In this document: positions 1-64,000 of the stretch, piece by piece
How the letters are laid out: every line of letters begins with the position of its first letter
Position numbering within the stretch: position 1 is the first letter of the stretch
Source: Pseudomonadota bacterium
Lineage (GTDB): Bacteria > Desulfobacterota > Binatia > UBA1149
Length of the DNA stretch: 64,000 nucleotides
Assembly (NCBI GenBank): GCA_014382245.1
Contig: JACNKC010000068.1
Coordinates: 7,506-71,505 of the forward strand
Direction of reading: 5' to 3'
The notes under the pieces: generated by a model
Told to the model about the DNA's origin: nothing
The model's database searches: none
The model's input: only the letters and a program-made list of their open reading frames with translations
Position numbers and translations under genes: made by a program

Positions 1-1
1 C

Positions 2-553
2 GCACAGCTTGAGCGGAGGTCCTTGGCGGCCGCGCAAGAAGTTGGTACTGGTGTGACCGGTGGGTCGCCGAGTGCTCTACCACGGCCAGGCGTAGGTGAC
101 CTCCAACCAGGCGACGTTCTGCTCACCGGCGATGGTGGATTGGCAAAGTACCTCAAGGGGACTGGCGAATACGGGCATGGAGCGATGGTTTTGAGAAGCG
201 AAAGTGAGCGCCTGGAAGTTCTCTCTTCGGATGCTCGTGGCATCTACATCAGGGACAATTCCGATCCTGCGGTAGGGGGGCGCACCTTCGACGTCTTCCG
301 GACAGAGGATGTGAGTGCGACCGATCTCCGGGCGTTCGCGCGGGGCGTAGCCACAGAAGGCGGGCTTGGTCAGTACTTCGGAAATGCTGGAGGCAACGTC
401 TGCGCTTCGGTCTGTACTCGGGGTCTCGAGGCGGCGGGCGAACTCACCATCCCACGGCTCGTCGGTAGGCTGGTAACACCAAACGGGCTCGGCAGAGCGC
501 TTGGGCCACCCATAGGGCGGATACGCGTTCCTCTCTTGAGGACGGCGCCATGA
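2..553 (+). CDS. Partial permuted NlpC/P60 (YiiX/YaeF)-like cysteine peptidase domain, left-truncated by window edge
   Basis: The reading frame is open to the left edge, so this is probably the C-terminal part of a longer protein; a TTG at 23 is the first possible start inside the window and gives 176 residues. Numbered from that TTG, the segment PGDVLLTGDGG is followed by YGHGAMVL (His52) and later by NVCASVCTRG (Cys127, Cys131). A His-first, Cys-last order with a 'GDvLLt...HgamV' strand is what permuted papain-like (YiiX/YaeF) domains show; they act as peptidases, amidases or lipid hydrolases. No signal peptide is visible in the part seen. The stop codon overlaps the next gene by 4 nt (ATGA), so the two are translationally coupled. 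A C-terminal effector domain of a larger secreted or Rhs-like protein is possible but unproven. Confidence 0.5.
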   Translation, partial: AQLERRSLAAAQEVGTGVTGGSPSALPRPGVGDLQPGDVLLTGDGGLAKYLKGTGEYGHGAMVLRSESERLEVLSSDARGIYIRDNSDPAVGGRTFDVFRTEDVSATDLRAFARGVATEGGLGQYFGNAGGNVCASVCTRGLEAAGELTIPRLVGRLVTPNGLGRALGPPIGRIRVPLLRTAP

Positions 554-1581
554 GGGGCGGGGCGGCTCTCGTGACGGTTGTTGTGCTGGTCTCCGTGGCC
601 GCTTCGGCGGGAGCTAATGGAATGCAGGATGAAGAAGTGAAGCCTCCGTCGAGTTTCGAGATTCCGTACGATGGACCCGGTCAGCTCGCCACGATCTGGA
701 GCTGGGGACGAGACCGCCGCGACGGCGAGAAGGCGCTGATCCTTACCGCTCGCATGCAGAGTCGCCGAGTTGAGGTAGAGGCTGCGACTCGAGCGCGCTG
801 GCTATCGCCTACCGAGCTACTGGTTGAGCAAAACGTTTGGCCTGTGAGGAATGGTTCGGGAAGCCGCATCCTGCGAATGACTCGTGAGGGGGAGGTGCTT
901 GAGGTTCTTTGTGATCGCGCGGGCCTCTCCAACGCTGAGCCTTCGCCCGATGGCGAGCGGGTTCTGCTTGAACGAGATGACCAGAAAGGGTTCCAGGGGC
1001 TCGAGGTTAGGAGTCTTGTAGAGGACTTTCACCTGCAAGCCAATCATCCGAAGCCGACGGGCCCGGGCATGGGTTTTATGATGACTCCTCCGGTCTGGAG
1101 TCCGGATGGATCGAAGTTTGTTGCAGGGCTCTACGTTCCGAACCTTCCAGAGGAACCCGGTCGCCTGTATGCGAGACTTGCCATCGTCTCCCGCGATACT
1201 CCTGGCTACACACGGATTCCCGACAGCCCTCCTGGCAAGGAACCGGAGAGGGGTGGTGTGATCCCGCTCTTTTGGAATCAAGCGGGGATTCACGTCCGAA
1301 CGACAAAGATCGGCAGTGGTCTGCTGCGGTGCGATCCCGAGGGCTCGGGATGTACTCCGGTCTACGCTCCGGGAGAGCATCGCTTGGTGCTTGAGGGACG
1401 ACAGGTCAACGATCACAAGGCTCTGCTCCTCGTTAAGGACTTCACGGTGGACCCGTTGGAGGCGCGTGCTAAGGAGATCCACGAGGTCAACCTCGTTACT
1501 GGAGAAGGTCGCGTGCTCCTGCGCTTGCCCGATGGTGTGTTCATTTCCGATCTCGATTGGATCAATGACGCGATCGACTGA
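550..1581 (+). CDS. Secreted TolB/WD40-like beta-propeller protein, function unknown
   Basis: A 343-residue protein with an N-terminal hydrophobic segment (about residues 6-22) that reads as a Sec signal peptide. Two SPDG motifs are visible, SPDGERVLLERDD and WSPDGSKFVAGLYV, the signature of PD40/TolB-type propeller blades; other blades are more diverged. The first half also has the strand pattern of a propeller that reports a value per blade. It begins inside the stop codon of the preceding peptidase-like gene, so the two probably work together; a periplasmic partner or protective factor is a guess from context only. The gene lies in the window's lower-GC left end, unlike the genes from 1.8 kb onward. 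I do not recognise a named family beyond the propeller fold. Confidence 0.55.
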   Translation: MRGGAALVTVVVLVSVAASAGANGMQDEEVKPPSSFEIPYDGPGQLATIWSWGRDRRDGEKALILTARMQSRRVEVEAATRARWLSPTELLVEQNVWPVRNGSGSRILRMTREGEVLEVLCDRAGLSNAEPSPDGERVLLERDDQKGFQGLEVRSLVEDFHLQANHPKPTGPGMGFMMTPPVWSPDGSKFVAGLYVPNLPEEPGRLYARLAIVSRDTPGYTRIPDSPPGKEPERGGVIPLFWNQAGIHVRTTKIGSGLLRCDPEGSGCTPVYAPGEHRLVLEGRQVNDHKALLLVKDFTVDPLEARAKEIHEVNLVTGEGRVLLRLPDGVFISDLDWINDAID

Positions 1582-1827
1582 GGGTCGCGCCAGGCGCCGA
1601 GGATTTCGCCGAGCACCTTCCGCAGGGTCCAGGAACTCGGGTGCCACCCACCCGTGAGTGAACGTAAGTACGAATGAAGTAGTCACGACCCCATGACCTT
1701 TCGGATGAGGCCAGTTTGCCAACCCGCGCGCCTACGGCCCCTGGGATCCGCTTAACGGCACCGGCCCCGACGGCGGATTTTTCTTCCCCGGCCTGCCCCT
1801 CGCACTGAACTCGGCGGGCGCCCGGCT
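1582..1827. other. Gap with compositional break; no supported gene
   Basis: This stretch separates the rightward propeller gene from the leftward carotenoid oxygenase gene. From about 1715 the sequence becomes visibly richer in GC. A plus-strand frame through 1720-1853 is open and translates to a Gly/Pro-rich peptide containing AYGPWDPLNGTGPDGG, but two in-frame stops lie just upstream and no start codon precedes it, so it is at most a gene relic. No clear terminator hairpin with a T-run was found. Confidence 0.4.
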
Positions 1828-3195
1828 CTACTTGTCGGCAAACCAGTTGCCGTGAAAACCGAAGGGCACACGCTGGGGCATAGCCACCCGGGCTACCGGC
1901 CCGGCCTGCGGCTGCGTGGCGTCGAGTATCACCAGGTCGCTGCCGTCGCGTGACTTGTCGTAGGCAAAAAACACCAGGTACCCTTCGTCTTCACCCTCGC
2001 CGACCGGGGCAAACGTGGCCTCGCCCGGCACCTGTCCCGTCGGCAAATCGTAGGCAGTGTTGTTGCCGGTGTCGAAATCGATCTTGAGTATTTTTGATAA
2101 CTCTCCAGGGCCTACCAGGAGGCCTGGTGAGCTCACGGCGTAACCGTAACGAACCCGGCTGCCAACGAGCCTGTCGTCCACGCGTGGGAACTCGGCCGGC
2201 ACGTCTAGAATATGGCTCTCCGATACCCGCCCGCTGGCCGGGTCTATCACAAACCGATGCGGCACCGCCGAGTCAAAATTGTCGCTGCCCCCTCTCCACA
2301 GTTCGGGATAACGGCATACGTCGAGCACGATCGAACCGTCTTGGGCGTCGCGGGCGTTGAAAGGATGAAAGATGTAGCAGGGGTCGATATCGTACCAGCG
2401 GACAGCTGCACCCGGAACGCCGCGAGGCATTACTCCCAGCCGCGCCGGGTAGTCGTCGCTCCAGTGGTAGGGCAGCCCCGCGCCCGGCTGCGGCTGGCCT
2501 CCCCCGAGACTGGCCATGGCAGCCTCCAGGTCGAAGACCACCGGCAGGTCCATGAAGATCACGTTGTTCTCGGTAATGGCGAAGTCGTGGATCATCGTCG
2601 GGCCGGTGACGTCTATCTCCTGGCTCTGCACCAACCGGCCCTCGGCGTCAACGCGGTGATAGACAAGGTAGGGCGGGAAAAACCCGTAGCCGAAAAAATG
2701 CATCTCGCCGGTCACGGGACAGATCTTAGGATGCGCGGTCATCGCCGTGGTGAGCTTGCCGTCGAAGTCGTGCAGGCCGACGGTGTCGAGTCCCGGTGTG
2801 ACCTCGGTCGGAAACGAACTCTCGACCAGTGCCATGAACTTGCCGGCGTGCCGAACGATATTGGTGTTGGCCACCGCTATGCTGTGGTCGACCTCGCCAC
2901 CCTCGCTTATCATCTGCAGGTCAGGATCTTCGAGAGCCCGGGTCTGCACCCAGCGGTTGCGGTACCAGCTGGCCTTGCCCCCCTCCAGGCGCACGCCGTG
3001 CAGCATTCCGTCACCGGTAAACCAGTGAGACGACTCACCTGTAGCCGGGTTAGGGCCGATGCGCATGTACACTCCATTGAGCTCGGGGGGAAGGGCTCCC
3101 TCGACTACGAGATTAGTGCTACTGACCTCATCGGTTACCGGGGCAAAGTTGCCCTGTAAATGAAACGGAAGTTTCTCGTCCTTGGCCGTCTGCAT
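1828..3195 (-). CDS. Carotenoid oxygenase (RPE65/CCD family)
   Basis: Non-haem iron dioxygenase of the carotenoid/apocarotenoid/stilbenoid cleavage family. With the start chosen here (ATG at 3195) the protein has 455 residues, normal for the family. It opens with GALPPELNGVYMRIGPNP, the typical first blade of the seven-bladed propeller. All four iron-binding histidines are present: His155 (TAHPK), His203 (MIHDFA), His277 (FHPFNA) and His448 (GFHGNW). The frame stays open upstream to 3354, but that extension would overlap the start of the divergent thiol peroxidase and has no family similarity, so it was left out. There is no signal peptide, so it is probably cytoplasmic. The substrate cannot be told from sequence; carotenoid, apocarotenal or lignostilbene-type compounds are all possible. 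Confidence 0.9.
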   Translation of the reverse strand: MQTAKDEKLPFHLQGNFAPVTDEVSSTNLVVEGALPPELNGVYMRIGPNPATGESSHWFTGDGMLHGVRLEGGKASWYRNRWVQTRALEDPDLQMISEGGEVDHSIAVANTNIVRHAGKFMALVESSFPTEVTPGLDTVGLHDFDGKLTTAMTAHPKICPVTGEMHFFGYGFFPPYLVYHRVDAEGRLVQSQEIDVTGPTMIHDFAITENNVIFMDLPVVFDLEAAMASLGGGQPQPGAGLPYHWSDDYPARLGVMPRGVPGAAVRWYDIDPCYIFHPFNARDAQDGSIVLDVCRYPELWRGGSDNFDSAVPHRFVIDPASGRVSESHILDVPAEFPRVDDRLVGSRVRYGYAVSSPGLLVGPGELSKILKIDFDTGNNTAYDLPTGQVPGEATFAPVGEGEDEGYLVFFAYDKSRDGSDLVILDATQPQAGPVARVAMPQRVPFGFHGNWFADK

Positions 3196-3301
3196 GGCCT
3201 GCACTATGCCGAACCGACCGCTTGAAGCCAAGACCGGTTCGTGGAAGTGTTCGCGGCTGCGCGGGCCGCCCCCCGGGGAGGCGCCCGCCCTGAAGGAGTA
3301 A

Positions 3302-3808
3302 ATGTCCATGGCGAGCGTCACACTGAGAGGAAACCCCTTTGAACTTTCCGGCACACTGCCCGAGACCGGACAGGCGGCACCCGATTACAACCTGGCGGCC
3401 GGCGACCTGTCGGCGGTTACGCCCGCCACCCACAGCGGCAAGACCAGGATCATCGTCACCGTGCCCAGCCTCGACACGCCCGTCTGCCAGACCGAAACCC
3501 GCGCCTTCAACGAGATGGCAGCCAACCTGGCCGATACCGTGGTGCTCATCGTGAGCTCGGACCTCCCCTTTGCGCAGAAGCGCTTCTGCGAAACCGAGGG
3601 ACTGGAGAACGTGGTGGCCTGTTCTGATCTGCGCGATCGCGGTTTTGCCGAGCGCTGGGGCGTGGCCATAAGCGAAGGCCCGCTGCAGGGAGTGACCGCG
3701 CGGGCGGTGTTCGTCGTCGACGCAGACGACCAGCTGCTCTACAGCGAGCTCGTACCCGAGATCGCCCATGAGCCCGACTACGACGCGGCCCTGGCAGCCG
3801 CTTCCTGA
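3302..3808 (+). CDS. tpx: Thiol peroxidase (Tpx, atypical 2-Cys peroxiredoxin)
   Basis: A 168-residue peroxiredoxin that reduces hydrogen peroxide and lipid hydroperoxides using thioredoxin. The peroxidatic cysteine lies in VPSLDTPVC (Cys62) and the resolving cysteine in KRFCETEG (Cys96), close to the Cys61/Cys95 pair of Escherichia coli Tpx; the Tpx-specific start VTLRGNPFELSG is also present. A good ribosome-binding site (AAGGAG, 3293-3298) supports ATG 3302. It is cytoplasmic or periplasmic by family, with no signal peptide here. It is transcribed away from the carotenoid oxygenase (106-bp gap), and its last 31 bases overlap the 3' end of the convergent gene, so no room exists for a terminator between them. 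Confidence 0.95.
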   Translation: MSMASVTLRGNPFELSGTLPETGQAAPDYNLAAGDLSAVTPATHSGKTRIIVTVPSLDTPVCQTETRAFNEMAANLADTVVLIVSSDLPFAQKRFCETEGLENVVACSDLRDRGFAERWGVAISEGPLQGVTARAVFVVDADDQLLYSELVPEIAHEPDYDAALAAAS

Positions 3809-5451
3809 GAGTCCAGTTCGTCGGCGCCAAACAGCTCGGCGCTGTCGTAAACAGCCGTGGTGTCGTGGTCGTCGCCGCGCAGGCGACAACGTGCCACCCC
3901 GAAGCTCCACCTGAGGTAGACCCCCTCTCCCAGTGGGCGCCACAGCGGCACGCGCGTCAGTAGGCGAGCGCTTTCCAGGTCTGACCCTGGGTCTGAAATC
4001 CGTACCTCGCCGGTGCCCGGCACAACCGCCGCGTCGCCCTGCCCCGGCATGAGCGCCTTCCCGTCGCCCAGTACCACCGCCGGGGTACCGTCGCGGTCGC
4101 AGAAAAAACGCGCGCGCGTACCTTCGCGCCCGGCATCGCGGCCGCGCCCCTGCACAACGGCGAACGCGTCTACCGTTAACGCCATCCCTGCCAGCCCCGC
4201 ATGGTCGATCAGTTCAAGCTCGCCCGCAAGCCGACCGTGTTCGCGCTGGTCGCCGCCGGGCGTCCAGCGCAGGTCCAGTTTCAAGTTTGACAGTTCGGCC
4301 TCGCCCATGCCCTGTTCAAGGTCGAGGTACGCCAGGTGAGACGGGTACACCACCACCGGCGCATCCAGCCTGAAGCGCGTGGCCTCGTCGTCCGGCTTAC
4401 GGTCTACCCGGAAACCCGGGCAGTCGATGGCGGATGCTGCCGATGACGAATCGGACGTGAACAGCGCCATGCGCCCGTCGGCCAGCAGCAGGCACACGCG
4501 CGCGAGTACCGCGCCGCGCCCGGCCGACTCCACGCCGGCAAACAAGGAATCGCCCTGCTCCGACAGTACGGCCATCAGGTTCAGTGGCCGTGCGTAAGCC
4601 TGCTGCGCATCGGGTTCCGACCGCTCAGCGGCGGGCAGCCCGCGCGGCACCACCTGCCAGCCGGGTCTCGCGCGGGAGGGGCCGGCGGTTCGTGTTTCGA
4701 TGGCCACCGCTGCCCGCCCGGCAAGCGAGTCACCACCAGCAGCGTTCGCGCCCTCGTAGTCAGCCAGCGCCAGCTCGGTTGCGGCGAGAAAACCTTCACG
4801 CCACGGCCCCGGCCACCTCAAGGGCACCGACAGTTCGAGTTGCAATGCATCCACCCTGTCGTCGGCCGCCAGTCGTGCAAACCCGGAAAGCCGCGCATCG
4901 TCGTGACCGTCATGACGGCCCGAAAACAACTGCAGCGCATTGTCGGCGCCCCATGCCGGGTAACGCCAGCCCACGGGGGCCCAGGTTCGCCGCGCCTGCA
5001 GTTCGTCGCGCAGGCGGGAGACCGGCCCTTCCCATGTCGCCGTCGAGACGGTTGGCCACCTGCCCGACAGTCGTCCGTCATGTTCACGCAAGCCGAGTCC
5101 CAGGTCGCAGGCCGGCAACAATACGTTCCATCCATGCACGAACAGCAACAACGGCCGACAGCCCTCGGCCACCTGCGCGGCGCCGTCTATGGCCCGCCCG
5201 AGTTCATCGACAAAAACCGGCGCACGTTCCAGCTCACTTACGCGGTTCAGGTCTACAACGTTGCGATCGAGGTCTCCGTTGATCACCGCCCAGGCATCAA
5301 GTCGCTCGGCCAGCTCCACGGCCAGTTCGGCCGTGTGGAGATCATTCATCCCGTCATCACGGCGAACGGCGCGCGCGCGGCGGCCACCGTGCGGGGCTAC
5401 TACCACGAGCGGCCGGTTGCCCCGTCTCAGTTGCAGGGCGGGATCACTCAC
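3778..5451 (-). CDS. Unknown protein with N-formylglutamate amidohydrolase-like N-terminal domain
   Basis: A 557-residue protein. The first ~130 residues contain VVVAPHGG, NDLHTAELA and RNVVDLNR, which resemble the metal-binding and DLNR motifs of the N-formylglutamate amidohydrolase (HutG-type) family; LLLFVHGWN follows. The remaining ~400 residues are not recognised. They include charged, beta-rich stretches and no transmembrane segment. A hydrolase acting on an amide is plausible, but the large unassigned C-terminal part makes the substrate unknown. It starts at GTG 5451 within the stop codon of the MFS gene (GTGA overlap), so the pair is translationally coupled; the transporter may import its substrate. 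The 3' end runs 31 bases into tpx on the opposite strand. Confidence 0.6.
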   Translation of the reverse strand: MSDPALQLRRGNRPLVVVAPHGGRRARAVRRDDGMNDLHTAELAVELAERLDAWAVINGDLDRNVVDLNRVSELERAPVFVDELGRAIDGAAQVAEGCRPLLLFVHGWNVLLPACDLGLGLREHDGRLSGRWPTVSTATWEGPVSRLRDELQARRTWAPVGWRYPAWGADNALQLFSGRHDGHDDARLSGFARLAADDRVDALQLELSVPLRWPGPWREGFLAATELALADYEGANAAGGDSLAGRAAVAIETRTAGPSRARPGWQVVPRGLPAAERSEPDAQQAYARPLNLMAVLSEQGDSLFAGVESAGRGAVLARVCLLLADGRMALFTSDSSSAASAIDCPGFRVDRKPDDEATRFRLDAPVVVYPSHLAYLDLEQGMGEAELSNLKLDLRWTPGGDQREHGRLAGELELIDHAGLAGMALTVDAFAVVQGRGRDAGREGTRARFFCDRDGTPAVVLGDGKALMPGQGDAAVVPGTGEVRISDPGSDLESARLLTRVPLWRPLGEGVYLRWSFGVARCRLRGDDHDTTAVYDSAELFGADELDSQEAAARAAS

Positions 5452-6653
5452 GCGCGGGTCGCCCGTATCAGGGCCAGGCCCACGGGTATCGCCAACACCA
5501 TCAACACCAGCGAGGTCGAAATGCCCGTCTGCAGGCTGCCGGTGGCATCTGACACCGCCCCTACCAGCCAGGGGCCGACTCCATTACCAATCCCGCCGAC
5601 AAAAAATACGTTCACGGCAAACGCCAATCCCAGCCGTTCGGCGGGCACGAGCCTGGCCACCAGCGCTACCAGCGGCGGAAAGAACCCCAGCATGGGAACA
5701 GGCAGCAGCAGGGCCACTCCCACCCTCACCCATTGCCATGGAGTCCACAGGACAACGGCCAGCATGGCGGCCATAGCCACCAGCCCCCCGACAGCCACAG
5801 CTGCCTCGCCTCCATGTTTGCGGATCGCCGGGTTATCGGCCAGCGCACCACCGGTATAACCGCCCAGCAGGCCGCCCAGTATCATCGCAACCCCGAATAT
5901 ATAGCCGAGGTCGGTGATCGTCATGCCTCCTTTCTCCAGGAACCACGCGGCCGCCCAGATCGAGTAGCCCATCAGTCCCGACACGCCCAGGACGCTGGTC
6001 AGCCACAGCAACTGCAACCTTCGATCTGCGAGCAACCTGCCGATAGCCGCCCCGAGTTTTTCGCCATCGGCATTTGCAGGACCGCTTCGGGGGTCTTGTA
6101 TCATCAACACCAGCGGTGCCACGAGTAAGCCTGCCCCACCGTATAAAAAGAACACGCTGCGCCACCCGAACTGCTCTGCCAGCAAGCCACCGGCGGCAAT
6201 GCCGAGCGCGCCGCCAAGGGTGGCCCCGGCGCCGAATATACCCACCGCCCGTCCTCTCCTGTCCTCGGGGAAGGTGGTAGCAATCAGTGAAATCGCGCAG
6301 GGGTAGAGGCTGGCCTCGCCAAGCCCGGTAAAAAACCGCGCCGCGAACATCGACTTGAAGTCTACAGCCAGTCCGCTGGCAGCCGTTGCCAGCGACCATA
6401 AGATCAGCCCGAGTGCTATCAGGCGAGTGCGAGAGCGGCTGTCGGCTGCGTGACCGAAAGCAAAGGCCCCCACCGCGTACACGCCCGAGAACGCAACGCC
6501 CGCCAGCACTCCCATGGCCGAGTCGCTCAGGGAGAGGTCGATCTTTATAAGCGGCAGCAGGATGCCCATCACCGCCCGGTCGGCCTGGTTGACCATGTTG
6601 GCGGCGATCAGTGCCCCCATGACAAAAAGTATTCTGCGATCAGGTTCTGACAA
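5448..6653 (-). CDS. Major facilitator superfamily transporter
   Basis: A 401-residue polytopic protein with about 12 predicted membrane helices. Typical MFS features are the DRAVMG segment in helix 1, GHAADSRSRTRLI in the helix 2-3 loop (the G-x-x-x-D-R/S-x-x-R signature), ARFFTGLGEAS in helix 4 and PEDRRGRAVGIFGAGATLGG in the helix 4-5 region. The overall pattern is like the organic-anion/hexuronate or spinster-like subgroups, which carry acids or lipids. The predicted first codon is TTG at 6653; an in-frame ATG lies 11 codons downstream, and neither has a strong ribosome-binding site. Its end overlaps the next gene by 4 nt and its start is 23 bases from the upstream hydratase, so this is part of a long leftward operon. 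Confidence 0.85.
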   Translation of the reverse strand: MSEPDRRILFVMGALIAANMVNQADRAVMGILLPLIKIDLSLSDSAMGVLAGVAFSGVYAVGAFAFGHAADSRSRTRLIALGLILWSLATAASGLAVDFKSMFAARFFTGLGEASLYPCAISLIATTFPEDRRGRAVGIFGAGATLGGALGIAAGGLLAEQFGWRSVFFLYGGAGLLVAPLVLMIQDPRSGPANADGEKLGAAIGRLLADRRLQLLWLTSVLGVSGLMGYSIWAAAWFLEKGGMTITDLGYIFGVAMILGGLLGGYTGGALADNPAIRKHGGEAAVAVGGLVAMAAMLAVVLWTPWQWVRVGVALLLPVPMLGFFPPLVALVARLVPAERLGLAFAVNVFFVGGIGNGVGPWLVGAVSDATGSLQTGISTSLVLMVLAIPVGLALIRATRA

Positions 6654-6676
6654 GACGGGGAACCGTACGAGCCGCG

Positions 6677-7468
6677 TCAGCGGCCGAAACGCGAGCGATC
6701 GGGCCGACGCTTTTCTTTGAACGCAGCGCCCAGTTCCTGCGACTCTTCGCTCGCGTAGTAGTAAGGCGTGAGCGTGTCCAGTGCCACTCGCGACAGGCCG
6801 GGCGCACCCGCATGGCGGGCGTGGAACGATGCCTTTAGAGCGGCCAGCGCCTGGCTGCCACGGTCGGCCAGCTCGTCACACAAACCGTTGACATGATCGC
6901 GCAACGCCGCGGGCTCGATCACTTCGTTGACCAGGCCCATCGCCATTGCTTCTTCAGCCGTGTACTTGCGGTTGAGCAGCCAAAGCTCCTTGGCCTTCTT
7001 GCGACCGATAGCCTCTTCGAGGTACCAGGTGCCGAAGCCTGCGTCGAAGCTGCCCATCATCGGGCCCACCTGCCTGAAGGCAGCCGCCGCCGACGCAATC
7101 GTAAGGTCGCACATCAGTGCCAGGACATTGCCGCCGCCCACCGCGAAACCGTTGACCATGGCGATCACCGGCTTGGGCAACTTGTCGATGAGGTCGTAGA
7201 GATCCACCACCGGGAACACGGTGGAGTAGTCAAAGCCTTCCACGTCCTCGTGGTCGGCGTGGTCGCCACCGAGGCAGAAGAAGCGATCGCCTGCGCCGGT
7301 GAGCACCACGCTGCGGCAGTCGCGGTCGCGGCGTGCCGACTGCAGCGCGTCGCAGAGTTCGTCAAGAGTACGCGAGCGAAAGGCGTTGCCCGCCTGCTCA
7401 CGATTGATGGTCAGCCAGAGCGAACCGTTGTCGGGGTTACGCTCGCAGAGAATATCCTGGTAATCCAT
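6677..7468 (-). CDS. Crotonase-family enzyme, MenB/BadI-like (ring-forming or ring-opening CoA hydratase)
   Basis: A 263-residue crotonase-fold enzyme starting at MDYQDILCE (ATG 7468); the longer frame to 7546 would run into bufC. The oxyanion-hole motifs are FFCLGGDH and [16 protein letters not shown]. The segment QVGPMMGSFDAGFGTWYLEEA, then KKAKELWLLNRKY and EAMAMGLVNEV, match the signature shared by MenB (naphthoate synthase) and BadI (2-ketocyclohexanecarboxyl-CoA hydrolase) rather than ordinary enoyl-CoA hydratases. A true menB sits in the men operon at 28.6 kb, so this copy more likely serves alicyclic or aromatic acyl-CoA metabolism. It lies 13 bases after bufC and 23 before the MFS gene on the same strand. 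Confidence 0.75.
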   Translation of the reverse strand: MDYQDILCERNPDNGSLWLTINREQAGNAFRSRTLDELCDALQSARRDRDCRSVVLTGAGDRFFCLGGDHADHEDVEGFDYSTVFPVVDLYDLIDKLPKPVIAMVNGFAVGGGNVLALMCDLTIASAAAAFRQVGPMMGSFDAGFGTWYLEEAIGRKKAKELWLLNRKYTAEEAMAMGLVNEVIEPAALRDHVNGLCDELADRGSQALAALKASFHARHAGAPGLSRVALDTLTPYYYASEESQELGAAFKEKRRPDRSRFGR

Positions 7469-7481
7469 ACCGCCATTTCCA

Positions 7482-8261
7482 TCATGCGCGAACGACTGTG
7501 ACCAGCGACAGCCCGGTCCAACGCGCAAACATGGCTCCGATGTCATCGCCGCCGGCCCCGGAGTCGGCCAGCTGCTGCACGGTCTGGCCGAGAGTAGCCC
7601 CCGCTCTCATGCTCTCGAGGGCCGTCGCCTCGGCCTCGCCCAGCCCCTCGGTCACCACGTCGAAGCCCGCGCGATACACGAGCACGCTGTCGGGGCGGTC
7701 AACGAGGTCGATATCAACGCTGTCGCGGTCGTAGTCACGCGCGTCGCGTATTTCCTTGATCGGCCAGTCCGAAACCACCAGCGCCGCGGCCGGTTGAAAG
7801 TCCAGTCGCAAAGATGCCAGTTGATCCTGGCCAAGGTCTTCGAGTAGCGACAGGTCGGCAGCGGCCAACCACGCGCCGTGAAAACACTCGAGCACGGCCC
7901 ACTCCAGGCGCGCGAGATCGGGCACAAAAGGCAGGGCCACGCCGAGCTCATCGTCGGCAAGAAAGCCGGGCAGGTCGCGGCCGATGTAATTCAGGTTGGG
8001 CTCGTCGCGATTGATGCAGGGCAGGTACCGATGCACAAGCGAGTGAAACGCAGCGCCGCCCAGCACCGCGGCAAGGGCAGGAAAGGATTCGAGAAGCGAT
8101 TCTTCCACGCGCGCGTGGTAACCGCCGGTGTAGGCCCCCACCCGGTGCAGCAGGTCGCACCCGGGCGGCGGGTCGGCCAGGTAGTCGAGCAGGCCAGCCT
8201 CTTCGCCGGTGAGCACCGCGTTGGCCATGGCCCGTTGCAGCCGAATGACTTCCTCGATCAC
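7482..8261 (-). CDS. bufC: BufC-like partner protein (DUF2063, putative DNA-binding/recognition domain) of the MNIO enzyme
   Basis: Starts at GTG 8261, which shares bases with the stop of bufB (GTGA overlap), giving 259 residues; a longer frame upstream only repeats bufB in another register. The N-terminal half (IRLQRAMANAVLTG, LLHRVGAYTGGYHARVEESL, ESFPALAAVLGGAAFHSLVHRYL) is the DUF2063 domain that always travels with DUF692/MNIO enzymes; the C-terminal half ends in MFARWTGLSLVTVV. In studied bufferin systems BufC binds the precursor peptide and helps BufB modify its cysteines. The gene order bufA-bufB-bufC and the tight coupling support this role in the cytoplasm. Confidence in the family is high; the exact biochemical role here is inferred. 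Confidence 0.85.
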   Translation of the reverse strand: MIEEVIRLQRAMANAVLTGEEAGLLDYLADPPPGCDLLHRVGAYTGGYHARVEESLLESFPALAAVLGGAAFHSLVHRYLPCINRDEPNLNYIGRDLPGFLADDELGVALPFVPDLARLEWAVLECFHGAWLAAADLSLLEDLGQDQLASLRLDFQPAAALVVSDWPIKEIRDARDYDRDSVDIDLVDRPDSVLVYRAGFDVVTEGLGEAEATALESMRAGATLGQTVQQLADSGAGGDDIGAMFARWTGLSLVTVVRA

Positions 8262-9124
8262 CCGGTTTCCCCCCGGCCACCGTTTGCCGCCCGGCGCGCG
8301 GCCACGGCACGGGCCTTGTCCAGTTCCTCGACCAGCCGCTGCCACGAGGGAATGTCGGCGTCCCACTCGACCATCGAGCTGACCGGCCCCGTGAGCGAAA
8401 GCGTGTAGTCGTACAGGTCCCAGACATCGTCGCTCACGGGCCGGCTGTGGGTGTCGAACAGGTAGCCGTCCATGTCGGTAAAGCCGGCCAGGTGAATCTG
8501 TCCTACCCTCTCCGCTGGCACAGTGCGCAGGTATTCGCGTGGGTCAAAGCCGTGGTTGCATGCACTCACGTACACGTTGTTCACGTCCAGCAGTATTCCA
8601 CAGTCGGCCCCGCGGGCCAGCTCGGCCAGGAACTCGGCCTCGGGTATGTCAGATGCTTTCCACGCCAGGTAGCTCGACGGGTTTTCCACGAGAATGCGGC
8701 GGCCGAGGTAGTCCTGTACCCGCGCGACGCGTTCTATGACGTGGGCAAGTACTTCCTCGGTGTAAGGAAGCGGAAGCAGGTCAAAAAGATTGCGGCCGTC
8801 CACGCGGCTGAAGCAGAGGTGATCGCTGACGATCGCCGGCTCCATCCTGTCCACGAGCCGCTTGAGGCGTTCGAGGTAGGCGCGGTCAAGCGGGTCGGGC
8901 CCGCCCAGCGACATGGCCACCCCGTGCAGGGCCAGGGGGTAATCCCTTCGCACCTGCTCGAGCACCCACAGCGGGCGCCCCTCGGTATCCAGGTAGTTAT
9001 CGGTAAGGGCCTCGAACCACTGAGCACCGGCCGCGCCCGCCAACACCTCGTCATAGTGTTCGGCACGCAGACCCAGGCCGTACCCCATATGGGGGCGTTC
9101 CAGGCCTGCGCGCCTATCGTTCAT
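8258..9124 (-). CDS. bufB: BufB-like MNIO enzyme (DUF692, multinuclear non-haem iron oxidase) for RiPP maturation
   Basis: A 288-residue TIM-barrel protein of the DUF692/UPF0276 family. Metal-ligand motifs in order are FEALTDNYL, LALHGVAMSLGG, IVSDHLCFS, ILVENPSSYL, ILLDVNNVYVS, QIHLAGFTD, FDTHSRPV and MVEWDADIP, so the His, Asp, Asn and Glu ligands of the iron cluster are kept. MNIO enzymes use iron and oxygen to rework cysteines of ribosomal peptides; BufB forms thiooxazole-type groups in copper-binding bufferins. The gene lies 30 bases downstream of a Cys-rich precursor gene and overlaps bufC by 4 nt, the standard bufABC layout. The enzyme is cytoplasmic and would act before the precursor is exported. 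Confidence 0.92.
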   Translation of the reverse strand: MNDRRAGLERPHMGYGLGLRAEHYDEVLAGAAGAQWFEALTDNYLDTEGRPLWVLEQVRRDYPLALHGVAMSLGGPDPLDRAYLERLKRLVDRMEPAIVSDHLCFSRVDGRNLFDLLPLPYTEEVLAHVIERVARVQDYLGRRILVENPSSYLAWKASDIPEAEFLAELARGADCGILLDVNNVYVSACNHGFDPREYLRTVPAERVGQIHLAGFTDMDGYLFDTHSRPVSDDVWDLYDYTLSLTGPVSSMVEWDADIPSWQRLVEELDKARAVAARRAANGGRGETG

Positions 9125-9154
9125 GGTACCGGTCTCGCGGTAGCAGGTACCGAC

Positions 9155-9427
9155 TCAGCCAGCGTCGGCCGTCAATCGGCCACCCTGTATCTTGAGGCAG
9201 GTCTCCTTGTCTATCTTGAGAAAACCCTGCCCCTTGCAGGCATTGTTGCCGGCGCAGGAGTATCCCTTACCACCGCAAGCGCCGGTGCCCTTGCACTTGT
9301 TTACTCCGTAGCACGGCACCTTATCGCCGCCGTCAGCCACCGCTGTGCCGGTACCACCGGCCATCGCCAGCAAGCCCGCCACGGCCGAAGCCACTAGCAG
9401 ACCACTCTTGTTTATTTTCTTTGCCAT
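9155..9427 (-). CDS. bufA: Bufferin-like copper-binding RiPP precursor (BufA)
   Basis: A 90-residue precursor. Residues 1-31 form a Sec signal peptide ending near AVADG; the rest is short, glycine-rich and holds six cysteines at positions 39, 45, 51, 58, 64 and 77. The motifs CYGVNKCKG and CAGNNACKGQGF match the bufferin family linked to DUF692 enzymes, most like the BufA2 type. Cysteines are expected to be modified by the product of the next gene, and the mature peptide exported to the periplasm to bind copper. A strong ribosome-binding site (AGGAGG complement at 9436-9441) supports ATG 9427. The gene is 70 bases downstream of a YceI gene on the same strand, so a shared transcript is possible. 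Metal specificity is inferred from the family. Confidence 0.85.
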   Translation of the reverse strand: MAKKINKSGLLVASAVAGLLAMAGGTGTAVADGGDKVPCYGVNKCKGTGACGGKGYSCAGNNACKGQGFLKIDKETCLKIQGGRLTADAG

Positions 9428-9497
9428 TCCGCAGTCCTCCTCTGTGTTTCGTATCGTTTGTGTTTCGAGTTCTCGTTGTTCCCTGTCGTCGCTGTCT

Positions 9498-10133
9498 CTA
9501 TTCCGAGAGCGCTCCCTCTACGTCCAGTCGTATTTCGACCTCGTCACCGACCAACAGTCCGCCGGTCTCCAGGGTCTCGTTCCAGGTCAGCCCGAAGTCT
9601 TTTCTGTCTATCGTCACGGTCGCCTTGAAACCGGCCAGCCGGTTGCCCCAGGGGTCCTTGCCCTCGCCGAGAAAAGTTACGTCGAGTTGCACGGGCCTGG
9701 TCACGCCGTGAATCGTGAGCTTGCCCTCCAGCGTGGCGCGGTTGCCCTCGACGCCCGTGACACCCGTACTCTTGAAATCAAGCGACGGGTACTTCTCCAC
9801 GTTGAAAAAATCTGAACTGCGCAGGTGCTTGTCTCGTTTCTCGTTACCGGTGTCGATGCTGGCGGCCACAATACTGCCCTTCACCACCGTGGCCAAGGGG
9901 TCGGCCGGGTCGAACTCTATGCTGCCGTTAAATTCGGTGAATTTACCCTGCACGCTGGTAAACAGGTGCCTGACCGAAAAGCCTATGTTGGTGTGTGATT
10001 TCTCGGGTGTCCAGGTGGCGGCCCGGGCCGGCTGCGCGGGGGCGGCAACAAGCAGCGCTACTGCCACTGCGGCAACCCGGACAGAAAAAATCCTCGCGGG
10101 TGCCCATCTATCCATGATTACTACCGTGTTCAT
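9498..10133 (-). CDS. YceI-family periplasmic polyisoprenoid-binding protein
   Basis: A 211-residue secreted lipocalin-like protein. The first ~38 residues form a signal peptide ending in ARAA; an alternative ATG at 10115 would shorten the leader. The YceI signature follows: SHTNIGFSVRHLFTSVQGKF, then SIDTGNEKRDKHLRSSDFFNVEKYP, KLTIHGVTRPVQLDV and DRKDFGLTWNE. Family members bind long isoprenoid chains (quinone side chains, carotenoids, polyprenols) in the periplasm. It lies directly upstream of bufABC on the same strand, and YceI genes are also found with stress and quinone functions. Given the menaquinone operon elsewhere in this window, isoprenoid quinone binding is plausible but unproven. 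Confidence 0.9.
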   Translation of the reverse strand: MNTVVIMDRWAPARIFSVRVAAVAVALLVAAPAQPARAATWTPEKSHTNIGFSVRHLFTSVQGKFTEFNGSIEFDPADPLATVVKGSIVAASIDTGNEKRDKHLRSSDFFNVEKYPSLDFKSTGVTGVEGNRATLEGKLTIHGVTRPVQLDVTFLGEGKDPWGNRLAGFKATVTIDRKDFGLTWNETLETGGLLVGDEVEIRLDVEGALSE

Positions 10134-10180
10134 GTAACGCTATACGCCCGCAGGTTGGTCATAGTTACTCGCCGGGTCCG

Positions 10181-10210
10181 ATTATTTTCGATCTGTTCCC
10201 CGCGTGACAA
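10181..10210 (-). promoter_or_regulatory. Candidate sigma70-type promoter for yceI and perhaps bufABC
   Basis: Read on the minus strand, TTGTCA (10205-10210) and AATAAT (10181-10186) are 18 bases apart, upstream of the yceI start at 10133. This is the most AT-rich part of the 86-base gap between yceI and the SDR gene. It is a motif match only, with no second line of evidence. Confidence 0.3.
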
Positions 10211-10219
10211 TCCGAGCCT

Positions 10220-10987
10220 TCAGCGCGGGGGCATGCGCAGGGCGCCGTCCAACCTTATGGTTTCTCCGTTGAGATAGGCATTTGAGATCATGTGCAAGGC
10301 CAGCGCACCGAACTCGGCAGGGTCGCCCAGGCGGTCTGGAAACGGAATGTTCGCCGCCAGTTCACCTTTCATTTCGTCGGGCATCAGGCCAAGCAACGGC
10401 GTGTCGAAGGTGCCCGGGGCTATGGTGTTGCAACGTATTCCACTGCGCGCGAGATCGCGCGCGATCACCAGCGTCATTGCCACCACGCCGCCCTTAGAAG
10501 CGCTGTAAGCCACCTGCCCTATCTGCCCGTCGTAGGCAGCGACCGACGCCGTGTTGATAATCACACCGCGCTCACCGTTTTCGTCGGGGTCGTTGTCGAG
10601 CATGCGCGTGGCTGCCAGGCGCGCTACGTTGAAAGTGCCCACCAGGTTGATCTCGACGGTAAACTTGAAGTACTCGAGCGGCATCGGGCCCTTTTTGCCA
10701 GTGGTGCGAGTGGCGGAGCCTATGCCCGCGCAGTTGACGCAGGCGTTTACCGTACCAAAAGCTTCGGCCGTGGCATCGACAGCCGCCTGCACCTGCTCCT
10801 CGTTGGCTACGTCGGCCGGCGTGAAGATAGCGTTCTCGCCCAGTCCCTCGGCCACGGCTACGCCGTCGGAGCGGTCGAGATCAAGCAGTGCCACGCGGCC
10901 GCCCGCTTCGAGTATTTTTTCGGCCGTCGCCAGGCCCAGGCCCGAGGCTCCGCCGGTTATAATAGCCACTACATCCCCAGGCTTCAT
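10220..10987 (-). CDS. SDR-family 3-hydroxyacyl-CoA dehydrogenase (HSD17B10-like)
   Basis: A 255-residue short-chain dehydrogenase starting at MKPGDVVAIITGG (ATG 10987). The cofactor motif TGGASGLG is at residues 11-18, the acidic residue of LLDLD predicts NAD(H), NCAGIG gives the NAG-type motif, and the active site is NTASV...YSASK. The pattern GKKGPMPLEYFKFTVEINLVGTFNV and the C-terminal PFPDRLGDPAEFGALALHMI match type-II 3-hydroxyacyl-CoA dehydrogenases (HSD17B10 group), which oxidise 3-hydroxyacyl-CoA in beta-oxidation and accept branched or steroid-like substrates. It begins 20 bases after efp on the same strand and probably shares its transcript. Cytoplasmic. Confidence 0.88.
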   Translation of the reverse strand: MKPGDVVAIITGGASGLGLATAEKILEAGGRVALLDLDRSDGVAVAEGLGENAIFTPADVANEEQVQAAVDATAEAFGTVNACVNCAGIGSATRTTGKKGPMPLEYFKFTVEINLVGTFNVARLAATRMLDNDPDENGERGVIINTASVAAYDGQIGQVAYSASKGGVVAMTLVIARDLARSGIRCNTIAPGTFDTPLLGLMPDEMKGELAANIPFPDRLGDPAEFGALALHMISNAYLNGETIRLDGALRMPPR

Positions 10988-11007
10988 CGCTGCTCTCCCC
11001 TCGCGTG

Positions 11008-11574
11008 CTAACGCACGCGCTCCACGTAGCGCTGTTCCACGGGATCCACGCGGAGCATTTCCCCGGTCTCTATGAACTGCGGTACCTTGATCGTCACGCC
11101 GTTGGTCAGCCGGGCGGGCTTGGATCCACCCGAAGCGGTCGCGCCCTTCATGGGCGGCTCGGTTTCTTCGACCGCCAGTTCCACCATCTTGGGCAAACCC
11201 AGGCCGGTGGGCTCTTCGCCCACGTACTGCACGGTAACTTCCATGTTTTCTTCCAGCCACGGCGCCTCATCTTCCAGCGTGGAAGCCTGCAGGGTGAGCT
11301 GCTCGTAGTTCTCCTGGTCCATGAAGACGTAGCCGTCGCCGTCCCTGTAGAGGTACTCCATCTTGCGACCCGTGACGGCTACTCGAACAACGGTCTCGGT
11401 AGACATGTAGCGGTTTTCTACCTGCACACCGGTCAAGATGTTGCGCATCTTTGCCTGTATGACCGCGTTGCCCTTGCCCGGCGTGCGGTGCTGAAAGGTC
11501 ATCACCCGGTAGGGCTCACCCTTGTGCTCAATGACCATGCCCGGCCTGAGTTCGGCAGCTTGTACTTTAGACAT
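11008..11574 (-). CDS. efp: Elongation factor P
   Basis: A 188-residue translation factor that relieves ribosome stalling at proline runs. It has the three-barrel layout: KOW-like N-terminal domain (residues 1-65), central OB domain and C-terminal OB domain ending in GEMLRVDPVEQRYVER. The modified lysine sits in the loop TPGKG (Lys34), the position that EpmA-type enzymes lysylate. The chosen start, ATG 11574, gives the family's usual MSKVQAAELRPGMVI opening; a GGGAGG-like site lies about 12 bases upstream. The open frame continues much further upstream but that part is the complement of the RND exporter gene. It is followed closely by the SDR gene. Confidence 0.96.
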   Translation of the reverse strand: MSKVQAAELRPGMVIEHKGEPYRVMTFQHRTPGKGNAVIQAKMRNILTGVQVENRYMSTETVVRVAVTGRKMEYLYRDGDGYVFMDQENYEQLTLQASTLEDEAPWLEENMEVTVQYVGEEPTGLGLPKMVELAVEETEPPMKGATASGGSKPARLTNGVTIKVPQFIETGEMLRVDPVEQRYVERVR

Positions 11575-11688
11575 CCAGTTAGCGTCCTCCCGACCGGCCA
11601 AAGTTAGTAGCTGCACACCGGCGGGGCAAGCGTCGAGTTTCTTTATCGTCACGCAGACACTACTGTGCACGCAAGCCGCTCGACTGAC

Positions 11689-13992
11689 ATGGCCTGGTTC
11701 AAATTCGTAACTCGATATCCCTGGCTGGTACTGGCCGTGGCGCTGGTGGTTTCGGCCGGCAGCCTGGCTGCCGTCGCCGACCTGCGGGTCAACAATGACC
11801 CCGAGACCTGGCTGACGGCCAACAGTGCTGCCTTGGCCGCCTACCAGGAATACAAGCAGGACTTCGACAACGACGAGTACCTGGTGGTGGGCTACGCGCA
11901 CCCTGAGGGTGTGCTGTCCGAGTCGGCACTGGACATGGCCGAGCGCCTGACCGAAGCCTTCGAGCAGCTCGACGGAGTGTTGCGCGTCACCAGCCTGGCC
12001 AACGTCGAAGACATACGCTCGGACGGCGACCTGCTCAGCGTGGGCCCCCTGGTCGTGCGCCCCCTGGACGACCAGCAGCAAGAAAAACTGCTCAAACGGC
12101 TGGCCACCGACCCCCTGTTTGCCCGCTCGCTGGCGAGCGCCGACGGGCAAGTGGGGGCAATGACGCTCAAGATAAAGCCCATGCCCGAGGGCGACTACCA
12201 ACCACGGGTGATTCTCACCCGCCGCATGAAAGAGCTCACCGACCAGGAAGACGGCGAATTTCACCTCACCGGCGCCGTCCAGTTTGACCTGGCCATGTAC
12301 GAAGCCATGGAGCGCGACGACCAGGTACTGCTGCCCGTAATGTTGGTCATCTTCTCGGTGCTGCTGGGCTCACTGTTCCGCACCTGGTCGGGTGTGCTGT
12401 TGCCCACGCTCACCGTGGGGGTGTCGGTGCTGTGGACCTTCGCTACGCTGGCGCTCACCGGCTTCACCCTCAACGTGATGACCGCCGGCCTGGCGATCGT
12501 ACTGCTGGGCATAGGCGTGGCCGATTCCGTCCACTATCTCACCGAGTACCAGGAAGAACTACTGGCGGGCAGCAAGCGCGAAGACGCGATCGTGGGCGCC
12601 GGCATGGCGGTGTTTACGCCCTGCCTTTTCACCAGCGTGACAACGGCCCTCGGTTTTCTCGGGCTGCTGGTCATCGAGGTGCAGCCCATAATGGAGTTCG
12701 GGTTGTTCGCCGCCGTGGGCTCGCTCTACGCCTTCGTGGCCACCATCACCATAGTGCCCGCGGCCATACGACTGCTGCCCGAGCCACGGCGACTGGTAGC
12801 GGCCTCGCAGCAGGGTCACTCGCGTTACCTGCGCGCGTTGTTCGGATTGGTATCGCGGCAGCGCGCGCCCCTGCTGGCAGTGAGCGTCTTGTTTCTCGTG
12901 GCCGGGCTGGGCGGACTTCCCCGGGTGGAAACCGAGGCCAACTGGTACGAGTACCTGGCGCCGGAAAACCCCACGCGCATTGCCACCGACTTCGTCGAAG
13001 ACAACATAGGCGGCGTTTACACGCTCGAACTGCTGGTGAGCCCCGGGCCCGAACTGGCCGACACCCCGGAGCCGATGAAGGAGCCTGGCGTCCTGCGCGC
13101 CATGAACGAGGCCTGGCGCGGCCTGCTGGCCGACCCCGGGGTGGAAAGCGCCCTTTCTCCCGTCCAGTTCGTAGAGGTCATGAACCGAACCATGCACGAG
13201 GGCGACCAGGAGTGGCTGCGCCTGCCCGAGCGACGAGACCAGGTTTCCCAGTTGCTGCTCATGTACGAAATGGACGCCCCCGACGGCGACATGTACCAGT
13301 ACATGAACTTCGACTTCACGCGCGCGCGTGTGACCGGACGCGCCAGGATATCGGAAGCGTCCAACGACCAGGCGCTGGTGGCACGCGTGCGAGCGCTGGC
13401 CGACTCCATCGATGGCGCGCGCGTGGAGCCCACCGGCATCGTCATGCTGTTCAGCGACATCGAACACCACATGATACGCGGCATGGTGCTCGGGTTCTCG
13501 GTGGCGCTGATGGCCGTGAGCGTGATGATGGTACTGGTGCTTCGCAGCCTGCGCCTGGGACTGCTGGCCATGATACCCGCCATCCTGCCGTTGAGCTTCG
13601 TGCTGGGCATGACCGGATGGGCCTCCCGACCGCTGGGCCCGATGGCGGTGATGATGGCCAACGTCGCCTTGGGCGTCGCGGTGGACAACGCCATACACTT
13701 GCTCACCCGCTACCGGCGCCTGCGCGCCTCGGGTAAGGAAGTAGCGACGGCCATAGAAGAGAGCGTTACCGTGGTGGGCCGGCCGGTTCTCTACACGGCC
13801 ATCGTACTGTGCATGTCCTTCGTGGTACTGGGGTTCTCGGACATGGTGCCCACGCGGGCCTTCGGGCTGCTGACGGCAATGGTGCTGGCAGGCTCCCTGG
13901 GTGGCGCACTCGTCACACTGCCCGCCACAGTGCTCATGGCCGACGAGCACCTGGGCAGTGGAGGGGCTGAGGCCCGCGGCGGCGAGGCCTGA
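11689..13992 (+). CDS. RND-superfamily exporter (MMPL/HAE3 type)
   Basis: A 767-residue inner-membrane protein starting at MAWFKFVTRYPWL (ATG 11689; a GTG at 11665 adds eight unlikely residues). It has the duplicated RND layout: one membrane helix, a large periplasmic loop, five helices, then the same again. The proton-relay segments are GIGVADSVHYLTEY in the first half and GVAVDNAIHLLTRYR in the second, each with a buried Asp. The periplasmic loop starts with the NNDPETWL motif common in lipid-exporting HAE3/MMPL proteins such as hopanoid transporters. It is transcribed divergently from efp and followed by enoyl-CoA hydratase genes; no adaptor or outer-membrane partner is adjacent. Substrate is unknown, most likely a lipid. 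Confidence 0.88.
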   Translation: MAWFKFVTRYPWLVLAVALVVSAGSLAAVADLRVNNDPETWLTANSAALAAYQEYKQDFDNDEYLVVGYAHPEGVLSESALDMAERLTEAFEQLDGVLRVTSLANVEDIRSDGDLLSVGPLVVRPLDDQQQEKLLKRLATDPLFARSLASADGQVGAMTLKIKPMPEGDYQPRVILTRRMKELTDQEDGEFHLTGAVQFDLAMYEAMERDDQVLLPVMLVIFSVLLGSLFRTWSGVLLPTLTVGVSVLWTFATLALTGFTLNVMTAGLAIVLLGIGVADSVHYLTEYQEELLAGSKREDAIVGAGMAVFTPCLFTSVTTALGFLGLLVIEVQPIMEFGLFAAVGSLYAFVATITIVPAAIRLLPEPRRLVAASQQGHSRYLRALFGLVSRQRAPLLAVSVLFLVAGLGGLPRVETEANWYEYLAPENPTRIATDFVEDNIGGVYTLELLVSPGPELADTPEPMKEPGVLRAMNEAWRGLLADPGVESALSPVQFVEVMNRTMHEGDQEWLRLPERRDQVSQLLLMYEMDAPDGDMYQYMNFDFTRARVTGRARISEASNDQALVARVRALADSIDGARVEPTGIVMLFSDIEHHMIRGMVLGFSVALMAVSVMMVLVLRSLRLGLLAMIPAILPLSFVLGMTGWASRPLGPMAVMMANVALGVAVDNAIHLLTRYRRLRASGKEVATAIEESVTVVGRPVLYTAIVLCMSFVVLGFSDMVPTRAFGLLTAMVLAGSLGGALVTLPATVLMADEHLGSGGAEARGGEA

Positions 13993-14072
13993 ACGCGCCG
14001 ACCGCGTCGCTCAAACCCGACGGCTTCGACTTAATCCGTAGCGCGCCCTAGTATCGACTGGCGGGCGCCACC

Positions 14073-14876
14073 ATGGATTTCGAGACACTGCTCTACCAGA
14101 CCGAGGACCGCGTGACCACGATCACGCTCAACCGACCCGAACGTCGCAACGCCTTCAACAGCTTGATGGCCCGCGAGCTCGCGCAGGCCTGGCAGGCGAT
14201 CAAGGACGATCCCGACACGACCTGCGTCATACTGACCGGCGCCGGCGAAAAAGCCCTGTGCACGGGCGTGGACGTGGAGGCGGTGGTAGCCGAAGGCGGC
14301 TTTGATCGCACGGGCCCTCCGGCCGAGGACACGCCCTTCCTGCACATCACCGCCATACAGAACGCCTGCTGGAAACCGGTCATCACGGCCGTCAACGGCA
14401 TGTGCTGCGGCGGCGGGCTGCACTTCGTGGCCGACAGCGACCTCATCGTCGCCGCCGATAACGCCACCTTCTTCGATACCCACGTCAAGCTCGGTGTCAT
14501 CTCGGGCCTGGAGCCCGTGGGCCTGGCCCGGCGCATACCGCTTGAGGCCGTCATGAGACTGGCGCTGCTCGGAGGCTCAGAGCGCATGGCCGCCGAGCAG
14601 GCACTGGCTGTGGGACTGGTCGGCGAGGTGGTGCCCCAGGCCGAGCTCATGCCCAGGGCACGCGAGCTGGCCACCACGATAGCCCAGCACTCGCCCACCG
14701 CGCTGGCCCGCTCCAAGCAGGCCATCTGGCAGAGCCTGCAGGTGGGCCTGGACGAGGCATTGGAAAACACCTGGCAGACCATACGCCAACACACAGCCCA
14801 CCCCGATCACTCCGAGGGACCGGCGGCCATGGTCGAAAAACGGCAGCCGCGCTGGGCGCCCTACGACGGTAAGTAG
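14073..14876 (+). CDS. Enoyl-CoA hydratase/isomerase family protein
   Basis: A 267-residue crotonase. The N-terminal strand ITLNRPERRNAFN is canonical; the first oxyanion segment is KALCTGVDVEAVV and the second is NGMCCGGGLHFVADSDLIVA. HVKLGVISGLEPVGLARRIP follows where catalytic glutamates of hydratases would fall: the first position is not clearly kept (SGLEP has a Glu close by). It therefore may be a hydratase, isomerase or hydrolase. The C-terminus, ending in EKRQPRWAPYDGK, has the usual trimerisation helices. It begins 80 bases after the RND gene and is followed 27 bases later by a second crotonase, so the two likely act on the same acyl-CoA route in the cytoplasm. Confidence 0.88.
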   Translation: MDFETLLYQTEDRVTTITLNRPERRNAFNSLMARELAQAWQAIKDDPDTTCVILTGAGEKALCTGVDVEAVVAEGGFDRTGPPAEDTPFLHITAIQNACWKPVITAVNGMCCGGGLHFVADSDLIVAADNATFFDTHVKLGVISGLEPVGLARRIPLEAVMRLALLGGSERMAAEQALAVGLVGEVVPQAELMPRARELATTIAQHSPTALARSKQAIWQSLQVGLDEALENTWQTIRQHTAHPDHSEGPAAMVEKRQPRWAPYDGK

Positions 14877-14903
14877 ACCGGGCACGGGGCGATACACAAG
14901 GCG

Positions 14904-15641
14904 ATGTACGAAAAAATTTCCTACGAACTGGCCGAGGGCATAGCCACCATAACGCTTGACCGCGCCGACAAGCTCAACGCATACACGCCCGAAATGGGTG
15001 AAGAAATAGTCGATGCCTTCTCGCGCGCACGCGACGACGACCTTGCGCGGGTGGTAGTACTGACCGGTCGTGGCCGGGCCTTCTGCGCCGGCGTGGACCT
15101 TGACTACATGAAAGAGCACATGGCCGGCCGCAAGGGCGGGCCCGGGCCCGCCCTGGGCCAGGAGTCTTTCGTACGCGAGTTCCCCCTGGAGCTGCTCTCG
15201 TATGCCAAGCCGGTTATCGCGGCCATCAACGGCGACGCCTTCGGTGTCGGGGTCACGATGACTCTTGCTTGCGACGTCCGGCTGGCGGCCGACGGCGCCC
15301 GCCTGGGTCTTAACTTCACCGGCCTGGGCATGCTACCGGGCCTGGGCAGCACGCAGCTGTTGCCACAGCTGGTCGGTACGTCCAAGGCGCTTGAATGGGT
15401 GCTGTCGGGAGCGGTGATAAGCGCTGGCGAGGCCGGCGCGGCGGGACTTGTGCAACGGGTTGTCGCTCCCGACCGCCTGGCCGACGAAGCGCACGCACTT
15501 GCCGGCTCAATGGCGGAGAAACGCCCCGAGGTACTGGCGGCTGCCAAGCGCGCACTTCGACAGGGCCCCGCTTCGACCATGGCCGAGGCAATGGAACGCG
15601 AACGCGCGCTCAGCACCGAACTGTCCTCGCGAAAAAAATGA
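14904..15641 (+). CDS. Enoyl-CoA hydratase/isomerase family protein
   Basis: A 245-residue crotonase with ITLDRADKLNAYTPEM, RAFCAGVDLDYMKEH (first oxyanion segment) and NGDAFGVGVTMTLACDVRLA (second). LNFTGLGMLPGLGSTQLLPQLVG replaces the usual hydratase glutamate region, so the reaction is not certain. The protein is a little shorter at the C-terminus than standard hydratases (about 258-265). It lies immediately after another crotonase gene. Its stop codon overlaps an ATG (ATGA) that opens a short relic frame, so a downstream partner gene appears to have been lost here. Confidence 0.87.
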   Translation: MYEKISYELAEGIATITLDRADKLNAYTPEMGEEIVDAFSRARDDDLARVVVLTGRGRAFCAGVDLDYMKEHMAGRKGGPGPALGQESFVREFPLELLSYAKPVIAAINGDAFGVGVTMTLACDVRLAADGARLGLNFTGLGMLPGLGSTQLLPQLVGTSKALEWVLSGAVISAGEAGAAGLVQRVVAPDRLADEAHALAGSMAEKRPEVLAAAKRALRQGPASTMAEAMERERALSTELSSRKK

Positions 15642-15730
15642 GGCTCACCCGCTCGGCAGACGACGAGGCCTTCATGGGCCCCGCCCGCTGCGACCTGGAC
15701 AGCCTCGGGCAACTGCTTTTCAGCGACTAG
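15638..15730 (+). pseudogene. Possible 5' relic of an acyl-CoA dehydrogenase-like gene
   Basis: A 30-codon frame begins in an ATGA overlap with the preceding crotonase, as genuine coupled genes do here, and reads MRLTRSADDEAFMGPARCD. The 'MrlT.SaeDEAF' opening resembles the first residues of many bacterial acyl-CoA dehydrogenases, but the similarity ends after about 13 residues and a stop follows. The rest of such a gene (about 1.1 kb) is absent. Read together with the thiolase relic 100 bases downstream this suggests decay of an operon that once continued here. The call rests on a very short match. Confidence 0.3.
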
Positions 15731-15834
15731 AGGCCTTTGCGGGGCCGATCCTGTTCTTGACGCACCCTTGCCCAGCGACAACACTGGCCGACAAAGCCGA
15801 CGGCCTCGATTCCAACAGCCTGGAGTAAAAAATA

Positions 15835-15963
15835 ATGGCCAGTAATTTCACCCAACGCGCATTCGTCATTGGAGTTGGCATGACCAGGTTCGCCCGCTGC
15901 GACAGCGACGCCAAGGATCTCGCGCGCGGGGCCTGCGTGGTTGCCATGTACGCCCGCGCGTGA
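15835..15963 (+). pseudogene. Truncated N-terminus of an SCPx-type thiolase
   Basis: A 42-residue frame starts at ATG 15835 after a plausible ribosome-binding site (GGAG at about 15822) and contains AFVIGVGMTRFARCDSDAKD. 'vyViGVGMTkFar' is the standard N-terminus of SCPx/acetyl-CoA acetyltransferase-like thiolases; the intact homologue 2.4 kb downstream opens similarly with KVSVVGVGCCRFGENW. After residue ~34 the similarity is lost and a stop follows; no thiolase sequence is seen between here and the SDR gene at 16012. I read it as a gene remnant left by a deletion of about 1.1 kb. Confidence 0.6.
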
Positions 15964-16011
15964 CCGACTGAACCGTGGGCGTTCCGACAATCCCAATGGA
16001 GGCTTAAAGGT

Positions 16012-16935
16012 ATGGCCCTGCTTGAAGGAAAGATAGCGATCGTGACCGGCGCTGGCCGCGGCATAGGCCGCGGCGAGGCAATCGAACTTGCCGCCCACGG
16101 CGCGCGCGTTGTAGTCAGTGACCTCGGCACCGACTCCGGTGGCCAGGGCAGTGACGACAGCCCTGCCGCGGAGACCGCCAGCCTCATCAAGGCGGCCGGC
16201 TGCGAAGCGATCGTCAACAATGCCAACGTATCGTCCTGGAACGACACCGAGGCCTGCGTAGCCCAGGCCATCGACACCTGGGGCGGACTGGACATCGTCG
16301 TCAACAACGCGGGCATACTGCGCGACTCCTCTATAGTGAAGATGACAGAGGACGACTTCGACAGCGTGATCGCCGTACACCTGAAGGGCACGTTCAACAT
16401 GACCCACCACGCGTGCGTCTACTGGCAGGCCGAGTCCAAGGCCGGCCGGCCGCGCCGGGCCGCGATCGTAAACACCGTCAGCTCGGCGGGCCTGCAGGGT
16501 AACAAGAGGCAAGCCAACTACGGCGCCGCCAAGGGAGGCATTGCTTCGCTCACCATGATCACGGCGCTGGAGGGTAAGCGCTACGGCCTGCGAGCCAACG
16601 CGGTGGCACCTGGTGGAGCTACGCGCCTTGTCACCGAAACCTTCGAGGGCATGGAAACGCTGGAGGCCAACGAAGTCGGCGAAGAATTCAGTCGGCTCAA
16701 CCCCGGGAACTCCGCACCGGTGGTGGCGTGGCTGGCCAGCGACGAAGCCTCGCACGTTACCGGGCAGGTCTTCCGCGCGGTGGGCGACGAAATAGCACAC
16801 TACCGCTCGTGGCAACTGGGCTCACCCGTAAAAGCAGGAAAGGATCCCCAGCGCTGGGACGCGCGTCGCATTGGCGACGCCGTCGCCACCGACATTTTCG
16901 GCAGCAGCGTAGCCGGCCTCAAGATGGGTAGCTGA
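16012..16935 (+). CDS. SDR-family (3R)-hydroxyacyl-CoA dehydrogenase-like protein (HSD17B4 N-domain type)
   Basis: A 307-residue short-chain dehydrogenase behind a clear GGAGG site (around 15998). Motifs: TGAGRGIGRGEAIELA (cofactor loop), VVVSDLGTD, NNAGILRD, and the catalytic set NTVSSAGLQG...YGAAKGG. The 'SDLG' segment, NAGILRDSSIVKMTEDDFDSVIAVHLKGTF and the extra C-terminal tail after ASHVTGQVF match the dehydrogenase part of peroxisomal multifunctional enzyme type 2, which oxidises (3R)-hydroxyacyl-CoA. It opens a gene group with the HMG-CoA-synthase-like/DUF35 protein (15 bases downstream) and an SCPx-type thiolase, so the three probably act on one acyl-CoA, perhaps a branched or sterol-like side chain. 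Confidence 0.88.
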   Translation: MALLEGKIAIVTGAGRGIGRGEAIELAAHGARVVVSDLGTDSGGQGSDDSPAAETASLIKAAGCEAIVNNANVSSWNDTEACVAQAIDTWGGLDIVVNNAGILRDSSIVKMTEDDFDSVIAVHLKGTFNMTHHACVYWQAESKAGRPRRAAIVNTVSSAGLQGNKRQANYGAAKGGIASLTMITALEGKRYGLRANAVAPGGATRLVTETFEGMETLEANEVGEEFSRLNPGNSAPVVAWLASDEASHVTGQVFRAVGDEIAHYRSWQLGSPVKAGKDPQRWDARRIGDAVATDIFGSSVAGLKMGS

Positions 16936-16950
16936 AGCAGCGAAATTGCC

Positions 16951-18381
16951 ATGGCAGGAATAAGTTCTTACGGCGCCTACGTACCACCCCACCGGCTTTC
17001 CCTGGACGCCCTGTCCGGCCGTGCGCCGCGCGACGGCGGTCCCGAAAAAGCGGTGGCCTGGAACGACGAGGACAGCGTCACCATGGCGGTGGCGGCCGGT
17101 GCTGACTGCCTGGCCGGGTTTTCCCGCGAGCGGGTCGACGCGCTCTACTTCGCGTCGACCAGTTACCCGTTCAGGGAGAAACAGGGCGCGGCACTGATCG
17201 CGCGAGCGCTGGACCTCGGGCGTGAGCTGCAGGCCACCGACTACTCGAACTCGCTGCGCGCCGGCACGACCGCCCTGCGGGCAGCAGCCGATGCCGTCGA
17301 CGCGGGTTCGGCCACGTGCGTCCTGGTCATCGCGTCCGACTGCCGAATGGGTGCCCCGGGTTCCGGACTGGAGCGCAACAGTGGCGACGGCGCGGCCGCG
17401 TTCCTGGTGTCTAAGGATTCCGCCATAGCCACCATGGACGCTTCTCGATCTGTCACCGACGAGATCGTCGACGTGTGGCGCAGCGAGGGAGATGACTTCG
17501 TGCACAGCTGGGAAGACCGCTTCGTCGTGCAGGAAGGCTACGCGCCTCGCATGGCCGAGGCGGTTGATGGCCTGCTGGCCGACGGCGGCGACTCGGTAAG
17601 CGACTACGACAAGGTCGCCCTGTATGGCCCCGACCACCGCAGCCGGGCGGGCGTCGCACGCACCCTCGGTCTTGCCGAGGGGCAGCTCACCGACGCTTTC
17701 TTTGGTCGCCTGGGCAACGCCGGAGTGGCCTTCGCACCCCTGCAACTGGTAGCCGCGCTCGAGAACGCACGACCGGGCAAGCGTATACTGGTAGCCAACT
17801 ACGGCGACGGCGCCGATGCACTCGCGCTCAAGGTCACCGACGGAATAGAGCAACTGCCGGCACGACGAGGAGTGGGGTGGCACCTGGAAAGGCGACAACC
17901 GGTGGCCGACTACGCCCAGTATCTCAAGGCCAGGGACCTGGGGACAAGCGAGTGGGAAGCCCAGGCAGGACCGGGACTTTCGGCTACCGTCCACTTCCGC
18001 GAGCGCGACAGCAACCTCGCTTTCTGTGGCCAGCGTTGCCGCTCCTGCGGTGCCGTGCAGTTTCCCGTCCAACGCGTGTGTGAAAGCTGCTTCGCCCGCG
18101 ACGATTTTGAAGGGACCCGCCTTTCGGACCGCAGCGGGAAGCTGGTGACCTGGACCTTCGACTATTTTTTCCCCACGCCCAGCCCGCCCACGGTAGCAGG
18201 CATAGTGGACATCGAGGGCGCGCGCGTGCACATGCAGCTGGTCAACTGCGTACCCGACGACGTCAACCTCGGCATGCCGCTGGAGTTCGAGTTCCGCTGC
18301 ATGCACCGCGCGGGCGGGCGACCGAACTACTACTGGAAAGCAACGCCGGCCGCCGAGCCGGCAACAAGCGGGGGCCGGTGA
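16951..18381 (+). CDS. HMG-CoA synthase/KAS III-like protein fused to a DUF35 zinc-ribbon/OB domain; catalytic Cys absent
   Basis: A 476-residue fusion. Residues 1-340 have the thiolase-fold pattern of HMG-CoA synthase/KAS III (GISSYGAYVPPHRL, TMAVAAGADCLAG, GDGAAAFLVS, GRLGNAGVAFAPLQLVAAL, VANYGDGADAL). At the usual nucleophile site the sequence is NSLRAGTTAL where active synthases have N-A-C-x-G-G-T, so Cys is replaced by Leu. Residues 359-380 carry CGQRCRSCG and CESC, a zinc ribbon, followed by an OB fold to about 460, the DUF35 layout that partners thiolases. It overlaps the thiolase gene start by one base. It probably acts as a scaffold or acyl-CoA-binding partner of that thiolase, but a non-Cys chemistry cannot be ruled out. 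Confidence 0.85.
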   Translation: MAGISSYGAYVPPHRLSLDALSGRAPRDGGPEKAVAWNDEDSVTMAVAAGADCLAGFSRERVDALYFASTSYPFREKQGAALIARALDLGRELQATDYSNSLRAGTTALRAAADAVDAGSATCVLVIASDCRMGAPGSGLERNSGDGAAAFLVSKDSAIATMDASRSVTDEIVDVWRSEGDDFVHSWEDRFVVQEGYAPRMAEAVDGLLADGGDSVSDYDKVALYGPDHRSRAGVARTLGLAEGQLTDAFFGRLGNAGVAFAPLQLVAALENARPGKRILVANYGDGADALALKVTDGIEQLPARRGVGWHLERRQPVADYAQYLKARDLGTSEWEAQAGPGLSATVHFRERDSNLAFCGQRCRSCGAVQFPVQRVCESCFARDDFEGTRLSDRSGKLVTWTFDYFFPTPSPPTVAGIVDIEGARVHMQLVNCVPDDVNLGMPLEFEFRCMHRAGGRPNYYWKATPAAEPATSGGR

Positions 18382-19538
18382 TGGGCAAGGACGCGCTTCG
18401 CGACAAGGTTTCGGTAGTGGGTGTCGGTTGCTGCCGCTTTGGCGAGAACTGGGATCAGTCTCCGTCCGACATGATCGTAGACGCCGCCTACGAGGCCTAC
18501 GCCGACGCGGGCATAGACGAACCACAGAAAAGAATAGAGGCTGTATTCACCGGCAGCCTCTACACTACGCAGGGCCCACACGAGTGCGCCGACGCGCTCA
18601 AGTTGTTCGAGCGACCGGTCAGCATGGTCTCTAACTACTGCGCCACCGGCACCGACGCGTTTCGCTACGGGGTGATGTCTATCGCCTCGGGGCTGTACGA
18701 CACCGTGCTCGTGGTGGGTTACGACAAGCCCAAGGACCGCGGCGTTTCGGGTCCAACGGTGATGATGGACGGCGTACGCGACCTGCCCAGGACACCCGCC
18801 GGCTGGTTCTCTCTTTGCGCGGCGACATACTTTGACCGCTACGGGGCCGGCCGCGAGGACCTCGCGCGCATCGCCGTCAAGAACCACCACAACGGCACGC
18901 TGGCCCCGCGTAGTTGGCTCAAGCGGGAGATCACCGTCGACGACGTGCTCGGCGCGCGCATGATCTCCTGGCCATTCGGCCTGTACGACTGTGCGGCGCA
19001 GACCGACGGCGCGGCCGCGGTGGTACTGTCGCGCACCGACCTCGCGCGTGGCTTCCGCGACGACCCGGTCCTGGTCAAGGCCGTCACCATCAGCTCGGGC
19101 CCCAATCCGCAGAAAGACCCCACCAACGACTTCCTGTCGTGGAAACCCAACGGCTGGGCCGCGGCCGATGCCTACGCGCAGGCCGGTATCAGCGATCCGC
19201 GCAGCGAGATCGGCGTAGCCCAGGTGCACGACTGCTTTTCACTGACCGAGCTGCTGGCTTACGAGGACCTCGGGTTCTGCGACAAGGGCAGCGCAAAGGA
19301 ACACATAGCCGACGGCAAATTCGAACTGGGCGGCGACCTGCCGGTAAATACCGACGGAGGCCTGAAGGCCTTCGGACACCCCACCGGGGCTACCGGCGTA
19401 CGCATGATCTACGAGAACACGCTTCAACTGCAGGGCCGCGCAGAAAATCGCCAGGTCAAAAACCCCCGCCTGGCCCTGTCACACAACCTGGGCGGCCATC
19501 CCACTGCCTGCGGCATCGCCATACTGGGCCGCGACTGA
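18381..19538 (+). CDS. SCPx-type thiolase (acetyl-CoA acyltransferase/lipid-transfer thiolase)
   Basis: A 385-residue thiolase starting at ATG 18381 (a GTG lies three bases earlier). Catalytic elements are present: NYCATGTDAFRYG with the nucleophilic Cys, VHDCFSLTELL, NTDGGLKAFGHPTGATGVRM with the active-site His, and HNLGGHPTACG with the second Cys region shifted as in SCP2/SCPx thiolases. Family members cleave 3-ketoacyl-CoA with branched or bulky chains (sterol side chains, pristanoyl-CoA) and work with a DUF35 protein; the fused DUF35 protein is encoded immediately upstream with a one-base overlap. Cytoplasmic. No lipid-transfer SCP2 domain is attached. Confidence 0.9.
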   Translation: MGKDALRDKVSVVGVGCCRFGENWDQSPSDMIVDAAYEAYADAGIDEPQKRIEAVFTGSLYTTQGPHECADALKLFERPVSMVSNYCATGTDAFRYGVMSIASGLYDTVLVVGYDKPKDRGVSGPTVMMDGVRDLPRTPAGWFSLCAATYFDRYGAGREDLARIAVKNHHNGTLAPRSWLKREITVDDVLGARMISWPFGLYDCAAQTDGAAAVVLSRTDLARGFRDDPVLVKAVTISSGPNPQKDPTNDFLSWKPNGWAAADAYAQAGISDPRSEIGVAQVHDCFSLTELLAYEDLGFCDKGSAKEHIADGKFELGGDLPVNTDGGLKAFGHPTGATGVRMIYENTLQLQGRAENRQVKNPRLALSHNLGGHPTACGIAILGRD

Positions 19539-19649
19539 TCCGCGGCCGCAGCGGTCAGCCGTCTGCTGCCGGCGTCCGTCGCAGCGACAGGGCCAGCGGG
19601 TGACCCCGGTAGTCCTTGCAGCACAACCCGCCTCCTTATTTACCGCGGT

Positions 19650-22600
19650 CTACCAGGCATCAATACAGGGACGCTTCTTTCCGGTGCGCGGCGAGGGATC
19701 CGGCACCGACCTCAGCGCCGACACCACGCGTTGTCTCGAACCGGCGGGATCGATAACGTCGTCGATCTCGAAGTGCGACGCCATGTTGACGGCCTTGCCC
19801 ACCTCGTAGGCGCGCGCGACCATCTTTTCGTAAAGCTCGCGGCGCTCCTGCGGGTCGTCGATGGCCTCGAGTTCCTTGCGAAAGCCCAGCTTGACGGCTC
19901 CCTCCAGGCCCATGCCACCGAACTCGCCGGTGGGCCAGGACACCGTGAACAGCGGAGCGTGAAAGCTGCCGGCCGCCATGGCCTGCGCCCCGAGGCCGTA
20001 GCCCTTGCGCAACACTATGGTCATGAAGGGCACCGTCATGCTCGCGCCGACCACGAACATGCGCGAGGCGTGTCGCACGTTGGCAGATTTTTCGACTTCG
20101 GGTCCGACCATGATGCCCGGCGTGTCGCAGAGGCTGAGCACGGGCAGGTCAAAAGAATCGCACAGCTGCATGAAACGCGCGGCCTTGTCGGCCCCGTCGG
20201 GGTCTATGGCCCCGGCCAGGTGGCCGGGGTTGTTGGCCATGATACCCAGCGGGCGCCCCTCTATGCGCGCGAGCGCCGTGACCATGCCCGCTCCGAAGCC
20301 CGCGCGCAGCTCGAGCACCGAGTTCTCGTCGGCCAGCGTCTCGATGACCGAGCGCACGTCGTAAACGCGCAGGCGGTTTTCGGGTATGGCCTCTCTTAGC
20401 AGGCGCTGGTCGGCTGCCTGCCAGTCATCGACCGGGCCCTGGAAGTAAGAAAGGTAGCGCTTGGCCGTTGCCACGGCCTGCTCTTCGTCGTCGACCAGCA
20501 CATCGACAACGCCGTTGACCGATTGCACGGCAGCCGGGCCAACCTCCGACGGGTGAAAGACCCCCAGGCCGCCGCCCTCTATCATGGCAGGCCCGCCCAT
20601 TCCGATGCTCGAGTTGCGCGTGGCGATGATGACGTCGCAGCAACCGAGCAACGCGGCGTTGCCGGCAAAACAGTAACCCGAGTTCACGCCCACGAGCGGT
20701 ACCAGCCCGCTGAGCTCGCCGAAGTAGCGAAAGGCCAGGCAGTCGAGACCGGCCACGCCGGGCGCGTCGGTGTCGCCGGGCCGCCCTCCCCCGCCCTCGG
20801 TAAAGATGACCACCGGCAGCCGCTGCTCGCGCGCGATCTCGAACATGCGATCTTTCTTACGGTGGTTGAGCATGCCCTGGGTGCCGGCCAGCACGCTGTA
20901 GTCGTAGGACATGACCACGCAGCGCGACGAGTCGTCGGCAAAAACATCGCCGTTGACCCGCCCCAGGCCGCAGACCATGCCATCGGCCGGCGTCTTGCTT
21001 ATAAGATCATCCATCTCGCGGCGGCCGCGCTGGGCGGCTATCACCAGCGCGCCGTATTCTTCGAAGGACCCCGCATCGCAGAGGTCATCCACGTTCTCGC
21101 GGGCGGTACGCTGGCCGGTCTTGCGACGACGCGCGACCACGTCGGGGCGGTTTTCGTCCAGCCCGAAAGCGTGCCTTTCGACAACCTCGGCGAGATCGGG
21201 CCGCACGCGTTCAAGATCAGGAGCCTCTTCGGCCACCCGCGCGGTCGCTTCGGCTTGCGTTTCTTTTATAAGCAGCAGTCGCTGTCCCTCGGTCACCGTG
21301 TCGCCGGCAGACACGTCGATCACCAGCAGTTCGCCCGCCACTGGAGCCGCGATCACGTGCTCCATCTTCATCGACTCCATCACAAGCAACTCGTCGCCGG
21401 CGGCCAGCACCTGTCCGACCTCGACGGCCAGAGAAACCACCGTCCCCGGCATGGCCGAGCACAGGACCCGCTCGCCCGCGTCAGCGACTGATCCGCCGTC
21501 AGCAGGCAGCGCCGGGACAGCGTCGTCTTCGAAAAACAGGCGCCGATGCTTGCCGTCACCGTTGGCCGAAAACTCACTGCCGTGGTCGCCCAGCAACCCG
21601 GTGTACCAGTTGCCCGCTTCGACCTCGGAGTGTTGCAGCAGGTTCTGCAGAAAACCGATGTTGGTGGCCACCCCCTCCACCCTGAATTCGCAAAGCGCGC
21701 GGTAGGCCCTTGCCAGCAGCTCGCCGAGATCTCCCGACGGCCTGGTGACGACCAGCTTGGCCAGCAACGAATCGTAGGCCCCGGCGACCTCGTAGCCGGT
21801 GTAGCCGAGCGTGTCCACGCGCAGGCCCGGCCCTGCGGGAGGGTCGAACACGGCCAGCGTTCCGCCCGAGGGAAGCACGCTGCCGTCGGCCTGCTGCCGT
21901 TCGGCGTTGACCCTGACCTGCAGCGCGATCCCGCTCTGCCTGACGTCATCCACGCCCAGCTCAGACAGCTTGGCGCCGCGGGCAACCTGTAGTTGAAGGC
22001 TGACGAGGTCGAGGCCCGTTACCTGCTCGGTGACCGTGTGTTCGACCTGCAGGCGCGGGTTGGCCTCTATGAAAAACAACTCGCCGGGATCGCCAGCGTC
22101 CAGGTCGAGCAGAAATTCGAAGGTGCCCAGGCCCGTGTAATCGAGCTCGCGGGCCATCAGGAGGGCCGCGTCGCTCATCTGTTTTCGCTGCCCAGCGGAC
22201 AAGGCGACGGCCGGTGCCAGCTCCACCAGTTTCTGGTGACGCCGCTGCAGGCTGCACTCGCGGTCACCCAGCACCACCAGGCCACCGTGCTGGTCGCCCA
22301 GCACCTGGAGCTCGAAGTGTCTCGCTCTCCTGACCAGTTGCTCGGCGTACAGCCCGCCGTGCCCGAAGGCCGACTCGGCCTCCGACCGGCAGCGCAGCAA
22401 GGCCTGCTCGACCTCGTCGGCACTGTACACCGCTCGCATGCCCCTTCCGCCACCTCCGCCGATGGCCTTTACCATCATGGCTGCGCCCTTGCCCAGCGAT
22501 TCCAGGAACGCCTGGGCCCCGGCGAGATCGAGCTCGCCTTCGCTTCCGGCCAGCACCGGCACTCCCAGGCGCCGGGCCAGCGCGCGTGCGCGAGGCTTGT

Positions 22601-22943
22601 CGCCCAGCAGCTCGAGGGTCGCGGGCGCGGGTCCCACGAAAACCACGCCGCGCTCGGCCGCCAACGAGGCAAGGCCGGCGTTTTCGGCCAGGAAGCCGTA
22701 GCCCGGGTGCAGCAAAGCGCAGCCCTCGTCTACAGCGATGTCGAGCAGTTGCTCACCGTCGAGGTAAGCGGCTACGCCGTTGCCCTCGAGACGACGGGCC
22801 TGGTCGGCCACGCGCAGGTGCAGGCAGCGCGAGTCGTCGCCTGCGTAAACGGCCACCGTGCGCAGGCCGAGCTCGGCAGCCGCACGCGCAACGCGCAGCG
22901 CCACCTCCCCTCGGTTCGCTATGAGTATTGATTCACCCGGCAT
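19650..22943 (-). CDS. Single-chain biotin-dependent acyl-CoA carboxylase (BC-BCCP-CT fusion)
   Basis: A 1,097-residue fusion starting at MPGESILIANRGE (ATG 22943; nine further codons are open upstream). Domain order: biotin carboxylase, residues ~1-445 (IANRGEVALR, HPGYGFLAEN, the GGGGGRGM glycine loop, EANPRLQVEHTVTE); biotin carrier, ~490-565, with the biotinyl-lysine in MESMKMEH at about residue 526; carboxyltransferase, ~600-1090 (AGTQGMLNHRKKDRMF, NSSIGMGGPAMIEGGG, LCDTPGIMVGPE, RKGYGLGAQAM). This is the layout and size of single-chain long-chain acyl-CoA carboxylases; substrate may be acetyl-, propionyl- or longer acyl-CoA. It is transcribed away from the MerR-men operon and may share its control region. 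Confidence 0.92.
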   Translation of the reverse strand: MPGESILIANRGEVALRVARAAAELGLRTVAVYAGDDSRCLHLRVADQARRLEGNGVAAYLDGEQLLDIAVDEGCALLHPGYGFLAENAGLASLAAERGVVFVGPAPATLELLGDKPRARALARRLGVPVLAGSEGELDLAGAQAFLESLGKGAAMMVKAIGGGGGRGMRAVYSADEVEQALLRCRSEAESAFGHGGLYAEQLVRRARHFELQVLGDQHGGLVVLGDRECSLQRRHQKLVELAPAVALSAGQRKQMSDAALLMARELDYTGLGTFEFLLDLDAGDPGELFFIEANPRLQVEHTVTEQVTGLDLVSLQLQVARGAKLSELGVDDVRQSGIALQVRVNAERQQADGSVLPSGGTLAVFDPPAGPGLRVDTLGYTGYEVAGAYDSLLAKLVVTRPSGDLGELLARAYRALCEFRVEGVATNIGFLQNLLQHSEVEAGNWYTGLLGDHGSEFSANGDGKHRRLFFEDDAVPALPADGGSVADAGERVLCSAMPGTVVSLAVEVGQVLAAGDELLVMESMKMEHVIAAPVAGELLVIDVSAGDTVTEGQRLLLIKETQAEATARVAEEAPDLERVRPDLAEVVERHAFGLDENRPDVVARRRKTGQRTARENVDDLCDAGSFEEYGALVIAAQRGRREMDDLISKTPADGMVCGLGRVNGDVFADDSSRCVVMSYDYSVLAGTQGMLNHRKKDRMFEIAREQRLPVVIFTEGGGGRPGDTDAPGVAGLDCLAFRYFGELSGLVPLVGVNSGYCFAGNAALLGCCDVIIATRNSSIGMGGPAMIEGGGLGVFHPSEVGPAAVQSVNGVVDVLVDDEEQAVATAKRYLSYFQGPVDDWQAADQRLLREAIPENRLRVYDVRSVIETLADENSVLELRAGFGAGMVTALARIEGRPLGIMANNPGHLAGAIDPDGADKAARFMQLCDSFDLPVLSLCDTPGIMVGPEVEKSANVRHASRMFVVGASMTVPFMTIVLRKGYGLGAQAMAAGSFHAPLFTVSWPTGEFGGMGLEGAVKLGFRKELEAIDDPQERRELYEKMVARAYEVGKAVNMASHFEIDDVIDPAGSRQRVVSALRSVPDPSPRTGKKRPCIDAW

Positions 22944-23025
22944 GCAACCCGTGTTCTGCCAGCCCGGCACCGGGGTGTCCAGTGTTTCCGGTTAAATCTC
23001 CCCGGCACGCGCGCCCCCGCGTGGC

Positions 23026-23062
23026 TTGATATTGCGAGTACTTGCTCTTAGAGTACTAACTC
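23026..23062 (+). promoter_or_regulatory. Promoter and paired operator in front of the MerR-men operon
   Basis: TTGATA (23026-23031) and TAGAGT (23049-23054) are 17 bases apart and would place the transcript start at about 23061, next to the MerR ATG at 23063, so the mRNA may be leaderless. Two direct copies of GAG-TACT-NN-CTC (23036-23047 and 23051-23062), 15 bases apart, cover the spacer, the -10 box and the start region; each copy is roughly palindromic (GAG...CTC around AGTACT). This is a likely binding site for the MerR protein itself. Confidence 0.5.
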
Positions 23063-23821
23063 ATGGAATACAGCGTGGAAGAACTTTCACGGAGCTGCAA
23101 CCTGAGCGTGGACACCGTGCGTTACTACCAGGGACGCGGCCTGCTGGCCCCACCCCGCAAGCTCGGCCGCCGTGCGGTGTACGACCAGCGGCACGTCGAC
23201 AGGCTCAGGATCATTCGATCCATGGCCGACAAGGGTCTCCCGCTCAAGGTAATATCTACCCTCCTCGACCCCGAGCCCGGGCAGCGCAGCGACCGAGCAC
23301 TGCTGGCGGCCCTCGAAAAGCACGACGAGCAGGCCGGCATCAGTTCTACTGAAATGGCAGCCCGCCTGGGAGTGCCGCGCTCGCTGCTAACCTCGGTAGA
23401 GAAAACCGGCCTGGCGGAACCCCAGCTGGACCAGTCAGGCGCGGCGCGCTACAGCCGGGGCGATCTCGAGGCTGCGCGCGAAGCGCTCAAGCTGCTGGAC
23501 TGGGGCTTTCCTCTTCACCGACTGCTCGCCCTGGCGCTGAAGCACGACCGGGCGGTACGGCGGATGAGCGACGAGGCCATAGACCTTTTCAACTCGCACG
23601 TGCGCAAAAAGAACCGTGGCTCGCAGGAAGCCGACCCCGAAGAAGTGGCGCGAGCCTTCAGGGCTATTCTACCCGCCGTGACCGGCCTCGTGGCGCACCA
23701 CTTCCAGAGGGTACTGGTCAACCGCGCGCTCAAGCGACTGAAAAAAAGCGGCGACAAAGGGCCGCTGAGGGTCGCCCTGCGCGAGTCGGGGCGGCACCGG
23801 GTGGGCCTCAAGTGGACCTGA
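23063..23821 (+). CDS. MerR-family regulator heading the menaquinone operon
   Basis: A 252-residue DNA-binding protein. The N-terminus is a MerR helix-turn-helix with wing (YSVEELSRSCNLSVDTVRYYQGRGLLAPP...YDQRHVDRLRIIRSMADKGLPL). A second, weaker helix-turn-helix-like stretch follows (SSTEMAARLGVPRSLLTSVEKTGL...YSRGDLEAAREALKLLDWG), so the protein may carry tandem DNA-binding units. The C-terminal ~90 residues are helical and lack obvious metal-binding cysteines, so the signal is not a thiol-bound metal in the classical way. The stop codon overlaps the menG start by 10 bases, so regulator and pathway are co-translated; it probably controls its own promoter and hence the men genes. There is no Shine-Dalgarno room before its ATG. 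Confidence 0.82.
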   Translation: MEYSVEELSRSCNLSVDTVRYYQGRGLLAPPRKLGRRAVYDQRHVDRLRIIRSMADKGLPLKVISTLLDPEPGQRSDRALLAALEKHDEQAGISSTEMAARLGVPRSLLTSVEKTGLAEPQLDQSGAARYSRGDLEAAREALKLLDWGFPLHRLLALALKHDRAVRRMSDEAIDLFNSHVRKKNRGSQEADPEEVARAFRAILPAVTGLVAHHFQRVLVNRALKRLKKSGDKGPLRVALRESGRHRVGLKWT

Positions 23822-24507
23822 GGCTACCGGCCGCCCACGAGAAAGCCCGCATCGTAGAGCATATGTTCAACCGCATATCGGGGCGCTACGACCTGCTCAA
23901 CCGGGTCATCAGCCTCGGGCTGGACCGCGCGTGGCGCCGGCGGACCATCGCCTGCCTTGGACTCAAACCCGGACAGCGACTGCTGGATCTCGCCTGCGGC
24001 ACCGGCGACCTGTCCGAGTTGGCCGCCCGCGCCGGCACGCAGGTGGTGGGAGTGGATTTCTCGCAGGGCATGCTCGAACAGGCCGAGGCCAGGGAAATAG
24101 ACGCAGAACTGTTGCGCGCAGACGCGGCCAGGCTGCCGTTTGCCGACCGCAGTTTCGACGCCATGACTTGCGGCTTTGCCCTGCGCAACTTCGCCGACCT
24201 CGCCGTCGTGTTCCACGAGACCGCGCGGGTGCTGAAAACCGGTGCCCGTATCGCCCTGCTTGAGGTAGACGAGCCGGCCAACCCGCTGGTCGCCTCACTG
24301 CACCGTCTTTACTTCGGCCGCTTGGTGCCCCTGGCCGGCCGCCTGCTTTCGGACCGCGCGGCTTACAGCTACCTGCCGGCCTCGGCTTCGTATCTCCCCT
24401 CTCGAGAAAAGCTGCGAGAGATGCTGGAAGACGCCGGCTTCGACGACGTGAACCACCAGCGGCTGGCGGCCGGGGCAGTGCAGATTGTGAGCGCCACGAG
24501 GAGTTGA
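23812..24507 (+). CDS. menG: Demethylmenaquinone methyltransferase
   Basis: A 231-residue class I SAM methyltransferase of the MenG/UbiE family, which adds the final C-methyl group to demethylmenaquinone. Motif I is LLDLACGTGDL, then VVGVDFSQGML, DAARLPFADRSFDAMTCGFALRNF (the family-typical 'fALRN'), and RVLKTGARIALLEVDEP. The opening VEHMFNRISGRYDLLNRVISLGLD is characteristic of UbiE/MenG. GTG 23812 overlaps the regulator; an in-frame ATG 17 codons in would still leave the fold intact. The rest of the men pathway follows, so menG is the better name than ubiE. Acts at the membrane surface on the lipid-bound quinone. Confidence 0.93.
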   Translation: MDLRLPAAHEKARIVEHMFNRISGRYDLLNRVISLGLDRAWRRRTIACLGLKPGQRLLDLACGTGDLSELAARAGTQVVGVDFSQGMLEQAEAREIDAELLRADAARLPFADRSFDAMTCGFALRNFADLAVVFHETARVLKTGARIALLEVDEPANPLVASLHRLYFGRLVPLAGRLLSDRAAYSYLPASASYLPSREKLREMLEDAGFDDVNHQRLAAGAVQIVSATRS

Positions 24508-24511
24508 GCAG

Positions 24512-25852
24512 TTGACCACCGACAACCCGCGAACAGACCTGCAGTACAAGCGCGAAGTCTTCAAGGCGTCGTCGCTGGATATGCCGGTGCTGTGCCCCGG
24601 CGACGGCCCGCACTTCAGCTGGATCGACCCCGACGGCACGCGCGTGGCTTCGAGCGGCGAGGCCGCGGTAATAGAAACCAACGGTGCCGCTCGTTTCACG
24701 GACGCGAGCCTGCAGGCGGCACGACTCTACTCGCGGGTAAGCGCGCAGGGCGAGGGTGAACTGCTGCCACTGCTCGTGGGGGGATTCGCGTTTTCGGACC
24801 AGCAGCAGGTCGGTGGTTGCTGGCGCGGTTTTCCGGCGTTGCGCCTGCTGCTCCCGCGCGAGCAATGGATCTGCAGAGACGGGTGGATAACCCGCTTCAG
24901 CCTCAAGGGTGAGGCTGCCGCTGCCTCGCCTTTCACTGGATTGCCTCTCACGGGCGCGCCGGCTGGCCAGGTTGCTGACGCCGTCATGGCAGACGCGCGG
25001 GCCGAGGATTTTCGACACTGGGCCTCCAGGGTCGAGCTCGCCCAGGCCGCCATGCGGGAGGGAGAACTGGACAAGGTGGTGCTCTCGCGCTGGTCGCACG
25101 GCGAGCGGCAACGGCCCGACCTCAAGGCCCTGCTCACTCGGCTGGCCCGGCAACGACCAGCCTGTTTCACTTTTGCGCTGGAGCACACCGGGGCCTTGCT
25201 GCTCGGTTCCAGCCCCGAACTGCTGGCCTCACTGACCCGGGAAAAACCCTCCCGGCGCAGGCTACGCAGCGTGGCACTGGCCGGCAGCGCCCCGCGCGCG
25301 ACCGACCCCGGCGAAGACCGTGCCGCGGCGACAGCGCTCATGTCCTGCGCCAAGAATCGTCGAGAGCAGGCCTTGGTAGTCGAGGCCCTGGTCGCGGGTT
25401 TTGAGGAGCTTGTCCTTTCGCCCGAGTACGACGACAGGCCTTCCTTGCTGGCGCTGCCCGAGGCCTGGCACCTGGGCACCGCGATCAGCTCCCCGGCCGA
25501 CGAGCTCGACTCGCTGCTCAGCGCCGTAGACACCCTGCACCCAAGCCCCGCGGTCTGCGGTACGCCCCGTGAGCCGGCCAGGGCGATTATCGAGGCGAGC
25601 GAGGAGCGCGGTTGGTACACCGGCGGCGTGGGCTGGATGGACTCGCGCGGTGACGGGCAGTTCGCGGTCGTGCTCCGGGCAGCGCTGTACCGGGACGGGG
25701 CGCTGCTGCGCCACGCCGGAGCGGGCATACTGCCCGGTTCGACAGCCGAGCTGGAGTGGCAGGAGTGCGAAGCCAAGCTGCGCGCGATGTCGCCTGTCGA
25801 CGGCCGGGACGCCACCGACCGCAAGCCCCGTGACGAGCAACATGCAGCCTGA
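24512..25852 (+). CDS. menF: Isochorismate synthase
   Basis: A 446-residue chorismate-binding enzyme that turns chorismate into isochorismate, the first step of menaquinone synthesis. C-terminal catalytic motifs are SVALAGSAPRATDPGED, AVCGTPREPA and GAGILPGSTAELEWQECEAKL, typical of MenF/EntC; LDKVVLSRW and LLLGSSPELL lie before them. The start is TTG 24512 with GAGGAG a few bases upstream (about 24497-24502), four bases after menG. The position directly before menD favours MenF over EntC or a salicylate synthase. Cytoplasmic, needs magnesium. Confidence 0.92.
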   Translation: MTTDNPRTDLQYKREVFKASSLDMPVLCPGDGPHFSWIDPDGTRVASSGEAAVIETNGAARFTDASLQAARLYSRVSAQGEGELLPLLVGGFAFSDQQQVGGCWRGFPALRLLLPREQWICRDGWITRFSLKGEAAAASPFTGLPLTGAPAGQVADAVMADARAEDFRHWASRVELAQAAMREGELDKVVLSRWSHGERQRPDLKALLTRLARQRPACFTFALEHTGALLLGSSPELLASLTREKPSRRRLRSVALAGSAPRATDPGEDRAAATALMSCAKNRREQALVVEALVAGFEELVLSPEYDDRPSLLALPEAWHLGTAISSPADELDSLLSAVDTLHPSPAVCGTPREPARAIIEASEERGWYTGGVGWMDSRGDGQFAVVLRAALYRDGALLRHAGAGILPGSTAELEWQECEAKLRAMSPVDGRDATDRKPRDEQHAA

Positions 25853-27683
25853 AGCCAACGTGACCGCCGCACGGCAACTGGTAACTGCGCTGTTCGCCGC
25901 GGGAGTGCGCGATGCGGTCATCTCGCCCGGATCGCGATCGGGGCCGCTTGCCCTGGCCGCGGACGAGCTGCCCCCAGAACTCGATCGCTGGGTCATCACC
26001 GACGAGCGCAGCGCCGGGTTCTTTGCGCTCGGCCGTGCACGGCAATCGGGCCGCGTGCCGCTGCTGCTGTGTACCTCGGGTACGGCCGCCGCCAACTACC
26101 TGCCCGCGGTAGTCGAAGCTTCGAATTCGGGCGTTCCCCTTCTGTTGCTCACCGCCGACCGACCGCCGGAGGCACGCGCCTGGGGAACCCCGCAGACCAT
26201 CGTCCAGCCGGGGCTCTACGGGGACCACGCGCGCTGGTCCTGCGAACTGCCCTGCCCTGCCGCCGACCTCGACCTGGAGGCGTATTTCCAACGGCTGGCG
26301 GCGCGTGTAGTCTCGACGGCCACGGGGCCACGGCCGGGACCGGTGCACCTCAATTTCCCTTTCCGCGAACCGCTGCTGCCGACCATCCCCGGGCAGGTGG
26401 CCACCGGTAGAGACCGCGCCCCCGGGGTTTCGGTAATAGGCGGCGTGAGCCGGCTCGAACCATCCGTCATAACCGAGCTCGCCTGTGAGCTGCAGGGCAA
26501 ACGGCGCGGACTGATCATCGCCGGGCCGTCTGCGTGTGACTCGACCAGCCCCGTTCCCGAAACGATGTTAAATCTCGCCCGACTGCTCGGCTGGCCGCTC
26601 GTGGCCGACCCCCTGTCGGGGCTCAGACGCGGACCGCACAAACAGGACGACATCATCGCGCACGCTGACCTGCTGCTCGACCACCCTGACTTCGCCAGGT
26701 TCGCCCGCGGTGCCGACTGCATACTGCGAGTAGGCGACCACCCGGTATCGCGGAGACTGCAGGCACTGCTCGTCGACACCCGCGACGGCGCACGGCAGTT
26801 ACTGCTGGCTCGCCAGGGACACTGGAACGACGCCTCTCACTCGGCCTCGCTGTTGCTACAGGCCGACCCCGTGGCCACGCTGCGCTCGCTCTGCGACGAG
26901 CTGCGCGGCCCACTGACCGGTAAGGCAGCGGCAACCCCCGGCGACAAGGCCGACCCCTCGTGGCGGCAGACCTGGCTGGACGCCGACGCGCGCCTGGGCT
27001 CGTCGTTGGCCGATTCACTGGCCGACTCGCTGGCCGACGACGAGAAACTCTTTGCTGGAGCCCTGCTGCCCACGCTCACCGACAGCCTGCCGACCGACGC
27101 TGCCCTGCTGCTGGGCAACAGCATGGTGCTGCGACATTTCGACGCCTTCGTTGCCGGCGGCGCGGCGCCGGGCTTCACGTTTGCCAACCGCGGCGCGAGC
27201 GGCATAGACGGCCTGCTGGCGACCGCGGCCGGCATAGCCGCGGGGCACAACGGTACAACAGTGCTGCTGCTCGGCGATCTGTCGTTTCTGCACGACCTCG
27301 GCAGCCTGCACCTGTTGCGGCAGGAGCAACCGGACCTGGCCATTGTCGTGCTCGACAACGGCGGCGGCAGTATCTTTTCGTTTCTACCTGAAGCGGCTTA
27401 CGGCGAATCCTTCACGCGCTGTTTCACCACGCCGCATAAAGCCGACATCGCCGCCGCGGCTATAGGAACGGGAATGGAGCAGGTAATCGCGGTGAGCCGA
27501 CCGTCGGCTTACCTCGGAGCCCTGCCGGGTTTTCTCGCCGGCACTGGGCCGCGCCTGCTGCTGTGCCTGACCGGCAGCGCAGAGTCCGAGCACAATGAAT
27601 TCAAGAGCATCATCGCTGAGGTCCTCTCCTCTCTCGATAACTCTGCAAGCCTGGATAGTGGATCGCAGGGGGAACCCCGGTGA
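25842..27683 (+). CDS. menD: SEPHCHC synthase (2-succinyl-5-enolpyruvyl-6-hydroxy-3-cyclohexene-1-carboxylate synthase)
   Basis: A 613-residue thiamine-diphosphate enzyme joining isochorismate and 2-oxoglutarate. Start ATG 25842 (NVTAARQLVTALFAAGV) overlaps menF by 11 bases; the frame open further upstream is the menF shadow. Signature segments: AVISPGSRSGPLALAA, DERSAGFFALG, LLCTSGTAAANYLPAVVEA, LLTADRPPEARAWGTPQTI, GNSMVLRHFDAF, NRGASGIDGLLATAAGIA and LGDLSFLHDLGSLHLL (ThDP/Mg site). It is longer than E. coli MenD (556), partly from the insert near residues 365-400, which contains three SLAD repeats (about 27000-27040). Cytoplasmic. Confidence 0.95.
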   Translation: MQPEANVTAARQLVTALFAAGVRDAVISPGSRSGPLALAADELPPELDRWVITDERSAGFFALGRARQSGRVPLLLCTSGTAAANYLPAVVEASNSGVPLLLLTADRPPEARAWGTPQTIVQPGLYGDHARWSCELPCPAADLDLEAYFQRLAARVVSTATGPRPGPVHLNFPFREPLLPTIPGQVATGRDRAPGVSVIGGVSRLEPSVITELACELQGKRRGLIIAGPSACDSTSPVPETMLNLARLLGWPLVADPLSGLRRGPHKQDDIIAHADLLLDHPDFARFARGADCILRVGDHPVSRRLQALLVDTRDGARQLLLARQGHWNDASHSASLLLQADPVATLRSLCDELRGPLTGKAAATPGDKADPSWRQTWLDADARLGSSLADSLADSLADDEKLFAGALLPTLTDSLPTDAALLLGNSMVLRHFDAFVAGGAAPGFTFANRGASGIDGLLATAAGIAAGHNGTTVLLLGDLSFLHDLGSLHLLRQEQPDLAIVVLDNGGGSIFSFLPEAAYGESFTRCFTTPHKADIAAAAIGTGMEQVIAVSRPSAYLGALPGFLAGTGPRLLLCLTGSAESEHNEFKSIIAEVLSSLDNSASLDSGSQGEPR

Positions 27684-28570
27684 CGGTCACCGCGTCGCCA
27701 CCGGCAGTGGTAGCCCTGCACGGCTTTACCGGTAGCGGTGCGGCGTTTGGCGACGCCGTCAACGGTCTGTTGGGCGCCGATTCCACCGGCCACGACTCTG
27801 TTGGCCGCACCCCCGGACACGGCCCCACGACAACCCGGTCGCCCGACCTGCCGGGCCACGGTACAGCCGAGGCGTACCGACAGGCAACATGCTTCGAAGA
27901 CGTGTCGGCTCAACTGGCGCTCGACATAGCCGGACGCTGCGGCTACGGGGTAGACCTCGTCGGCTACTCCATGGGTGGGCGACTGGCCCTGCACTTGGCC
28001 TGCACGCAACCGGGATTGGTCGGACGCCTGGTGCTCATAAGCGCCTGCCCCGGCATAGAGGACGAGAACAAACGAAGCTCCCGCCGGTTCTCCGACGAGC
28101 AACTGGCCGTGTCGCTGGAGACGGACGGCATAGAGGTTTTCGTGGAGCACTGGGAGGCGCTGCCGCTTTTTGCCGGCATTGCCCGCCTCGACGCGGGTGT
28201 TCGCAGCGAACTGGACCGGCAGCGAATAGCCTGCGATGCGGCCGGGCTGGCGCTGGCGCTCAGGTGCATGGGCACCGGATCACAACCGTGGCTGGGCAAC
28301 TGGCTGGCCGGCCTGGACCTCCCGGTACTGTTGATCGCCGGCAGCGAAGACGAAAAATACGCCACCATCGCGAGGCAGATGCACGACCTTATTCCTCGTG
28401 CGCGCCTGGCCATCATCGACAACAGCGGGCACTGCCCACACCTGGAACAGCCGCAGGTCGTGGGCGCGCAGCTCCAGGCTTTTCTTGGCCCCCGACGAGC
28501 ACCGGCGCGACCACCGCGGGGCTCTCAACAGGACCCGTGCACTACGGAACAAAGGAGAGCCCGACAGTGA
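27680..28570 (+). CDS. menH: SHCHC synthase, alpha/beta-hydrolase fold
   Basis: A 296-residue alpha/beta hydrolase that eliminates pyruvate from [18 protein letters not shown] is the MenH oxyanion segment, [16 protein letters not shown] holds the nucleophilic Ser, [11 protein letters not shown] the acid, and [15 protein letters not shown] the His. The segment DLPGHG and [13 protein letters not shown] also match MenH. It starts at GTG 27680 in a 4-base overlap with menD, and its stop overlaps menB (GTGA). The C-terminal ~30 residues are Arg/Pro-rich and likely disordered; they may reflect read-through of the overlap region. Confidence 0.9.
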
Positions 28571-29388
28571 GCACAGCAGACTGGCAGAGCGTAAAGGACT
28601 ACGAAGACATCAACTACCTCAAGGCCGAGGGCATCGCGCGCATATCGATCAACCGGCCGCAGGTGCGCAACGCTTTCAGACCCCTGACCGTGAGCGAACT
28701 GATCGACGCGTTCGCCCACGTGCGCGAAGACCCCGACACCGGCGTGGTCGTACTCACCGGCGAGGGCGACGACGCATTCTGCAGCGGTGGCGACCAAGGC
28801 GTGCGCGGCTCCCAGGGCTACGTTGACAGCGCCGGCGTGGCGCGACTGAACGTACTCGACCTGCAGAAAATGATACGCAGCCTGCCCAAGCCAGTCGTGG
28901 CCATGGTCAAGGGCTGGGCGGTGGGCGGTGGTAACGTGCTGCAGGTGGTGTGCGATCTTTCCATTGCCGCCGACAACGCGCGCTTCGGCCAGACCGGCCC
29001 CCGCGTGGGAAGCTTCGACGGCGGCTTCGGGTCGAGCTACCTGGCGCGGCTGGTCGGCCAGCGCAAGGCCCGCGAGATCTGGTTCCTCTGCCGCAATTAC
29101 TCGGCGGCCGAAGCGCTGAAGATGGGACTGGTCAACGCGGTAGTGCCGCTTACCGAAGTAGAAGAAACGACGGAGTCCTGGTGCCGGGAGATACTGCGGC
29201 ACAGCCCGCTGGCCTTACGCTGCATTAAGTCAGGACTCAACGCCGAGCTCGACGGCATGGCGGGCATACAGGAGTTGGCCGGCAACTCGACACTGCTGTT
29301 CTACATGAGCGAAGAAGCGCAGGAGGGCCGCGACGCGTTCATGCAGAAACGCGACCCTGATTTTACGAAGTTCAAGAGGGTGCCTTGA
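28567..29388 (+). CDS. menB: 1,4-Dihydroxy-2-naphthoyl-CoA synthase
   Basis: A 273-residue crotonase-family ring-closing enzyme. It starts at GTG 28567 overlapping menH; the longer frame upstream is the menH shadow. Key parts are [103 protein letters not shown] and the C-terminal [17 protein letters not shown]. These are diagnostic for MenB. Unlike the MenB/BadI-like gene at 6.7-7.5 kb it sits in the men operon. It converts succinylbenzoyl-CoA to dihydroxynaphthoyl-CoA in the cytoplasm. No dedicated thioesterase (menI) is seen in the cluster. Confidence 0.96.
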
Positions 29389-30353
29389 GTCGCCACGACA
29401 ACGACGACACTGCGACCGGCCAGGCGCGGCCGTACCAGGTGCCACCAGCTCAAGCGCTTCCAAGCCCACCTACACCAGCTCCGGGAAGCTTGGCCGCGTG
29501 GGCGAGTGCTTGCCGCCCGCGTACGCTGACAGCGTCGTTATCACCGGTGGCGGTAGCCCTGGCGCTGTCGTGGAGCCGCGGACCTATCGACTGGCCCATT
29601 GCCCTGCTCTGCGTTCTCGCGGCGGTGGCCATACAACTGGCCACCAACCTCGCCAACGACTATTTTGACTTCGCGAGCGGCGCCGACAACTCCAACAGGC
29701 TGGGGCCCACGCGCGCTTGCCAAGCCGGATTGCTGACACCTCGAGCCATGCGCAACGCCACGGTGCTCTGTCTTGCCGTCGCCGCCTGCTGTGGGCTGTG
29801 GCTGGTCGCCCGCGGGGGGCTGCCGGTACTCGTGCTGGGAGCGATTTCGCTCACCTGCGCGGTGGTTTACACCGGGGGACCGTGGCCGCTGGCTTACCAC
29901 GGGCTGGGTGACGTGTTCGTATTCGTGTTCTTCGGACCGGTCGCCGTTCTCACCACGCTGTACCTGCAGGGGCACGCCCCCGGGAGAGTAGACCTGCTCG
30001 CCTCGTTGCTACCCGGGGCCGCTGCGACCGCTCTGCTGGTGGTCAACAACCTGCGCGACATCGACGGCGACCAGCGCGTGGGCAAAAATACGCTGGCCGT
30101 GCGCGTGGGCAAGCGGGCTACCCGGCTGCAGTACGCCCTGCTGCTGGCGGCCGCCCTGCTCGCCCCGATGCTGGCCGCGATAGCAGGCGACCATGCGTGG
30201 CTGGCCTTGCCCCTCCTGCTCGCCCCCGTGGCCGCCAGGGAGGTCCACCTGCTGGGCCAACGCAGCGGTGCCTTGCTCAACGAAAGCCTGGCCGCCACCG
30301 CGCGCTTGCACGCGGTCGGCTGCCTGCTGTTGTCCGTGGGCGCAGTGTTGTGA
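29385..30353 (+). CDS. menA: 1,4-Dihydroxy-2-naphthoate polyprenyltransferase
   Basis: A 322-residue UbiA-family integral membrane protein with 8-9 hydrophobic helices, which attaches the polyprenyl tail to dihydroxynaphthoate. The first aspartate-rich motif is [15 protein letters not shown] and the second is [37 protein letters not shown] precedes the first helix as in MenA. The N-terminal ~35 residues are Pro/Gln-rich and likely disordered, an extension relative to typical MenA. Start is TTG 29385 in a 4-base overlap with menB. Confidence 0.93.
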
Positions 30354-30363
30354 GGAACCCGGC

Positions 30364-31530
30364 GTGAAGATTCTCCACGCGGCTATCGGTCAGCGCGCTT
30401 ACGCGCTGCGCACACCCCTGCGCAGCGCTGCTGGCGCGACCGGCGAAAGGAAAAACCTGCTGCTCAAACTCGACTGTGAACAGGGGCTGCAGGCGGTGGC
30501 CGAAGCCGCTCCCCTGCACTGGCAAGATCACGGGTCTCTTGATCTGGTACGTCGCCAACTCGAAAAGCTCGTGGACTGGATAAACGCCGAACGGCCGACG
30601 GTCAGTCAACGAAACAGCCTGCTCCCGGAAACCGCAGACGAAATCCTGGAGCGCGCAGGCCTCGCCCGTGCTGCCGCCGAAACAGCCTGCGCGCTCGACT
30701 GTTCGCTACTCCGCCTTGCCGCCCAGCGTCAAGGCCTCGACGTACCCCGGCTGCTCGCGGCGGGCGGCGCGGCGAACGGCGGCGCGGCGAACGGCGGCGC
30801 GGCGAACAGCGGCGACGAGCACGTTTCGCCGGTTCTCAACATCGGCATTCTGCTCACGCAGGCCGACAACGATGGGCTGCGCGGCGAGGCAGAGATCGCG
30901 CTCGACAACGGATACCGTTGTTTCAAACTCAAGGTCGGCTCGCTGGACCTGGCAGAAGACCTCGATCGACTGGCCCGCCTCCGGCGGGCCGTCGGCCCTG
31001 GCTGCGAAATACGCATCGACGCCAACCGCGCATGGACCCCCAACCAAGCCGCCACCGCCTTGGCCTCCATGGCTGACTACCACCCCTCCCTCGTCGAAGA
31101 ACCCCTGGCAAGGCCCGACCCCGACGCGCTGCAGAAACTGGCCGCCGCGGGCGTTGCCCTGGCGCTAGACGAAAGCGTGCGCAACACCACCGACCTCAAC
31201 CGGCTGGCAGGCCGGCCCGGCGCGGTGAGCCACTTGCTGCTCAAAACACAGCGCCTGGGAGGAATTCGCCCCGCGCTCGGCCTGGCCCGGCGCGCGCGGC
31301 AGTTGGCCCTGGAACCGATCGTAACCGACAGCATAGAGGGCGTGGAGGGCAGCCTTGCTGCGCTCGAAGTTGCCCTCGCGTCGCGTTCAAACGATGCCGT
31401 GGGCCTGGGCGGGGCCGCCCTCATCGTCGACCACCCGCTGACAACCCGGGCAGGCGTGACACTCGCCCAAGCCCTGACCCTGGCCAGCAAGGGGTCGCCC
31501 GCCACCGGTAGCGCTACGGTGACATGCTGA
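30364..31530 (+). CDS. menC: o-Succinylbenzoate synthase
   Basis: A 388-residue enolase-superfamily enzyme that dehydrates SHCHC to o-succinylbenzoate. It starts at GTG 30364, 10 bases after menA. Catalytic elements: FKLKVGS (acid/base Lys), RIDANRAW (metal Asp), LVEEPL (metal Glu), LALDES (metal Asp) and LLLKTQRLGG (second Lys). SDSIEGVEG-like TDSIEGVEGSLAA completes the site. Residues ~134-148 hold three perfect GGAAN repeats coded by a 15-bp tandem repeat (30763-30807), a linker not expected in the family. It overlaps menE by 7 bases. Confidence 0.93.
   Translation: MKILHAAIGQRAYALRTPLRSAAGATGERKNLLLKLDCEQGLQAVAEAAPLHWQDHGSLDLVRRQLEKLVDWINAERPTVSQRNSLLPETADEILERAGLARAAAETACALDCSLLRLAAQRQGLDVPRLLAAGGAANGGAANGGAANSGDEHVSPVLNIGILLTQADNDGLRGEAEIALDNGYRCFKLKVGSLDLAEDLDRLARLRRAVGPGCEIRIDANRAWTPNQAATALASMADYHPSLVEEPLARPDPDALQKLAAAGVALALDESVRNTTDLNRLAGRPGAVSHLLLKTQRLGGIRPALGLARRARQLALEPIVTDSIEGVEGSLAALEVALASRSNDAVGLGGAALIVDHPLTTRAGVTLAQALTLASKGSPATGSATVTC
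30763..30807 (+). repeat. 15-bp tandem repeat x3 inside menC (GGAAN repeats)
   Basis: Three exact 15-base units (30763-30777, 30778-30792, 30793-30807) code for GGAAN three times. A fourth partial unit ends in AANSG. The insertion is in frame, lies between the N-terminal cap and the barrel, and could expand or contract without harm. Confidence 0.9.
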
Positions 31531-32972
31531 TCTCGCCGCAGTCGACAGCATCGGCCGCCGACTACCTGGCCGACAGCTTAGCTGCCCTCACCGTGCACTC
31601 GCGAGTGATGGCGGTGCTTGCCGGCCCGGGTCCGGCCTTCGCCGCCCTGCTGGAAGTCGCACGCCACAGGCAGTTTGTGCTTGCACCGCTGGACCCGCGC
31701 CTGCCCCCCCGGGAGTTGTTGGAACGCCTGCGCCGCTTACACGTCGGCCTGCTTTTGTACGAACCCGTGGCGTCCAAGCTCGTAGAAAAGCTGGCCGGCG
31801 AGCTGTCTCGAGGTGACCGCGGCCGGCCCGAAGACCTGGCAGGCAGCGGGCTGCTGGGACTTGTTTTCAACCCGGTGCTCAACCCGCCATCGAAGGTGGG
31901 TGAGGGCCGGCCGCTGGACGAAGGCCTTGCCCGGGGGGGCGGCACGCTGCTGTTCACCTCGGGTACGGCCGGGCAGGCCCGCGCGGTGTTTCACGGCTGG
32001 AGGGCGCACGAGACGGCCGCCGCTTGTTCGCGGGCCAACCTGGGCACCCGCGAGCGGGACCTGTGGCTCGCCAACCTGCCCGTGCACCACGTGAGCGGCC
32101 TGTCAATTTTCGTCCGCGCCTCGATCGACCGTGTTCCCGTCGTTGCCCAGCCCCGCTTCGACCGCGAGGCTACGCTGGACGCCATCGAAAACCGTGGGGT
32201 CACCCTCGCCTCGGCGGTCCCGACCATGCTCGGACGCCTGCTCGACCTGCTGGACGACCGCCCCTTGCGCGGACGACTACGCGCCCTGCTGCTGGGTGGT
32301 GCGCCCTGCCCCGGGTCGCTGCTGACGAGAGCGCTGAGGGCCGGGTTCCCCTTGCTGGCGACCTGGGGCATGACCGAGACAGCCGCCCAGGCCGTCACCG
32401 CCCGGCCCGGTGAAAAGACGCCCCCGCAGAGCTGCGGCCGGCCACTACCCGGGGTCTCCGTAGCCGTCAGGGCACCCGGCTCGCCGGAGGCCCGAGGCAG
32501 CGGCCACGGCGAGTTACTGGTCAAGACTCCTGGCTTGATGGCGGGCTACCTCAACGATCAGGGCAAGGCCCCGATCGAGCTCAACGATCACTGGTTCGCC
32601 ACCGGTGACCTCGGCCGGGTGGACGAGCAGGGGTTCGTTTACTGCGAAGGTCGACGCGACGACCTCATCATAAGCGGCGGCGAGAACGTCAACCCCAGCA
32701 GGGTGGAAGGCGTTCTGCGTGAGCACGAGGACGTATTGGACGCGGCCGTTTTCGGCCTCCGGCACACCGAGTGGGGTCGACAGGTCACCGCGCGCGTGGT
32801 CCTAAAGCCAGGGGCTTCACTGTCAAAAGTCGCGCTCACCGAGTGGGCGCGCGAGAGGCTGGCGCCTTTCGAGCTTCCCCGGACCATCGAGTTCAGTGAC
32901 GACATTCCGCGGGGGCCATCGGGCAAATTACTGAGGCTATCGCTGCCGCGCTCTACCGACTCGCCGTTGTAA
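31524..32972 (+). CDS. menE: o-Succinylbenzoate-CoA ligase
   Basis: A 482-residue ANL-superfamily ligase that activates o-succinylbenzoate with ATP and CoA. Motifs: LLFTSGTAGQARAVFHGWR (ATP loop, P-loop-like with S/T/G), HHVSGLSIF, GGAPCPGSLLTRA, ATWGMTETAAQAV, FATGDLGRVDEQGFVYCEGRRDDLIISGGENVNPSRVEG, and the C-terminal catalytic Lys in PRGPSGKLLRL. The last gene of the men operon; its start ATG 31524 overlaps menC by 7 bases. Cytoplasmic. With menG-F-D-H-B-A-C it completes the pathway except for a separate DHNA-CoA thioesterase. Confidence 0.92.
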   Translation: MLISPQSTASAADYLADSLAALTVHSRVMAVLAGPGPAFAALLEVARHRQFVLAPLDPRLPPRELLERLRRLHVGLLLYEPVASKLVEKLAGELSRGDRGRPEDLAGSGLLGLVFNPVLNPPSKVGEGRPLDEGLARGGGTLLFTSGTAGQARAVFHGWRAHETAAACSRANLGTRERDLWLANLPVHHVSGLSIFVRASIDRVPVVAQPRFDREATLDAIENRGVTLASAVPTMLGRLLDLLDDRPLRGRLRALLLGGAPCPGSLLTRALRAGFPLLATWGMTETAAQAVTARPGEKTPPQSCGRPLPGVSVAVRAPGSPEARGSGHGELLVKTPGLMAGYLNDQGKAPIELNDHWFATGDLGRVDEQGFVYCEGRRDDLIISGGENVNPSRVEGVLREHEDVLDAAVFGLRHTEWGRQVTARVVLKPGASLSKVALTEWARERLAPFELPRTIEFSDDIPRGPSGKLLRLSLPRSTDSPL

Positions 32973-33045
32973 CGACCACGCGGCAGCGGCAGTATCACGC
33001 GACCACGGCCGGGCCGACGGTGCCCGCAAGACAAAACTTGTTTCC

Positions 33046-35241
33046 TTGCACGACGAATACGCCCAGCACCACGACAGCAGCAAGGCGGCCTTCGCGCTTG
33101 CCTGCGCCCTGCAACTCGCCCTGCCCTGCGCGGGCGTCGTCCGTGCCCAGCCACCGCTGGTAACCATAACCCGCACTGACAATCCACCCGTAATAGACGG
33201 CCACCTGGACGACGCCACGTGGCAGGACGCCGCCGTCATCGACAGCTTCCGACAGGTTGAGCCGGTCGAGGGTGCTGATCCCAGCGAGCGCACGGTGGCC
33301 TACCTCGCCTACGATGGCGACAACATCTACATAGGCGTGCGCTGCTTCGACAGCGAGCCGGAAAAGATAGTCGCGCACCAGCTGGTCAAAGACTCCTTCC
33401 TGCTGAGCGAGGCGCGCATAAACGTGATGCTCGACACCCTGTTCGATCGACGCAACGCCTACCTGTTCCAGGTCACTCCCCTCGGCACCAGCAGCGAGGG
33501 ACGGGCCGAAAACCAGACCACTTACCGGCACGAGTGGGACGCGATCTGGTCGGCAGCCTCGATCATTGACGAGCACGGCTGGTCGACCGAAATGGCGATT
33601 CCTTTCAAGAGCGTGAGCATGGACGCCGACTCGACACGCTGGGGCCTCGAAATCGAACGCCACATCCGCCGCCGCAAAGAGAAAATAAAGTGGGGTTCAA
33701 TCTCGCAGTCCTACAGCATCACCGACCCCGCCAATTACGGAACCATGGAGGGACTGGAGGGAATACAGCAGGGATTGGGCCTGGACATACAGCCCTCGCT
33801 GGCGATGAGCAGCCGCTGGAACGCGGCGGCCGACGATGCCGACCTGGCCATGGAGCCCTCGGTCGACGTGTTTTACCGGGTGACGCCTTCAATGACGGCT
33901 GCGTTCACGGCCAACACTGATTTTTCCGACGCCGATGTCGACCTGAGGCAAACCAACCTGACGCGCTTCTCATTGTTCTTTCCCGAGACCAGGGATTTCT
34001 TTATCGAGGACGCAGGGGTCTTCGAGTTCGGAGGCCTCAAGCAGAACGGTACGCCGTTTTTCTCCCGCCGAATCGGACTTGACGCCGACGCCCAGCCGGT
34101 CGACCTTGTTGTCGGTGGCAAGCTCGCCGGTCACGTGGGGCCCTGGGACCTGGGCCTGCTCGACGTCATGGTAGGAGATTCGACGCAGGTCGACTCAAAA
34201 AACCTCACCGTGGCCCGGGCCACGCGCGACCTCGGCAGCAAATCGCGGGCCGGCTTCATTGCCACTCACGGCGACCCGTTGAGCGACGGCGACAACACGC
34301 TGGCGGGCCTGGACTACCGCTACCGCGACAGCCGTGTCGCCGGCGACCAGGTGCTTGTGGCCAGGGCCTGGGCCCAGAAAAGCTGGACCGACCCAGCGAC
34401 CGGCGAACCACCTGTCGGCGACAAGGAACTGGCCTGGGGCGTATCGGTTGATTGGCCCAACGATCGCTGGAACGCCGGGGCATCGGTTGCCGAACTGCAG
34501 GAAGACTTCCTGCCCGCGCTGGGTTTCGTCAACCGCACCGGCATTCGCGACTACCGGGCAAACCTCAGGTTTCGACACCGCCCTGGCAGCGGACCTGTTC
34601 GCCACGTCGACAGTGGATTCACGGCACGAACGGTGACCGACACCGGCGATAGGCTGGAAAGCGTACAAGTAGACGTTGACTATCTCGTCCTCAGCAACCA
34701 GGCCGGCGACAGGCTCAGCTTCGCGTGGTCGTTCCTGGAAGAGGACACCAGCGAGGACTTCGAAATAGTCGCGGGCACCATCATCCCGCCCGGTGACTAC
34801 CGCTACCAGCGGCCGGCGGTACGCCTCGACACCAGCCCAACGCGACCGGTGGCGGGCAAGCTTCACGTCAAGTGGGGTGAGTTCTATTCAGGGAACATGG
34901 TCAACACCGCAGCCGTGCTGGAATTGCGCCCCTCGCCGCATTTCTTCCTGTCCTGGGAACACCAGTACATAGACGCGCAGCTTCCCGAGGGCGACTTCAG
35001 CATCCACCTGTCACGACTCGGTTTCGACGTGAACCCGTCTACGCGGGTGAGTTGGCGCAACCTCGTTCAGTGGGACAACCAGGGCGACCAGCCGACGCTT
35101 AACAGCCGGTTGCTCTGGATACCCGAACCCGGGCGAGAGCTTTCGTTGGTGGCCAACCAGGCCTGGGACAAGTCGGGCAGTTCGTTCACAACAACGACAG
35201 CCGACTACACGCTTCGCCTGTCGTGGACCCAGCGTTACTGA
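33046..35241 (+). CDS. DUF5916 outer-membrane protein with N-terminal CBM9-like domain
   Basis: A 731-residue secreted protein, TTG start at 33046 with a hydrophobic leader ending VRAQ. The first part is a carbohydrate-binding family 9-like domain (PPVIDGHLDDATWQDAAVIDSFRQVEP, VAYLAYDGDNIYIGVRCFD, EMAIPFKSV). After residue ~220 the DUF5916 region begins (YGTMEGLEGIQQGLGLDIQPSLA) and continues as alternating strands ending in an aromatic-terminated C-terminus (LRLSWTQRY), the pattern of an outer-membrane barrel. SLFFPETRDFFIEDAGVFEFGG is a DUF5916 hallmark. The role is unknown; a sugar- or lipid-related surface function is suggested by the CBM-like part. No operon partner; 73 bases after menE. 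Confidence 0.85.
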   Translation: MHDEYAQHHDSSKAAFALACALQLALPCAGVVRAQPPLVTITRTDNPPVIDGHLDDATWQDAAVIDSFRQVEPVEGADPSERTVAYLAYDGDNIYIGVRCFDSEPEKIVAHQLVKDSFLLSEARINVMLDTLFDRRNAYLFQVTPLGTSSEGRAENQTTYRHEWDAIWSAASIIDEHGWSTEMAIPFKSVSMDADSTRWGLEIERHIRRRKEKIKWGSISQSYSITDPANYGTMEGLEGIQQGLGLDIQPSLAMSSRWNAAADDADLAMEPSVDVFYRVTPSMTAAFTANTDFSDADVDLRQTNLTRFSLFFPETRDFFIEDAGVFEFGGLKQNGTPFFSRRIGLDADAQPVDLVVGGKLAGHVGPWDLGLLDVMVGDSTQVDSKNLTVARATRDLGSKSRAGFIATHGDPLSDGDNTLAGLDYRYRDSRVAGDQVLVARAWAQKSWTDPATGEPPVGDKELAWGVSVDWPNDRWNAGASVAELQEDFLPALGFVNRTGIRDYRANLRFRHRPGSGPVRHVDSGFTARTVTDTGDRLESVQVDVDYLVLSNQAGDRLSFAWSFLEEDTSEDFEIVAGTIIPPGDYRYQRPAVRLDTSPTRPVAGKLHVKWGEFYSGNMVNTAAVLELRPSPHFFLSWEHQYIDAQLPEGDFSIHLSRLGFDVNPSTRVSWRNLVQWDNQGDQPTLNSRLLWIPEPGRELSLVANQAWDKSGSSFTTTTADYTLRLSWTQRY

Positions 35242-35598
35242 TCCCGCCGGAGCAGCTCCCAAGTAAAACCGGTATTGACCCGCCACCTCCAATCACCCGC
35301 CCGTGAAGAGCCGGGCCTTGCCATTTGCCCGGGAAAATCCAATATCTTGTACCGTCGCCGGCACACGCTGACGTAACCCCATGTCATCGACAAAGAAAAA
35401 AAACGCCCGGCCGGTGCCGGCCATGAAACCGCCCCGGCGGCCGGGGATGCACAAACACTGCCTGGCACGCGCGAATGCTCGATGACCGACCAGCACGAGT
35501 TCGCCTCGCTGCCGGGCGACCGGGGATCACCCGGCTGAACGATCGTGCCCGCGCTAGCCGATATGGAAAATAATCCCGCGGGCGTGGTCGGCTGAAAC
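35242..35598. other. Gene-free stretch with possible frameshifted micro-ORF
   Basis: No convincing gene. ATG 35381 opens a 34-codon basic peptide (MSSTKKKNARPVP...). It contains an eight-A run at 35396-35403; a one-base slip there would give a different 50-residue low-complexity peptide ending near 35538. Neither has a family match. The stretch otherwise holds the presumed promoter region of the membrane protein gene at 35599. Confidence 0.35.
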
Positions 35599-35991
35599 AT
35601 GGTTACACGCACGATCCGTTGGCTGCTCTTCTGCGTTTTCGTTCTTACCGTCCCGCTGCCAATGCTGGGGCCCTGGGAGGTGCTGGCGCCAACGGCGCGC
35701 TACCTGCTGCTTGCCGTGGTAACCGCTGCCGTGATGGCGGTAGAAGGAGCGGCCGGGCCGGTGCCGCTTATCTTCACGCTGTTCGCCGGCCACGCGCTGC
35801 TGTACCTCTTGCTGTCGTGGTTGGCAGCCCGGCTGTGCACACGGCTGGTCAACCGCCTGCCCGCACACGCGCGTACGGGTGTTGTCGTGGCCGCCTGTGC
35901 CGCCCTGCTGCTGATCGCGCTGATGTTTGACCTTTACATCACCCCCTTCGGCGGCCTGCCCCACTCCAACCTGCTGGGCTTGCTGTCATGA
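35599..35991 (+). CDS. Small membrane protein, function unknown
   Basis: A 130-residue protein with four predicted membrane helices (about 8-26, 33-52, 57-80 and 94-116) and a short C-terminal tail, FGGLPHSNLLGLLS. I do not recognise a family. Its stop overlaps the following DUF3604 gene by 4 bases (ATGA), so the two are co-translated. The small polytopic protein could anchor or assist the secreted DUF3604 product, but this is context only. Confidence 0.6.
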   Translation: MVTRTIRWLLFCVFVLTVPLPMLGPWEVLAPTARYLLLAVVTAAVMAVEGAAGPVPLIFTLFAGHALLYLLLSWLAARLCTRLVNRLPAHARTGVVVAACAALLLIALMFDLYITPFGGLPHSNLLGLLS

Positions 35992-37919
35992 AGCGCGTCG
36001 TCCTGGCGCTGTTATTGCCGGCACTGTTAATGCCGGCGCTGTTGCTGCCGACCCCACACGCGACGGCGAGCGAGGCTCCCTTCGAGCGCAGTGAGCAGCG
36101 CTCACCCTGCACCGACTACGATCCCCTTCGCCGCGCGTTCTTCGGCGACACGCACGTCCACACCGCCCTGTCGTTTGACGCCTGGGGCCAGGGAACCATG
36201 GCCGGACCGGGCGACGCCTACCGTTTTGCCAGGGGCGAAGCCCTCGGCATACAGCCTTACAGCAGCGACGGCCTCCCCTCGCGCAGCATACAACCCCGAC
36301 GGCCGCTGGATTTTGCCATCGTCACAGACCACAGCGACCTGCTGGGCGAAACCCGTATCTGCGATGATCCATCGCAGGAAGGACACGACTCACTGGTGTG
36401 CCGGGTGGTGCGCAGGTTTCCCAAGCTGGGCTACATTCTTGTCAACGGCCACGTCTACAGCAGCGAGTTGCCCTCGCGTTACTCGTTCTGCGGTAGCGGC
36501 GGCGCAGTGTGCCTGCGGGCGGCGCTTGGTCCCTGGCAGGAAATCCAGCAGGCAGCCGAAGCCCACTACGACCGCAGTTCGGCCTGCGGCTTCACGACCT
36601 TCGTGGGCTACGAGTGGACCGGCATGCCGGGGGGCCGCAACATCCACCGTAATGTCATCTTCCGCAACGCCACCGCCCAGCGCTTTCCGACCACCTACAT
36701 AGAAACACCCACCCAGGAGGGCCTGTGGCAGGCCCTGGACCAGGAATGCCTGCAGGCGGGCAACGGCTGCGACGTGCTGGCCATTCCCCACAACTCCAAC
36801 GTGAGCGCGGGTTCGATGTTCACCGTCAGCAGCGCGGACGGTGAACCAATTTCGGCCGAGGACGCGGCCATGCGCGCGCGCCTGGAAACCCTGGTCGAGG
36901 TCACCCAGCACAAGGGCGACAGCGAATGCCGCCCTGGCGCCGAGGACGAGCTGTGCGCTTACGAAACCCTCCCCTACCCCCGCATGGCCGACATGGCCCA
37001 CGTCAACAGTGAGCCCGGCCAGCTGCCGCCGCTCATGTACACACGCGAAGTGCTGGCCGAGGGACTGCTGCAGCAGGCGCGACTGGGCATCAACCCTTTC
37101 AAGTTTGGTCTTATAGGCTCAACCGACACCCACCTCGCCGCCCCCGGCTTGGTCGCCGAAGATAGCTTTATCGGGCACGCGGCGGGAACCGTTGATTCGC
37201 GCCTACAGGTGCCGGCCTTTCCCGACCGCGCCGAATTCAATCCCGGCGGGCTGGCCGTCCTCTGGGCTGAAGAAAACTCGCGCGACGCGCTGTTCGCCGC
37301 CATGCGCCGCCGCGAGGTCTACGGCACAAGCGGGCCGCGCATGACGGTGCGAATGTTTGCCGGCTGGGATTATCCCGACGACCTGTGCTCGGGCGACGAC
37401 TTCGTTGAAAAAGGCTACGCCGGTGGCGTGCCCATGGGTGGCGATCTTCCCGCGGCCCGCGGCCCGGGCGCCCCGAAACTGGCGTTGTGGGCGCTTCGCG
37501 ATCCCGCCGGCAAGCAGTCGCCCAGCCACCCGCTCGAACGGATACAGATCGTAAAGGGCTACCTCGACAATGGCCGCAGCGTGGAGAAAGTCTACGACGT
37601 GGCGGGCGAACCTGCTGACCCCGACGCTCTCGATCTTTCCACCTGCACTACCCGGGCGCGCGGTTCCGACCAGCTGTGCACGGTGTGGAGCGACCCCGAC
37701 TTTGACCCCGACGCGCCGGCCTTCTACTACGCGCGCGTGCTCGAGGTACCGAGCTGCCGCTGGAACAGCTACCTGTGCAACCGAGCGGGTGTGGATTGCG
37801 ACGACCCGGGTTCGGTGCCCGGTGAGTTGGCCACCTGCTGCGACACGGGCATCGCCCGCTCCATACGCGAGCGCGCGTGGACCTCGCCGGTGTGGTACAC
37901 GCCCGCGGGGCAGCGCTGA
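35988..37919 (+). CDS. DUF3604 family secreted putative metal-dependent hydrolase
   Basis: A 643-residue protein with a signal peptide (residues 1-27, ending ATASEA). The PHP-like metal-binding start FFGDTHVHTALSFDA, DFAIVTDHSDLLGE, LAIPHNSNVSAG and IGSTDTHLAAPGLV supply His/Asp ligands, as in DUF3604 proteins. The middle region includes VGYEWTGMPGGRNIHRNVIFRN, also a family hallmark. The C-terminal part is Cys-rich (STCTTRARGSDQLC, RWNSYLCNRAGVDCDD, ATCCDTG) and may carry disulphides. The reaction is unknown in the family; phosphoesterase-type activity is suggested by the PHP-like motifs. It is probably periplasmic or lipid-anchored outside. It overlaps the preceding membrane protein gene. 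Confidence 0.85.
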   Translation: MKRVVLALLLPALLMPALLLPTPHATASEAPFERSEQRSPCTDYDPLRRAFFGDTHVHTALSFDAWGQGTMAGPGDAYRFARGEALGIQPYSSDGLPSRSIQPRRPLDFAIVTDHSDLLGETRICDDPSQEGHDSLVCRVVRRFPKLGYILVNGHVYSSELPSRYSFCGSGGAVCLRAALGPWQEIQQAAEAHYDRSSACGFTTFVGYEWTGMPGGRNIHRNVIFRNATAQRFPTTYIETPTQEGLWQALDQECLQAGNGCDVLAIPHNSNVSAGSMFTVSSADGEPISAEDAAMRARLETLVEVTQHKGDSECRPGAEDELCAYETLPYPRMADMAHVNSEPGQLPPLMYTREVLAEGLLQQARLGINPFKFGLIGSTDTHLAAPGLVAEDSFIGHAAGTVDSRLQVPAFPDRAEFNPGGLAVLWAEENSRDALFAAMRRREVYGTSGPRMTVRMFAGWDYPDDLCSGDDFVEKGYAGGVPMGGDLPAARGPGAPKLALWALRDPAGKQSPSHPLERIQIVKGYLDNGRSVEKVYDVAGEPADPDALDLSTCTTRARGSDQLCTVWSDPDFDPDAPAFYYARVLEVPSCRWNSYLCNRAGVDCDDPGSVPGELATCCDTGIARSIRERAWTSPVWYTPAGQR

Positions 37920-37994
37920 CCGACCATGGGTAGCGGCATGAACGCCTGGAGCTATCGCGCCGCTAACAGTGCCGCGGCCCCGGCGCTCACGCTG

Positions 37995-39935
37995 TCAGCG
38001 TAGTTCGTAGTCAGAGAAGTCCGGCTGCATGGTCCAGCGCCAGTAGTCCAGCAACAGCCACGGTGAGGTCGTGGTCACCCTGCCACGGCTGTTCTTGTAC
38101 CAGCTGTTCATACCCGGGTGCGCCCATACCTTGCGCTCGTGTTCGGCGTCAAAGCGGGCCACGTAGTCGTCGTGTACCTCGCGCCTCACGTCCATGGTCG
38201 ACAACCCTTTCTCGACCATCTCCCTGACACATCCCATGATGTAGCGTACCTGGCACTCGGAGTGAAAAATGATGCTGCCGGCGTGGGCCAGGTTGGTGCC
38301 AGGGCCGTAGAGGCAGAACATGTTCGGGAAACCCGGGACCGTGATGCCGAGATAAGCCGACGGGTCGTCACCCCAGGCCTCGGACAAGTGCACGCCGTCG
38401 CGACCGACTATATCCATTGGCCACAGGAAGCGATTGGCGTGAAAGCCCGTGGCGAACACTATTACGTCGAGTTCGTGCTGGCTGCCGTCCTCGCACTCGA
38501 TGCCCGTGGCCGTAACCCGCTTTATGCCGTCGGTCACCAGGTCGACGTTGTCTTGCTTGAGGGCTGCAAACCAGCTGCCGTTGTCCTGCAACATGCGCTT
38601 ACCGAAAGGAGGATAGTCGGGGATGACCTTGGCCAGGAGTTCCGGGTCCTCTCCAACCTGGCCGCGTATGTACTCGGTGAACACCTCGCGCAGCATGTCG
38701 TTGGACTCGCTCACCGAGCGTTCCGGGTGTTCCCACTCGGGGTCCACGACCAGCATCGGCATAAGTCCGTCCGATCCGGGCCAGAACAACAGGAAGCGGT
38801 ACCAGCGACCGTAGAAAGGCACGTGCCTGAGCAACCACTTCTTGCCCTCGCTGGTCTCGCTATGATAGTCGGCGTTCCAGGTCATCCAGCAGGGTGATCG
38901 CTGAAAAACCTCCAGCTTACCCGCGACCCTGGCCAGTTCGGGGACCAGTTGAAGACTGCTCGCGCCGGTGCCTACCACGGCAACGCGCTTGCCCTCCAGC
39001 TCGACGTCGTGTTGCCAGCGGGCCGAGTGAAAGCCGAGGCCCTCGAAGTCTTCAAGGCCCGGCAGCTCCGGAATCCTGGGGCGGCTCAGCTGACCCACTG
39101 CGCTTACGATGACGGCTGCCTCCAGTTGCTCTTCGCCGCCGTCTGCCCCGCGCAAGCTCACCCGCCAGCGGCCGGTATCTTCGTCGAAGACCGCGCGGGT
39201 CACCTCGGTGCTGAACCGCACGTTCTCGCGCAGGCCATGGCGGTCGGTAAATTGCTCGAAGTAATCGAGCAATTCATCACGCTCGGCGAAGTAACGTGTC
39301 CACTCGCTGTTGGGCTCGAACGAGTAACAGTAAAAGTGGTTGGCTATGTCGACACGGCAGCCGGGATAGCTGTTCTCCAGCCAGGTGCCACCCACGGTGG
39401 CGTTCTTCTCGACCACCGTGAACGGGATACCGGCCTCCTGCAGCCTGTACGCGGTAAGCAAGCCCGACATGCCCGCGCCTATAACCAGCACGGGGAAGTT
39501 GCGCTTGGCCTCGTCGCTGACTGGCTGCGACCACTCCACGCGTCGCGGGTCGCCGCCGTCCAGGGCCAGCTCCTCGGTCATCATCGGCACGTAGTCCGCC
39601 GACACCTGCTCGCCCACCACCAGGTTCATCATCTCGTGAATGGTCTCCGTCGAAGGCGACGACGGCAGCGTACAACCCCTGTCACGATACGCTCGCAGGG
39701 CGTCGAGGGCGGCGGACCTGATGCGACTCTTGTCCTCGTCGCTCATAAAGCCCTGCAGTTCACCCATGATGACCTGCCCCGGCCTGGCCAGTCCCTCGAG
39801 CGCGTGCACGCCGCCCTCCAGGTGCACGATGGACATCAGGATGGCGGGAATACTGGCGCTGGCCAGCGCCTCGGCGATGAACTCGTCGCTCTCGGTGATG
39901 GGGTCCACCGGCTGTTGATGGATTCTATCGGCCAT
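37995..39935 (-). CDS. Baeyer-Villiger monooxygenase with HAPMO-like N-terminal extension
   Basis: A 646-residue flavoprotein. Residues ~1-145 form an extra helical domain (LASASIPAILMSIVHLEGG, GFMSDEDKSRIRSAALDAL) like the extension of 4-hydroxyacetophenone monooxygenase. The FAD site is VLVIGAGMSGLLTAYRLQEAG, NATVGGTWLENSYPGCRVD is the flavoprotein monooxygenase loop, the BVMO fingerprint is FEGLGFHSARW, and VAVVGTGASSLQLVPEL binds NADPH. DVIVFATGFHANRFLW completes the fold. It inserts one oxygen atom next to a ketone; aryl-ketone or steroid substrates are possible. The gene is convergent with DUF3604 and 40 bases downstream of sodC on the same strand. Confidence 0.9.
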   Translation of the reverse strand: MADRIHQQPVDPITESDEFIAEALASASIPAILMSIVHLEGGVHALEGLARPGQVIMGELQGFMSDEDKSRIRSAALDALRAYRDRGCTLPSSPSTETIHEMMNLVVGEQVSADYVPMMTEELALDGGDPRRVEWSQPVSDEAKRNFPVLVIGAGMSGLLTAYRLQEAGIPFTVVEKNATVGGTWLENSYPGCRVDIANHFYCYSFEPNSEWTRYFAERDELLDYFEQFTDRHGLRENVRFSTEVTRAVFDEDTGRWRVSLRGADGGEEQLEAAVIVSAVGQLSRPRIPELPGLEDFEGLGFHSARWQHDVELEGKRVAVVGTGASSLQLVPELARVAGKLEVFQRSPCWMTWNADYHSETSEGKKWLLRHVPFYGRWYRFLLFWPGSDGLMPMLVVDPEWEHPERSVSESNDMLREVFTEYIRGQVGEDPELLAKVIPDYPPFGKRMLQDNGSWFAALKQDNVDLVTDGIKRVTATGIECEDGSQHELDVIVFATGFHANRFLWPMDIVGRDGVHLSEAWGDDPSAYLGITVPGFPNMFCLYGPGTNLAHAGSIIFHSECQVRYIMGCVREMVEKGLSTMDVRREVHDDYVARFDAEHERKVWAHPGMNSWYKNSRGRVTTTSPWLLLDYWRWTMQPDFSDYELR

Positions 39936-39975
39936 GGATGTCCGTCGTGTCGCCAGGCTTGCCCGCCGCTTCTAT

Positions 39976-40563
39976 TCAGTCGGCCGCGGGCGCTGCTGTG
40001 CCTATTACCCCGCAGGCCACGCGCGCGCCGGCCGCGCCGGTGGGCTGGCTGGTAAGATCGTCGGCCCCGGCGTGAACAATTACTGCGCGCCCTACTATCG
40101 AATTGGCACCCGACAACGCGATGACGCTGTCCACGCGGTCGTAGGAAGCGTTACCTTCTGCATCGGCGCCGAGGTTGCCAAGGTCACCAACGTGCCGGCT
40201 CTCGGCCAGGGGACCGGCGTGGTCAACCGAGGCGGGATTGAAATGCCCCCCCGCCGACTTGCCGTCGCCCGAACTGCAATCGCCCCACTGGTGGATGTGA
40301 AAACCGTGTCCACCAGCGGTGAGGCCCGACAACTGGGCCTGCACCCTGACGCCGCCCTCTGCGGGCGTAAAGCTGACGCTGCCGGACGCGCTGTTGCCCT
40401 CGGTAGCCACGAGTGTGGCCAGCGCCGGGCCCTGCTGCGAAGCCGCCTGGTCGGCCGCCGCCAGCGACAGCAGCGGGGCTTCGACGCCCGGGGTCGCTGT
40501 AAAATCCAGTGTCGAAAATGCCGCCGCAAGCAGTACCACCGCTATCATCTTTGCTATATTCAC
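39976..40563 (-). CDS. sodC: Cu/Zn superoxide dismutase, periplasmic
   Basis: A 195-residue protein beginning at GTG 40563, chosen because AAGGAG lies six bases upstream; an earlier GTG at 40584 would start inside that ribosome-binding site. The leader (about 20 residues) targets it to the periplasm. Copper and zinc ligands are in HGFHIHQWGDCSS, SAGGHFNPASVDH and RHVGDLGN; the disulphide partner Cys is in ARVACGVIG. The active-site arginine region (SIVGRAVIVHAGADDL) is also in place. It detoxifies superoxide outside the cytoplasm. It lies between two Baeyer-Villiger monooxygenase genes, whose uncoupled turnover would produce reactive oxygen. Confidence 0.95.
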   Translation of the reverse strand: MNIAKMIAVVLLAAAFSTLDFTATPGVEAPLLSLAAADQAASQQGPALATLVATEGNSASGSVSFTPAEGGVRVQAQLSGLTAGGHGFHIHQWGDCSSGDGKSAGGHFNPASVDHAGPLAESRHVGDLGNLGADAEGNASYDRVDSVIALSGANSIVGRAVIVHAGADDLTSQPTGAAGARVACGVIGTAAPAAD

Positions 40564-40650
40564 CCTGTTCTCCTTCGTCGGCACTGAATGCAGGCCGGGC
40601 AGGCAGCTTGCCCCGCGCCTGCGCTAGCTGCAAGCTGTGGGGATAAAACC

Positions 40651-42144
40651 ATGACCAACGACAGCAACAACACTGACCGCGCCGACTACACGGTGGCCGT
40701 CATAGGCTCGGGATTTGGCGGCATCGGCACGGCCATCAAGCTCAAGCAGGCAGGAATCAACTCCTTTGTCATGATCGAGCGGGCCCATGAACCGGGTGGC
40801 ACCTGGCGGGACAATACTTACCCCGGCTGTGCCTGCGATGTGCCGGCCAACGCCTACTCGCTCTCCTCTGACCCCAACCCTGACTGGAAACACAAGTTTG
40901 CCCACGCCGACGAAATCCAGGCCTACCTGCTGCGCACCGTCGACAAGCACGGCCTCGGCGGACACCTGCGCCTTGAAACCGAGGTCAGCTCGGCGGTCTT
41001 TGATGACCAGCGCCAACAATGGGCGCTGCACCTGGATAACGGTGAACAGATCACTGCTCAGGTGGTGATCGCGGCCGTCGGCGGACTGGTCAACCCCGCG
41101 CCCCCCGACATCGAGGGCCTGGCCGACTTCGAGGGCCAGCTTTTTCACACCGCCCGCTGGAACCACGACTACGACCTCAGCGGCAAGCGCGTCGCGGTTA
41201 TCGGCACCGGCGCAAGCGCGGTGCAGGTGATTCCGGCCATAGCCCCCTCTGTTGAACACATGAGCGTCTTTCAGCGCACGCCCGCGTGGGTGGTGCCCAA
41301 GGGTGACCTCGTGGTAAGCGAAACAACCAAGCAACGCTTCCGGCGTTATCCGTTCATGCAGAAAGCCGTGCGGTGGTTCACCTTCTGCTTCAGCGAAGCC
41401 ATGGGGCCGATGATCGTGCTCGACTCACCGCGGCTGTCTGGTATAGCCGAACGCGCTTCGATCAGGCACCTCGAGCACTGCGTGTCCGACCCCGTACTCC
41501 GGGAAAAGCTCACCCCGCACTTTCAGTTCGGCTGCAAGCGCATGCTTATCTCCGATGATTTCTGGCCCTGCTTCGAACGCGGCAACGTCGAGCTGGTAAC
41601 CGACAGCATCACCCGGATAACTGCCAAGGGGCTTGTTACCCGCGATGCCGACGGTAACGAGCAATCCCACCCCGTTGACGCCCTGCTGCTCGCCACCGGT
41701 TTTGAGACCGGGCTTTCGTCGGCACCGTTTCCCATCACCGGGCGCGCGGGCAAGACGCTGGCCGACACCTGGAAGAACGGCGCGGTTGCCTACAAGGGAA
41801 TGGCGGTGTCGGGTTTCCCCAACTGGTTTACCATCATGGGTCCGAACACCGGCCCGGGCCACACCTCGGTGCTGGTCTTCACCGAGGCGCAGATCAGGTA
41901 CATCGTGCAGGCCGTGCGCAGGATCGCCAGCGGGCGAGCGCGCAGCTTCGAGGTAAAACAGCAGGTGCAGGACCGCTACAACGAGCGCATACAGGGGCGC
42001 ATGAAATACACGGCCTGGTCATCGGGCTGCAACAGCTGGTACCTGGGAGAAGACGGTAAGAACCGCGCCCTGTTTCCGGGCTTCGCCAGCGAGTACTACC
42101 TGCGCACGCGACGCTTCAAGCGCTCGGACTACACCGTCAGGTAG
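40651..42144 (+). CDS. Baeyer-Villiger monooxygenase / flavin-containing monooxygenase
   Basis: A 497-residue single-domain BVMO starting at MTNDSNNTDRADYTVAVIGSG (ATG 40651; the open frame to 40588 adds a non-conserved leader). FAD loop VIGSGFGGIGTAIKLKQAG, EPGGTWRDNTYPGCACDVPA, fingerprint FEGQLFHTARWNHD, and NADPH loop VAVIGTGASAVQVIPAIA are all intact, followed by DALLLATGFETG. It lacks the N-terminal extension of its neighbour at 38-39.9 kb. The C-terminal region (KYTAWSSGCNSWYLGEDGKN) is typical of the cyclohexanone/CPMO-like subgroup of mycobacterial enzymes. Cytoplasmic, NADPH-dependent. It is divergent from sodC. Confidence 0.92.
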   Translation: MTNDSNNTDRADYTVAVIGSGFGGIGTAIKLKQAGINSFVMIERAHEPGGTWRDNTYPGCACDVPANAYSLSSDPNPDWKHKFAHADEIQAYLLRTVDKHGLGGHLRLETEVSSAVFDDQRQQWALHLDNGEQITAQVVIAAVGGLVNPAPPDIEGLADFEGQLFHTARWNHDYDLSGKRVAVIGTGASAVQVIPAIAPSVEHMSVFQRTPAWVVPKGDLVVSETTKQRFRRYPFMQKAVRWFTFCFSEAMGPMIVLDSPRLSGIAERASIRHLEHCVSDPVLREKLTPHFQFGCKRMLISDDFWPCFERGNVELVTDSITRITAKGLVTRDADGNEQSHPVDALLLATGFETGLSSAPFPITGRAGKTLADTWKNGAVAYKGMAVSGFPNWFTIMGPNTGPGHTSVLVFTEAQIRYIVQAVRRIASGRARSFEVKQQVQDRYNERIQGRMKYTAWSSGCNSWYLGEDGKNRALFPGFASEYYLRTRRFKRSDYTVR

Positions 42145-42168
42145 TCTGCCGCCCGGCGGGCAGCTGGC

Positions 42169-43314
42169 TCAGTAACGCTCGGCCTTGGAGATGATCTCGT
42201 TCATTATCTCGCGGGTGCCGCCGCCTATGGGGTATAGTCGTGCGTCGCGGTACAGGCGCTCGACCACGTACTCGCGCATGTAACCGTAGCCACCGTGGAT
42301 CTGCACGGCCTGGTCACAGACAGCCGAGCACATGTCGGTGGTCACGTTCTTGGCCTTGGCGGCCAGCACGTTGGCGTCTTCGCCGCGCAGGTGGCGGGCG
42401 ACAACTTCGCCGGTTATCGCGCGGCCGGCGGCTATGCGCGTGGTCATGTCGGCCAGCTTGTGGCGGGTGACCTGGAAGCCCGACAGTGCCTGCCCGAAGG
42501 CTTCTCGCTCCCGGGCATAAGACACCGACTCCCTGTAAGCCAACTCGGCTATGGCCACGCACTGGGCGGCCAGCCCTACCCTCTCGGAAACAAAATTGTG
42601 CATGATCGCGAGGAATCCCTCGTTCTCTACGCCGACCAGGTTTTCTACCGGTACCCGGCAATCGTCGAAACTGAGCTCGGCCGTGTCGCTGGCCCACCAG
42701 CCGGTCTTGCGCAACTTGCGCGACACGCTGAAGCCGGGCGTGCTCTTCTCTATGATGAGCAGCGAGATTCCACCGTGACGGTCTTCGCCCGTACGCACCG
42801 CGGTAGTGACGAAGTCGGCCCGGCAGCCCGACGTTATAAAAGTCTTCGAACCGTTGACCACGTAGCAATCGCCGTCGCGCACGGCCCGGGTACGAAGCGA
42901 GGCAACGTCGCTGCCACCGCCGGGCTCGGTAATGCCCAGCGCCGACACCATGCGTCCTTCGAGTACCGGCCTTACGAAGCGTTCCTTCTGCTCATCCGTG
43001 CCCAGGCGAATAATAGGAGGAATTGCGATGTTGTGACTCCACAGGCCCACCACCGTTCCTACCGACTTTCCCGCCAGCACCATTTCATCGCCCGCGACCG
43101 TGCCGTGCGACAGGTCTCCACCCAGCCCGCCGAGCTCCTCGGGGTAGCCCACGCCCATCAGCCCGGCCTCCGCCGCGCGCCGGTAGAGCTCTACGGGGAA
43201 CTCTTCGGCCTCTTCCCATTCGTGGGCATTCGGCGCGATCTCGGTAGCGGCAAAACGCCTTATCTGCTCGCGTAGCTTGCTGTGTTCCTCGTTCTCGAAA
43301 AGGTATGTAGACAC
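42169..43314 (-). CDS. Acyl-CoA dehydrogenase
   Basis: A 381-residue flavoenzyme starting at GTG 43314 (STYLFENEEHSKLREQIRRF); a longer upstream frame has no family support. FAD/substrate motifs: ALGITEPGGGSDVASLRTRA, YVVNGSKTFITSG, and VQIHGGYGYMREYVVERLYRDARLYPIGGGTREIMNEII near the C-terminus. The catalytic Glu of short/medium-chain enzymes is not assigned with certainty. The pattern fits isovaleryl/long-chain-type dehydrogenases of actinobacterial and deltaproteobacterial clusters. It is transcribed divergently from another acyl-CoA dehydrogenase gene across a 199-base shared region. Confidence 0.92.
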   Translation of the reverse strand: MSTYLFENEEHSKLREQIRRFAATEIAPNAHEWEEAEEFPVELYRRAAEAGLMGVGYPEELGGLGGDLSHGTVAGDEMVLAGKSVGTVVGLWSHNIAIPPIIRLGTDEQKERFVRPVLEGRMVSALGITEPGGGSDVASLRTRAVRDGDCYVVNGSKTFITSGCRADFVTTAVRTGEDRHGGISLLIIEKSTPGFSVSRKLRKTGWWASDTAELSFDDCRVPVENLVGVENEGFLAIMHNFVSERVGLAAQCVAIAELAYRESVSYAREREAFGQALSGFQVTRHKLADMTTRIAAGRAITGEVVARHLRGEDANVLAAKAKNVTTDMCSAVCDQAVQIHGGYGYMREYVVERLYRDARLYPIGGGTREIMNEIISKAERY

Positions 43315-43513
43315 GTCGCTTGTTCTCCCGCGGGGTAATCCGCGCGTGGCCCCAGGGCCGGTACGCTCGCGCAGATTGCCCTTGTATGGCGGGTCAACGC
43401 AACTCTTCCACGGGCTGGAACGGCAAAAGCTGTTGGCAGTAGCCATCACCAACGCGTACTGTTGCCAGCGGTAGAGCGATCAAGGGACGCGCAGCCACGG
43501 GAGAAGCCACAGG

Positions 43514-44659
43514 ATGACCGACGATATTTTCTCAAGCCAGGAGCACAATATTTTTCGCGACACGATGCGACGCTTCGTGGAGACCGAGCTGGCCCCACGC
43601 GCGCGCGAGTTCGACGAGATGGGCCAGGTGGACAAGAGCATTTACCCGAAGATGGGCGAGCTGGGTCTGCTCGGCCTGCGCTACGACCCCAGGTGGGGTG
43701 GCGCAGGCCTGGACTGGTCCTACTCGGCTATCTTTTACGAAGAACTCGCCCGCTGTGACAACGCGGGAGTCGGCATGGGCATCTCGGTACACACCGACAT
43801 GGCCACCCCTTCGTTGCACCAGTTCGGCAGTGATGAACTCAAGGAGAAATACCTCGTCCCGTCGATCAAGGGAGAGATGCTGTCTGCCATCGGCGTCACA
43901 GAGCCCGACGCCGGTTCTGACGTGTCGGGCATCAAGACCCGGGCCGTGCGCGACGGCGACGACTGGGTAATAAACGGCTCGAAGACCTTCATCACCAACG
44001 CGGCCACGGCCGACTGGATCTGCCTGCTGACAGTGACCGACCCCGACGCGGGCTACGGCGGGTTTTCGCAGATCCTGGTGCCCACCGACCTGCCCGGTTA
44101 CCGCTACGACCTCCTCGACAAGATAGGCAACCGCGGCTCGGACACCGGCCTGCTGTTTTTCGAGGACCTGCGCGTACCCGTGTCCAACACCATCGGTGAC
44201 CCCGGGCGCGGATTCCAGCAACAAATGATGCAGTTCCAGGACGAGCGCCTGCTGGCCTGCGTATCGAGCTACGCGGGCGCGCTCAGGCTGTGGGAGATCA
44301 CCCGCGAGTACGCCGAGAACCGGGTGCTGTTCGGCAAGCCCCTGTCAAAAATGCAGGTCTCGCAGTTCAAGTTCGTAGAAATGCTCACGCAGATAACCGC
44401 CGCGAAGGAGCTGACGCTGTCCTGCGTACGCAAGTGCATAGCCGGCGAAGACGCCACCAAGGAGATCAGCATGGCCAAGATCTTCTGCGGTCGCATGGGC
44501 CGCTCGGTGGCCGACGAGTGCATGCAACTGCACGGCGGCTTCGGCTACATGCGCGAGTCTGCCGCCGGCCGCGCCTTCGTGGATACCCGGCTCATAAGCA
44601 TAGGCGGGGGGTCGGACGAAACCATGATCCACTACCTGGCAAAGATGCTGGGCTTCTAG
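43514..44659 (+). CDS. Acyl-CoA dehydrogenase
   Basis: A 381-residue flavoenzyme with SAIGVTEPDAGSDVSGIKTRA, WVINGSKTFITNA, and MQLHGGFGYMRESAAGRAFVDTRLISIGGGSDETM. It has no N-terminal extension and starts at ATG 43514 (TDDIFSSQEHNIFRDTMRRF). Its active-site and FAD segments parallel those of the neighbouring gene, but the two are only moderately similar, so they probably use different acyl-CoAs. The downstream crotonase gene begins 14 bases later (AGGAGA site), making a dehydrogenase-hydratase pair for beta-oxidation. Cytoplasmic; electrons pass to ETF and then probably to menaquinone. Confidence 0.92.
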   Translation: MTDDIFSSQEHNIFRDTMRRFVETELAPRAREFDEMGQVDKSIYPKMGELGLLGLRYDPRWGGAGLDWSYSAIFYEELARCDNAGVGMGISVHTDMATPSLHQFGSDELKEKYLVPSIKGEMLSAIGVTEPDAGSDVSGIKTRAVRDGDDWVINGSKTFITNAATADWICLLTVTDPDAGYGGFSQILVPTDLPGYRYDLLDKIGNRGSDTGLLFFEDLRVPVSNTIGDPGRGFQQQMMQFQDERLLACVSSYAGALRLWEITREYAENRVLFGKPLSKMQVSQFKFVEMLTQITAAKELTLSCVRKCIAGEDATKEISMAKIFCGRMGRSVADECMQLHGGFGYMRESAAGRAFVDTRLISIGGGSDETMIHYLAKMLGF

Positions 44660-44673
44660 GAGAACGACACGAC

Positions 44674-45474
44674 ATGGCGCAAAACGATAAGACCAGGCAA
44701 GACACGGTTCTCTACGAGCAGCGTGGACGAGCAGCCTGGATAACCCTCAACAACCCCGACAGCCGCAACGCGCTTTCGGCCGACATGGTCGAACAGCTGA
44801 CGGCCGGTGTGAAGCGCGCCAACGCCGACGACGAGACGAGGGTCATCGTGCTCACGGGCGAGGGTACGGCGTTCTGCGCGGGAGCCGACCTCAAGAAGAG
44901 CGGCCGCATGGGCGAGACAGAAGGCAGCCGCAACCCCTTCATCGACCTGATGATGCACATACGCGACGGCGACAAGCCCGTGATCTGCGCGGTCAACGGC
45001 GCAGCCTTCGGCGGCGGGCTGGGGCTGGTGGCCGCCTGCGACATAACCCTGGCCGTGGACACGGCGCGTTTCAGCTTCAGCGAGGTGCGCATAGGCGTGA
45101 TCCCAGCCATGATCTCAGTGGTGGTGCTCCCGAAACTGGGCGAGCACAACACCATGCGGCTTTTCCTGACCGGCGAACGCTTCGACGCCCCACGCGCGCT
45201 CGAGTACGGCCTGCTGCACCGGGTGGTAGCTGCCGATGAGTTGGAAAACGAAGTGCAGAAAGAAATCGACTCAGTGGCCAGGGGCGGACCGGTAGCGATA
45301 CGCGAAGCCAAAAAACTCGTGCGCACCGTTGCCCGCCTCGACGAGGACGCGGCCTTTGCCTACGCCGAAGAGCGCATAGCCGAGCTCTTTGCCTCGCCCG
45401 AGGCAGCCGAGGGCATGGCGTCGTTTGCCGAGAAGCGCGACCCGGCCTGGGTTGCCGACAGCAACGACGACTGA
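44674..45474 (+). CDS. Enoyl-CoA hydratase/isomerase family protein
   Basis: A 266-residue crotonase starting at ATG 44674. Motifs: AAWITLNNPDSRNALSADM, AFCAGADLKKSGRMGE (first oxyanion segment), NGAAFGGGLGLVAACDITLA (second), FSEVRIGVIPAMISVVVLPKLG (the Glu of EVRIG and the usual catalytic region), and FAEKRDPAW at the end. The set fits a genuine hydratase, or a methylglutaconyl-CoA hydratase-like enzyme. It is 14 bases downstream of the acyl-CoA dehydrogenase and almost certainly cotranscribed with it. Cytoplasmic. Confidence 0.9.
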   Translation: MAQNDKTRQDTVLYEQRGRAAWITLNNPDSRNALSADMVEQLTAGVKRANADDETRVIVLTGEGTAFCAGADLKKSGRMGETEGSRNPFIDLMMHIRDGDKPVICAVNGAAFGGGLGLVAACDITLAVDTARFSFSEVRIGVIPAMISVVVLPKLGEHNTMRLFLTGERFDAPRALEYGLLHRVVAADELENEVQKEIDSVARGGPVAIREAKKLVRTVARLDEDAAFAYAEERIAELFASPEAAEGMASFAEKRDPAWVADSNDD

Positions 45475-45495
45475 CCCTGGCCGACCAAGCAGGGG

Positions 45496-46359
45496 CTAGA
45501 GCCGGGACATCACCTTGTCGTCAAAAACGGCAAGGCCCTTTTCCAACGAACCGCTATCAAACCCGCGGGGCGCTATAACCGCGCGCGACACGCCCATATC
45601 CTGCAGACGCAGGGCCGTGTCGAGATCACAGTCTCCCATGCCCACGGTTATTTCTACTTCGCCGGCGTCGCGGCCCAGCTTATCGCACTCCTCCTTGAGC
45701 ACGAGCATCAAGGGTTCGAGCTGCTCCGGACCACCGACGGCTGGAAAAAATCCGTCGCCATACCGAGCCGCCCGCTTGGCGGCTATGGGCGTGTGCCCAC
45801 CTACTACCACCGGCACGCCCCCCGCCTGCACCGGCCCGGGGCTGGAGTGCATGGGGCCCCAGTTGAAAAACTTTCCGTCGAAGGCCTCGGCCTCCGCCTT
45901 CCACAGCGACCGGATGGCGGCCACTGCCTCGCGAGTGCGGGCCGCACGGTCGGCAAACGAGACCGCGATCGCGTCGAACTCTTCTTCGAGCCAACCGACT
46001 CCTATGCCGAGGATGGCACGTCCCCGCGACAGCACGTCCAGGGTGGCGATTTCCTTGGCCACGTAAAACGGATGGCGCTGCGGCAGTATAAGAACGCCGG
46101 TGGCCAGCTTGATCTTCTCGGTAACCGCGGCCGCGTAGACCAGCGGCAGTATCGGGTCGGGAATCGGCGACTCCTCGGGGCCGGGCATGCGCCCGTCGGT
46201 GCTGTAGGGGTAGGTTGACTTGTAGCCGGCCGGAACAACCACGTGCTCCACCGTCCACAGTGACTCCATGCCCGCGGCCTCGTTCAGGCGAGCAAAATCA
46301 GGCAGAAAATCAGGGGTCCCCATGGGCCCCACGTTGCTGAACATAACTCCGAACTTCAT
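45496..46359 (-). CDS. LLM-class F420-dependent oxidoreductase
   Basis: A 287-residue luciferase-like TIM-barrel protein starting at MKFGVMFSNVGPMG (ATG 46359, GGGGAG upstream); upstream in-frame sequence is unsupported. WTVEHVVVPAGYKSTYPYS, DPILPLVYAAAVTEKIKLATGVLILPQRHP, VLSRGRAILGIGVGWLEEEFDA and VVVGGHTPIAAKRAARYGDGFFP are the signatures of the TIGR03619-like F420-dependent group (Rv2161c type) rather than FMN-dependent alkanal monooxygenases. It implies the host makes coenzyme F420, though FMN use cannot be ruled out. It is convergent with the upstream crotonase gene. Substrate unknown. Confidence 0.87.
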   Translation of the reverse strand: MKFGVMFSNVGPMGTPDFLPDFARLNEAAGMESLWTVEHVVVPAGYKSTYPYSTDGRMPGPEESPIPDPILPLVYAAAVTEKIKLATGVLILPQRHPFYVAKEIATLDVLSRGRAILGIGVGWLEEEFDAIAVSFADRAARTREAVAAIRSLWKAEAEAFDGKFFNWGPMHSSPGPVQAGGVPVVVGGHTPIAAKRAARYGDGFFPAVGGPEQLEPLMLVLKEECDKLGRDAGEVEITVGMGDCDLDTALRLQDMGVSRAVIAPRGFDSGSLEKGLAVFDDKVMSRL

Positions 46360-46543
46360 CTTTAAACTCCCCTTGTAGACGACTGTGCCACCACGCAACC
46401 GATCCCGCCTGGCAGCGAACAAGCGCCCTGTTAGCCCTTTCAAAGGCCCCAGGCAACGCGACGGGCAGCTGCTAGCTGGTCGGGCCAGCGCGGAAATACA
46501 AATCCCCCCACCTGCCCCCCCCGAAAAGGGTGCAGCTGCATTC

Positions 46544-46740
46544 TGACCTTCCCCCGAGAAAGTGGACACGCAATTCAGGCCGCTTACGCGGCGGTTACAG
46601 CAGCGGATTCAAACTCGGCTGGACTCATATAGCCGAGATAGGAATGCCGACGCCAACGGTTATAGAACACCTCGATATACTCGAAGATCGCCGAACGTGC
46701 CTGGGCCGACCAGTGCTCGGACGGAAGCTGCATGGGCGGG
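46544..46740 (-). mobile_element. IS3-family remnant: terminal repeat and transposase OrfB C-terminus
   Basis: The right edge of an IS3-family element: TGACCTTCCCCCGAG (46544-46558) is a typical IS3-type terminal inverted-repeat end, followed on the minus strand by the stop and C-terminal residues of an OrfB transposase ([31 protein letters not shown], about 46584-46721, split here only for naming). The segment [11 protein letters not shown]...LGY.SPAEFE is the conserved end of the DDE integrase. Everything upstream of that point, including the DDE catalytic residues and the other terminal repeat, is missing; the element stops where the next gene fragment begins at ~46741, so it is dead. Confidence 0.8.
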
Positions 46741-47298
46741 CCGTTTGCCTGCCCGTCGTTTCCCCTGTCGGGCTGCCGAGGGCCGACTATCCCCCGCAAG
46801 GCCAGGCTGCTCATGCGCGACAGCGTGTTCGATGCCAGGGATTCGCTTAGATGGACCTGGAAAGAAGGCGCGGCCACCGCGAGTAGCGACTTCGGGGATC
46901 CCCGGACCGGCAACGACTACTTCGCGCTTTGTCTGTACGACGAAGACTCCAACGTTCCCTACCTGGCCGGTGAGCAACTGGTGACAACGGGAACCCAGTG
47001 CGGCAGGAAGCCCTGCTGGAAGTACAAGCTGGGATCTTACCGTTACAAGGACCGGAGCGGAGAACTTTCCGACGGTATAGTAAAGATCAAGCTCTCGGCT
47101 GGTGCCGAGGGGAAGGCAGGCATCAAGGTATCGGGCAAGGGCGCTGCGCTCGCGCTGCCCGCATTGCCCTTGCTCGTGGACGAACGATTGACCGTGCAGT
47201 TCATCGCCGAGAACGGCAACTGCTGGGAGGCTCACTACGCGGCCGACGACGTAAAAAACCGCAACGGCAAACTAAGCGCGAGGTCTTCACCCGACTGA
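46732..47298 (+). pseudogene. 5'-truncated paralogue of the Cys-rich repeat protein (C-terminal domain only)
   Basis: About 185 residues that align along their whole length with the C-terminal ~185 residues of the large secreted protein that follows: [11 protein letters not shown] vs [32 protein letters not shown] vs DSLKWKWKKGAATSISEFGDP (each quoted in part), YFALCLYDE, VPYLAGEQLV, KPCWKYK, GKGAALALPALPLLVD and CWEAHYAADD. The N-terminal signal peptide and Cys-rich part are absent, and the homology starts exactly where the IS3 remnant ends, so an insertion or IS-driven deletion removed the 5' part. The first codon used, ATG 46732, is chance. Probably not secreted and non-functional. Confidence 0.72.
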
Positions 47299-47572
47299 AG
47301 CCGTCACCCCGTCGCTCCCCCCCCGGGTAGCAGCCACCCCCGAATGGGACACGCGCGCCTACCCACCCGCGTGGGGACTGTGCAGTGCAGACCGCACAGC
47401 GTCCGCAACCGCAAAGCCACCCATGCTGGGGGCAGGGCAGCAAGAATTCCAACTTAACTGTTTACGCGCTCATAAAGCGGGGCATAAGCTGGACTCACTG
47501 TCATGGGGGTCATGTACCAGTCGCCTTCGCGTCGACAGCAAATCGGACGCGACGGCGAAGAGGATGACCGCC

Positions 47573-49930
47573 ATGAAAATTACCACCGATCGCTTCACAG
47601 CCACCGTCGCCGCAGTTTCGCTGCTGCTTTGTTGTAACGCGTCGTCGGCCCTCGCCCAGTGCAGCCAGCCGGCGGCCAACGCCGGCCCCGTGGTTGCCGG
47701 TAACGGCTTTCCCCAGTATTTTGTTGATGCCAACGGCTTGGCACTCGAGCTGTGCCTCGACGTGGCCGACTGCATAGACCCGGCCGAGGATTCTTTTCTG
47801 CCCGATCCGCTGGCAGGCTTGTCTTTCCCCGGCAACTTTCCGGACGCGACCTTCTGGTGGTACGCCGACACACGTATCCCCCTGACCGGCGACGTGAACG
47901 GGCGTTTTATTGCCCACTTGATCGCCGGTTTTGACAACGAGACCGCCGTCGCCGGGGACCAGCTGAGCAGCGCCCGCATGCGCCTGACTTTCGCGGGCCT
48001 CCAACCGGGCGCCAGCTACACTGTATCCCACCCCTACGGTACCCAGACCATGGTGGCCGACGGCGGAGGCTCGATAGACGAGCTCGAACGCATCGACAGC
48101 CTCGTGGGTGGATCGACGCCCGCCGACTTCAGCATTGACGGCAGCAGCGTGGGGGCCTTCCTGGTGTTCAATGACCCCGACCCGGCCAAGGCGCCGCTGC
48201 CCGGCCACGTAGGCAATCCCGAGATAGCCCACCTGGTGACCGGCAGCCCCTGCGGACAGAACTACCTGCGCATCGAGGGGCCGGGATTGCCAGCCGGTGG
48301 CCTGCAGAGCGACGACTTTTTTGTGCTCGGCAAGCAGATCAACGTCTGCGGCAACGGCATCGCCGACACCGGCGAAGAATGCGACGACGGCAACACGGCC
48401 AACGCCGACTGCTGTTCTGATTCCTGCGTAATAGAAGACCCCACCCTGCTGTGCGATGACGCCAACGGCTGTACCGACGAAGTGTGCATACCCTCGAGCG
48501 GCTGCTTCAACGTCGATAACACCCTGCCCTGCGACGACAGCAGCGCCTGCACCACCACCGACACCTGCTCGGCCGGTGCCTGCGTGAGCGGGCCTCCGCT
48601 GGTCTGCGACGACGGCCAGTTCTGCACCGGCGTAGAAACCTGCGACCCGGCCTCCGGTTGCCAGGACGGCGTAGATCCCGACCCCAACGACGGCGTGGGC
48701 TGCACCAACGACAGCTGCGACGAGATAAACGACGTAATCGTCAATACGGTCAACAACGCGCTCTGCGACGACGGACTGTTCTGCACCGGCGTCGAGACCT
48801 GCAGTGCGACGCTCGACTGCCAGGACAACGCCGACCCCGACGCTGACGACGGCGTGGGCTGCACCGACGACAGCTGCGACGAGCTCAACGACGTAATCGT
48901 CAACGCCGTCAACGACGCTAACTGCGACGACGGACTGTTCTGCACCGGCGTCGAGACCTGCAGTGCGACGCTCGACTGCCAGGACGGCGTAGATCCCGAC
49001 CCCAACGACGGCGTGGGCTGCACCGACGACAGCTGCGACGAGCTCAACGACGTAATCGTCAACGCCGTCAACGACGCTAACTGCGACGACGGACTGTTCT
49101 GCACCGGCGTCGAGACCTGCAGTGCGACGCTCGACTGCCAGGACAACGCCGACCCCGACCCCAACGACGGCGTGGCCTGCACTGTTGACACCTGTGACGA
49201 GGCGGTGGACGTACTGGTCAATACACCGGTCGATTCGGCTTGCGACGACAGCAACGTATGTACCGACAACGTTTGCGTGGTGGGCTCTGGCTGTGCGAAC
49301 CCCGACAACACGGCCTCCTGCGAGGACGGCGACCCCACCACGTGGGAAGACCAGTGCGCGGGGGGGGCATGCGTGAGCGGTTTCTTCGCTTGCCCGATGT
49401 TTCCGCTCGACGGCTGCCACGCGCCATTCGTTGCCGGCAAGTCCGCCCTGTCCCTACGCGTGAGCGACGACGGCAGCAGGGACAGCCTGAAGTGGAAGTG
49501 GAAAAAGGGTGCGGCAACCTCGATAAGCGAGTTCGGCGATCCAGTAGACGGTGCCGACGGCTACGCGGTCTGCCTCTACGACGAGCTAGCAGATGTGCCC
49601 TACCTGGCTTCCGAGCAACTCGTGGATGCCGGCGGAACCTGTGCGGGCAAGGATTGCTGGAAGGGCACCGCTCGCCTGTTCAAGTTCAAGAACAAGACCG
49701 GGGATGGCTCTGACGGAATAACCAACCTGAAGATGAAGGAAGGAACCGACGGCAAGGCCTTCGTAGGCATCAAGGGCAAGGGCCCGGCGCTCGCCCTGCC
49801 CGCCTTGCCACTGCTGGTGGACAGTCAGCTGACCATGCAGCTGATAAGCGAGGCCACCGCTGGCTGCTGGGAAGCCGGTTACAGCGCTGGGAGCCTCAGC
49901 GTCGGCAACGGACGCCTGAAAGCCAAGTAA
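47573..49930 (+). CDS. Secreted Cys-rich repeat protein with DUF4215-like motif and unnamed C-terminal domain
   Basis: A 785-residue exported protein. ATG 47573 is chosen because GAGG lies about nine bases upstream; the leader ends SSALAQ. Residues ~30-255 are a beta-rich N-terminal domain (FPQYFVDANGLALELCLDV). Then CGNGIADTGEECDDGNTANADCC, a Myxococcus-type DUF4215 Cys-rich repeat, and two further Cys-rich units. Next come four copies of a 53-residue unit (48605-49240) with CDDGLFCTGVETC and GCTDDSCDE. The last ~185 residues form the domain shared with the truncated gene upstream (FACPMFPLDGCHAPF...KGKGPALALPALPLLVD...CWEAGYSAG). Acidic Asp/Asn-rich repeats with Cys pairs suggest calcium binding and disulphides. 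Likely surface or adhesive role; function unknown. Confidence 0.78.
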   Translation: MKITTDRFTATVAAVSLLLCCNASSALAQCSQPAANAGPVVAGNGFPQYFVDANGLALELCLDVADCIDPAEDSFLPDPLAGLSFPGNFPDATFWWYADTRIPLTGDVNGRFIAHLIAGFDNETAVAGDQLSSARMRLTFAGLQPGASYTVSHPYGTQTMVADGGGSIDELERIDSLVGGSTPADFSIDGSSVGAFLVFNDPDPAKAPLPGHVGNPEIAHLVTGSPCGQNYLRIEGPGLPAGGLQSDDFFVLGKQINVCGNGIADTGEECDDGNTANADCCSDSCVIEDPTLLCDDANGCTDEVCIPSSGCFNVDNTLPCDDSSACTTTDTCSAGACVSGPPLVCDDGQFCTGVETCDPASGCQDGVDPDPNDGVGCTNDSCDEINDVIVNTVNNALCDDGLFCTGVETCSATLDCQDNADPDADDGVGCTDDSCDELNDVIVNAVNDANCDDGLFCTGVETCSATLDCQDGVDPDPNDGVGCTDDSCDELNDVIVNAVNDANCDDGLFCTGVETCSATLDCQDNADPDPNDGVACTVDTCDEAVDVLVNTPVDSACDDSNVCTDNVCVVGSGCANPDNTASCEDGDPTTWEDQCAGGACVSGFFACPMFPLDGCHAPFVAGKSALSLRVSDDGSRDSLKWKWKKGAATSISEFGDPVDGADGYAVCLYDELADVPYLASEQLVDAGGTCAGKDCWKGTARLFKFKNKTGDGSDGITNLKMKEGTDGKAFVGIKGKGPALALPALPLLVDSQLTMQLISEATAGCWEAGYSAGSLSVGNGRLKAK
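48605..49240 (+). repeat. Four tandem 159-bp repeats (53 residues each) in the Cys-rich protein
   Basis: Units start at TGC 48605, 48764, 48923 and 49082 and are each exactly 159 bases. Units 2 and 3 are near-identical at DNA level, and unit 4 keeps the first ~85 bases before diverging; unit 1 is the most different. The inner region alternates between DNADPDADDG and DGVDPDPNDG, suggesting unequal crossing-over or conversion between units. Each unit has five Cys residues and an Asp-rich stretch. Confidence 0.92.
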
Positions 49931-49965
49931 TTACCCGCATACCAGGCCGCCCCCTCCAGCTGGCC

Positions 49966-49996
49966 GCTGTCCCCCCCCCCCGAGCGGGGGGACAGC
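49966..49996. repeat. 11-bp inverted repeat (C/G-rich hairpin) after the Cys-rich gene
   Basis: GCTGTCCCCCC (49966-49976) and GGGGGGACAGC (49986-49996) are perfect complements with a 9-base loop. The hairpin is 35 bases after the Cys-rich protein's stop and touches the promoter of the next gene. A T-run is missing, so it is not a standard intrinsic terminator; it may still stop transcription or shield the downstream promoter. Confidence 0.6.
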
Positions 49997-49999
49997 AGC

Positions 50000-50032
50000 T
50001 TGACAAATAAGACATATCCTGCTTATATGTCT
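50000..50032 (+). promoter_or_regulatory. Near-consensus sigma70 promoter with palindromic operator
   Basis: TTGACA (50000-50005) and TTATAT (50023-50028) are 17 bases apart, the best promoter match in the window. A perfect 8-bp inverted repeat, AGACATAT (50010-50017) and ATATGTCT (50025-50032) separated by CCTGCTT, covers the spacer and -10 box, so a dimeric repressor could block it. It sits in unusually AT-rich DNA 42 bases before the ATG at 50074. Confidence 0.65.
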
Positions 50033-50073
50033 CACAACCGCTCGCCGCCCCGGACTGCCGCCGGGAGGCCCGT

Positions 50074-50673
50074 ATGTTTGGAAAAATGCTACCCTCCGCC
50101 CTGCTGGGCGGACTCCTGCTTACGTTGGCGCTGCTGTACGCGGCAGGGCTGGCTTGCGCAGGCGGTACCCGCGTAGTGGCCAGCCTGGTGCCGGTCGTTA
50201 CCACGCTCTCGGGGGGCACAGGCCATCCCACGATGGAACCAGGCCGGGTGATTCTCAAAAGCGGCGGAGCAAGCAAGGTAAAACTCCAGGGTGTGACCAA
50301 TGCCCACGGCTCGCCGGTCACTACCGACAACTCACTACAACTGGTCGATGAGATGAGCGGCGACGAGTACATCGTCGTAGTCTCGGGCAGCTTTCCCGCC
50401 ACCAGCACGGTCTACGAATTCAACATCCCCGTGGAGCTGAGAAACGGAAAAGGCAAGGCATCCGCGGATCGTTCTCCCCAGTACTGGCTGATCCCCGACA
50501 TGGCCCACCGCGCGGCCGAATTTCACCTGATCGATGTCTACGAACCCCCCGCGCCCGAAGACGCACCGAACTGCCGGTCGGTAGTAGACGCTGGTGGCAC
50601 CGTTATCGACGGCGCGCCAAATCCCTGTCGAAGCGGAAGACGACTGGCCAGTGTGGGCCTGCTTATCCCCTGA
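50074..50673 (+). CDS. Secreted protein of unknown function
   Basis: A 199-residue protein with a hydrophobic leader (residues ~8-28, ending LACAGG, possibly a lipobox-like Cys). The rest is beta-rich: VASLVPVVTTLSGG, KVKLQGVTNAHGSPVTTDNSLQLVDEMSGDEYIVVVSGSFPATSTVYEFNIPVELRNGKG (quoted in parts) and two Cys in the C-terminal tail (APNCRSVVDAG and PNPCRSG). I recognise no family. The architecture of an N-terminal anchor followed by one immunoglobulin-like sandwich suggests a surface or periplasmic role. It is preceded by a strong promoter with an operator-like palindrome, so it is probably an inducible single gene; it converges on the nitronate-monooxygenase-like gene. Confidence 0.6.
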   Translation: MFGKMLPSALLGGLLLTLALLYAAGLACAGGTRVVASLVPVVTTLSGGTGHPTMEPGRVILKSGGASKVKLQGVTNAHGSPVTTDNSLQLVDEMSGDEYIVVVSGSFPATSTVYEFNIPVELRNGKGKASADRSPQYWLIPDMAHRAAEFHLIDVYEPPAPEDAPNCRSVVDAGGTVIDGAPNPCRSGRRLASVGLLIP

Positions 50674-50697
50674 CAATCGCGGGAACAGCGGAAGCGG

Positions 50698-51849
50698 TCA
50701 GCTCAGTTGAACATCCTTGGCCAACTTATGGCCGAGGATGTCGACGGCTTGCTCTACCATCTCATCCACGATTTCAGCCGCCGGTTTTATATCGTCGATG
50801 AGACCGCAGACCTGGCCGGCGAACGGACCAATATATTCCTGCCTGCCAGCGGCGTTGAACATGTCTACGAGCGCCGAAGCCAACAGCACCTGCACCGGAA
50901 AGGGCAAGGGCTCGAGGCCTGATTTTTCCCACAGGTCGTGGACGCCATTGTAGGTGGCCCGCGAGGTCTTGCCGGTGTAGAAATAGCCACGCCGCGTCTG
51001 CTCGTCGCCCGCGTCGACTATGGCCTGCTTCTGGTTCGCCAGCGCGCCACCCTCGGTGGACGCGAGAAATCGAGTGCCCACCCAGACCCCGACGCAACCC
51101 ATGGCCAGCGCAGCCGCCAGCCCGCGGCCGTCGCCCACCCCGCCCGCAGCCAACACCGGCGTTGGTGCCGCAGCGTCGATGGCCTGTGGCCACAAGGCAA
51201 AAGAACCCACTCGCCCGGTATGCCCGCCGCCCTCGTGGCCCTGGGCCACCACCAGGTCGGCGCCCGAGGCGGCTATGCGACCGGCGTTCTTAGCGTTGCC
51301 CGAGATACCGAGCACCTTCATGCCGGCTGCGTGGGCGTCCTCGACCATGAAGCCCGGGTCACCGAGGCCCGAACAGAACAGCGGCACGTTTTCCTCGATG
51401 CACACGGCAATGGCCGCGCGCGGACGCGAAACCGTTGTGTTGCCGGTCATCGTGGTGTCGGTATCGGGAAGATCGAAGTCATCCTTTATCTTCATCAACC
51501 AGGCGTAGTGAGCCTCGGGCAGGGCCTTGGCCACCTCGCTCAGTGGCCGCTGGTCTTCCTCGGTTTCGGGCCTGTCACCGGCGCTCACGATCTGCCCGGG
51601 CAGGAGCAGGTCGACGCCGAACGGCCGGTCGGTGAGCTTGTGGATTTCGCGTATGGCCTGGCGCAAGGCGTCTACCGAAAAGCCAGCGCCGCCCAGCACA
51701 CCAAGGCCGCCCGCCTCGGACACGGCCACCACCAGTTCTACGGGCGCGCCCGTGCATTCACCGATCAGACTCGGACCCATGCCGGCGCTCAGTATCGGGT
51801 AGTCGATGCCCAGCATGTCGCAGAGCCGTGTTCGCAATACTTTCTTCAC
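50698..51849 (-). CDS. Nitronate monooxygenase-like / FabK-like FMN enzyme
   Basis: A 383-residue TIM-barrel flavoprotein. Motifs: LGIDYPILSAGMGPSLIG, VVAVSEAGGLGVLGGAGFS, VVAQGHEGGGHTGRVGSFAL (with the catalytic His of nitronate monooxygenases), PVLAAGGVGDGRGLAAALAMGCVGVWVGTRFLAS (FMN phosphate loop). The ~40-residue insert around SAGDRPETEEDQRP and the C-terminal tail are longer than in standard NMO. It could oxidise nitronates or reduce enoyl thioesters; FabK-type enoyl reductases share the fold. It starts at ATG 51849, overlapping the RidA-like relic by 4 bases (ATGA). Confidence 0.87.
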   Translation of the reverse strand: MKKVLRTRLCDMLGIDYPILSAGMGPSLIGECTGAPVELVVAVSEAGGLGVLGGAGFSVDALRQAIREIHKLTDRPFGVDLLLPGQIVSAGDRPETEEDQRPLSEVAKALPEAHYAWLMKIKDDFDLPDTDTTMTGNTTVSRPRAAIAVCIEENVPLFCSGLGDPGFMVEDAHAAGMKVLGISGNAKNAGRIAASGADLVVAQGHEGGGHTGRVGSFALWPQAIDAAAPTPVLAAGGVGDGRGLAAALAMGCVGVWVGTRFLASTEGGALANQKQAIVDAGDEQTRRGYFYTGKTSRATYNGVHDLWEKSGLEPLPFPVQVLLASALVDMFNAAGRQEYIGPFAGQVCGLIDDIKPAAEIVDEMVEQAVDILGHKLAKDVQLS

Positions 51850-52061
51850 GTAATGTCTCCAGGCCCCGGGCTGCCTTGACTACTCGGTGAGAGGGGAAAG
51901 GCGCGAATCTCGACCAGCGCGCCGGCAAAGGCCAGTGCCGAGATCCCGATGGCGGTCCACGCGGGGTAAGGCTCGGCCACGAAGCGATCCTTGACCGCGG
52001 GCGCAAAGTGATAACCGTCGTAGTGTGACTGCATGGAAGCCGGGATTACCCTATCGCTCAT
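51846..52061 (-). pseudogene. RidA/YjgF-family gene with internal deletion
   Basis: A 71-residue frame whose two ends match RidA-like proteins but whose middle is missing. The N-terminus SHYDGYHFAPAVK fits the first strands (usually ...YHFAPAVR-G-D-x-L-F-x-S-G-Q), and the C-terminus FVAEPYPAWTAIGISALAFAGALVEIRAF fits the end (...PYPAWTAIGV..L..PGALVEI). Normal RidA proteins are about 130 residues, so roughly 60 residues are lost between Lys23 and Arg25, in frame, without disturbing start or stop. The active-site Arg region and trimer contacts are probably affected. It has an intact start, a plausible AGGATA-like site and a 4-base overlap with the following gene, so it is still translated, perhaps only to couple translation of that gene. 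Confidence 0.7.
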
Positions 52062-52178
52062 ATTGATATCCTCGAAGGGCCGGCGCCAGGGCCGACAGGA
52101 GAAACTAGCCGCGCTCGGCGGTTATGCCAATAGCGCTTTGGGCTGGCCAGGAACTTGCCCGGCCCTGCAACTGGGTCT

Positions 52179-53390
52179 CTAGACCTGGCCCCGAGCCTCA
52201 AACGGCAGGGTCTTGAAGCGGCGCACGTAGTTGCCCTCGGCGTAACGGCCAGCGTCCGCGTCAACGCTGAAGTCAGGGCAACGCGCGAGTAGTTCGCCCA
52301 GGGCGACCCTGCCCATGAGCCTGGCCGCAGCAGCACCGATGCAGTGATGCTGACCGTAACCCAGCGCCAGGTGACGGGCGACGCTTCGACAGGGGTCGCA
52401 GTGGTCGGCGTCGTCGCCGAACTCGCGCTCATCTCTATTTGCCGAGGCGTAGAGCAACATCACCTTCCTGCCCTCCGGTATCGTACGTCCACACAGCTGC
52501 ACGTCGCGGGTAGTCGTGCGAGCCAGGCCCTGCACCGGGCTGGTCAAGCGCAGGAACTCCTCTACCGCCGCCGGCAGGCCCGAGGGGTCGGCCGCCAGCG
52601 TCCGCCGCTGCTCAGGGCTGGCGGTGAGCAGTTCGGCGGCACCCGCCATCAGGCCCGTGCTGGTGTCGTTGCCGCCGGCCACCATCGTGAAGCCAAAGCC
52701 CAGCACGACCGCCATCGACAATGGCTCGCCGTTGACCTCGGCCGTGACCAGGGCAGAGAACAGGTCGTCGCCCGGGTCAGCGCGGCGTCGCTCGATCAGC
52801 TCGCTGAAGAGCTGGAACATTTCGCCCACCGCGTCCCTCGCCCGGTCTATCTCGCCCTCGGCGTTGGCCGCCACTATGGCCTCGGACCAATCGTCGAAGC
52901 GTTCGCGCACCGACTCGGGGACCCCGAGAAAATGACCCACGACCCGGCTGGGAATGGGCTTGAACAGCTCGGCAACGATGTCGCCACTGCCCATCTCGCG
53001 AAGTTTTTCGATGCGCTCCACGGCCAGGTCACGCACCAGTTCTTCGATGGCCCTCACCCTGGCCGGGGTGAACTGTTTTACGCCGAGCTTGCGCACCACG
53101 TTGTGGGCAGGCGGATCCATCATCACGATGGGGGCCTCAAGGCCCAGCTCTTCCATCTCGCTGTAGTCGACAGTCAGGCCGCTGGCCGAAGAGAAAGTGG
53201 TCGCGTCTGTAACCGCAGCGAACACTTCGGCAAAACGCGAAAGAACCCAGTAGTCGCCTTCCTCAACCAAATGCACCGGGTCGTGGTCTCGCAGCGCGCG
53301 GTACATGGGGAAGGGATTCCGCCAGCCCTCACCACTGCGAAGCTCGAATCGCGCCGCCTGCTGTCCTGGAGAACTGGTCCGCTGGTCCAT
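52179..53390 (-). CDS. Cytochrome P450
   Basis: A 403-residue bacterial P450 starting at MDQRTSSPGQQ (ATG 53390, GGGAGG just upstream); 30 residues further upstream are unsupported. The I-helix is GFTMVAGGNDTSTGLMAG (oxygen-activating Asp/Thr), the ExxR is in AAVEEFLRLTSP, and the haem Cys is in LGYGQHHCIGAAAARL; the usual Phe before the Cys loop is Leu, and SVARHLALGYG replaces the common NPxRHLAFG. Closest in style to CYP124/125/142 steroid/fatty-acid hydroxylases. Soluble, needs ferredoxin and reductase, none nearby. Divergent from the thiamine enzyme gene. Confidence 0.93.
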   Translation of the reverse strand: MDQRTSSPGQQAARFELRSGEGWRNPFPMYRALRDHDPVHLVEEGDYWVLSRFAEVFAAVTDATTFSSASGLTVDYSEMEELGLEAPIVMMDPPAHNVVRKLGVKQFTPARVRAIEELVRDLAVERIEKLREMGSGDIVAELFKPIPSRVVGHFLGVPESVRERFDDWSEAIVAANAEGEIDRARDAVGEMFQLFSELIERRRADPGDDLFSALVTAEVNGEPLSMAVVLGFGFTMVAGGNDTSTGLMAGAAELLTASPEQRRTLAADPSGLPAAVEEFLRLTSPVQGLARTTTRDVQLCGRTIPEGRKVMLLYASANRDEREFGDDADHCDPCRSVARHLALGYGQHHCIGAAAARLMGRVALGELLARCPDFSVDADAGRYAEGNYVRRFKTLPFEARGQV

Positions 53391-53543
53391 GCCCTGTTCC
53401 TCCCTCGCCCTGCCTTCCAGCACATACTGCAGGAGCAGGACAGCGACAAGGCCCCACGGCAAGGGCTTTCTATCAACCATCGTTGTGGGCTATAAGATGC
53501 GGCTGCCCGCCCCGACGGCGGGACTCCTGGAGGAAACGAACAC

Positions 53544-55175
53544 ATGCACGGTGGCAAACTGGTAGCGAAGGCCCTTAAACAGGCGGGGGTCGAAGTGGTC
53601 TTCACTCTTTCCGGTGGACACGTGATGGCGATCTACGATGGTTGCCTCGACGAGGGAATAAAAGTCGTCGACGTGAGACACGAGCAGGCCGCCGTACACG
53701 CGGCCGACGCCTGGGCGCGGCTGAATCCCGGCAAGGTGGGCGTCGCCATACTCACCGCCGGCCCCGGTGCCACCGACGGCGTGACCGGGCTGGCCAACGC
53801 CTGGCGGGCCAACTCACCCATACTCGTTTTCGGGGGGCAGGGACCGCTGGCCAACCTGCGCAAGGGCTCGCTGCAGGAAATGGATCACATCTCGGTCATG
53901 CGACCTATAAGCAAGTGGGCCGAGGCCTGCTACGCCACCGACCGCCTGGGTGAATACGTGGAAGAAGCCATACGCCACGCGTTGTCGGGCAACCCGGGGC
54001 CGGCTTACATTGAAATCCCCATGGACGTACTGGGCGGACCGGTGGACCTCGACACGGCCTACTGCCCCGCCCCGCTGCCCACGCCGCAGGTCAGGCCGGC
54101 CCGCGAGTCGGTGCGCGAGGCCGTAACGATGCTGGCGGCTTCAAAGCAGCCCATGATAATGGTCGGCACTGGCGTCAAGTGGTCCAACGGCCGCGAGTCG
54201 CTGGGCCGCTTTCTCGATGCCGTTAAGATGCCTGCCTTCTGCAACGGCATGGGTCGCGGGCAGGTCGACCACGACTCGCCGTGGTTCTTCAACCGCACTC
54301 GTCGCGACTACCTCGAGCAAACCGACTGCGTGGTCCTGGCGGGTTCGCTGCTGGACTTCCGCATGCGCTTCGGTGCCTCGATCCCGGCGACGACAAAAAT
54401 CATACAACTCGATCTCGACGCCGTGCAGATCGGCCAGAACCGCAGGGCCGACATAGGCCTTGTGGGCAACCTTGGGCTTACCCTGCAGACCATGCTCGAG
54501 GTCATGCAGGAAGACGATGTCAGCATGGACTGGTCAGGCGTCGTGGAGACCTGGCGAGCGAAAGAGGACGAGGCCGAAGAAACCATGCGCACACGGCTCA
54601 ACTCCGACGAGGTACCGATCGACCCGCAACGCTTGTGCCGCGAGATAGCCGACTTCGTGGACGACGACACCATAGTGATCGGCGACGGCGGCGACATAGT
54701 GGCCCAGGCGGCCAAGGTCATAAAAGTGCCCAAGAACGGAGCGTGGATGGACCCGGGCCCGCTGGGTACGCTGGGCGTGGGCATGCCGTTTGCGCTGGCC
54801 GCGCAGCTGGCCCACCCCGACAAGCGCGTACTCATCGTCTACGGCGATGGAAGTTTCGGGCTGAACGGTTTCGAGTTCGATACAGCGGTGCGATTTGGCC
54901 TCCCCATCGTTGGCATCATAGGCAACGACCAGGCCTGGGGGCAGATGCTCAGGCCCCAGGCCGGCCTGTTCGGCGAGGACCGGCTGGTGGCCACCGAGCT
55001 GGCGGCCACCCGTTACGACAAGGTCGTCGAGGCCCTGGGCGGCCACGGCGAGCTGGTGACCGAAGCTGACCAGATCCGACCCGCCCTTGAGCGGGCCTAT
55101 GCCAGCGGTAAGCCAGCTTGCGTGAATGTCATGATGCGACAGGACCGCGAGTTCTCTGGCGGCATCTACGTCTGA
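53544..55175 (+). CDS. Thiamine-diphosphate enzyme, HACL2/ILVBL-like 2-hydroxyacyl-CoA lyase
   Basis: A 543-residue ThDP enzyme. The N-terminal PYR domain has VFTLSGGHVMAIYDGC and VDVRHEQAAVHAADAWARL (catalytic Glu), a middle domain follows (PMIMVGTGVKWSNG), and the PP domain has LIVYGDGSFGLNGFEFDTAVRFGLPIVGIIGNDQAWGQ with the ThDP/Mg site. The combination GNDQAWGQ, TRYDKVVEALGGHGELV and FSGGIYV at the end matches human ILVBL/HACL2 better than acetolactate synthase, so cleavage of 2-hydroxyacyl-CoA (alpha-oxidation) is likely. GGAGG 10-14 bases upstream supports ATG 53544. It is divergent from the P450, which could supply a hydroxylated substrate. Confidence 0.87.
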   Translation: MHGGKLVAKALKQAGVEVVFTLSGGHVMAIYDGCLDEGIKVVDVRHEQAAVHAADAWARLNPGKVGVAILTAGPGATDGVTGLANAWRANSPILVFGGQGPLANLRKGSLQEMDHISVMRPISKWAEACYATDRLGEYVEEAIRHALSGNPGPAYIEIPMDVLGGPVDLDTAYCPAPLPTPQVRPARESVREAVTMLAASKQPMIMVGTGVKWSNGRESLGRFLDAVKMPAFCNGMGRGQVDHDSPWFFNRTRRDYLEQTDCVVLAGSLLDFRMRFGASIPATTKIIQLDLDAVQIGQNRRADIGLVGNLGLTLQTMLEVMQEDDVSMDWSGVVETWRAKEDEAEETMRTRLNSDEVPIDPQRLCREIADFVDDDTIVIGDGGDIVAQAAKVIKVPKNGAWMDPGPLGTLGVGMPFALAAQLAHPDKRVLIVYGDGSFGLNGFEFDTAVRFGLPIVGIIGNDQAWGQMLRPQAGLFGEDRLVATELAATRYDKVVEALGGHGELVTEADQIRPALERAYASGKPACVNVMMRQDREFSGGIYV

Positions 55176-55189
55176 CCGGCTGGCGGGGC

Positions 55190-57676
55190 TCAGGCCGCGT
55201 GGCCGCGTTCGGCCTCGACCAGGGATTCGGTCGCGACCGAATCCTCAGGGTATCCTGCCGCCTCGCGCCTCTTTTCGCGGTGCCAGTGCATGGCCAGCGC
55301 GGCCGGCAGTACGGTCAGCGCACCCAGGCAGGACAACGCCATGTTGGCCGCTATCAAGCGACCGAACTCCGCGTTGCTCGGCGACGATGAGAACGCCAGC
55401 ACCATGAAGCCCATGACGACCACCGCTCCGTTGAAGACAATCGCGCGCCCGGTGCTGTGCATGGCTTCGATGGTGGCCGCCCTCACGTCGGCCGCGCGCG
55501 CCACCAGGGCTCGGAAGCGCGACATGAGATGAATCGAGTAGTCTATGCCTATGCCCAGGGCGATAGCCGTTATCATGGCCTTCTCCGGACCCAGTGGCAC
55601 CCCGGCCGCGCCCATGACGCCAAAATTAACCACGGCAGTAAAGGTCGACGGCATCATGCAGATGATCGCGTCGGCCACCGAGCGAAAGAGCACGGCCATG
55701 GCCAGGAAAATGAGCACCCCGGCGACGCTCACCGACCAGACCTGGCTGTAGAATACGTTGTCCATGACGATCTTGAGCATGCTGGCCGAGCCCGTCACGT
55801 TGGCCTGCTCCACCAGCGGACGCACGTGCTCGTCGAGCAGCGCCTCGGCCTCGCGGTGTACGTCGTGGATCACCGCCAGGCTGTCGGTGCGAAGCAGCAC
55901 CGTGGCGTTGGCGCGCCGGTAGTTGTAGTCCACCATCTCGTCGAATTCGTCGGGGCTGGCCGACATGGTGTAGAGCAACAGGTACTGCGCTATCAGTTCA
56001 CGGGTATCGGGCACGCGCAGCTCGCCGGGCCGGTCCTCGTTCATGGCCTGGTTCATGCGCTTGACGTACTCAACCAGTGAACGGGTGTCGCCCACGTACT
56101 CCTTCTCGGCGAGCCGGGTAAGCACGGTGTCGATGGCGAGCATGACCTCGGGCTCCTTCACCCCACCGTCTACGCCGCTGTCTACGAGCAGGTGCAGCGG
56201 CACGGTGCCCCCGTGGCGCTTGCGCAGTATGCGCTCGGCCTCCAGCACCGGGGTGCCCTCCTTGAGACTCTCCACCCACGAATAGTCGATACGCAGCGTT
56301 GAAGCGCCGGCGACCCCGAGCAGCACCACGACCACAAAACCCCGGACGACCCCCAGGCGATGTGTCTCGAGCCAGCCACCCAGCCGGCCCAGCGTGCGAG
56401 GCAGCAAAACCTCGTTGGAACGTGACACCGAGGTAGAGGGCAGGCGCAGCCAGCTGAGCAAGGCGGGCAACAGGGTCAGCGAGCAGGCCATGGCGACCAG
56501 TACGCCCAGGGCCACCGAAAATCCGAACACCCGGTAAACGGTCATGTTGCCGGCGATCAAGCCACCGAAACCGGCTGCCGTTGTGACCGAGGTGAGCACC
56601 ACCGGCCGCCACATCTCTTTCATGGTGCGTACTACAATGGATTTGTTCTCACCCCCGTCACTGGAGTGATGCACGTAGCGGTCGAGTATGTGTATGCCGT
56701 CGGCACAGCCTATGGCCATGAGCAAGGGTGGCACCATGGTGCCGGCGATATATATGGGCAGGTCAAACATGGCTTGCACGCCAAAAGCCCAGGTCACCGA
56801 TACGGCTACCACGAGCAGGGGTAGCAGCACGCCGCGCACGGTCAGCATGGCGAGCGCAACGCCGATAAGAAGCAGCGGCAGCGGATCAAACTGGCCCTGT
56901 TGCACCCACTGCCAGGTACCCACCAGCACACAGCCCATGGTTATCCTCAGGGCGAGGCGCGGCATCGAGATAGTTCGGAAGCAGAAGAACAACACCACGA
57001 GCACCGCCAGCAACGCAAGCGGAACGAGTCTTGCCAGGTCCTGCGACATCTGCCGGCCGTAAGTGTGCTCGATGACTACCGTACCCGCCGGTAGCAGGCG
57101 GGCACCGGGGATACGGGTGTCGGCAAGAATCTCTTCGACCTGCTCCCAGACCTCCAGTGGATCGGTACCGTGGCCGTGGAAAGACTTGACCAGTATCATC
57201 GCCACCGCGCCATCGCGCGAAACCAGCCGGTCGAGAAGGACGGGGTTGCGAAACACGCGCTCGCGCAGACGGTCGACCTCGGCCTGGGTCGAAGGTGCTT
57301 GCTCGAACAGGGGTTCGACCTCCAGCCCCGCCTCTGTTCCCTCGATCACGTCGACCGTAGAGATGCTCGTGACCGCGCCCTCCTCTACCGAGGGCAGCGC
57401 CTGCAGCCTGTCGGTGAGACGCGCTATCGCGCCGATTATGCCCGGGGTAAAAACCCCTCGCTCTCCGTCGGCTTCCAGCGCGACCAGGATGTTGCGGCCC
57501 AGCCCGAAGTCATCCTCGGCCTGTTGCCAGAAAGTACGCACCGGGTGATCATCGGGCACGTAGGCCTCGGTGTCGGGCTCAAGGCGCAGACCGGGTAGCT
57601 GCAAGGCCAGGAACAGTGTTGCCCCGGCCCATGCCAGGACAATGACTAAGCGATAGCGGATTACCTTCTCAAACAT
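55190..57676 (-). CDS. RND-superfamily exporter (MMPL type)
   Basis: An 828-residue inner-membrane transporter with the duplicated RND layout, two periplasmic loops and about 12 helices. Proton-relay segments: LLMAIGCADGIHILDRYVHH in the first half and ALGIGIDYSIHLMSRFRALVAR in the second. It begins with FEKVIRYRLVIVLAWAGATL and has the EPDTEAYVPDDHP motif after helix 1. It ends in a short charged tail. AAGGAAAA precedes ATG 57676. The gene is divergent from the TetR-headed gene group at 57.8-64 kb, whose products include two similar exporters, so it is probably part of the same regulon. Confidence 0.92.
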   Translation of the reverse strand: MFEKVIRYRLVIVLAWAGATLFLALQLPGLRLEPDTEAYVPDDHPVRTFWQQAEDDFGLGRNILVALEADGERGVFTPGIIGAIARLTDRLQALPSVEEGAVTSISTVDVIEGTEAGLEVEPLFEQAPSTQAEVDRLRERVFRNPVLLDRLVSRDGAVAMILVKSFHGHGTDPLEVWEQVEEILADTRIPGARLLPAGTVVIEHTYGRQMSQDLARLVPLALLAVLVVLFFCFRTISMPRLALRITMGCVLVGTWQWVQQGQFDPLPLLLIGVALAMLTVRGVLLPLLVVAVSVTWAFGVQAMFDLPIYIAGTMVPPLLMAIGCADGIHILDRYVHHSSDGGENKSIVVRTMKEMWRPVVLTSVTTAAGFGGLIAGNMTVYRVFGFSVALGVLVAMACSLTLLPALLSWLRLPSTSVSRSNEVLLPRTLGRLGGWLETHRLGVVRGFVVVVLLGVAGASTLRIDYSWVESLKEGTPVLEAERILRKRHGGTVPLHLLVDSGVDGGVKEPEVMLAIDTVLTRLAEKEYVGDTRSLVEYVKRMNQAMNEDRPGELRVPDTRELIAQYLLLYTMSASPDEFDEMVDYNYRRANATVLLRTDSLAVIHDVHREAEALLDEHVRPLVEQANVTGSASMLKIVMDNVFYSQVWSVSVAGVLIFLAMAVLFRSVADAIICMMPSTFTAVVNFGVMGAAGVPLGPEKAMITAIALGIGIDYSIHLMSRFRALVARAADVRAATIEAMHSTGRAIVFNGAVVVMGFMVLAFSSSPSNAEFGRLIAANMALSCLGALTVLPAALAMHWHREKRREAAGYPEDSVATESLVEAERGHAA

Positions 57677-57753
57677 GCCGTTTTTCCTTCTGCGGCGGCA
57701 TGACGCGCTGCGAACCCTCTCCGCACGCGCCTTTACGTGAACATGGTCGGCTA

Positions 57754-57771
57754 TTGACAGGGCATTGTCAA
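57754..57771 (+). promoter_or_regulatory. Palindromic operator in the shared TetR/MMPL control region
   Basis: TTGACA (57754-57759) and TGTCAA (57766-57771) form a perfect 6-bp inverted repeat with a 6-base spacer. The first arm is also a consensus -35 box for rightward transcription. The site lies between the divergent MMPL gene and the TetR gene, so a TetR dimer could bind here and control both sides. Confidence 0.5.
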
Positions 57772-57794
57772 AGGGATTGAATCGATATTCACAA

Positions 57795-58484
57795 ATGAAG
57801 AGTCATTCAGCAAGCGTAGCGACGGCCGTCAGCCGTGTGCAGAAACGACGGGATGACGCCCGTCAGAGGGTGCTGGAGTCGGCCACTTCCCTGTTTGCAG
57901 AGAACGGTTTCGCCGAAACATCCATAGCCTCGATAGCCCGTGAGGCCGACGTATCGGTAGGCGGCTTCTACAACCTGTTCGACAGCAAGGAAGCCCTGTA
58001 CCGCGAAATGGTGATCAACCGCACGCAGGAATTCTACGAGAGCCTCAGGCAGGCACGCAACTCCGGCGGCAACCCGGTCGAGCGCCTGCAAAAGGTGATG
58101 GTCGAAAAACTCGTCCTCTTCCAACAGGAAGCCGACGCCATCCACGTGCACTTGAGCGTCAACCCGGGCGCACGCATGTCGTTGATCTCGAGTTTTCCCG
58201 AACAGGCTCGGCTTACTTTCGAACGGGGCATGTCCGAAACCGCGGCCGTCATCAACGAAGGGATACGCGACGGCCTGTTCGCGCCCCAGGACGCGCTTCG
58301 CGCTGCGGCGGCCATAGATGCGGTGAGCACCGCCCTCTACCTCGCCCACCTCGAGGATCCCGCTGCCAACAACGCCGCCCGGGTATTGGCCGACGTCCAG
58401 CGCTACACGGGGGCCATGCTCAGGTCCGAAACTTCGCCGGGGGAATCACCAGGCCACAGCAGAAACAGGGAGACAGCAGGATGA
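57795..58484 (+). CDS. TetR-family transcriptional regulator
   Basis: A 229-residue regulator counted from ATG 57795; a TTG at 57765 would lie inside the presumed operator. The helix-turn-helix is SIASIAREADVSVGGFYNLFDSKEALYREM, preceded by RVLESATSLFAENGFAETS, the standard TetR N-terminus. The C-terminal ligand domain is helical (EKLVLFQQEADAIHVHL, RGMSETAAVINEGIRDGLF) and fits lipid or drug ligands. It overlaps the LolA-like gene by 4 bases and therefore heads that operon; it probably represses itself and the divergent exporter. Confidence 0.92.
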   Translation: MKSHSASVATAVSRVQKRRDDARQRVLESATSLFAENGFAETSIASIAREADVSVGGFYNLFDSKEALYREMVINRTQEFYESLRQARNSGGNPVERLQKVMVEKLVLFQQEADAIHVHLSVNPGARMSLISSFPEQARLTFERGMSETAAVINEGIRDGLFAPQDALRAAAAIDAVSTALYLAHLEDPAANNAARVLADVQRYTGAMLRSETSPGESPGHSRNRETAG

Positions 58485-59302
58485 GAACGACACGGATGTC
58501 AACGAGAACGTTGGGAGTACTTGCAATATCGGCGATAGCGGCCTCCTTTTTTGCCGCGATACCCGCCCACGCGGCCGAAATGACGGCCAAAGAAACAGCC
58601 AAGGCTTCAGACGATGCCAGGCGTTCAAAAACCGAGCACCAGGTCATGACGATGACGCTCACCAACAAGCGCGGCCAGTCTCGCGTGCGCACTATCGAGG
58701 GCTGGTCAAAGGAGCTGAGTGACGTCGAGGAGCACCGTTTTTCGCGATTCCTCAAGCCCTCGGACGTGCGCAACACCACCCTGCTGAGCTACGACTACAA
58801 CGACGAACGCGACGATGACACCTGGCTGTACCTGCCCGCCCTCAAAAAAATAAAGCGCATCCTGTCGTCAAACAAGAAAGACTATTTCATGGGCTCGGAC
58901 TTCACCTACGAGGACATGGAAAACATCGACATCGTAAACTGGAACTACAGCTTCGCGGAGCCGGAGACCTTTGCCGGCGAGCCCTGCTGGGTAGTGGAGG
59001 CGGTGCCCGCCAATGAAAAGGAAGCCGGTGAGACCAGTTACTCAAAGACTGTCAGTTGGATAGCCAAGAGCGACATGCTCAGCCGCAAGGGCGAGTACTG
59101 GGACAAAAAGGGGCGCTTGGCCAAGCGCCTGCTGATAGAAGACATTCACCCCACCTCTGACAGTGACCCCCGCCCGCGCGGACACCGCATGATCATGAGC
59201 AACCTGATCACCGGGCACAACACCATACTCGAAATGAACACGCTGGAGCTCGACGTCGAGGTCAAGCCGGGGCTGTTCAGCCAGAGGAGTCTCAGGCAGT
59301 GA
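58481..59302 (+). CDS. LolA-like periplasmic carrier (outer-membrane lipoprotein-sorting protein family)
   Basis: A 273-residue secreted protein with a signal peptide (residues ~1-32, ending AHAAE). The body is a half-barrel of the LolA/LolB-like family: HQVMTMTLTNKRGQSRVRTIEGW, DDTWLYLPALKKIKRILSSNKKDYFMGSDFTYEDM, and KTVSWIAKSDMLSRKGEYWDKKGRL (quoted in parts). The DFTYED motif marks the subfamily linked to RND exporters. Such proteins bind a hydrophobic molecule in the periplasm. It is co-translated with the TetR regulator (4-base overlap) and with the AMIN-barrel gene downstream (4-base overlap), so it is likely to hand a lipid from the MMPL pump to the outer membrane. Confidence 0.85.
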   Translation: MRTTRMSTRTLGVLAISAIAASFFAAIPAHAAEMTAKETAKASDDARRSKTEHQVMTMTLTNKRGQSRVRTIEGWSKELSDVEEHRFSRFLKPSDVRNTTLLSYDYNDERDDDTWLYLPALKKIKRILSSNKKDYFMGSDFTYEDMENIDIVNWNYSFAEPETFAGEPCWVVEAVPANEKEAGETSYSKTVSWIAKSDMLSRKGEYWDKKGRLAKRLLIEDIHPTSDSDPRPRGHRMIMSNLITGHNTILEMNTLELDVEVKPGLFSQRSLRQ

Positions 59303-61233
59303 AACGGCGACCCACAGTTGCCGGTCTATTGGCCCGGGCCGCGTTGCTGGTGGCGTCCTGTACACTGGCCCTGCCGCTGACCGCGACAACCGCCGGCGCC
59401 TCCCCGGTGGTAACCGGTGTAAAATCGTCTACCAGTGCGACTCGAACCCGGGTGGTATTAGACCTTAACGGCCCGGTTTCCTTTAAATGGGGGCAACTGC
59501 GCGCCGACCCCTCGCTGGGCCGACCCTCGAGGGTCTGGGTAGACCTGTACGGGATAACAAACGGCGGTGGCATCGAGACTGCCTTGGTATCCAACGACAC
59601 CCGCGTGCTCAGGATGAGGGCTTCGCAGAATCGACCCGACAAGGCTCGAATTGTTTTTGATCTCAGGGCCCCCGTGCGCCCGACTATTTTTACCCTGCCT
59701 CCCGACGGCGACAGGCCCGACCGATTGGTGGTAGACCTGCTCGACGGCGCGGTGGTGATACGGGAAAAAGCTGTCCCCTCGCCGCCCCCCACGGAAACAA
59801 CCATCGTCGAGGACCCCGCTACCGCCCGGCAGGTGCGACAGCGTGCGGCGGTCATTGCAGACATGGAGGCCGTGCTCGAGCAGGCCTCCACGAGCGCGAC
59901 ACCCGGCGCTTTCGGCAAACAGCTGCCCACAGCCAGCAGCATCGAGGCCGCCCCCTCCCGGGCCACCCCGGCGCCAACACCCGCGACAAAAAAGAAAATT
60001 TCCCCCATCGACCTGGACTTCAGCACCCTCGGCTACTTGCAGGACTCGGTGGCCCCCAGCCTCGATGACCCCGACGAGCTCTTGTTCCACCGGCAAACGC
60101 TGCACATGGAACTCGAAGGTTACACCGGCGGCGGCCACATGCTGCGGCTGGCGGCTGACGTCTACCGTGACGACGCCTCCTTCCAGGACGACTCGACGGT
60201 AAAATCGCGCCTGCGCGAGGCTTACCTCAGGCTGCGCTTTGACAAGGTAGACCTTCGCCTGGGTCGCCAGCAGATCGCCTGGGGAGAAGCCGACGGTGCG
60301 ATAGTGTCGGACCAGGTTTCGCCCTTTGACCTGACCAACTTCATCGTCCCCGAGTTCGACGAGATAAGGCTGGGCGTGGATGGAGTGACCCTGGACTACT
60401 ACTTCGATGATGGCAGCGACCTGCAGCTGCTGTGGCTCGGGCGTTTCACCAGCCCTGACTTCCCCGACCTTGCCTCGCCCTGGTCCTTCGTGGACCCCGG
60501 CGCGCTGGGAGGGCTGACGCTGTTACCGGCCGAGAAGCCGGCCGCGAGCTTCGCGAACTCTGAGTTCGGCCTGCGCTACAGCCGTCACCCACTGGCGGCC
60601 GACTGGTCGATCGGCTACCTCAGGAGCTGGGACGACCGCCCTTCGCTGGCAATCGACCCTCTATCGGGCACTGCTACCCCGCGCCACGAACAGTTTGACC
60701 TGCTGACCTTCAACGTGGTGCACCCGAGAGGAAATCTCCTCTACCGGCTGGACGCGGCCTTCGAAAATAACAGGATGTTATCGGTCTCACCGCTGGCAGC
60801 ACCCGAAACAGCCTCCCTGGGTTTCCGCACCCGCCAGGACGTGGCCCGCGTGCTGTTGGCGCTCGACACCAAGCCTGACTTCGAGTGGTGGGAACAGGCC
60901 GATGCGAGCCTGCAGCTGGTGCATGAACAGGTCATCGACCCTCACTCCGCGCTGCTCGGCCCGCGAGAAACCGACCACGTGGGACTGCGCCTTTCGGGAG
61001 CCTGGATGGCCGAAACGATCAAGCCATGGCTGTTCACGATGGTCAATGTCAGGGGCAACGACGCCTGGCTGCAGGCCAAGGTTGATTACCAACCCTTGGA
61101 CAACTGGAAGTTCTCGGCCGAGTACGACGCGTTCTTCGGCCATGCCTACAACCCGATGGCACGCACTGGTGGAACCTTCGGCCGCTTTGATCGCAACGAC
61201 ATGCTGCTGTTCACCGTGCGGCGCAGTTTCTGA
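59299..61233 (+). CDS. AMIN domain fused to DUF1302-like outer-membrane beta-barrel
   Basis: A 644-residue envelope protein, GTG start at 59299 with a leader ending AGASP. Residues ~35-155 fit an AMIN domain (VVTGVKSS...RTRVVLDLNGPVSF, DLYGITNGGGIETA, RIVFDLRAPVRPTIF, DRLVVDLLDG), which binds peptidoglycan in other proteins. A Ser/Ala/Pro-rich linker follows (about 155-235). The rest (LDFSTLGYLQDSVAPSLDDPDELLFHRQTLHMELEG, LRLRFDKVDLRLGRQQIAWGEADGAIVSDQVSPFDLTNF) is a DUF1302-like 16-stranded barrel ending in the C-terminal Phe typical of outer-membrane proteins. It overlaps the LolA-like gene by 4 bases and precedes two MMPL genes: a natural outer-membrane exit for that system. Confidence 0.82.
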   Translation: MKRRPTVAGLLARAALLVASCTLALPLTATTAGASPVVTGVKSSTSATRTRVVLDLNGPVSFKWGQLRADPSLGRPSRVWVDLYGITNGGGIETALVSNDTRVLRMRASQNRPDKARIVFDLRAPVRPTIFTLPPDGDRPDRLVVDLLDGAVVIREKAVPSPPPTETTIVEDPATARQVRQRAAVIADMEAVLEQASTSATPGAFGKQLPTASSIEAAPSRATPAPTPATKKKISPIDLDFSTLGYLQDSVAPSLDDPDELLFHRQTLHMELEGYTGGGHMLRLAADVYRDDASFQDDSTVKSRLREAYLRLRFDKVDLRLGRQQIAWGEADGAIVSDQVSPFDLTNFIVPEFDEIRLGVDGVTLDYYFDDGSDLQLLWLGRFTSPDFPDLASPWSFVDPGALGGLTLLPAEKPAASFANSEFGLRYSRHPLAADWSIGYLRSWDDRPSLAIDPLSGTATPRHEQFDLLTFNVVHPRGNLLYRLDAAFENNRMLSVSPLAAPETASLGFRTRQDVARVLLALDTKPDFEWWEQADASLQLVHEQVIDPHSALLGPRETDHVGLRLSGAWMAETIKPWLFTMVNVRGNDAWLQAKVDYQPLDNWKFSAEYDAFFGHAYNPMARTGGTFGRFDRNDMLLFTVRRSF

Positions 61234-61263
61234 GAAACCGTTTTCCGGTAGAGGAAAAAACTA

Positions 61264-63615
61264 CTGTATCACCGCTTAACAAACCTCGTCGTCTCGCACC
61301 CCCTGCCAATCCTGCTGGCCACCTTGCTGCTGACCGGCTGGTTCGCCTGGCAGTTGCCATCGATCAGAACCGACAGCGACGCGCGTTCCTACCTGGGCAA
61401 GGACGACCCGGTCGGCCAAGCGCTTGACCGCATGGAAGATATCTTCGGCGAGCAGGACCTGTTCATGATCCTGGTCCTTCGCCGTGACCACCGCGACGGC
61501 ATCTACAATCCATCCACGCTGGCTCTCATCCGCGAAATCGGCGAGTGGCTCGAGCAGCAGGACGAGTTCGAAACCTCCTTGCCCTCGGACCTCAGGTCGC
61601 TGGCCACCGTAAACAACATCGTCGGCAGTGACAGCGGTTTGCTCGTGCTCCCCTTCATGGACGAGATCCCCGCCAACCGGGACCAGTCGCTGGCACTTCG
61701 CCGGGTGCTCGACGCCGACCCGGTTTACAGCGGGTCGTTGGTATCTGCCGATGGCAAGGGTGCCACCATAATGGTCAGGCGGTCGGCGGCAGGAAGCCTT
61801 AACCGACAGGGCGCCTCCAGGAAACTGGAAGCCTACGTCAACAAGTTGTCTTCCGACGGCCGCCCCGAGACCTTCCACCTCGCGGGGCGACCAATCATTG
61901 AAGGCATCTTCGATGAAAACATGCGCAGCGACACGCGCAACATGCTGCCCGCGGTGGTAGGCCTGGTCGGCATAATGCTGTGGCTGACATTTCGCAGCGT
62001 ACGCGGGGTGCTGCTGCCGTTTGCAGTCATACTGGGAACCGAGCTGTGGACCATGGGCGCGCTGGCGGCATTAGACCACCCCATCTACCCGATCACGACC
62101 ATCCTGCCGGTGATCCTGGTGCCCATAGCGGTGGCCGATTCCATCCATCTTCTCAGCCGCTACTACGATGCCCAGGTCGAGAACCCGTCGCTCGACCGAG
62201 AGGCCGTCGTCCGCCTGACCATGCAGGAAATGGCTTCCCCTGTACTGCTGACATCGATCACCACGGCGGTTGGCTTCAGCGCCATGTCGGTCTCGAGGCT
62301 GGTACCCGTTTTTGAGTTCGGCCTGGCAGCGGCCAGCGGAATAATGGTAGCGCTGTTGCTCACGCTGGTACTGATGCCTGCAGTGCTGATGCTGTTGCCA
62401 CTGCAGCCCGGCCGTGGCCGCTCGCGAAACAGCTTGCTCGACCGCAGGTCGTGGCTGGTGCGGCAGCTCACCGGGTCGGCCGTGCTCGTGAACCGCAACC
62501 CCTGGGTCACGCTTGCGCTGTTCGCCCTGTTGTCGAGCGTGGGCGTGTTCGGCATCCGACTGGTCACGGCCGACAGCTCCATGGTCAGCCAGTTTCCACC
62601 CGGCCACAGGGTAAGAGCCGCCAGCGATGTAGCCGACCTCTACTTTGCCGGTGGAACAACCACCGACATACTGATCGATAGCGGTAGCGAAGGGGGAATG
62701 AAGGACCCTGCCCTGCTCAAGGCCATGGCCTCGGTACAGGATGGGCTCGAGGAAATGGAGCTGGTGGGAGACAGCTTTTCGCTGGCCGACCTCGTGGCGC
62801 GAATGCACGCCGTCATGAACGGCCTGCCCAACGGTAGCCGGGAGATGCCGGCAGACAGCGAGCTCGTGGCCCAGTACCTTCTCTTGTACTCGATGTCGGG
62901 CAGCCCCGGAGACACCGAAGCCCGGGTAGCCTACGACTACCGCTACGCCCGCCTGCGAACCTTCCTGCGCGACCCGGGCACTACGGCGGCCCGGCAGGTG
63001 CTCGAGCGCAGCAACGAGCTGGTGTCGCTTCACTTTGCTGACCTGCCCGACGCCAGCGCCGTGGCGGCCGGTGGAGCACAGTTTACCACCACGCTGGAAG
63101 AAGCCATTATCTCGGGCCAGTTCATGACCGCATCTATCTGCCTGCCGGTGCTGGTCGCGATCGGTTTCCTCGTGTTCAGGAGCCTTGTGATGGCGCTGCT
63201 GCTGGTGGCACCGGTGGCCTTCGCCGTCCTGCTCACCTACGGCGCGCTCGGCATTGCCGGCATCCCCACCGACTTCGGCATTGCCGTGCTGAGCGGGATC
63301 ACACTGGGGATCGGCGTCGATTTCTCGGTGCACTACCTGCATCGCTACCGCGAGTTGCGAAACCGCGGCATGGAGCACGAAGGCGCCAGCGTTCTCACCG
63401 CCGCCACGGCCGGTCGCGCGCTGTTTTTCAACGCGGTGGTGCTGGTCGGAGGCTTCCTCGTCCTGCTGGGAGCTCGCTTCTACCCGCAGGTAAAACTCGG
63501 CTTGTTGGTGACGACGACCATGGTGATCTGCTACGTCTACACCCTTTATCTCTTCCCGGCAGCGCTGGGGCTTTTTGCGGCCGAGCGATCGCAAGCCGGG
63601 AAAGAAAGCGTATGA
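61264..63615 (+). CDS. RND-superfamily exporter (MMPL type), CTG start proposed
   Basis: A 783-residue transporter if started at CTG 61264. The first usual start codon, TTG 61324, would cut into the first membrane helix; alignment with the sibling gene downstream (MKRAWQRYVDAVIRRPLVALL and YIDSDAR vs LYHRLTNLVVSHPLPILL and RTDSDAR) places the true N-terminus near 61264. AGAGGA (61250-61255) lies eight bases before that CTG, and a stop at 61249 prevents a longer start. Proton-relay segments: VPIAVADSIHLLSRYYDA and TLGIGVDFSVHYLHRYREL. It has two periplasmic loops and about 12 helices. It follows the barrel gene by 30 bases and overlaps the next exporter by 4 bases. Confidence 0.85.
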   Translation: MYHRLTNLVVSHPLPILLATLLLTGWFAWQLPSIRTDSDARSYLGKDDPVGQALDRMEDIFGEQDLFMILVLRRDHRDGIYNPSTLALIREIGEWLEQQDEFETSLPSDLRSLATVNNIVGSDSGLLVLPFMDEIPANRDQSLALRRVLDADPVYSGSLVSADGKGATIMVRRSAAGSLNRQGASRKLEAYVNKLSSDGRPETFHLAGRPIIEGIFDENMRSDTRNMLPAVVGLVGIMLWLTFRSVRGVLLPFAVILGTELWTMGALAALDHPIYPITTILPVILVPIAVADSIHLLSRYYDAQVENPSLDREAVVRLTMQEMASPVLLTSITTAVGFSAMSVSRLVPVFEFGLAAASGIMVALLLTLVLMPAVLMLLPLQPGRGRSRNSLLDRRSWLVRQLTGSAVLVNRNPWVTLALFALLSSVGVFGIRLVTADSSMVSQFPPGHRVRAASDVADLYFAGGTTTDILIDSGSEGGMKDPALLKAMASVQDGLEEMELVGDSFSLADLVARMHAVMNGLPNGSREMPADSELVAQYLLLYSMSGSPGDTEARVAYDYRYARLRTFLRDPGTTAARQVLERSNELVSLHFADLPDASAVAAGGAQFTTTLEEAIISGQFMTASICLPVLVAIGFLVFRSLVMALLLVAPVAFAVLLTYGALGIAGIPTDFGIAVLSGITLGIGVDFSVHYLHRYRELRNRGMEHEGASVLTAATAGRALFFNAVVLVGGFLVLLGARFYPQVKLGLLVTTTMVICYVYTLYLFPAALGLFAAERSQAGKESV

Positions 63616-64000
63616 AACGAGCCTGGCAACGCTACGTCGACGCGGTTATCCGCAGACCGCTGGTGGCACTGCTTGTCGCGCTTGCCGCCACGGCCTTCAT
63701 GGCCGCCGGCCTGCCGCGCGTATACATCGACAGCGACGCGAGGCAGTTTCTCCCCGACGAGGACATAGCCCGCGACAACCTGGCTTACATCGAAGAAGTT
63801 TTCGGCGATGTCAGCCTGCACATGATAGCCGTGCTCAGGCCCGACCACCCCGACGGCGCCTTCAACCCCGAGACGCTGGCGCTTGTGAGCCAAATTACCA
63901 GCTGGCTGCAGGAACAGCCCGAATTTGAAACGGCCGTCAACTCGGACCTGAGATCGCTGTCCACTGTAAACGACGTGCGCGGTACCACCGAGGGCATGGA
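63612..64000 (+). CDS. RND-superfamily exporter (MMPL type), partial at right edge
   Basis: The first ~129 residues of a third exporter: one membrane helix (VIRRPLVALLVALAATAFMAA) and the start of the periplasmic loop (YIDSDARQFLPDEDIARDNL, FETAVNSDLRSLSTVNDV). The segment DSDAR and E-x-x-L-x-SDLRSL are shared with the gene immediately upstream, so the pair arose by duplication and the two probably work together or as alternative subunits. ATG 63612 overlaps the upstream stop by 4 bases (ATGA). The remainder lies outside the window. Confidence 0.88.
   Translation, partial: MKRAWQRYVDAVIRRPLVALLVALAATAFMAAGLPRVYIDSDARQFLPDEDIARDNLAYIEEVFGDVSLHMIAVLRPDHPDGAFNPETLALVSQITSWLQEQPEFETAVNSDLRSLSTVNDVRGTTEGM

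Follow-up and report, generated by a model that had tools for sequence, protein, structure and literature searches.

A candidate MerR-type autoregulatory switch at the head of a classical menaquinone operon

In the literature that we found, control of the menaquinone (men) pathway lies at the level of the enzymes, mainly in the inhibition of MenD by DHNA (PMC9835592; PMC12421875, in the portions available). This feedback is also control of the pathway, but as described in those portions it is allosteric, acts on an enzyme and proceeds without a transcription factor. The original prediction on the locus presented here stated that no MerR regulator of classical men genes was known, and our search of open-licence PMC papers likewise found no men-linked MerR protein. 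A MerR switch heading a men operon has apparently not been described before and is apparently kept in several distantly related bacterial groups; for the MerR family its target, operator and domain combination are new. A men-linked transcription factor with an operator conserved across phyla would give a handle on the setting of the respiratory quinone level, would offer a ready-made quinone-pathway biosensor and would exemplify the deep conservation of an operon that is leaderless and autoregulated.

The closest curated family is FtsR (Rv1828; NF050798), the actinobacterial MerR regulator of ftsZ. It matches residues 13-202 of our regulator and is similar in size, but the 55.5 bits are far below the family cut-off of 150. 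In M. tuberculosis a site between the -10 and -35 elements of a ftsZ promoter has been proposed for FtsR (PMC6683498, available excerpt). According to the same excerpt FtsR acts on ftsZ through a 25-bp repeat, whereas the regulator described here would act on men genes through GAGT-N4-ACTC; unlike FtsR, it heads its own putative target operon, in an autoregulatory geometry. HspR is a MerR-type repressor with GAGT/ACTC half-sites that acts on its own promoter too (PMC6102357, as excerpted). Our protein reaches 43.6 bits against the HspR model (NF047375; cut-off 105). The HspR HAIR element given in that excerpt, CTTGAGT-N7-ACTCAAG, differs from GAGT-N4-ACTC in its outer CTT and in half-site spacing (7 versus 4), and HspR targets heat-shock genes whereas our regulator sits with men genes. 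The activators MerR, CueR, CadR and SoxR resemble it in their N-terminal winged helix-turn-helix (wHTH) and in a palindrome placed in the promoter spacer. Promoters of this activator type have a spacer of 19-20 bp (PMC9909328, in the part available); the locus presented here differs in its 17-bp spacer, second MerR-like domain, helical C-terminus and biosynthetic operon. Finally, the adenylyl-cyclase regulatory domain Rv1264N bears on the C-terminal half, but here there is no cyclase and a MerR DNA-binding domain precedes.

The men operon and its promoter

The window, by which we mean the whole stretch of 64,000 nucleotides that was analysed, contains the following genes.

23063-23821, plus strand: MerR-family regulator, 252 aa (residues 1-70, MerR wHTH; about 90-155, second degenerate MerR-like domain; about 151-248, helices)
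23812-24507, plus strand: menG/ubiE methyltransferase (TIGR01934, 218 bits, over cut-off)
24512-25852, plus strand: menF isochorismate synthase (TIGR00543, 242 bits, over cut-off)
25569-27683 (listed ORF), plus strand: menD (TIGR00173, 413 bits, match from residue 100; true start probably near 25.85 kb)
27680-28570, plus strand: menH (TIGR03695, 212 bits, over cut-off)
27889-29388 (listed ORF), plus strand: menB (TIGR01929, 432 bits, match from residue 238; true start probably near 28.57 kb)
29385-30353, plus strand: menA (NF004751, 287 bits, over cut-off)
30193-31530, plus strand: menC-like enolase-superfamily o-succinylbenzoate synthase (TIGR01927, 93.6 bits, below the cut-off of 130.55; named by operon position; true start probably after 30353)
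31524-32972, plus strand: menE-like acyl-CoA ligase (TIGR01923, 285 bits, below the cut-off of 330; also named by position)

The men genes 3' of MerR are packed or overlapping, and most score over curated NCBIfam cut-offs. The MerR ORF ends at 23821 and the GTG of menG is at 23812, which gives the 10-base overlap that had been predicted. A DUF5916/CBM9-like protein of 731 aa (33046-35241) lies 3' of menE on the same strand. Upstream of the MerR gene the following elements were located.

23026-23031, plus strand: -35-like TTGATA, read directly and found by promoter scan
23036-23047, no strand: predicted core operator, palindrome 1, GAGTACTTGCTC, inside the promoter spacer (family consensus GAGT-N4-ACTC)
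23049-23054, plus strand: -10-like TAGAGT, 17 bp from the -35 element and 8 nt before the ATG at 23063
23051-23062, no strand: palindrome 2, GAGTACTAACTC, overlapping the -10 element and the predicted transcript start; lineage-specific
23060-23063, plus strand: predicted zone of the transcript start (leader of 0-3 nt), placed from the -10 position

The -35/-10 pair with 17-bp spacing that had been proposed at 23026-23062 can be read directly (TTGATA, 17 bp, TAGAGT), and its geometry is fixed among relatives, the spacer measuring 17 bp both here and across the position-aligned family. A simple promoter scan of 4 kb found 1 promoter-like site against 0.3 expected, which by itself is weak evidence. 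The two 12-mers are identical at 10 of 12 positions and lie 15 bp apart, and the pattern GAGY-N4-RCTC-N3-GAGY-N4-RCTC occurs once in the window. Directly 5' of the -35 element a GC-rich inverted repeat, CACGCG...CGCGTG (23006-23023), was called terminator-like by the scan. Assignment of the element to the divergent carboxylase-like gene (19650-22970) was dropped: the stretches fetched around other MerR genes, extending some 1-2 kb upstream, contain the element but yielded no homologue of that gene.

To follow the element through the family we used the upstream regions of 107 homologous loci, 12 of which were dropped as same-gene duplicates. The genome labels of the remaining 95 are Binatota, Myxococcota/Deltaproteobacteria and Actinomycetota; these loci share kinship, so that their count does not equal 95 independent events. 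The palindrome was scored at -45 to -18, with 473 windows lying 100-300 bp further up as controls. GAGY-N4-RCTC was found exactly in 82 of the 95 unique upstreams compared with 1.1% of the control windows; when one mismatch was allowed, the figures were 90 of 95 and 8.7%. By eye, nearly all of a first set of 27 MerR upstreams show the block, the deviating ones being L054 and L056. Five of the 95 have more than one mismatch at -45 to -18. Two of them (L172, L176) carry an exact palindrome further upstream, consistent with a misassigned start codon, in a third (L158) the palindrome is displaced to -47, and in L115 and L116 the first copy is degenerate and the second intact.

When the 90 loci were aligned on the palindrome, GAG (positions 0-2) was conserved at 99-100% and ACTC (positions 8-11) at 92-100%. 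A T three bases 5' of the palindrome is present in 90%, and near -35 the alignment reads TNGAC, with the A in 93%; further up there is little conservation. The string T[TC]GA lies exactly 10 nt 5' of the palindrome in 40 of 90 loci, against 0-4 at the other offsets tested. The most frequent -10 variants are TAGAGT (30 loci), TAGAAT (19) and AAGAGT (18); A-11 (position 2) is found in 86 of 90 loci and T-7 (position 6) in all 90. From the end of the -10 element to the start codon the gap is 6 nt in 53 loci and 8 nt in 28. A second palindrome, allowing one mismatch, is present in 27 of the 28 loci of the 8-nt class and in 0 of 53 of the 6-nt class.

The transcript start was placed from the general characteristics of sigma70 -10 elements, including their distance to the start of transcription. 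Because the gap is fixed (6 or 8 nt in 81 of 90 loci) and an SD-like string occurs in only 1 of 95 upstreams, a leaderless mRNA is predicted. MerR-men transcripts should thus be leaderless, with a start beside the MerR start codon as the original prediction had it. Its claim of paired sites at 23036 and 23051 holds for the window, where both 12-mers are found, but the pairing is not general and is limited to the window's clade and a few other lineages. Similarly, the proposed motif GAG-TACT-NN-CTC is conserved as a palindrome, but the conserved unit is GAGT-N4-ACTC and the TACT is local. The search for the motif upstream of other men operons with a linked MerR gene, suggested at the time, recovers the single palindrome at the frequency given above, and the pair in the 8-nt class but in no locus of the 6-nt class. 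The second palindrome as an essential element was accordingly rejected. As judged from the alignments, the 8-nt and 6-nt classes are two architectures of one switch, and palindrome 1, within the promoter spacer, is the universal part of the predicted operator.

We consider it very likely that this palindrome is the operator of the linked MerR protein, since the palindrome and the MerR DNA-binding domain are jointly absent in eight genomes (see below). Conservation of the block is in part that of the promoter itself, with its -35 and -10 elements, and judging from the sensor-only relatives in men clusters, the C-terminal part may be able to function without binding DNA. One might then suppose that only a strong leaderless core promoter is conserved and that MerR acts elsewhere or at the protein level. 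This we regard as very improbable: a palindrome between -35 and -10 is no part of a sigma70 promoter, yet its positions 0-2 and 8-11 are 92-100% conserved over 90 loci, and the eight genomes that are without the DNA-binding domain lack the palindrome too.

Bound at this operator, MerR would probably act as a repressor, because the spacer is already of optimal length (17 bp) and the core promoter lies partly within the sites; these two features are the grounds for the direction of control. Many of the characterised MerR proteins are activators, however, and the closest curated family, FtsR, activates ftsZ (PMC6683498, in the excerpt available). With a -35 element that is imperfect in many loci, MerR could use the same palindrome to help RNA polymerase at a weak -35 promoter, like FtsR at ftsZ. 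We find activation unlikely, as the spacer is 17 bp and not 19-20, the -10 element is good at A-11 and T-7, and in the window's lineage the second palindrome lies over the -10 element and the start.

Domains of the regulator

The N-terminal wHTH is recognised by PF13411 (86.2 bits, cut-off 21.6). Residues 1-70 form a standard MerR domain whose fold matches CadR, SoxR and CueR, with a best Z of 12.9 (CadR Z 12.7, 1.1 A over 68 residues). For the family alignment we started from 80 named-genome loci, of which L167, L173 and L182 were skipped by a length and open-end filter; L114, L117, L149 and L158 were left out by hand from the remaining 77, and 7 other loci and the window were added, giving 81 rows. 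The recognition region D17, T18, R20, Y22, Q23 and R36 is invariant in 81 of 81. Domain 1 aligns with a second domain (residues about 90-155) in hhalign with probability 96 and E 4e-9. The recognition helix of domain 2 has no invariant counterpart of these six residues, and therefore the second MerR-like domain is probably not DNA-binding. Further along, F214 is invariant and conservation reaches at least 90% at H161 and H213, while no cysteine is found among the invariant or nearly invariant columns of the alignment.

The latter result bears on the possibility that MerR responds chiefly to a general stress (heat, redox) in the manner of HspR or SoxR, with the men operon as its output and not the source of its signal. 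The half-site GAGT/ACTC is indeed common to the HspR HAIR repeat (PMC6102357, as excerpted). However, the half-site spacing differs, the conserved columns offer no cysteine, and either menG or menF comes first downstream of MerR in 75 of 80 loci, so that we give a stress response only a small chance.

An AlphaFold model built from 18 rows (pLDDT 70.6) was replaced by one from the 81-row alignment (pLDDT 88.2, pTM 0.61). The top Foldseek match of the latter is Rv1264N (2ev1_B; E 1.5e-4, 179 columns, rmsd 8.9), at modest TM-scores of 0.54 (TMt) and 0.41 (TMq). In VIA-align the rows mostly span residues 1-155, and Rv1264N is not among the 50 entries listed. PF16701 (Ad_Cy_reg) matches 14 of 81 members (best 4.7e-7) and, when the C-terminal parts are taken separately, 10 of 81 (best 1e-5); the window protein scores 16.9 bits, below the Pfam gathering score of 28.6. 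The C-terminal parts match NF050798 in 78 of 81 cases (best 3.6e-10). A C-terminal profile run against PDB sequences retrieved MerR structures down to E 2.2e-5 and did not find Rv1264 at E<=1, which speaks against a close homology to Rv1264.

Distribution with men genes and the proposed switch

Among 58 genomes, the window's own and relatives, a MerR ortholog was found in 26 others, the weakest (G028) in two pieces. The gene directly after MerR is menG in 25 of these 26 relatives, and in the exception, G055, the sequence stops at a contig edge. The order MerR-menG-F-D-H-B-A-C-E is kept in relatives where the contig allows and a homologue is detected. MenD scores over the cut-off in 28 of 58 genomes, 26 of which have MerR too. 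The other two are G012, where the men contig begins inside menF, and G033, with a men locus without MerR. The G033 men operon (L186) is of the same class, with no MerR 5' of menF. MerR without menD was found in one genome of the 58, again G055, where the locus is at a contig end. Two genomes of the window's genus (G001, G002) have neither menD nor a MerR ortholog, so that the operon has a patchy distribution even inside this genus.

A scan of genome contigs with the single protein gave no matches; with the alignment, 342 relatives were found among 355 stretches, and 80 were kept. The record titles of these 80 best loci name Binatota/Binatia, Deltaproteobacteria, Myxococcota, Actinomycetota/Acidimicrobiia, a few Proteobacteria and one Acidobacteria. 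In the tree the window falls in a 17-row clade with the nearest Binatota-titled rows (100/100), which points to a Binatota bacterium as its host. In 65 of the 80 loci menG is next, in 10 menF follows without menG, and 5 have neither, three of these being contig ends (L115, L137, L173). Further sets of 112 Myxococcota and 119 Actinomycetota genomes were scored on the best 22-24 candidates per genome. The former yielded 19 strong matches (E<1e-80), 18 with menD, and the latter 21 strong full-length matches (E<1e-75), all 21 with menD. The menD search covered 80 of the 231 genomes of both sets, namely those with matches and 16 Myxococcota-set genomes without; menD is present in 10 of these 16.

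The paired pattern with at most one mismatch gave, in the 58 genomes, the MerR start and a scatter not above the reversed-pattern control. At two mismatches the own genome has 8 forward and 6 reverse matches, compared with 14 and 18 for the control. In 48 other genomes of the Myxococcota and Actinomycetota sets the single-site pattern has matches in 29, many directly at the MerR start, and its other matches are scattered and mostly of one mismatch. A regulon wider than men was dropped, as matches away from the MerR start are about equal to, or below, the reversed control. In each genome searched, the paired site is essentially unique. One exception, G088, has a second exact copy that does not differ from the first and lies 26 bp from a contig end; it is probably an assembly duplicate. 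This uniqueness, along with the MerR-menG-F-D-H-B-A-C-E synteny, supports the earlier suggestion that one site may serve the whole pathway.

In 8 other genomes of the 119 in the Actinomycetota set only residues 71-231 or so are matched, and menD is present in all 8. The proteins (L188-L195; e.g., L190:8324-8878, L189:7939-8460) match the C-terminal two-thirds of the regulator. Their gene adjoins menF in 8 of 8 fetched stretches, and most are also near menG and menD. The palindrome is absent within 300 bp upstream of the C-terminal-only domain in 8 of 8 genomes, and the single-site pattern likewise has no match in these eight genomes. A possible role for these proteins is that of a stand-alone quinone-pathway sensor, and they amount to a natural experiment that separates sensing from DNA binding.

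We think it quite likely that the locus is an autoregulatory switch of the men operon, with MerR likely repressing and a signal entering through its C-terminal half. A sigma70-type promoter with a 17-bp spacer would give a leaderless MerR-menG-F-D-H-B-A-C-E transcript, and the product of its first gene would bind GAGT-N4-ACTC in the promoter spacer; in the window's lineage the second palindrome copy would cover the -10 element and the transcript start. MerR would repress its own operon and be relieved by, or depend on, a signal at the C-terminal half, plausibly a pathway product, quinone or lipid. That this signal is a quinone or a lipid is a tentative proposal. More speculative still is a widespread regulator family for the classical menaquinone pathway, in which a MerR domain, a degenerate MerR-like domain and a Rv1264N-like lipid-binding helical domain would sense the menaquinone pool or a prenylated or DHNA intermediate, and sensor-only forms in other Actinomycetota men clusters might act directly on a Men enzyme.

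Counting against the switch are the G033 men operon without MerR and three genomes with MerR and no menD (L115, L116, L119). All three retain a closely related MerR paralogue, with an operator that is degenerate or shifted. The L115 sequence runs out at a contig edge; in L116 and L119 an amidohydrolase gene lies 3' of the paralogue, which suggests that there the switch may have been taken over by another operon.

Follow-up and report, generated by a model that had tools for sequence, protein, structure and literature searches.

A putative LolA-like/DUF1302/MMPL export operon of Candidatus Binatota carries a recurrent fusion of an AMIN domain to its outer-membrane barrel

Introduction

Does a run of five genes in a member of UBA1149 encode a complete exit route for lipids, and what would a peptidoglycan-binding-type domain do on its outer-membrane barrel? 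The question was raised by the last part of a stretch of 64,000 nucleotides (the window; contig C14, positions 7506-71505) from a 2.94 Mb assembly of Candidatus Binatota. The original prediction had combined a TetR regulator, a LolA-like carrier, an AMIN-barrel fusion, tandem MMPL pumps and a divergent MMPL gene into one system for lipid export. With modest confidence, we favor reading the locus as an export route across the envelope, under TetR control and of the LolA-like/DUF1302/HAE3 kind, with a probably wall-binding AMIN domain on the barrel; we infer that lipid would be its cargo. The system itself is real, well conserved and of a kind already known, and the AMIN fusion is a recurrent architectural variation on it. 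The analysis established the genes, their folds, their conservation and the repeated fusion; direction of transport, assembly, peptidoglycan binding and location of the pore are, like the cargo, inferences.

Results

Gene layout and regulation

The five genes, all genuine and all on the forward (+) strand, form one operon in the order tetR, lolA-like, AMIN-DUF1302 fusion, MMPL1 and MMPL2. Pfam matches and reading through the contig bore out these genes at their predicted positions, and the overlaps expected between them were found at three of the four junctions, with 4 bases shared by TetR/LolA (ATGA), LolA/barrel (GTGA) and MMPL1/MMPL2 (ATGA). The gene after MMPL2 is PNPOx-like and lies on the opposite strand.

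Before tetR, on the same strand, lies a sigma-70-like promoter, TTGACA-N17-TTGAAT (57754..57782), recognized by its match to the consensus only, whose boxes and spacing are identical in the three genomes of the genus. The start of the TetR-family regulator (57795..58484; PF00440, 8.8e-14) is more likely the ATG at 57795 than the TTG at 57765, because the latter falls inside the conserved promoter while the ATG is kept in the congeners. We also considered TTGACA-N6-TGTCAA as the TetR operator and rejected it: the palindrome is perfect here only, and the congeners keep the promoter boxes with the second arm broken.

The periplasmic carrier

The LolA-like periplasmic carrier (58481..59302, + strand, 273 aa) matches PF17131 (7e-52) and has a Sec signal peptide, as judged by eye. 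It scored 176 bits with PF17131 and 44 bits with PF07044 (DUF1329), in the latter case covering only part of the model; AmeB-like proteins at three other loci (L125, L127 and L132) reached 130-211 bits with the DUF1329 model. When its AlphaFold model (pLDDT 80) was compared with the PDB using Foldseek, the best fold was LolA3 of Porphyromonas gingivalis (9tp6; E 7e-27, TM 0.81/0.92, 35% identity), the nearest solved structure, followed by a DUF1329-family structure; canonical LolA came far behind (TM about 0.4). Both programs thus back the LolA fold proposed for this protein.

A LolA fold could mean that the carrier moves lipoproteins, the barrel being their acceptor in a branch of the Lol pathway, and a MacB/FtsX-type ABC transporter that takes the place of the MMPL in another fusion lineage (see below) would agree with it. 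We hold this to be highly improbable. LolB is missing from the operon, in which we found no LolCDE genes either, and to our knowledge MMPL pumps do not release lipoproteins. Moreover, LolA3 itself binds LolB only very weakly and is thought to serve a separate function (PMC13103446).

The paired pumps

MMPL1 (61264..63615, + strand, 783 aa; PF03176, 3e-36) is a probable HAE3-type RND pump. It probably starts at CTG 61264, because after the in-frame TAG at 61249 no ATG, GTG or TTG preserves the first membrane helix; the alternative TTG at 61324 would cut into that helix, and AGAGG lies upstream of the CTG. The best NCBIfam match of MMPL1 is TIGR00921 (HAE3), with 221 bits against a cut-off of 352. 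Its paralogue MMPL2 (793 aa, 48% identity, + strand) occupies 63612..64000 of the window, and the full gene is on the contig, ending at window-equivalent position 65993. Both proteins retain a transmembrane Asp in each half (in MMPL1 within the motifs VADSIH and GVDFSVH), the site of the proton relay in RND pumps, which upholds their assignment as MMPL pumps. The models of the HpnN hopanoid transporter were not reached (110 bits vs. 752 for TIGR03480 and 70 vs. 1100 for NF052374). In one congener MMPL1 has a large in-frame deletion, or was misassembled, which we count against the export reading.

The fusion protein

The fusion gene (59299..61233, + strand) encodes 644 aa in a single uninterrupted frame, matching PF11741 in its N-terminal, peptidoglycan-binding-type domain and PF06980 in its outer-membrane barrel. 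The AMIN region covers residues 37-157 (59407..59769), with the PF11741 match at residues 74-147 (2.2e-8; 34.5 bits vs. a cut-off of 20.5), and is strand-rich and of low confidence in the AlphaFold model, which was run with an alignment of 34 sequences. It is followed by a linker (residues 158-239, 59770..60015) with mostly low pLDDT, where a weak helix at 173-198 is predicted and the rest is predicted to be disordered. Residues 240-644 (60016..61230) form the DUF1302 beta-barrel, of about 18 strands and with pLDDT mostly at 80-90; the PF06980 match spans residues 295-644 (1.2e-16, above the cut-off). Foldseek related the barrel model to porins, OccAB3 and AlgE in the PDB (E about 1e-9, prob 1.00), while a sequence profile of the barrel gave zero matches there. 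Structure prediction, which had been proposed as a check, thus did return a barrel.

Assembly error does not explain the fusion, since both congeneric genomes carry the same one at 93-95% identity; it is fixed in the genus, with 3/3 genomes. A lipoprotein start at the VASC of the signal peptide was dismissed, as a hydrophobic stretch follows it and the Binatales fusions have no matching cysteine.

Conservation of the neighborhood

The divergent MMPL gene (55190..57676, - strand) is present back to back with the operon, as predicted, but it is not conserved there. It stands between the ThDP gene and tetR in this genome only and is missing at this place in the congeners (G001 and G002); relatives 45-55% identical to it lie at unlinked loci in members of the order, and it shares only 29% identity with MMPL1 or MMPL2. 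Judged by gene order, it is a local intrusion, a lineage-specific neighbor outside the conserved set, and we discarded it as a component of the system.

The conserved block in the order consists of a ThDP enzyme, (tetR), lolA-like, barrel, (MMPL), PNPOx-like, regulator-like and a large gene, glutamate synthase-like by eye. The MMPL slot is filled in UBA1149, L036 and L040, and L037, L038 and L039 lack an MMPL at just this position. That three relatives keep the carrier-barrel pair without an adjacent MMPL is an observation that counts against export.

The first gene of the block encodes a 2-hydroxyacyl-CoA-lyase-like ThDP enzyme (53544..55175, + strand) whose nearest relatives in the PDB are 2-hydroxyacyl-CoA lyases/synthases (5e-84). 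It lies beside the LolA-barrel pair in all eight order genomes examined, here with the divergent MMPL intervening. As the most constant neighbor in the order, even where the MMPL is absent, it raises the option of uptake, in which fatty acids, esters or hydrocarbons would enter through the barrel and be moved inward by the carrier, to be metabolized by this enzyme; an alkane-induced MMPL/LolA-like protein of Thalassolituus with an adjoining porin-like protein points the same way. We nevertheless consider uptake unlikely: characterized RND/MMPL pumps move their cargo outward, and the third fusion lineage pairs its barrel with a MacB/FtsX-type ABC transporter.

Across barrel loci from genome contigs, some of them short, a LolA-like gene was present on 36 of 44, an MMPL on 14 of 44, and the remaining 30 had no MMPL nearby. 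The expected company of the barrel stands as regards the LolA-like gene; an MMPL often accompanies the barrel, but not always (it is lacking at three of five order-level loci). Carrier and barrel are paired in Binatota, related deltaproteobacterial groups, Rokubacteria, Pseudomonadota and Bacteroidota, and the third fusion group has the pair with an ABC ATPase and a MacB/FtsX-type permease in place of the MMPL. Because the pair persists whether an MMPL, a MacB/FtsX-type ABC transporter or neither lies beside it, carrier and barrel make up the conserved core, and the motor is the exchangeable part. A search for hints of the cargo among the neighbors of the Binatales and third-lineage operons returned luciferase-like monooxygenases, ThiF and nitroreductase, with no common theme.

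Distribution and origin of the AMIN domain

The notion of AMIN as a standard part of the barrel found no support in the comparison, since most homologues are without it, an outcome that the original prediction had named as counting against it: 41 of the 55 barrels in our tree (labels taken from the domain model) and all five closest barrels from other families of the order. These five are 51-57% identical to ours, with alignments that begin only near residue 240, and their frames are 456-498 aa long.

Searching for AMIN plus DUF1302-like fusions across genomes, as had been suggested, revealed that the fusion is recurrent and occurs in three separated barrel clades. Besides UBA1149, it is found in 7/7 genomes of one genus in the Binatales-like family f7, with the order tetR-MMPL-lolA-AMIN.barrel where this was read. 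A sister genus in the Binatales-like group encodes two AMINs and the barrel in a single 818-aa frame (G062), and in a genus-mate of that genome (G054) a stand-alone AMIN gene lies between lolA and the barrel. The third set belongs to families f59 and f72, the AMIN of the f72 member being slightly below the Pfam cut-off. The Accumulibacter and related barrels whose N-terminal frames are long gave no AMIN.

On a maximum-likelihood tree of the 55 barrels, the AMIN label changes four times, compared with 12.6 times when labels were shuffled, and all four changes are forced by well-supported branches (the three fusion clades and the split gene of G054). The tree built from 40 AMIN domains does not unite the fused ones in a single clade (p-AU 1.5e-8). 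When we repeated the test after removing the two longest-branched rows, a grouping of the UBA1149 and Binatales AMINs was rejected (p 0.001-0.002), and one of UBA1149 with the third group was rejected less strongly (p 0.02). The UBA1149 fusion AMIN is sister to that of the organism's own AmiC (support 90/94), on a tree that has about 110 columns and long branches and in which a semblance of local kinship could also arise by gene conversion inside one genome. In Binatales the fused AMIN is placed among those of AMIN-TPR proteins. The probable donors differ, being AMIN-Amidase_3 proteins in UBA1149 and AMIN-TPR proteins in Binatales. Two results, the spread of the fusions over three separate clades of barrels and the lack of a single clade among their AMINs, lead us to favor repeated recruitment of AMIN from different donors, as far as these trees can tell. 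A single ancestral fusion, lost many times, is disfavored by the AMIN tree, in which the domain is short and the third-lineage fusions are long-branched.

Discussion

The closest described counterparts of the operon are of a kind that the original prediction had named from other Proteobacteria, and AmeABCD and the Pseudomonas putida relatives are known examples of it. AmeABCD of Castellaniella defragrans, whose deletion lowers monoterpene tolerance (PMC6394551), likewise unites a DUF1302 outer-membrane protein, a LolA-superfamily periplasmic protein and an RND pump in a single cassette; its pump is of the HAE3 type, as the pumps here probably are. It has one pump where our operon has two, and AmeA, as described, consists of a signal peptide and DUF1302 alone, whereas the barrel here has an AMIN domain.

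The AmeABCD phenotype suggests solvent or xenobiotic efflux, which has been proposed for AmeABCD and in which small apolar compounds sensed by TetR would be expelled and AMIN would only steady a long assembly on the wall. Such efflux agrees with the tetR gene heading the operon, with the aromatic degradation genes that adjoin AphR/AphS/AphT-regulated relatives, and with a P450 gene that all genomes of the genus keep close to the operon. We find it rather doubtful, although it deserves consideration. The P450 gene is not conserved outside the genus, the carrier is of the PF17131 (LolA3-like) type instead of the full DUF1329 type of AmeB, and none of the five operon genes resembles AmeC (COG4447). 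In addition, the cleft of LolA-fold carriers fits acyl chains.

In P. putida, growth on Tween 20 requires PP_0765/PP_0766 and PP_2018/PP_2019 (PMC10866462). They comprise a DUF1302 barrel and a transporter, along with two periplasmic proteins of which one is a LolA-superfamily carrier (DUF1329), all tied together by one phenotype and predicted contacts; unlike our operon they are split between two loci, their carrier is of the DUF1329 type and no AMIN was reported. Their phenotype supports uptake as set out above, and as an observation counting against export it could mean either uptake or detoxification.

Under the export reading that we prefer, for which AmeABCD and the P. putida genes are precedents, the pumps would pass an apolar or lipidic cargo to the carrier, which would take it over the periplasm and hand it to the DUF1302 barrel, and the barrel would place it in the outer membrane or let it pass to the outside. 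The UBA1149 barrel would have gained its AMIN most likely out of the AmiC-type amidase lineage. By analogy, the domain most likely binds peptidoglycan and, through the flexible linker, would grip it under the outer membrane and so fix the pore. In PilQ and AmiC, AMIN domains attach to the peptidoglycan of the septum or the poles (PMC10653833). PilQ is also an outer-membrane pore with an N-terminal AMIN; it is a multimeric secretin unrelated to the single-chain DUF1302 barrel, and the two compare only in how they might work. In this manner AMIN may set the pore at the septum or the poles, where it would probably be enriched like the PilQ secretin. Because the AMIN of PilQ sites a pore at septum and poles, we consider placement at least as likely a role as the anchoring originally proposed.

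More tentatively, these barrels could be dedicated wall-tethered lipid exit pores that repeatedly captured AMINs (from an AmiC amidase, an AMIN-TPR protein and a third source) and so export at septal or polar peptidoglycan. If so, wall-tethering would be a targeting principle known from secretins, and we found no description of it for lipid exporters. Apparently separate gains of AMIN in distant relatives suggest that tying the pore to the wall, or siting it at the septum, brings a benefit; their repetition amounts to a natural experiment. A literature search of partial coverage yielded no paper joining DUF1302 with an AMIN domain, or DUF1302 with MMPL; within that coverage the recurrent fusion has not been described, and what is new is the evidence that AMIN was recruited repeatedly.

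For DUF1302 and PF17131 (LolA3-like), families without an agreed function, the conserved pairing of carrier and barrel, whose motor can be either an MMPL or a MacB/FtsX ABC transporter, offers a concrete model. A Bacteroidota locus in Proteiniphilum (L122) has the order tetR-MMPL-lolA-like-barrel, and this gene set suggests that an MMPL and a DUF1302 barrel may be partners of the Porphyromonas LolA3 too.

Variants of the AMIN-barrel locus

A third kind of locus, exemplified by L156 (5753-12321) and likewise found at L155 and L157, comprises genes for an ABC ATPase, a MacB/FtsX permease, a LolA-like protein, an AMIN-barrel, a ThiF-family protein and a nitroreductase. At these three loci the carrier and the AMIN-barrel are kept and the motor is swapped, the ABC ATPase and the MacB/FtsX permease taking its place.

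The sister genus holds a split/fusion pair of the AMIN-barrel. While in genome G062 (L058, 892-3345) two AMIN domains are fused to a single barrel in a protein of 818 aa, in G054 (L044, 9658-12118) the barrel and the AMIN part lie in two separate, overlapping frames.

MMPL genes

Judging from the sequence, MMPL1 probably starts with a CTG at position 61264 of the window: between the in-frame stop 5' of the gene and the first membrane helix there is no ATG, GTG or TTG, save one TTG that would cut the helix. In the congeneric genome G001 (L035, 9891-10427; L089 is the same record), MMPL1 is shortened in frame to ~180 residues, with helix 1 fused to the terminal portion, and MMPL2 is intact; this reduction is either a misassembly or a genuine deletion.

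An extra MMPL gene (window 11707-13932, frame of 793 aa) is 29-30% identical to the MMPLs at the AMIN-barrel locus of the window. One more adjoins a LolA-like gene of family PF17131 that is encoded on the other strand (G000:C8:24002-26894); no DUF1302 gene was found at that locus.

In Accumulibacter, a PF13444 acyltransferase gene (L103, 7220-8104) adjoins the LolA-like/barrel pair. Its product weakly resembles FeeM, an N-acyl amino acid synthase, and may hint at an acyl-amino-acid as cargo.
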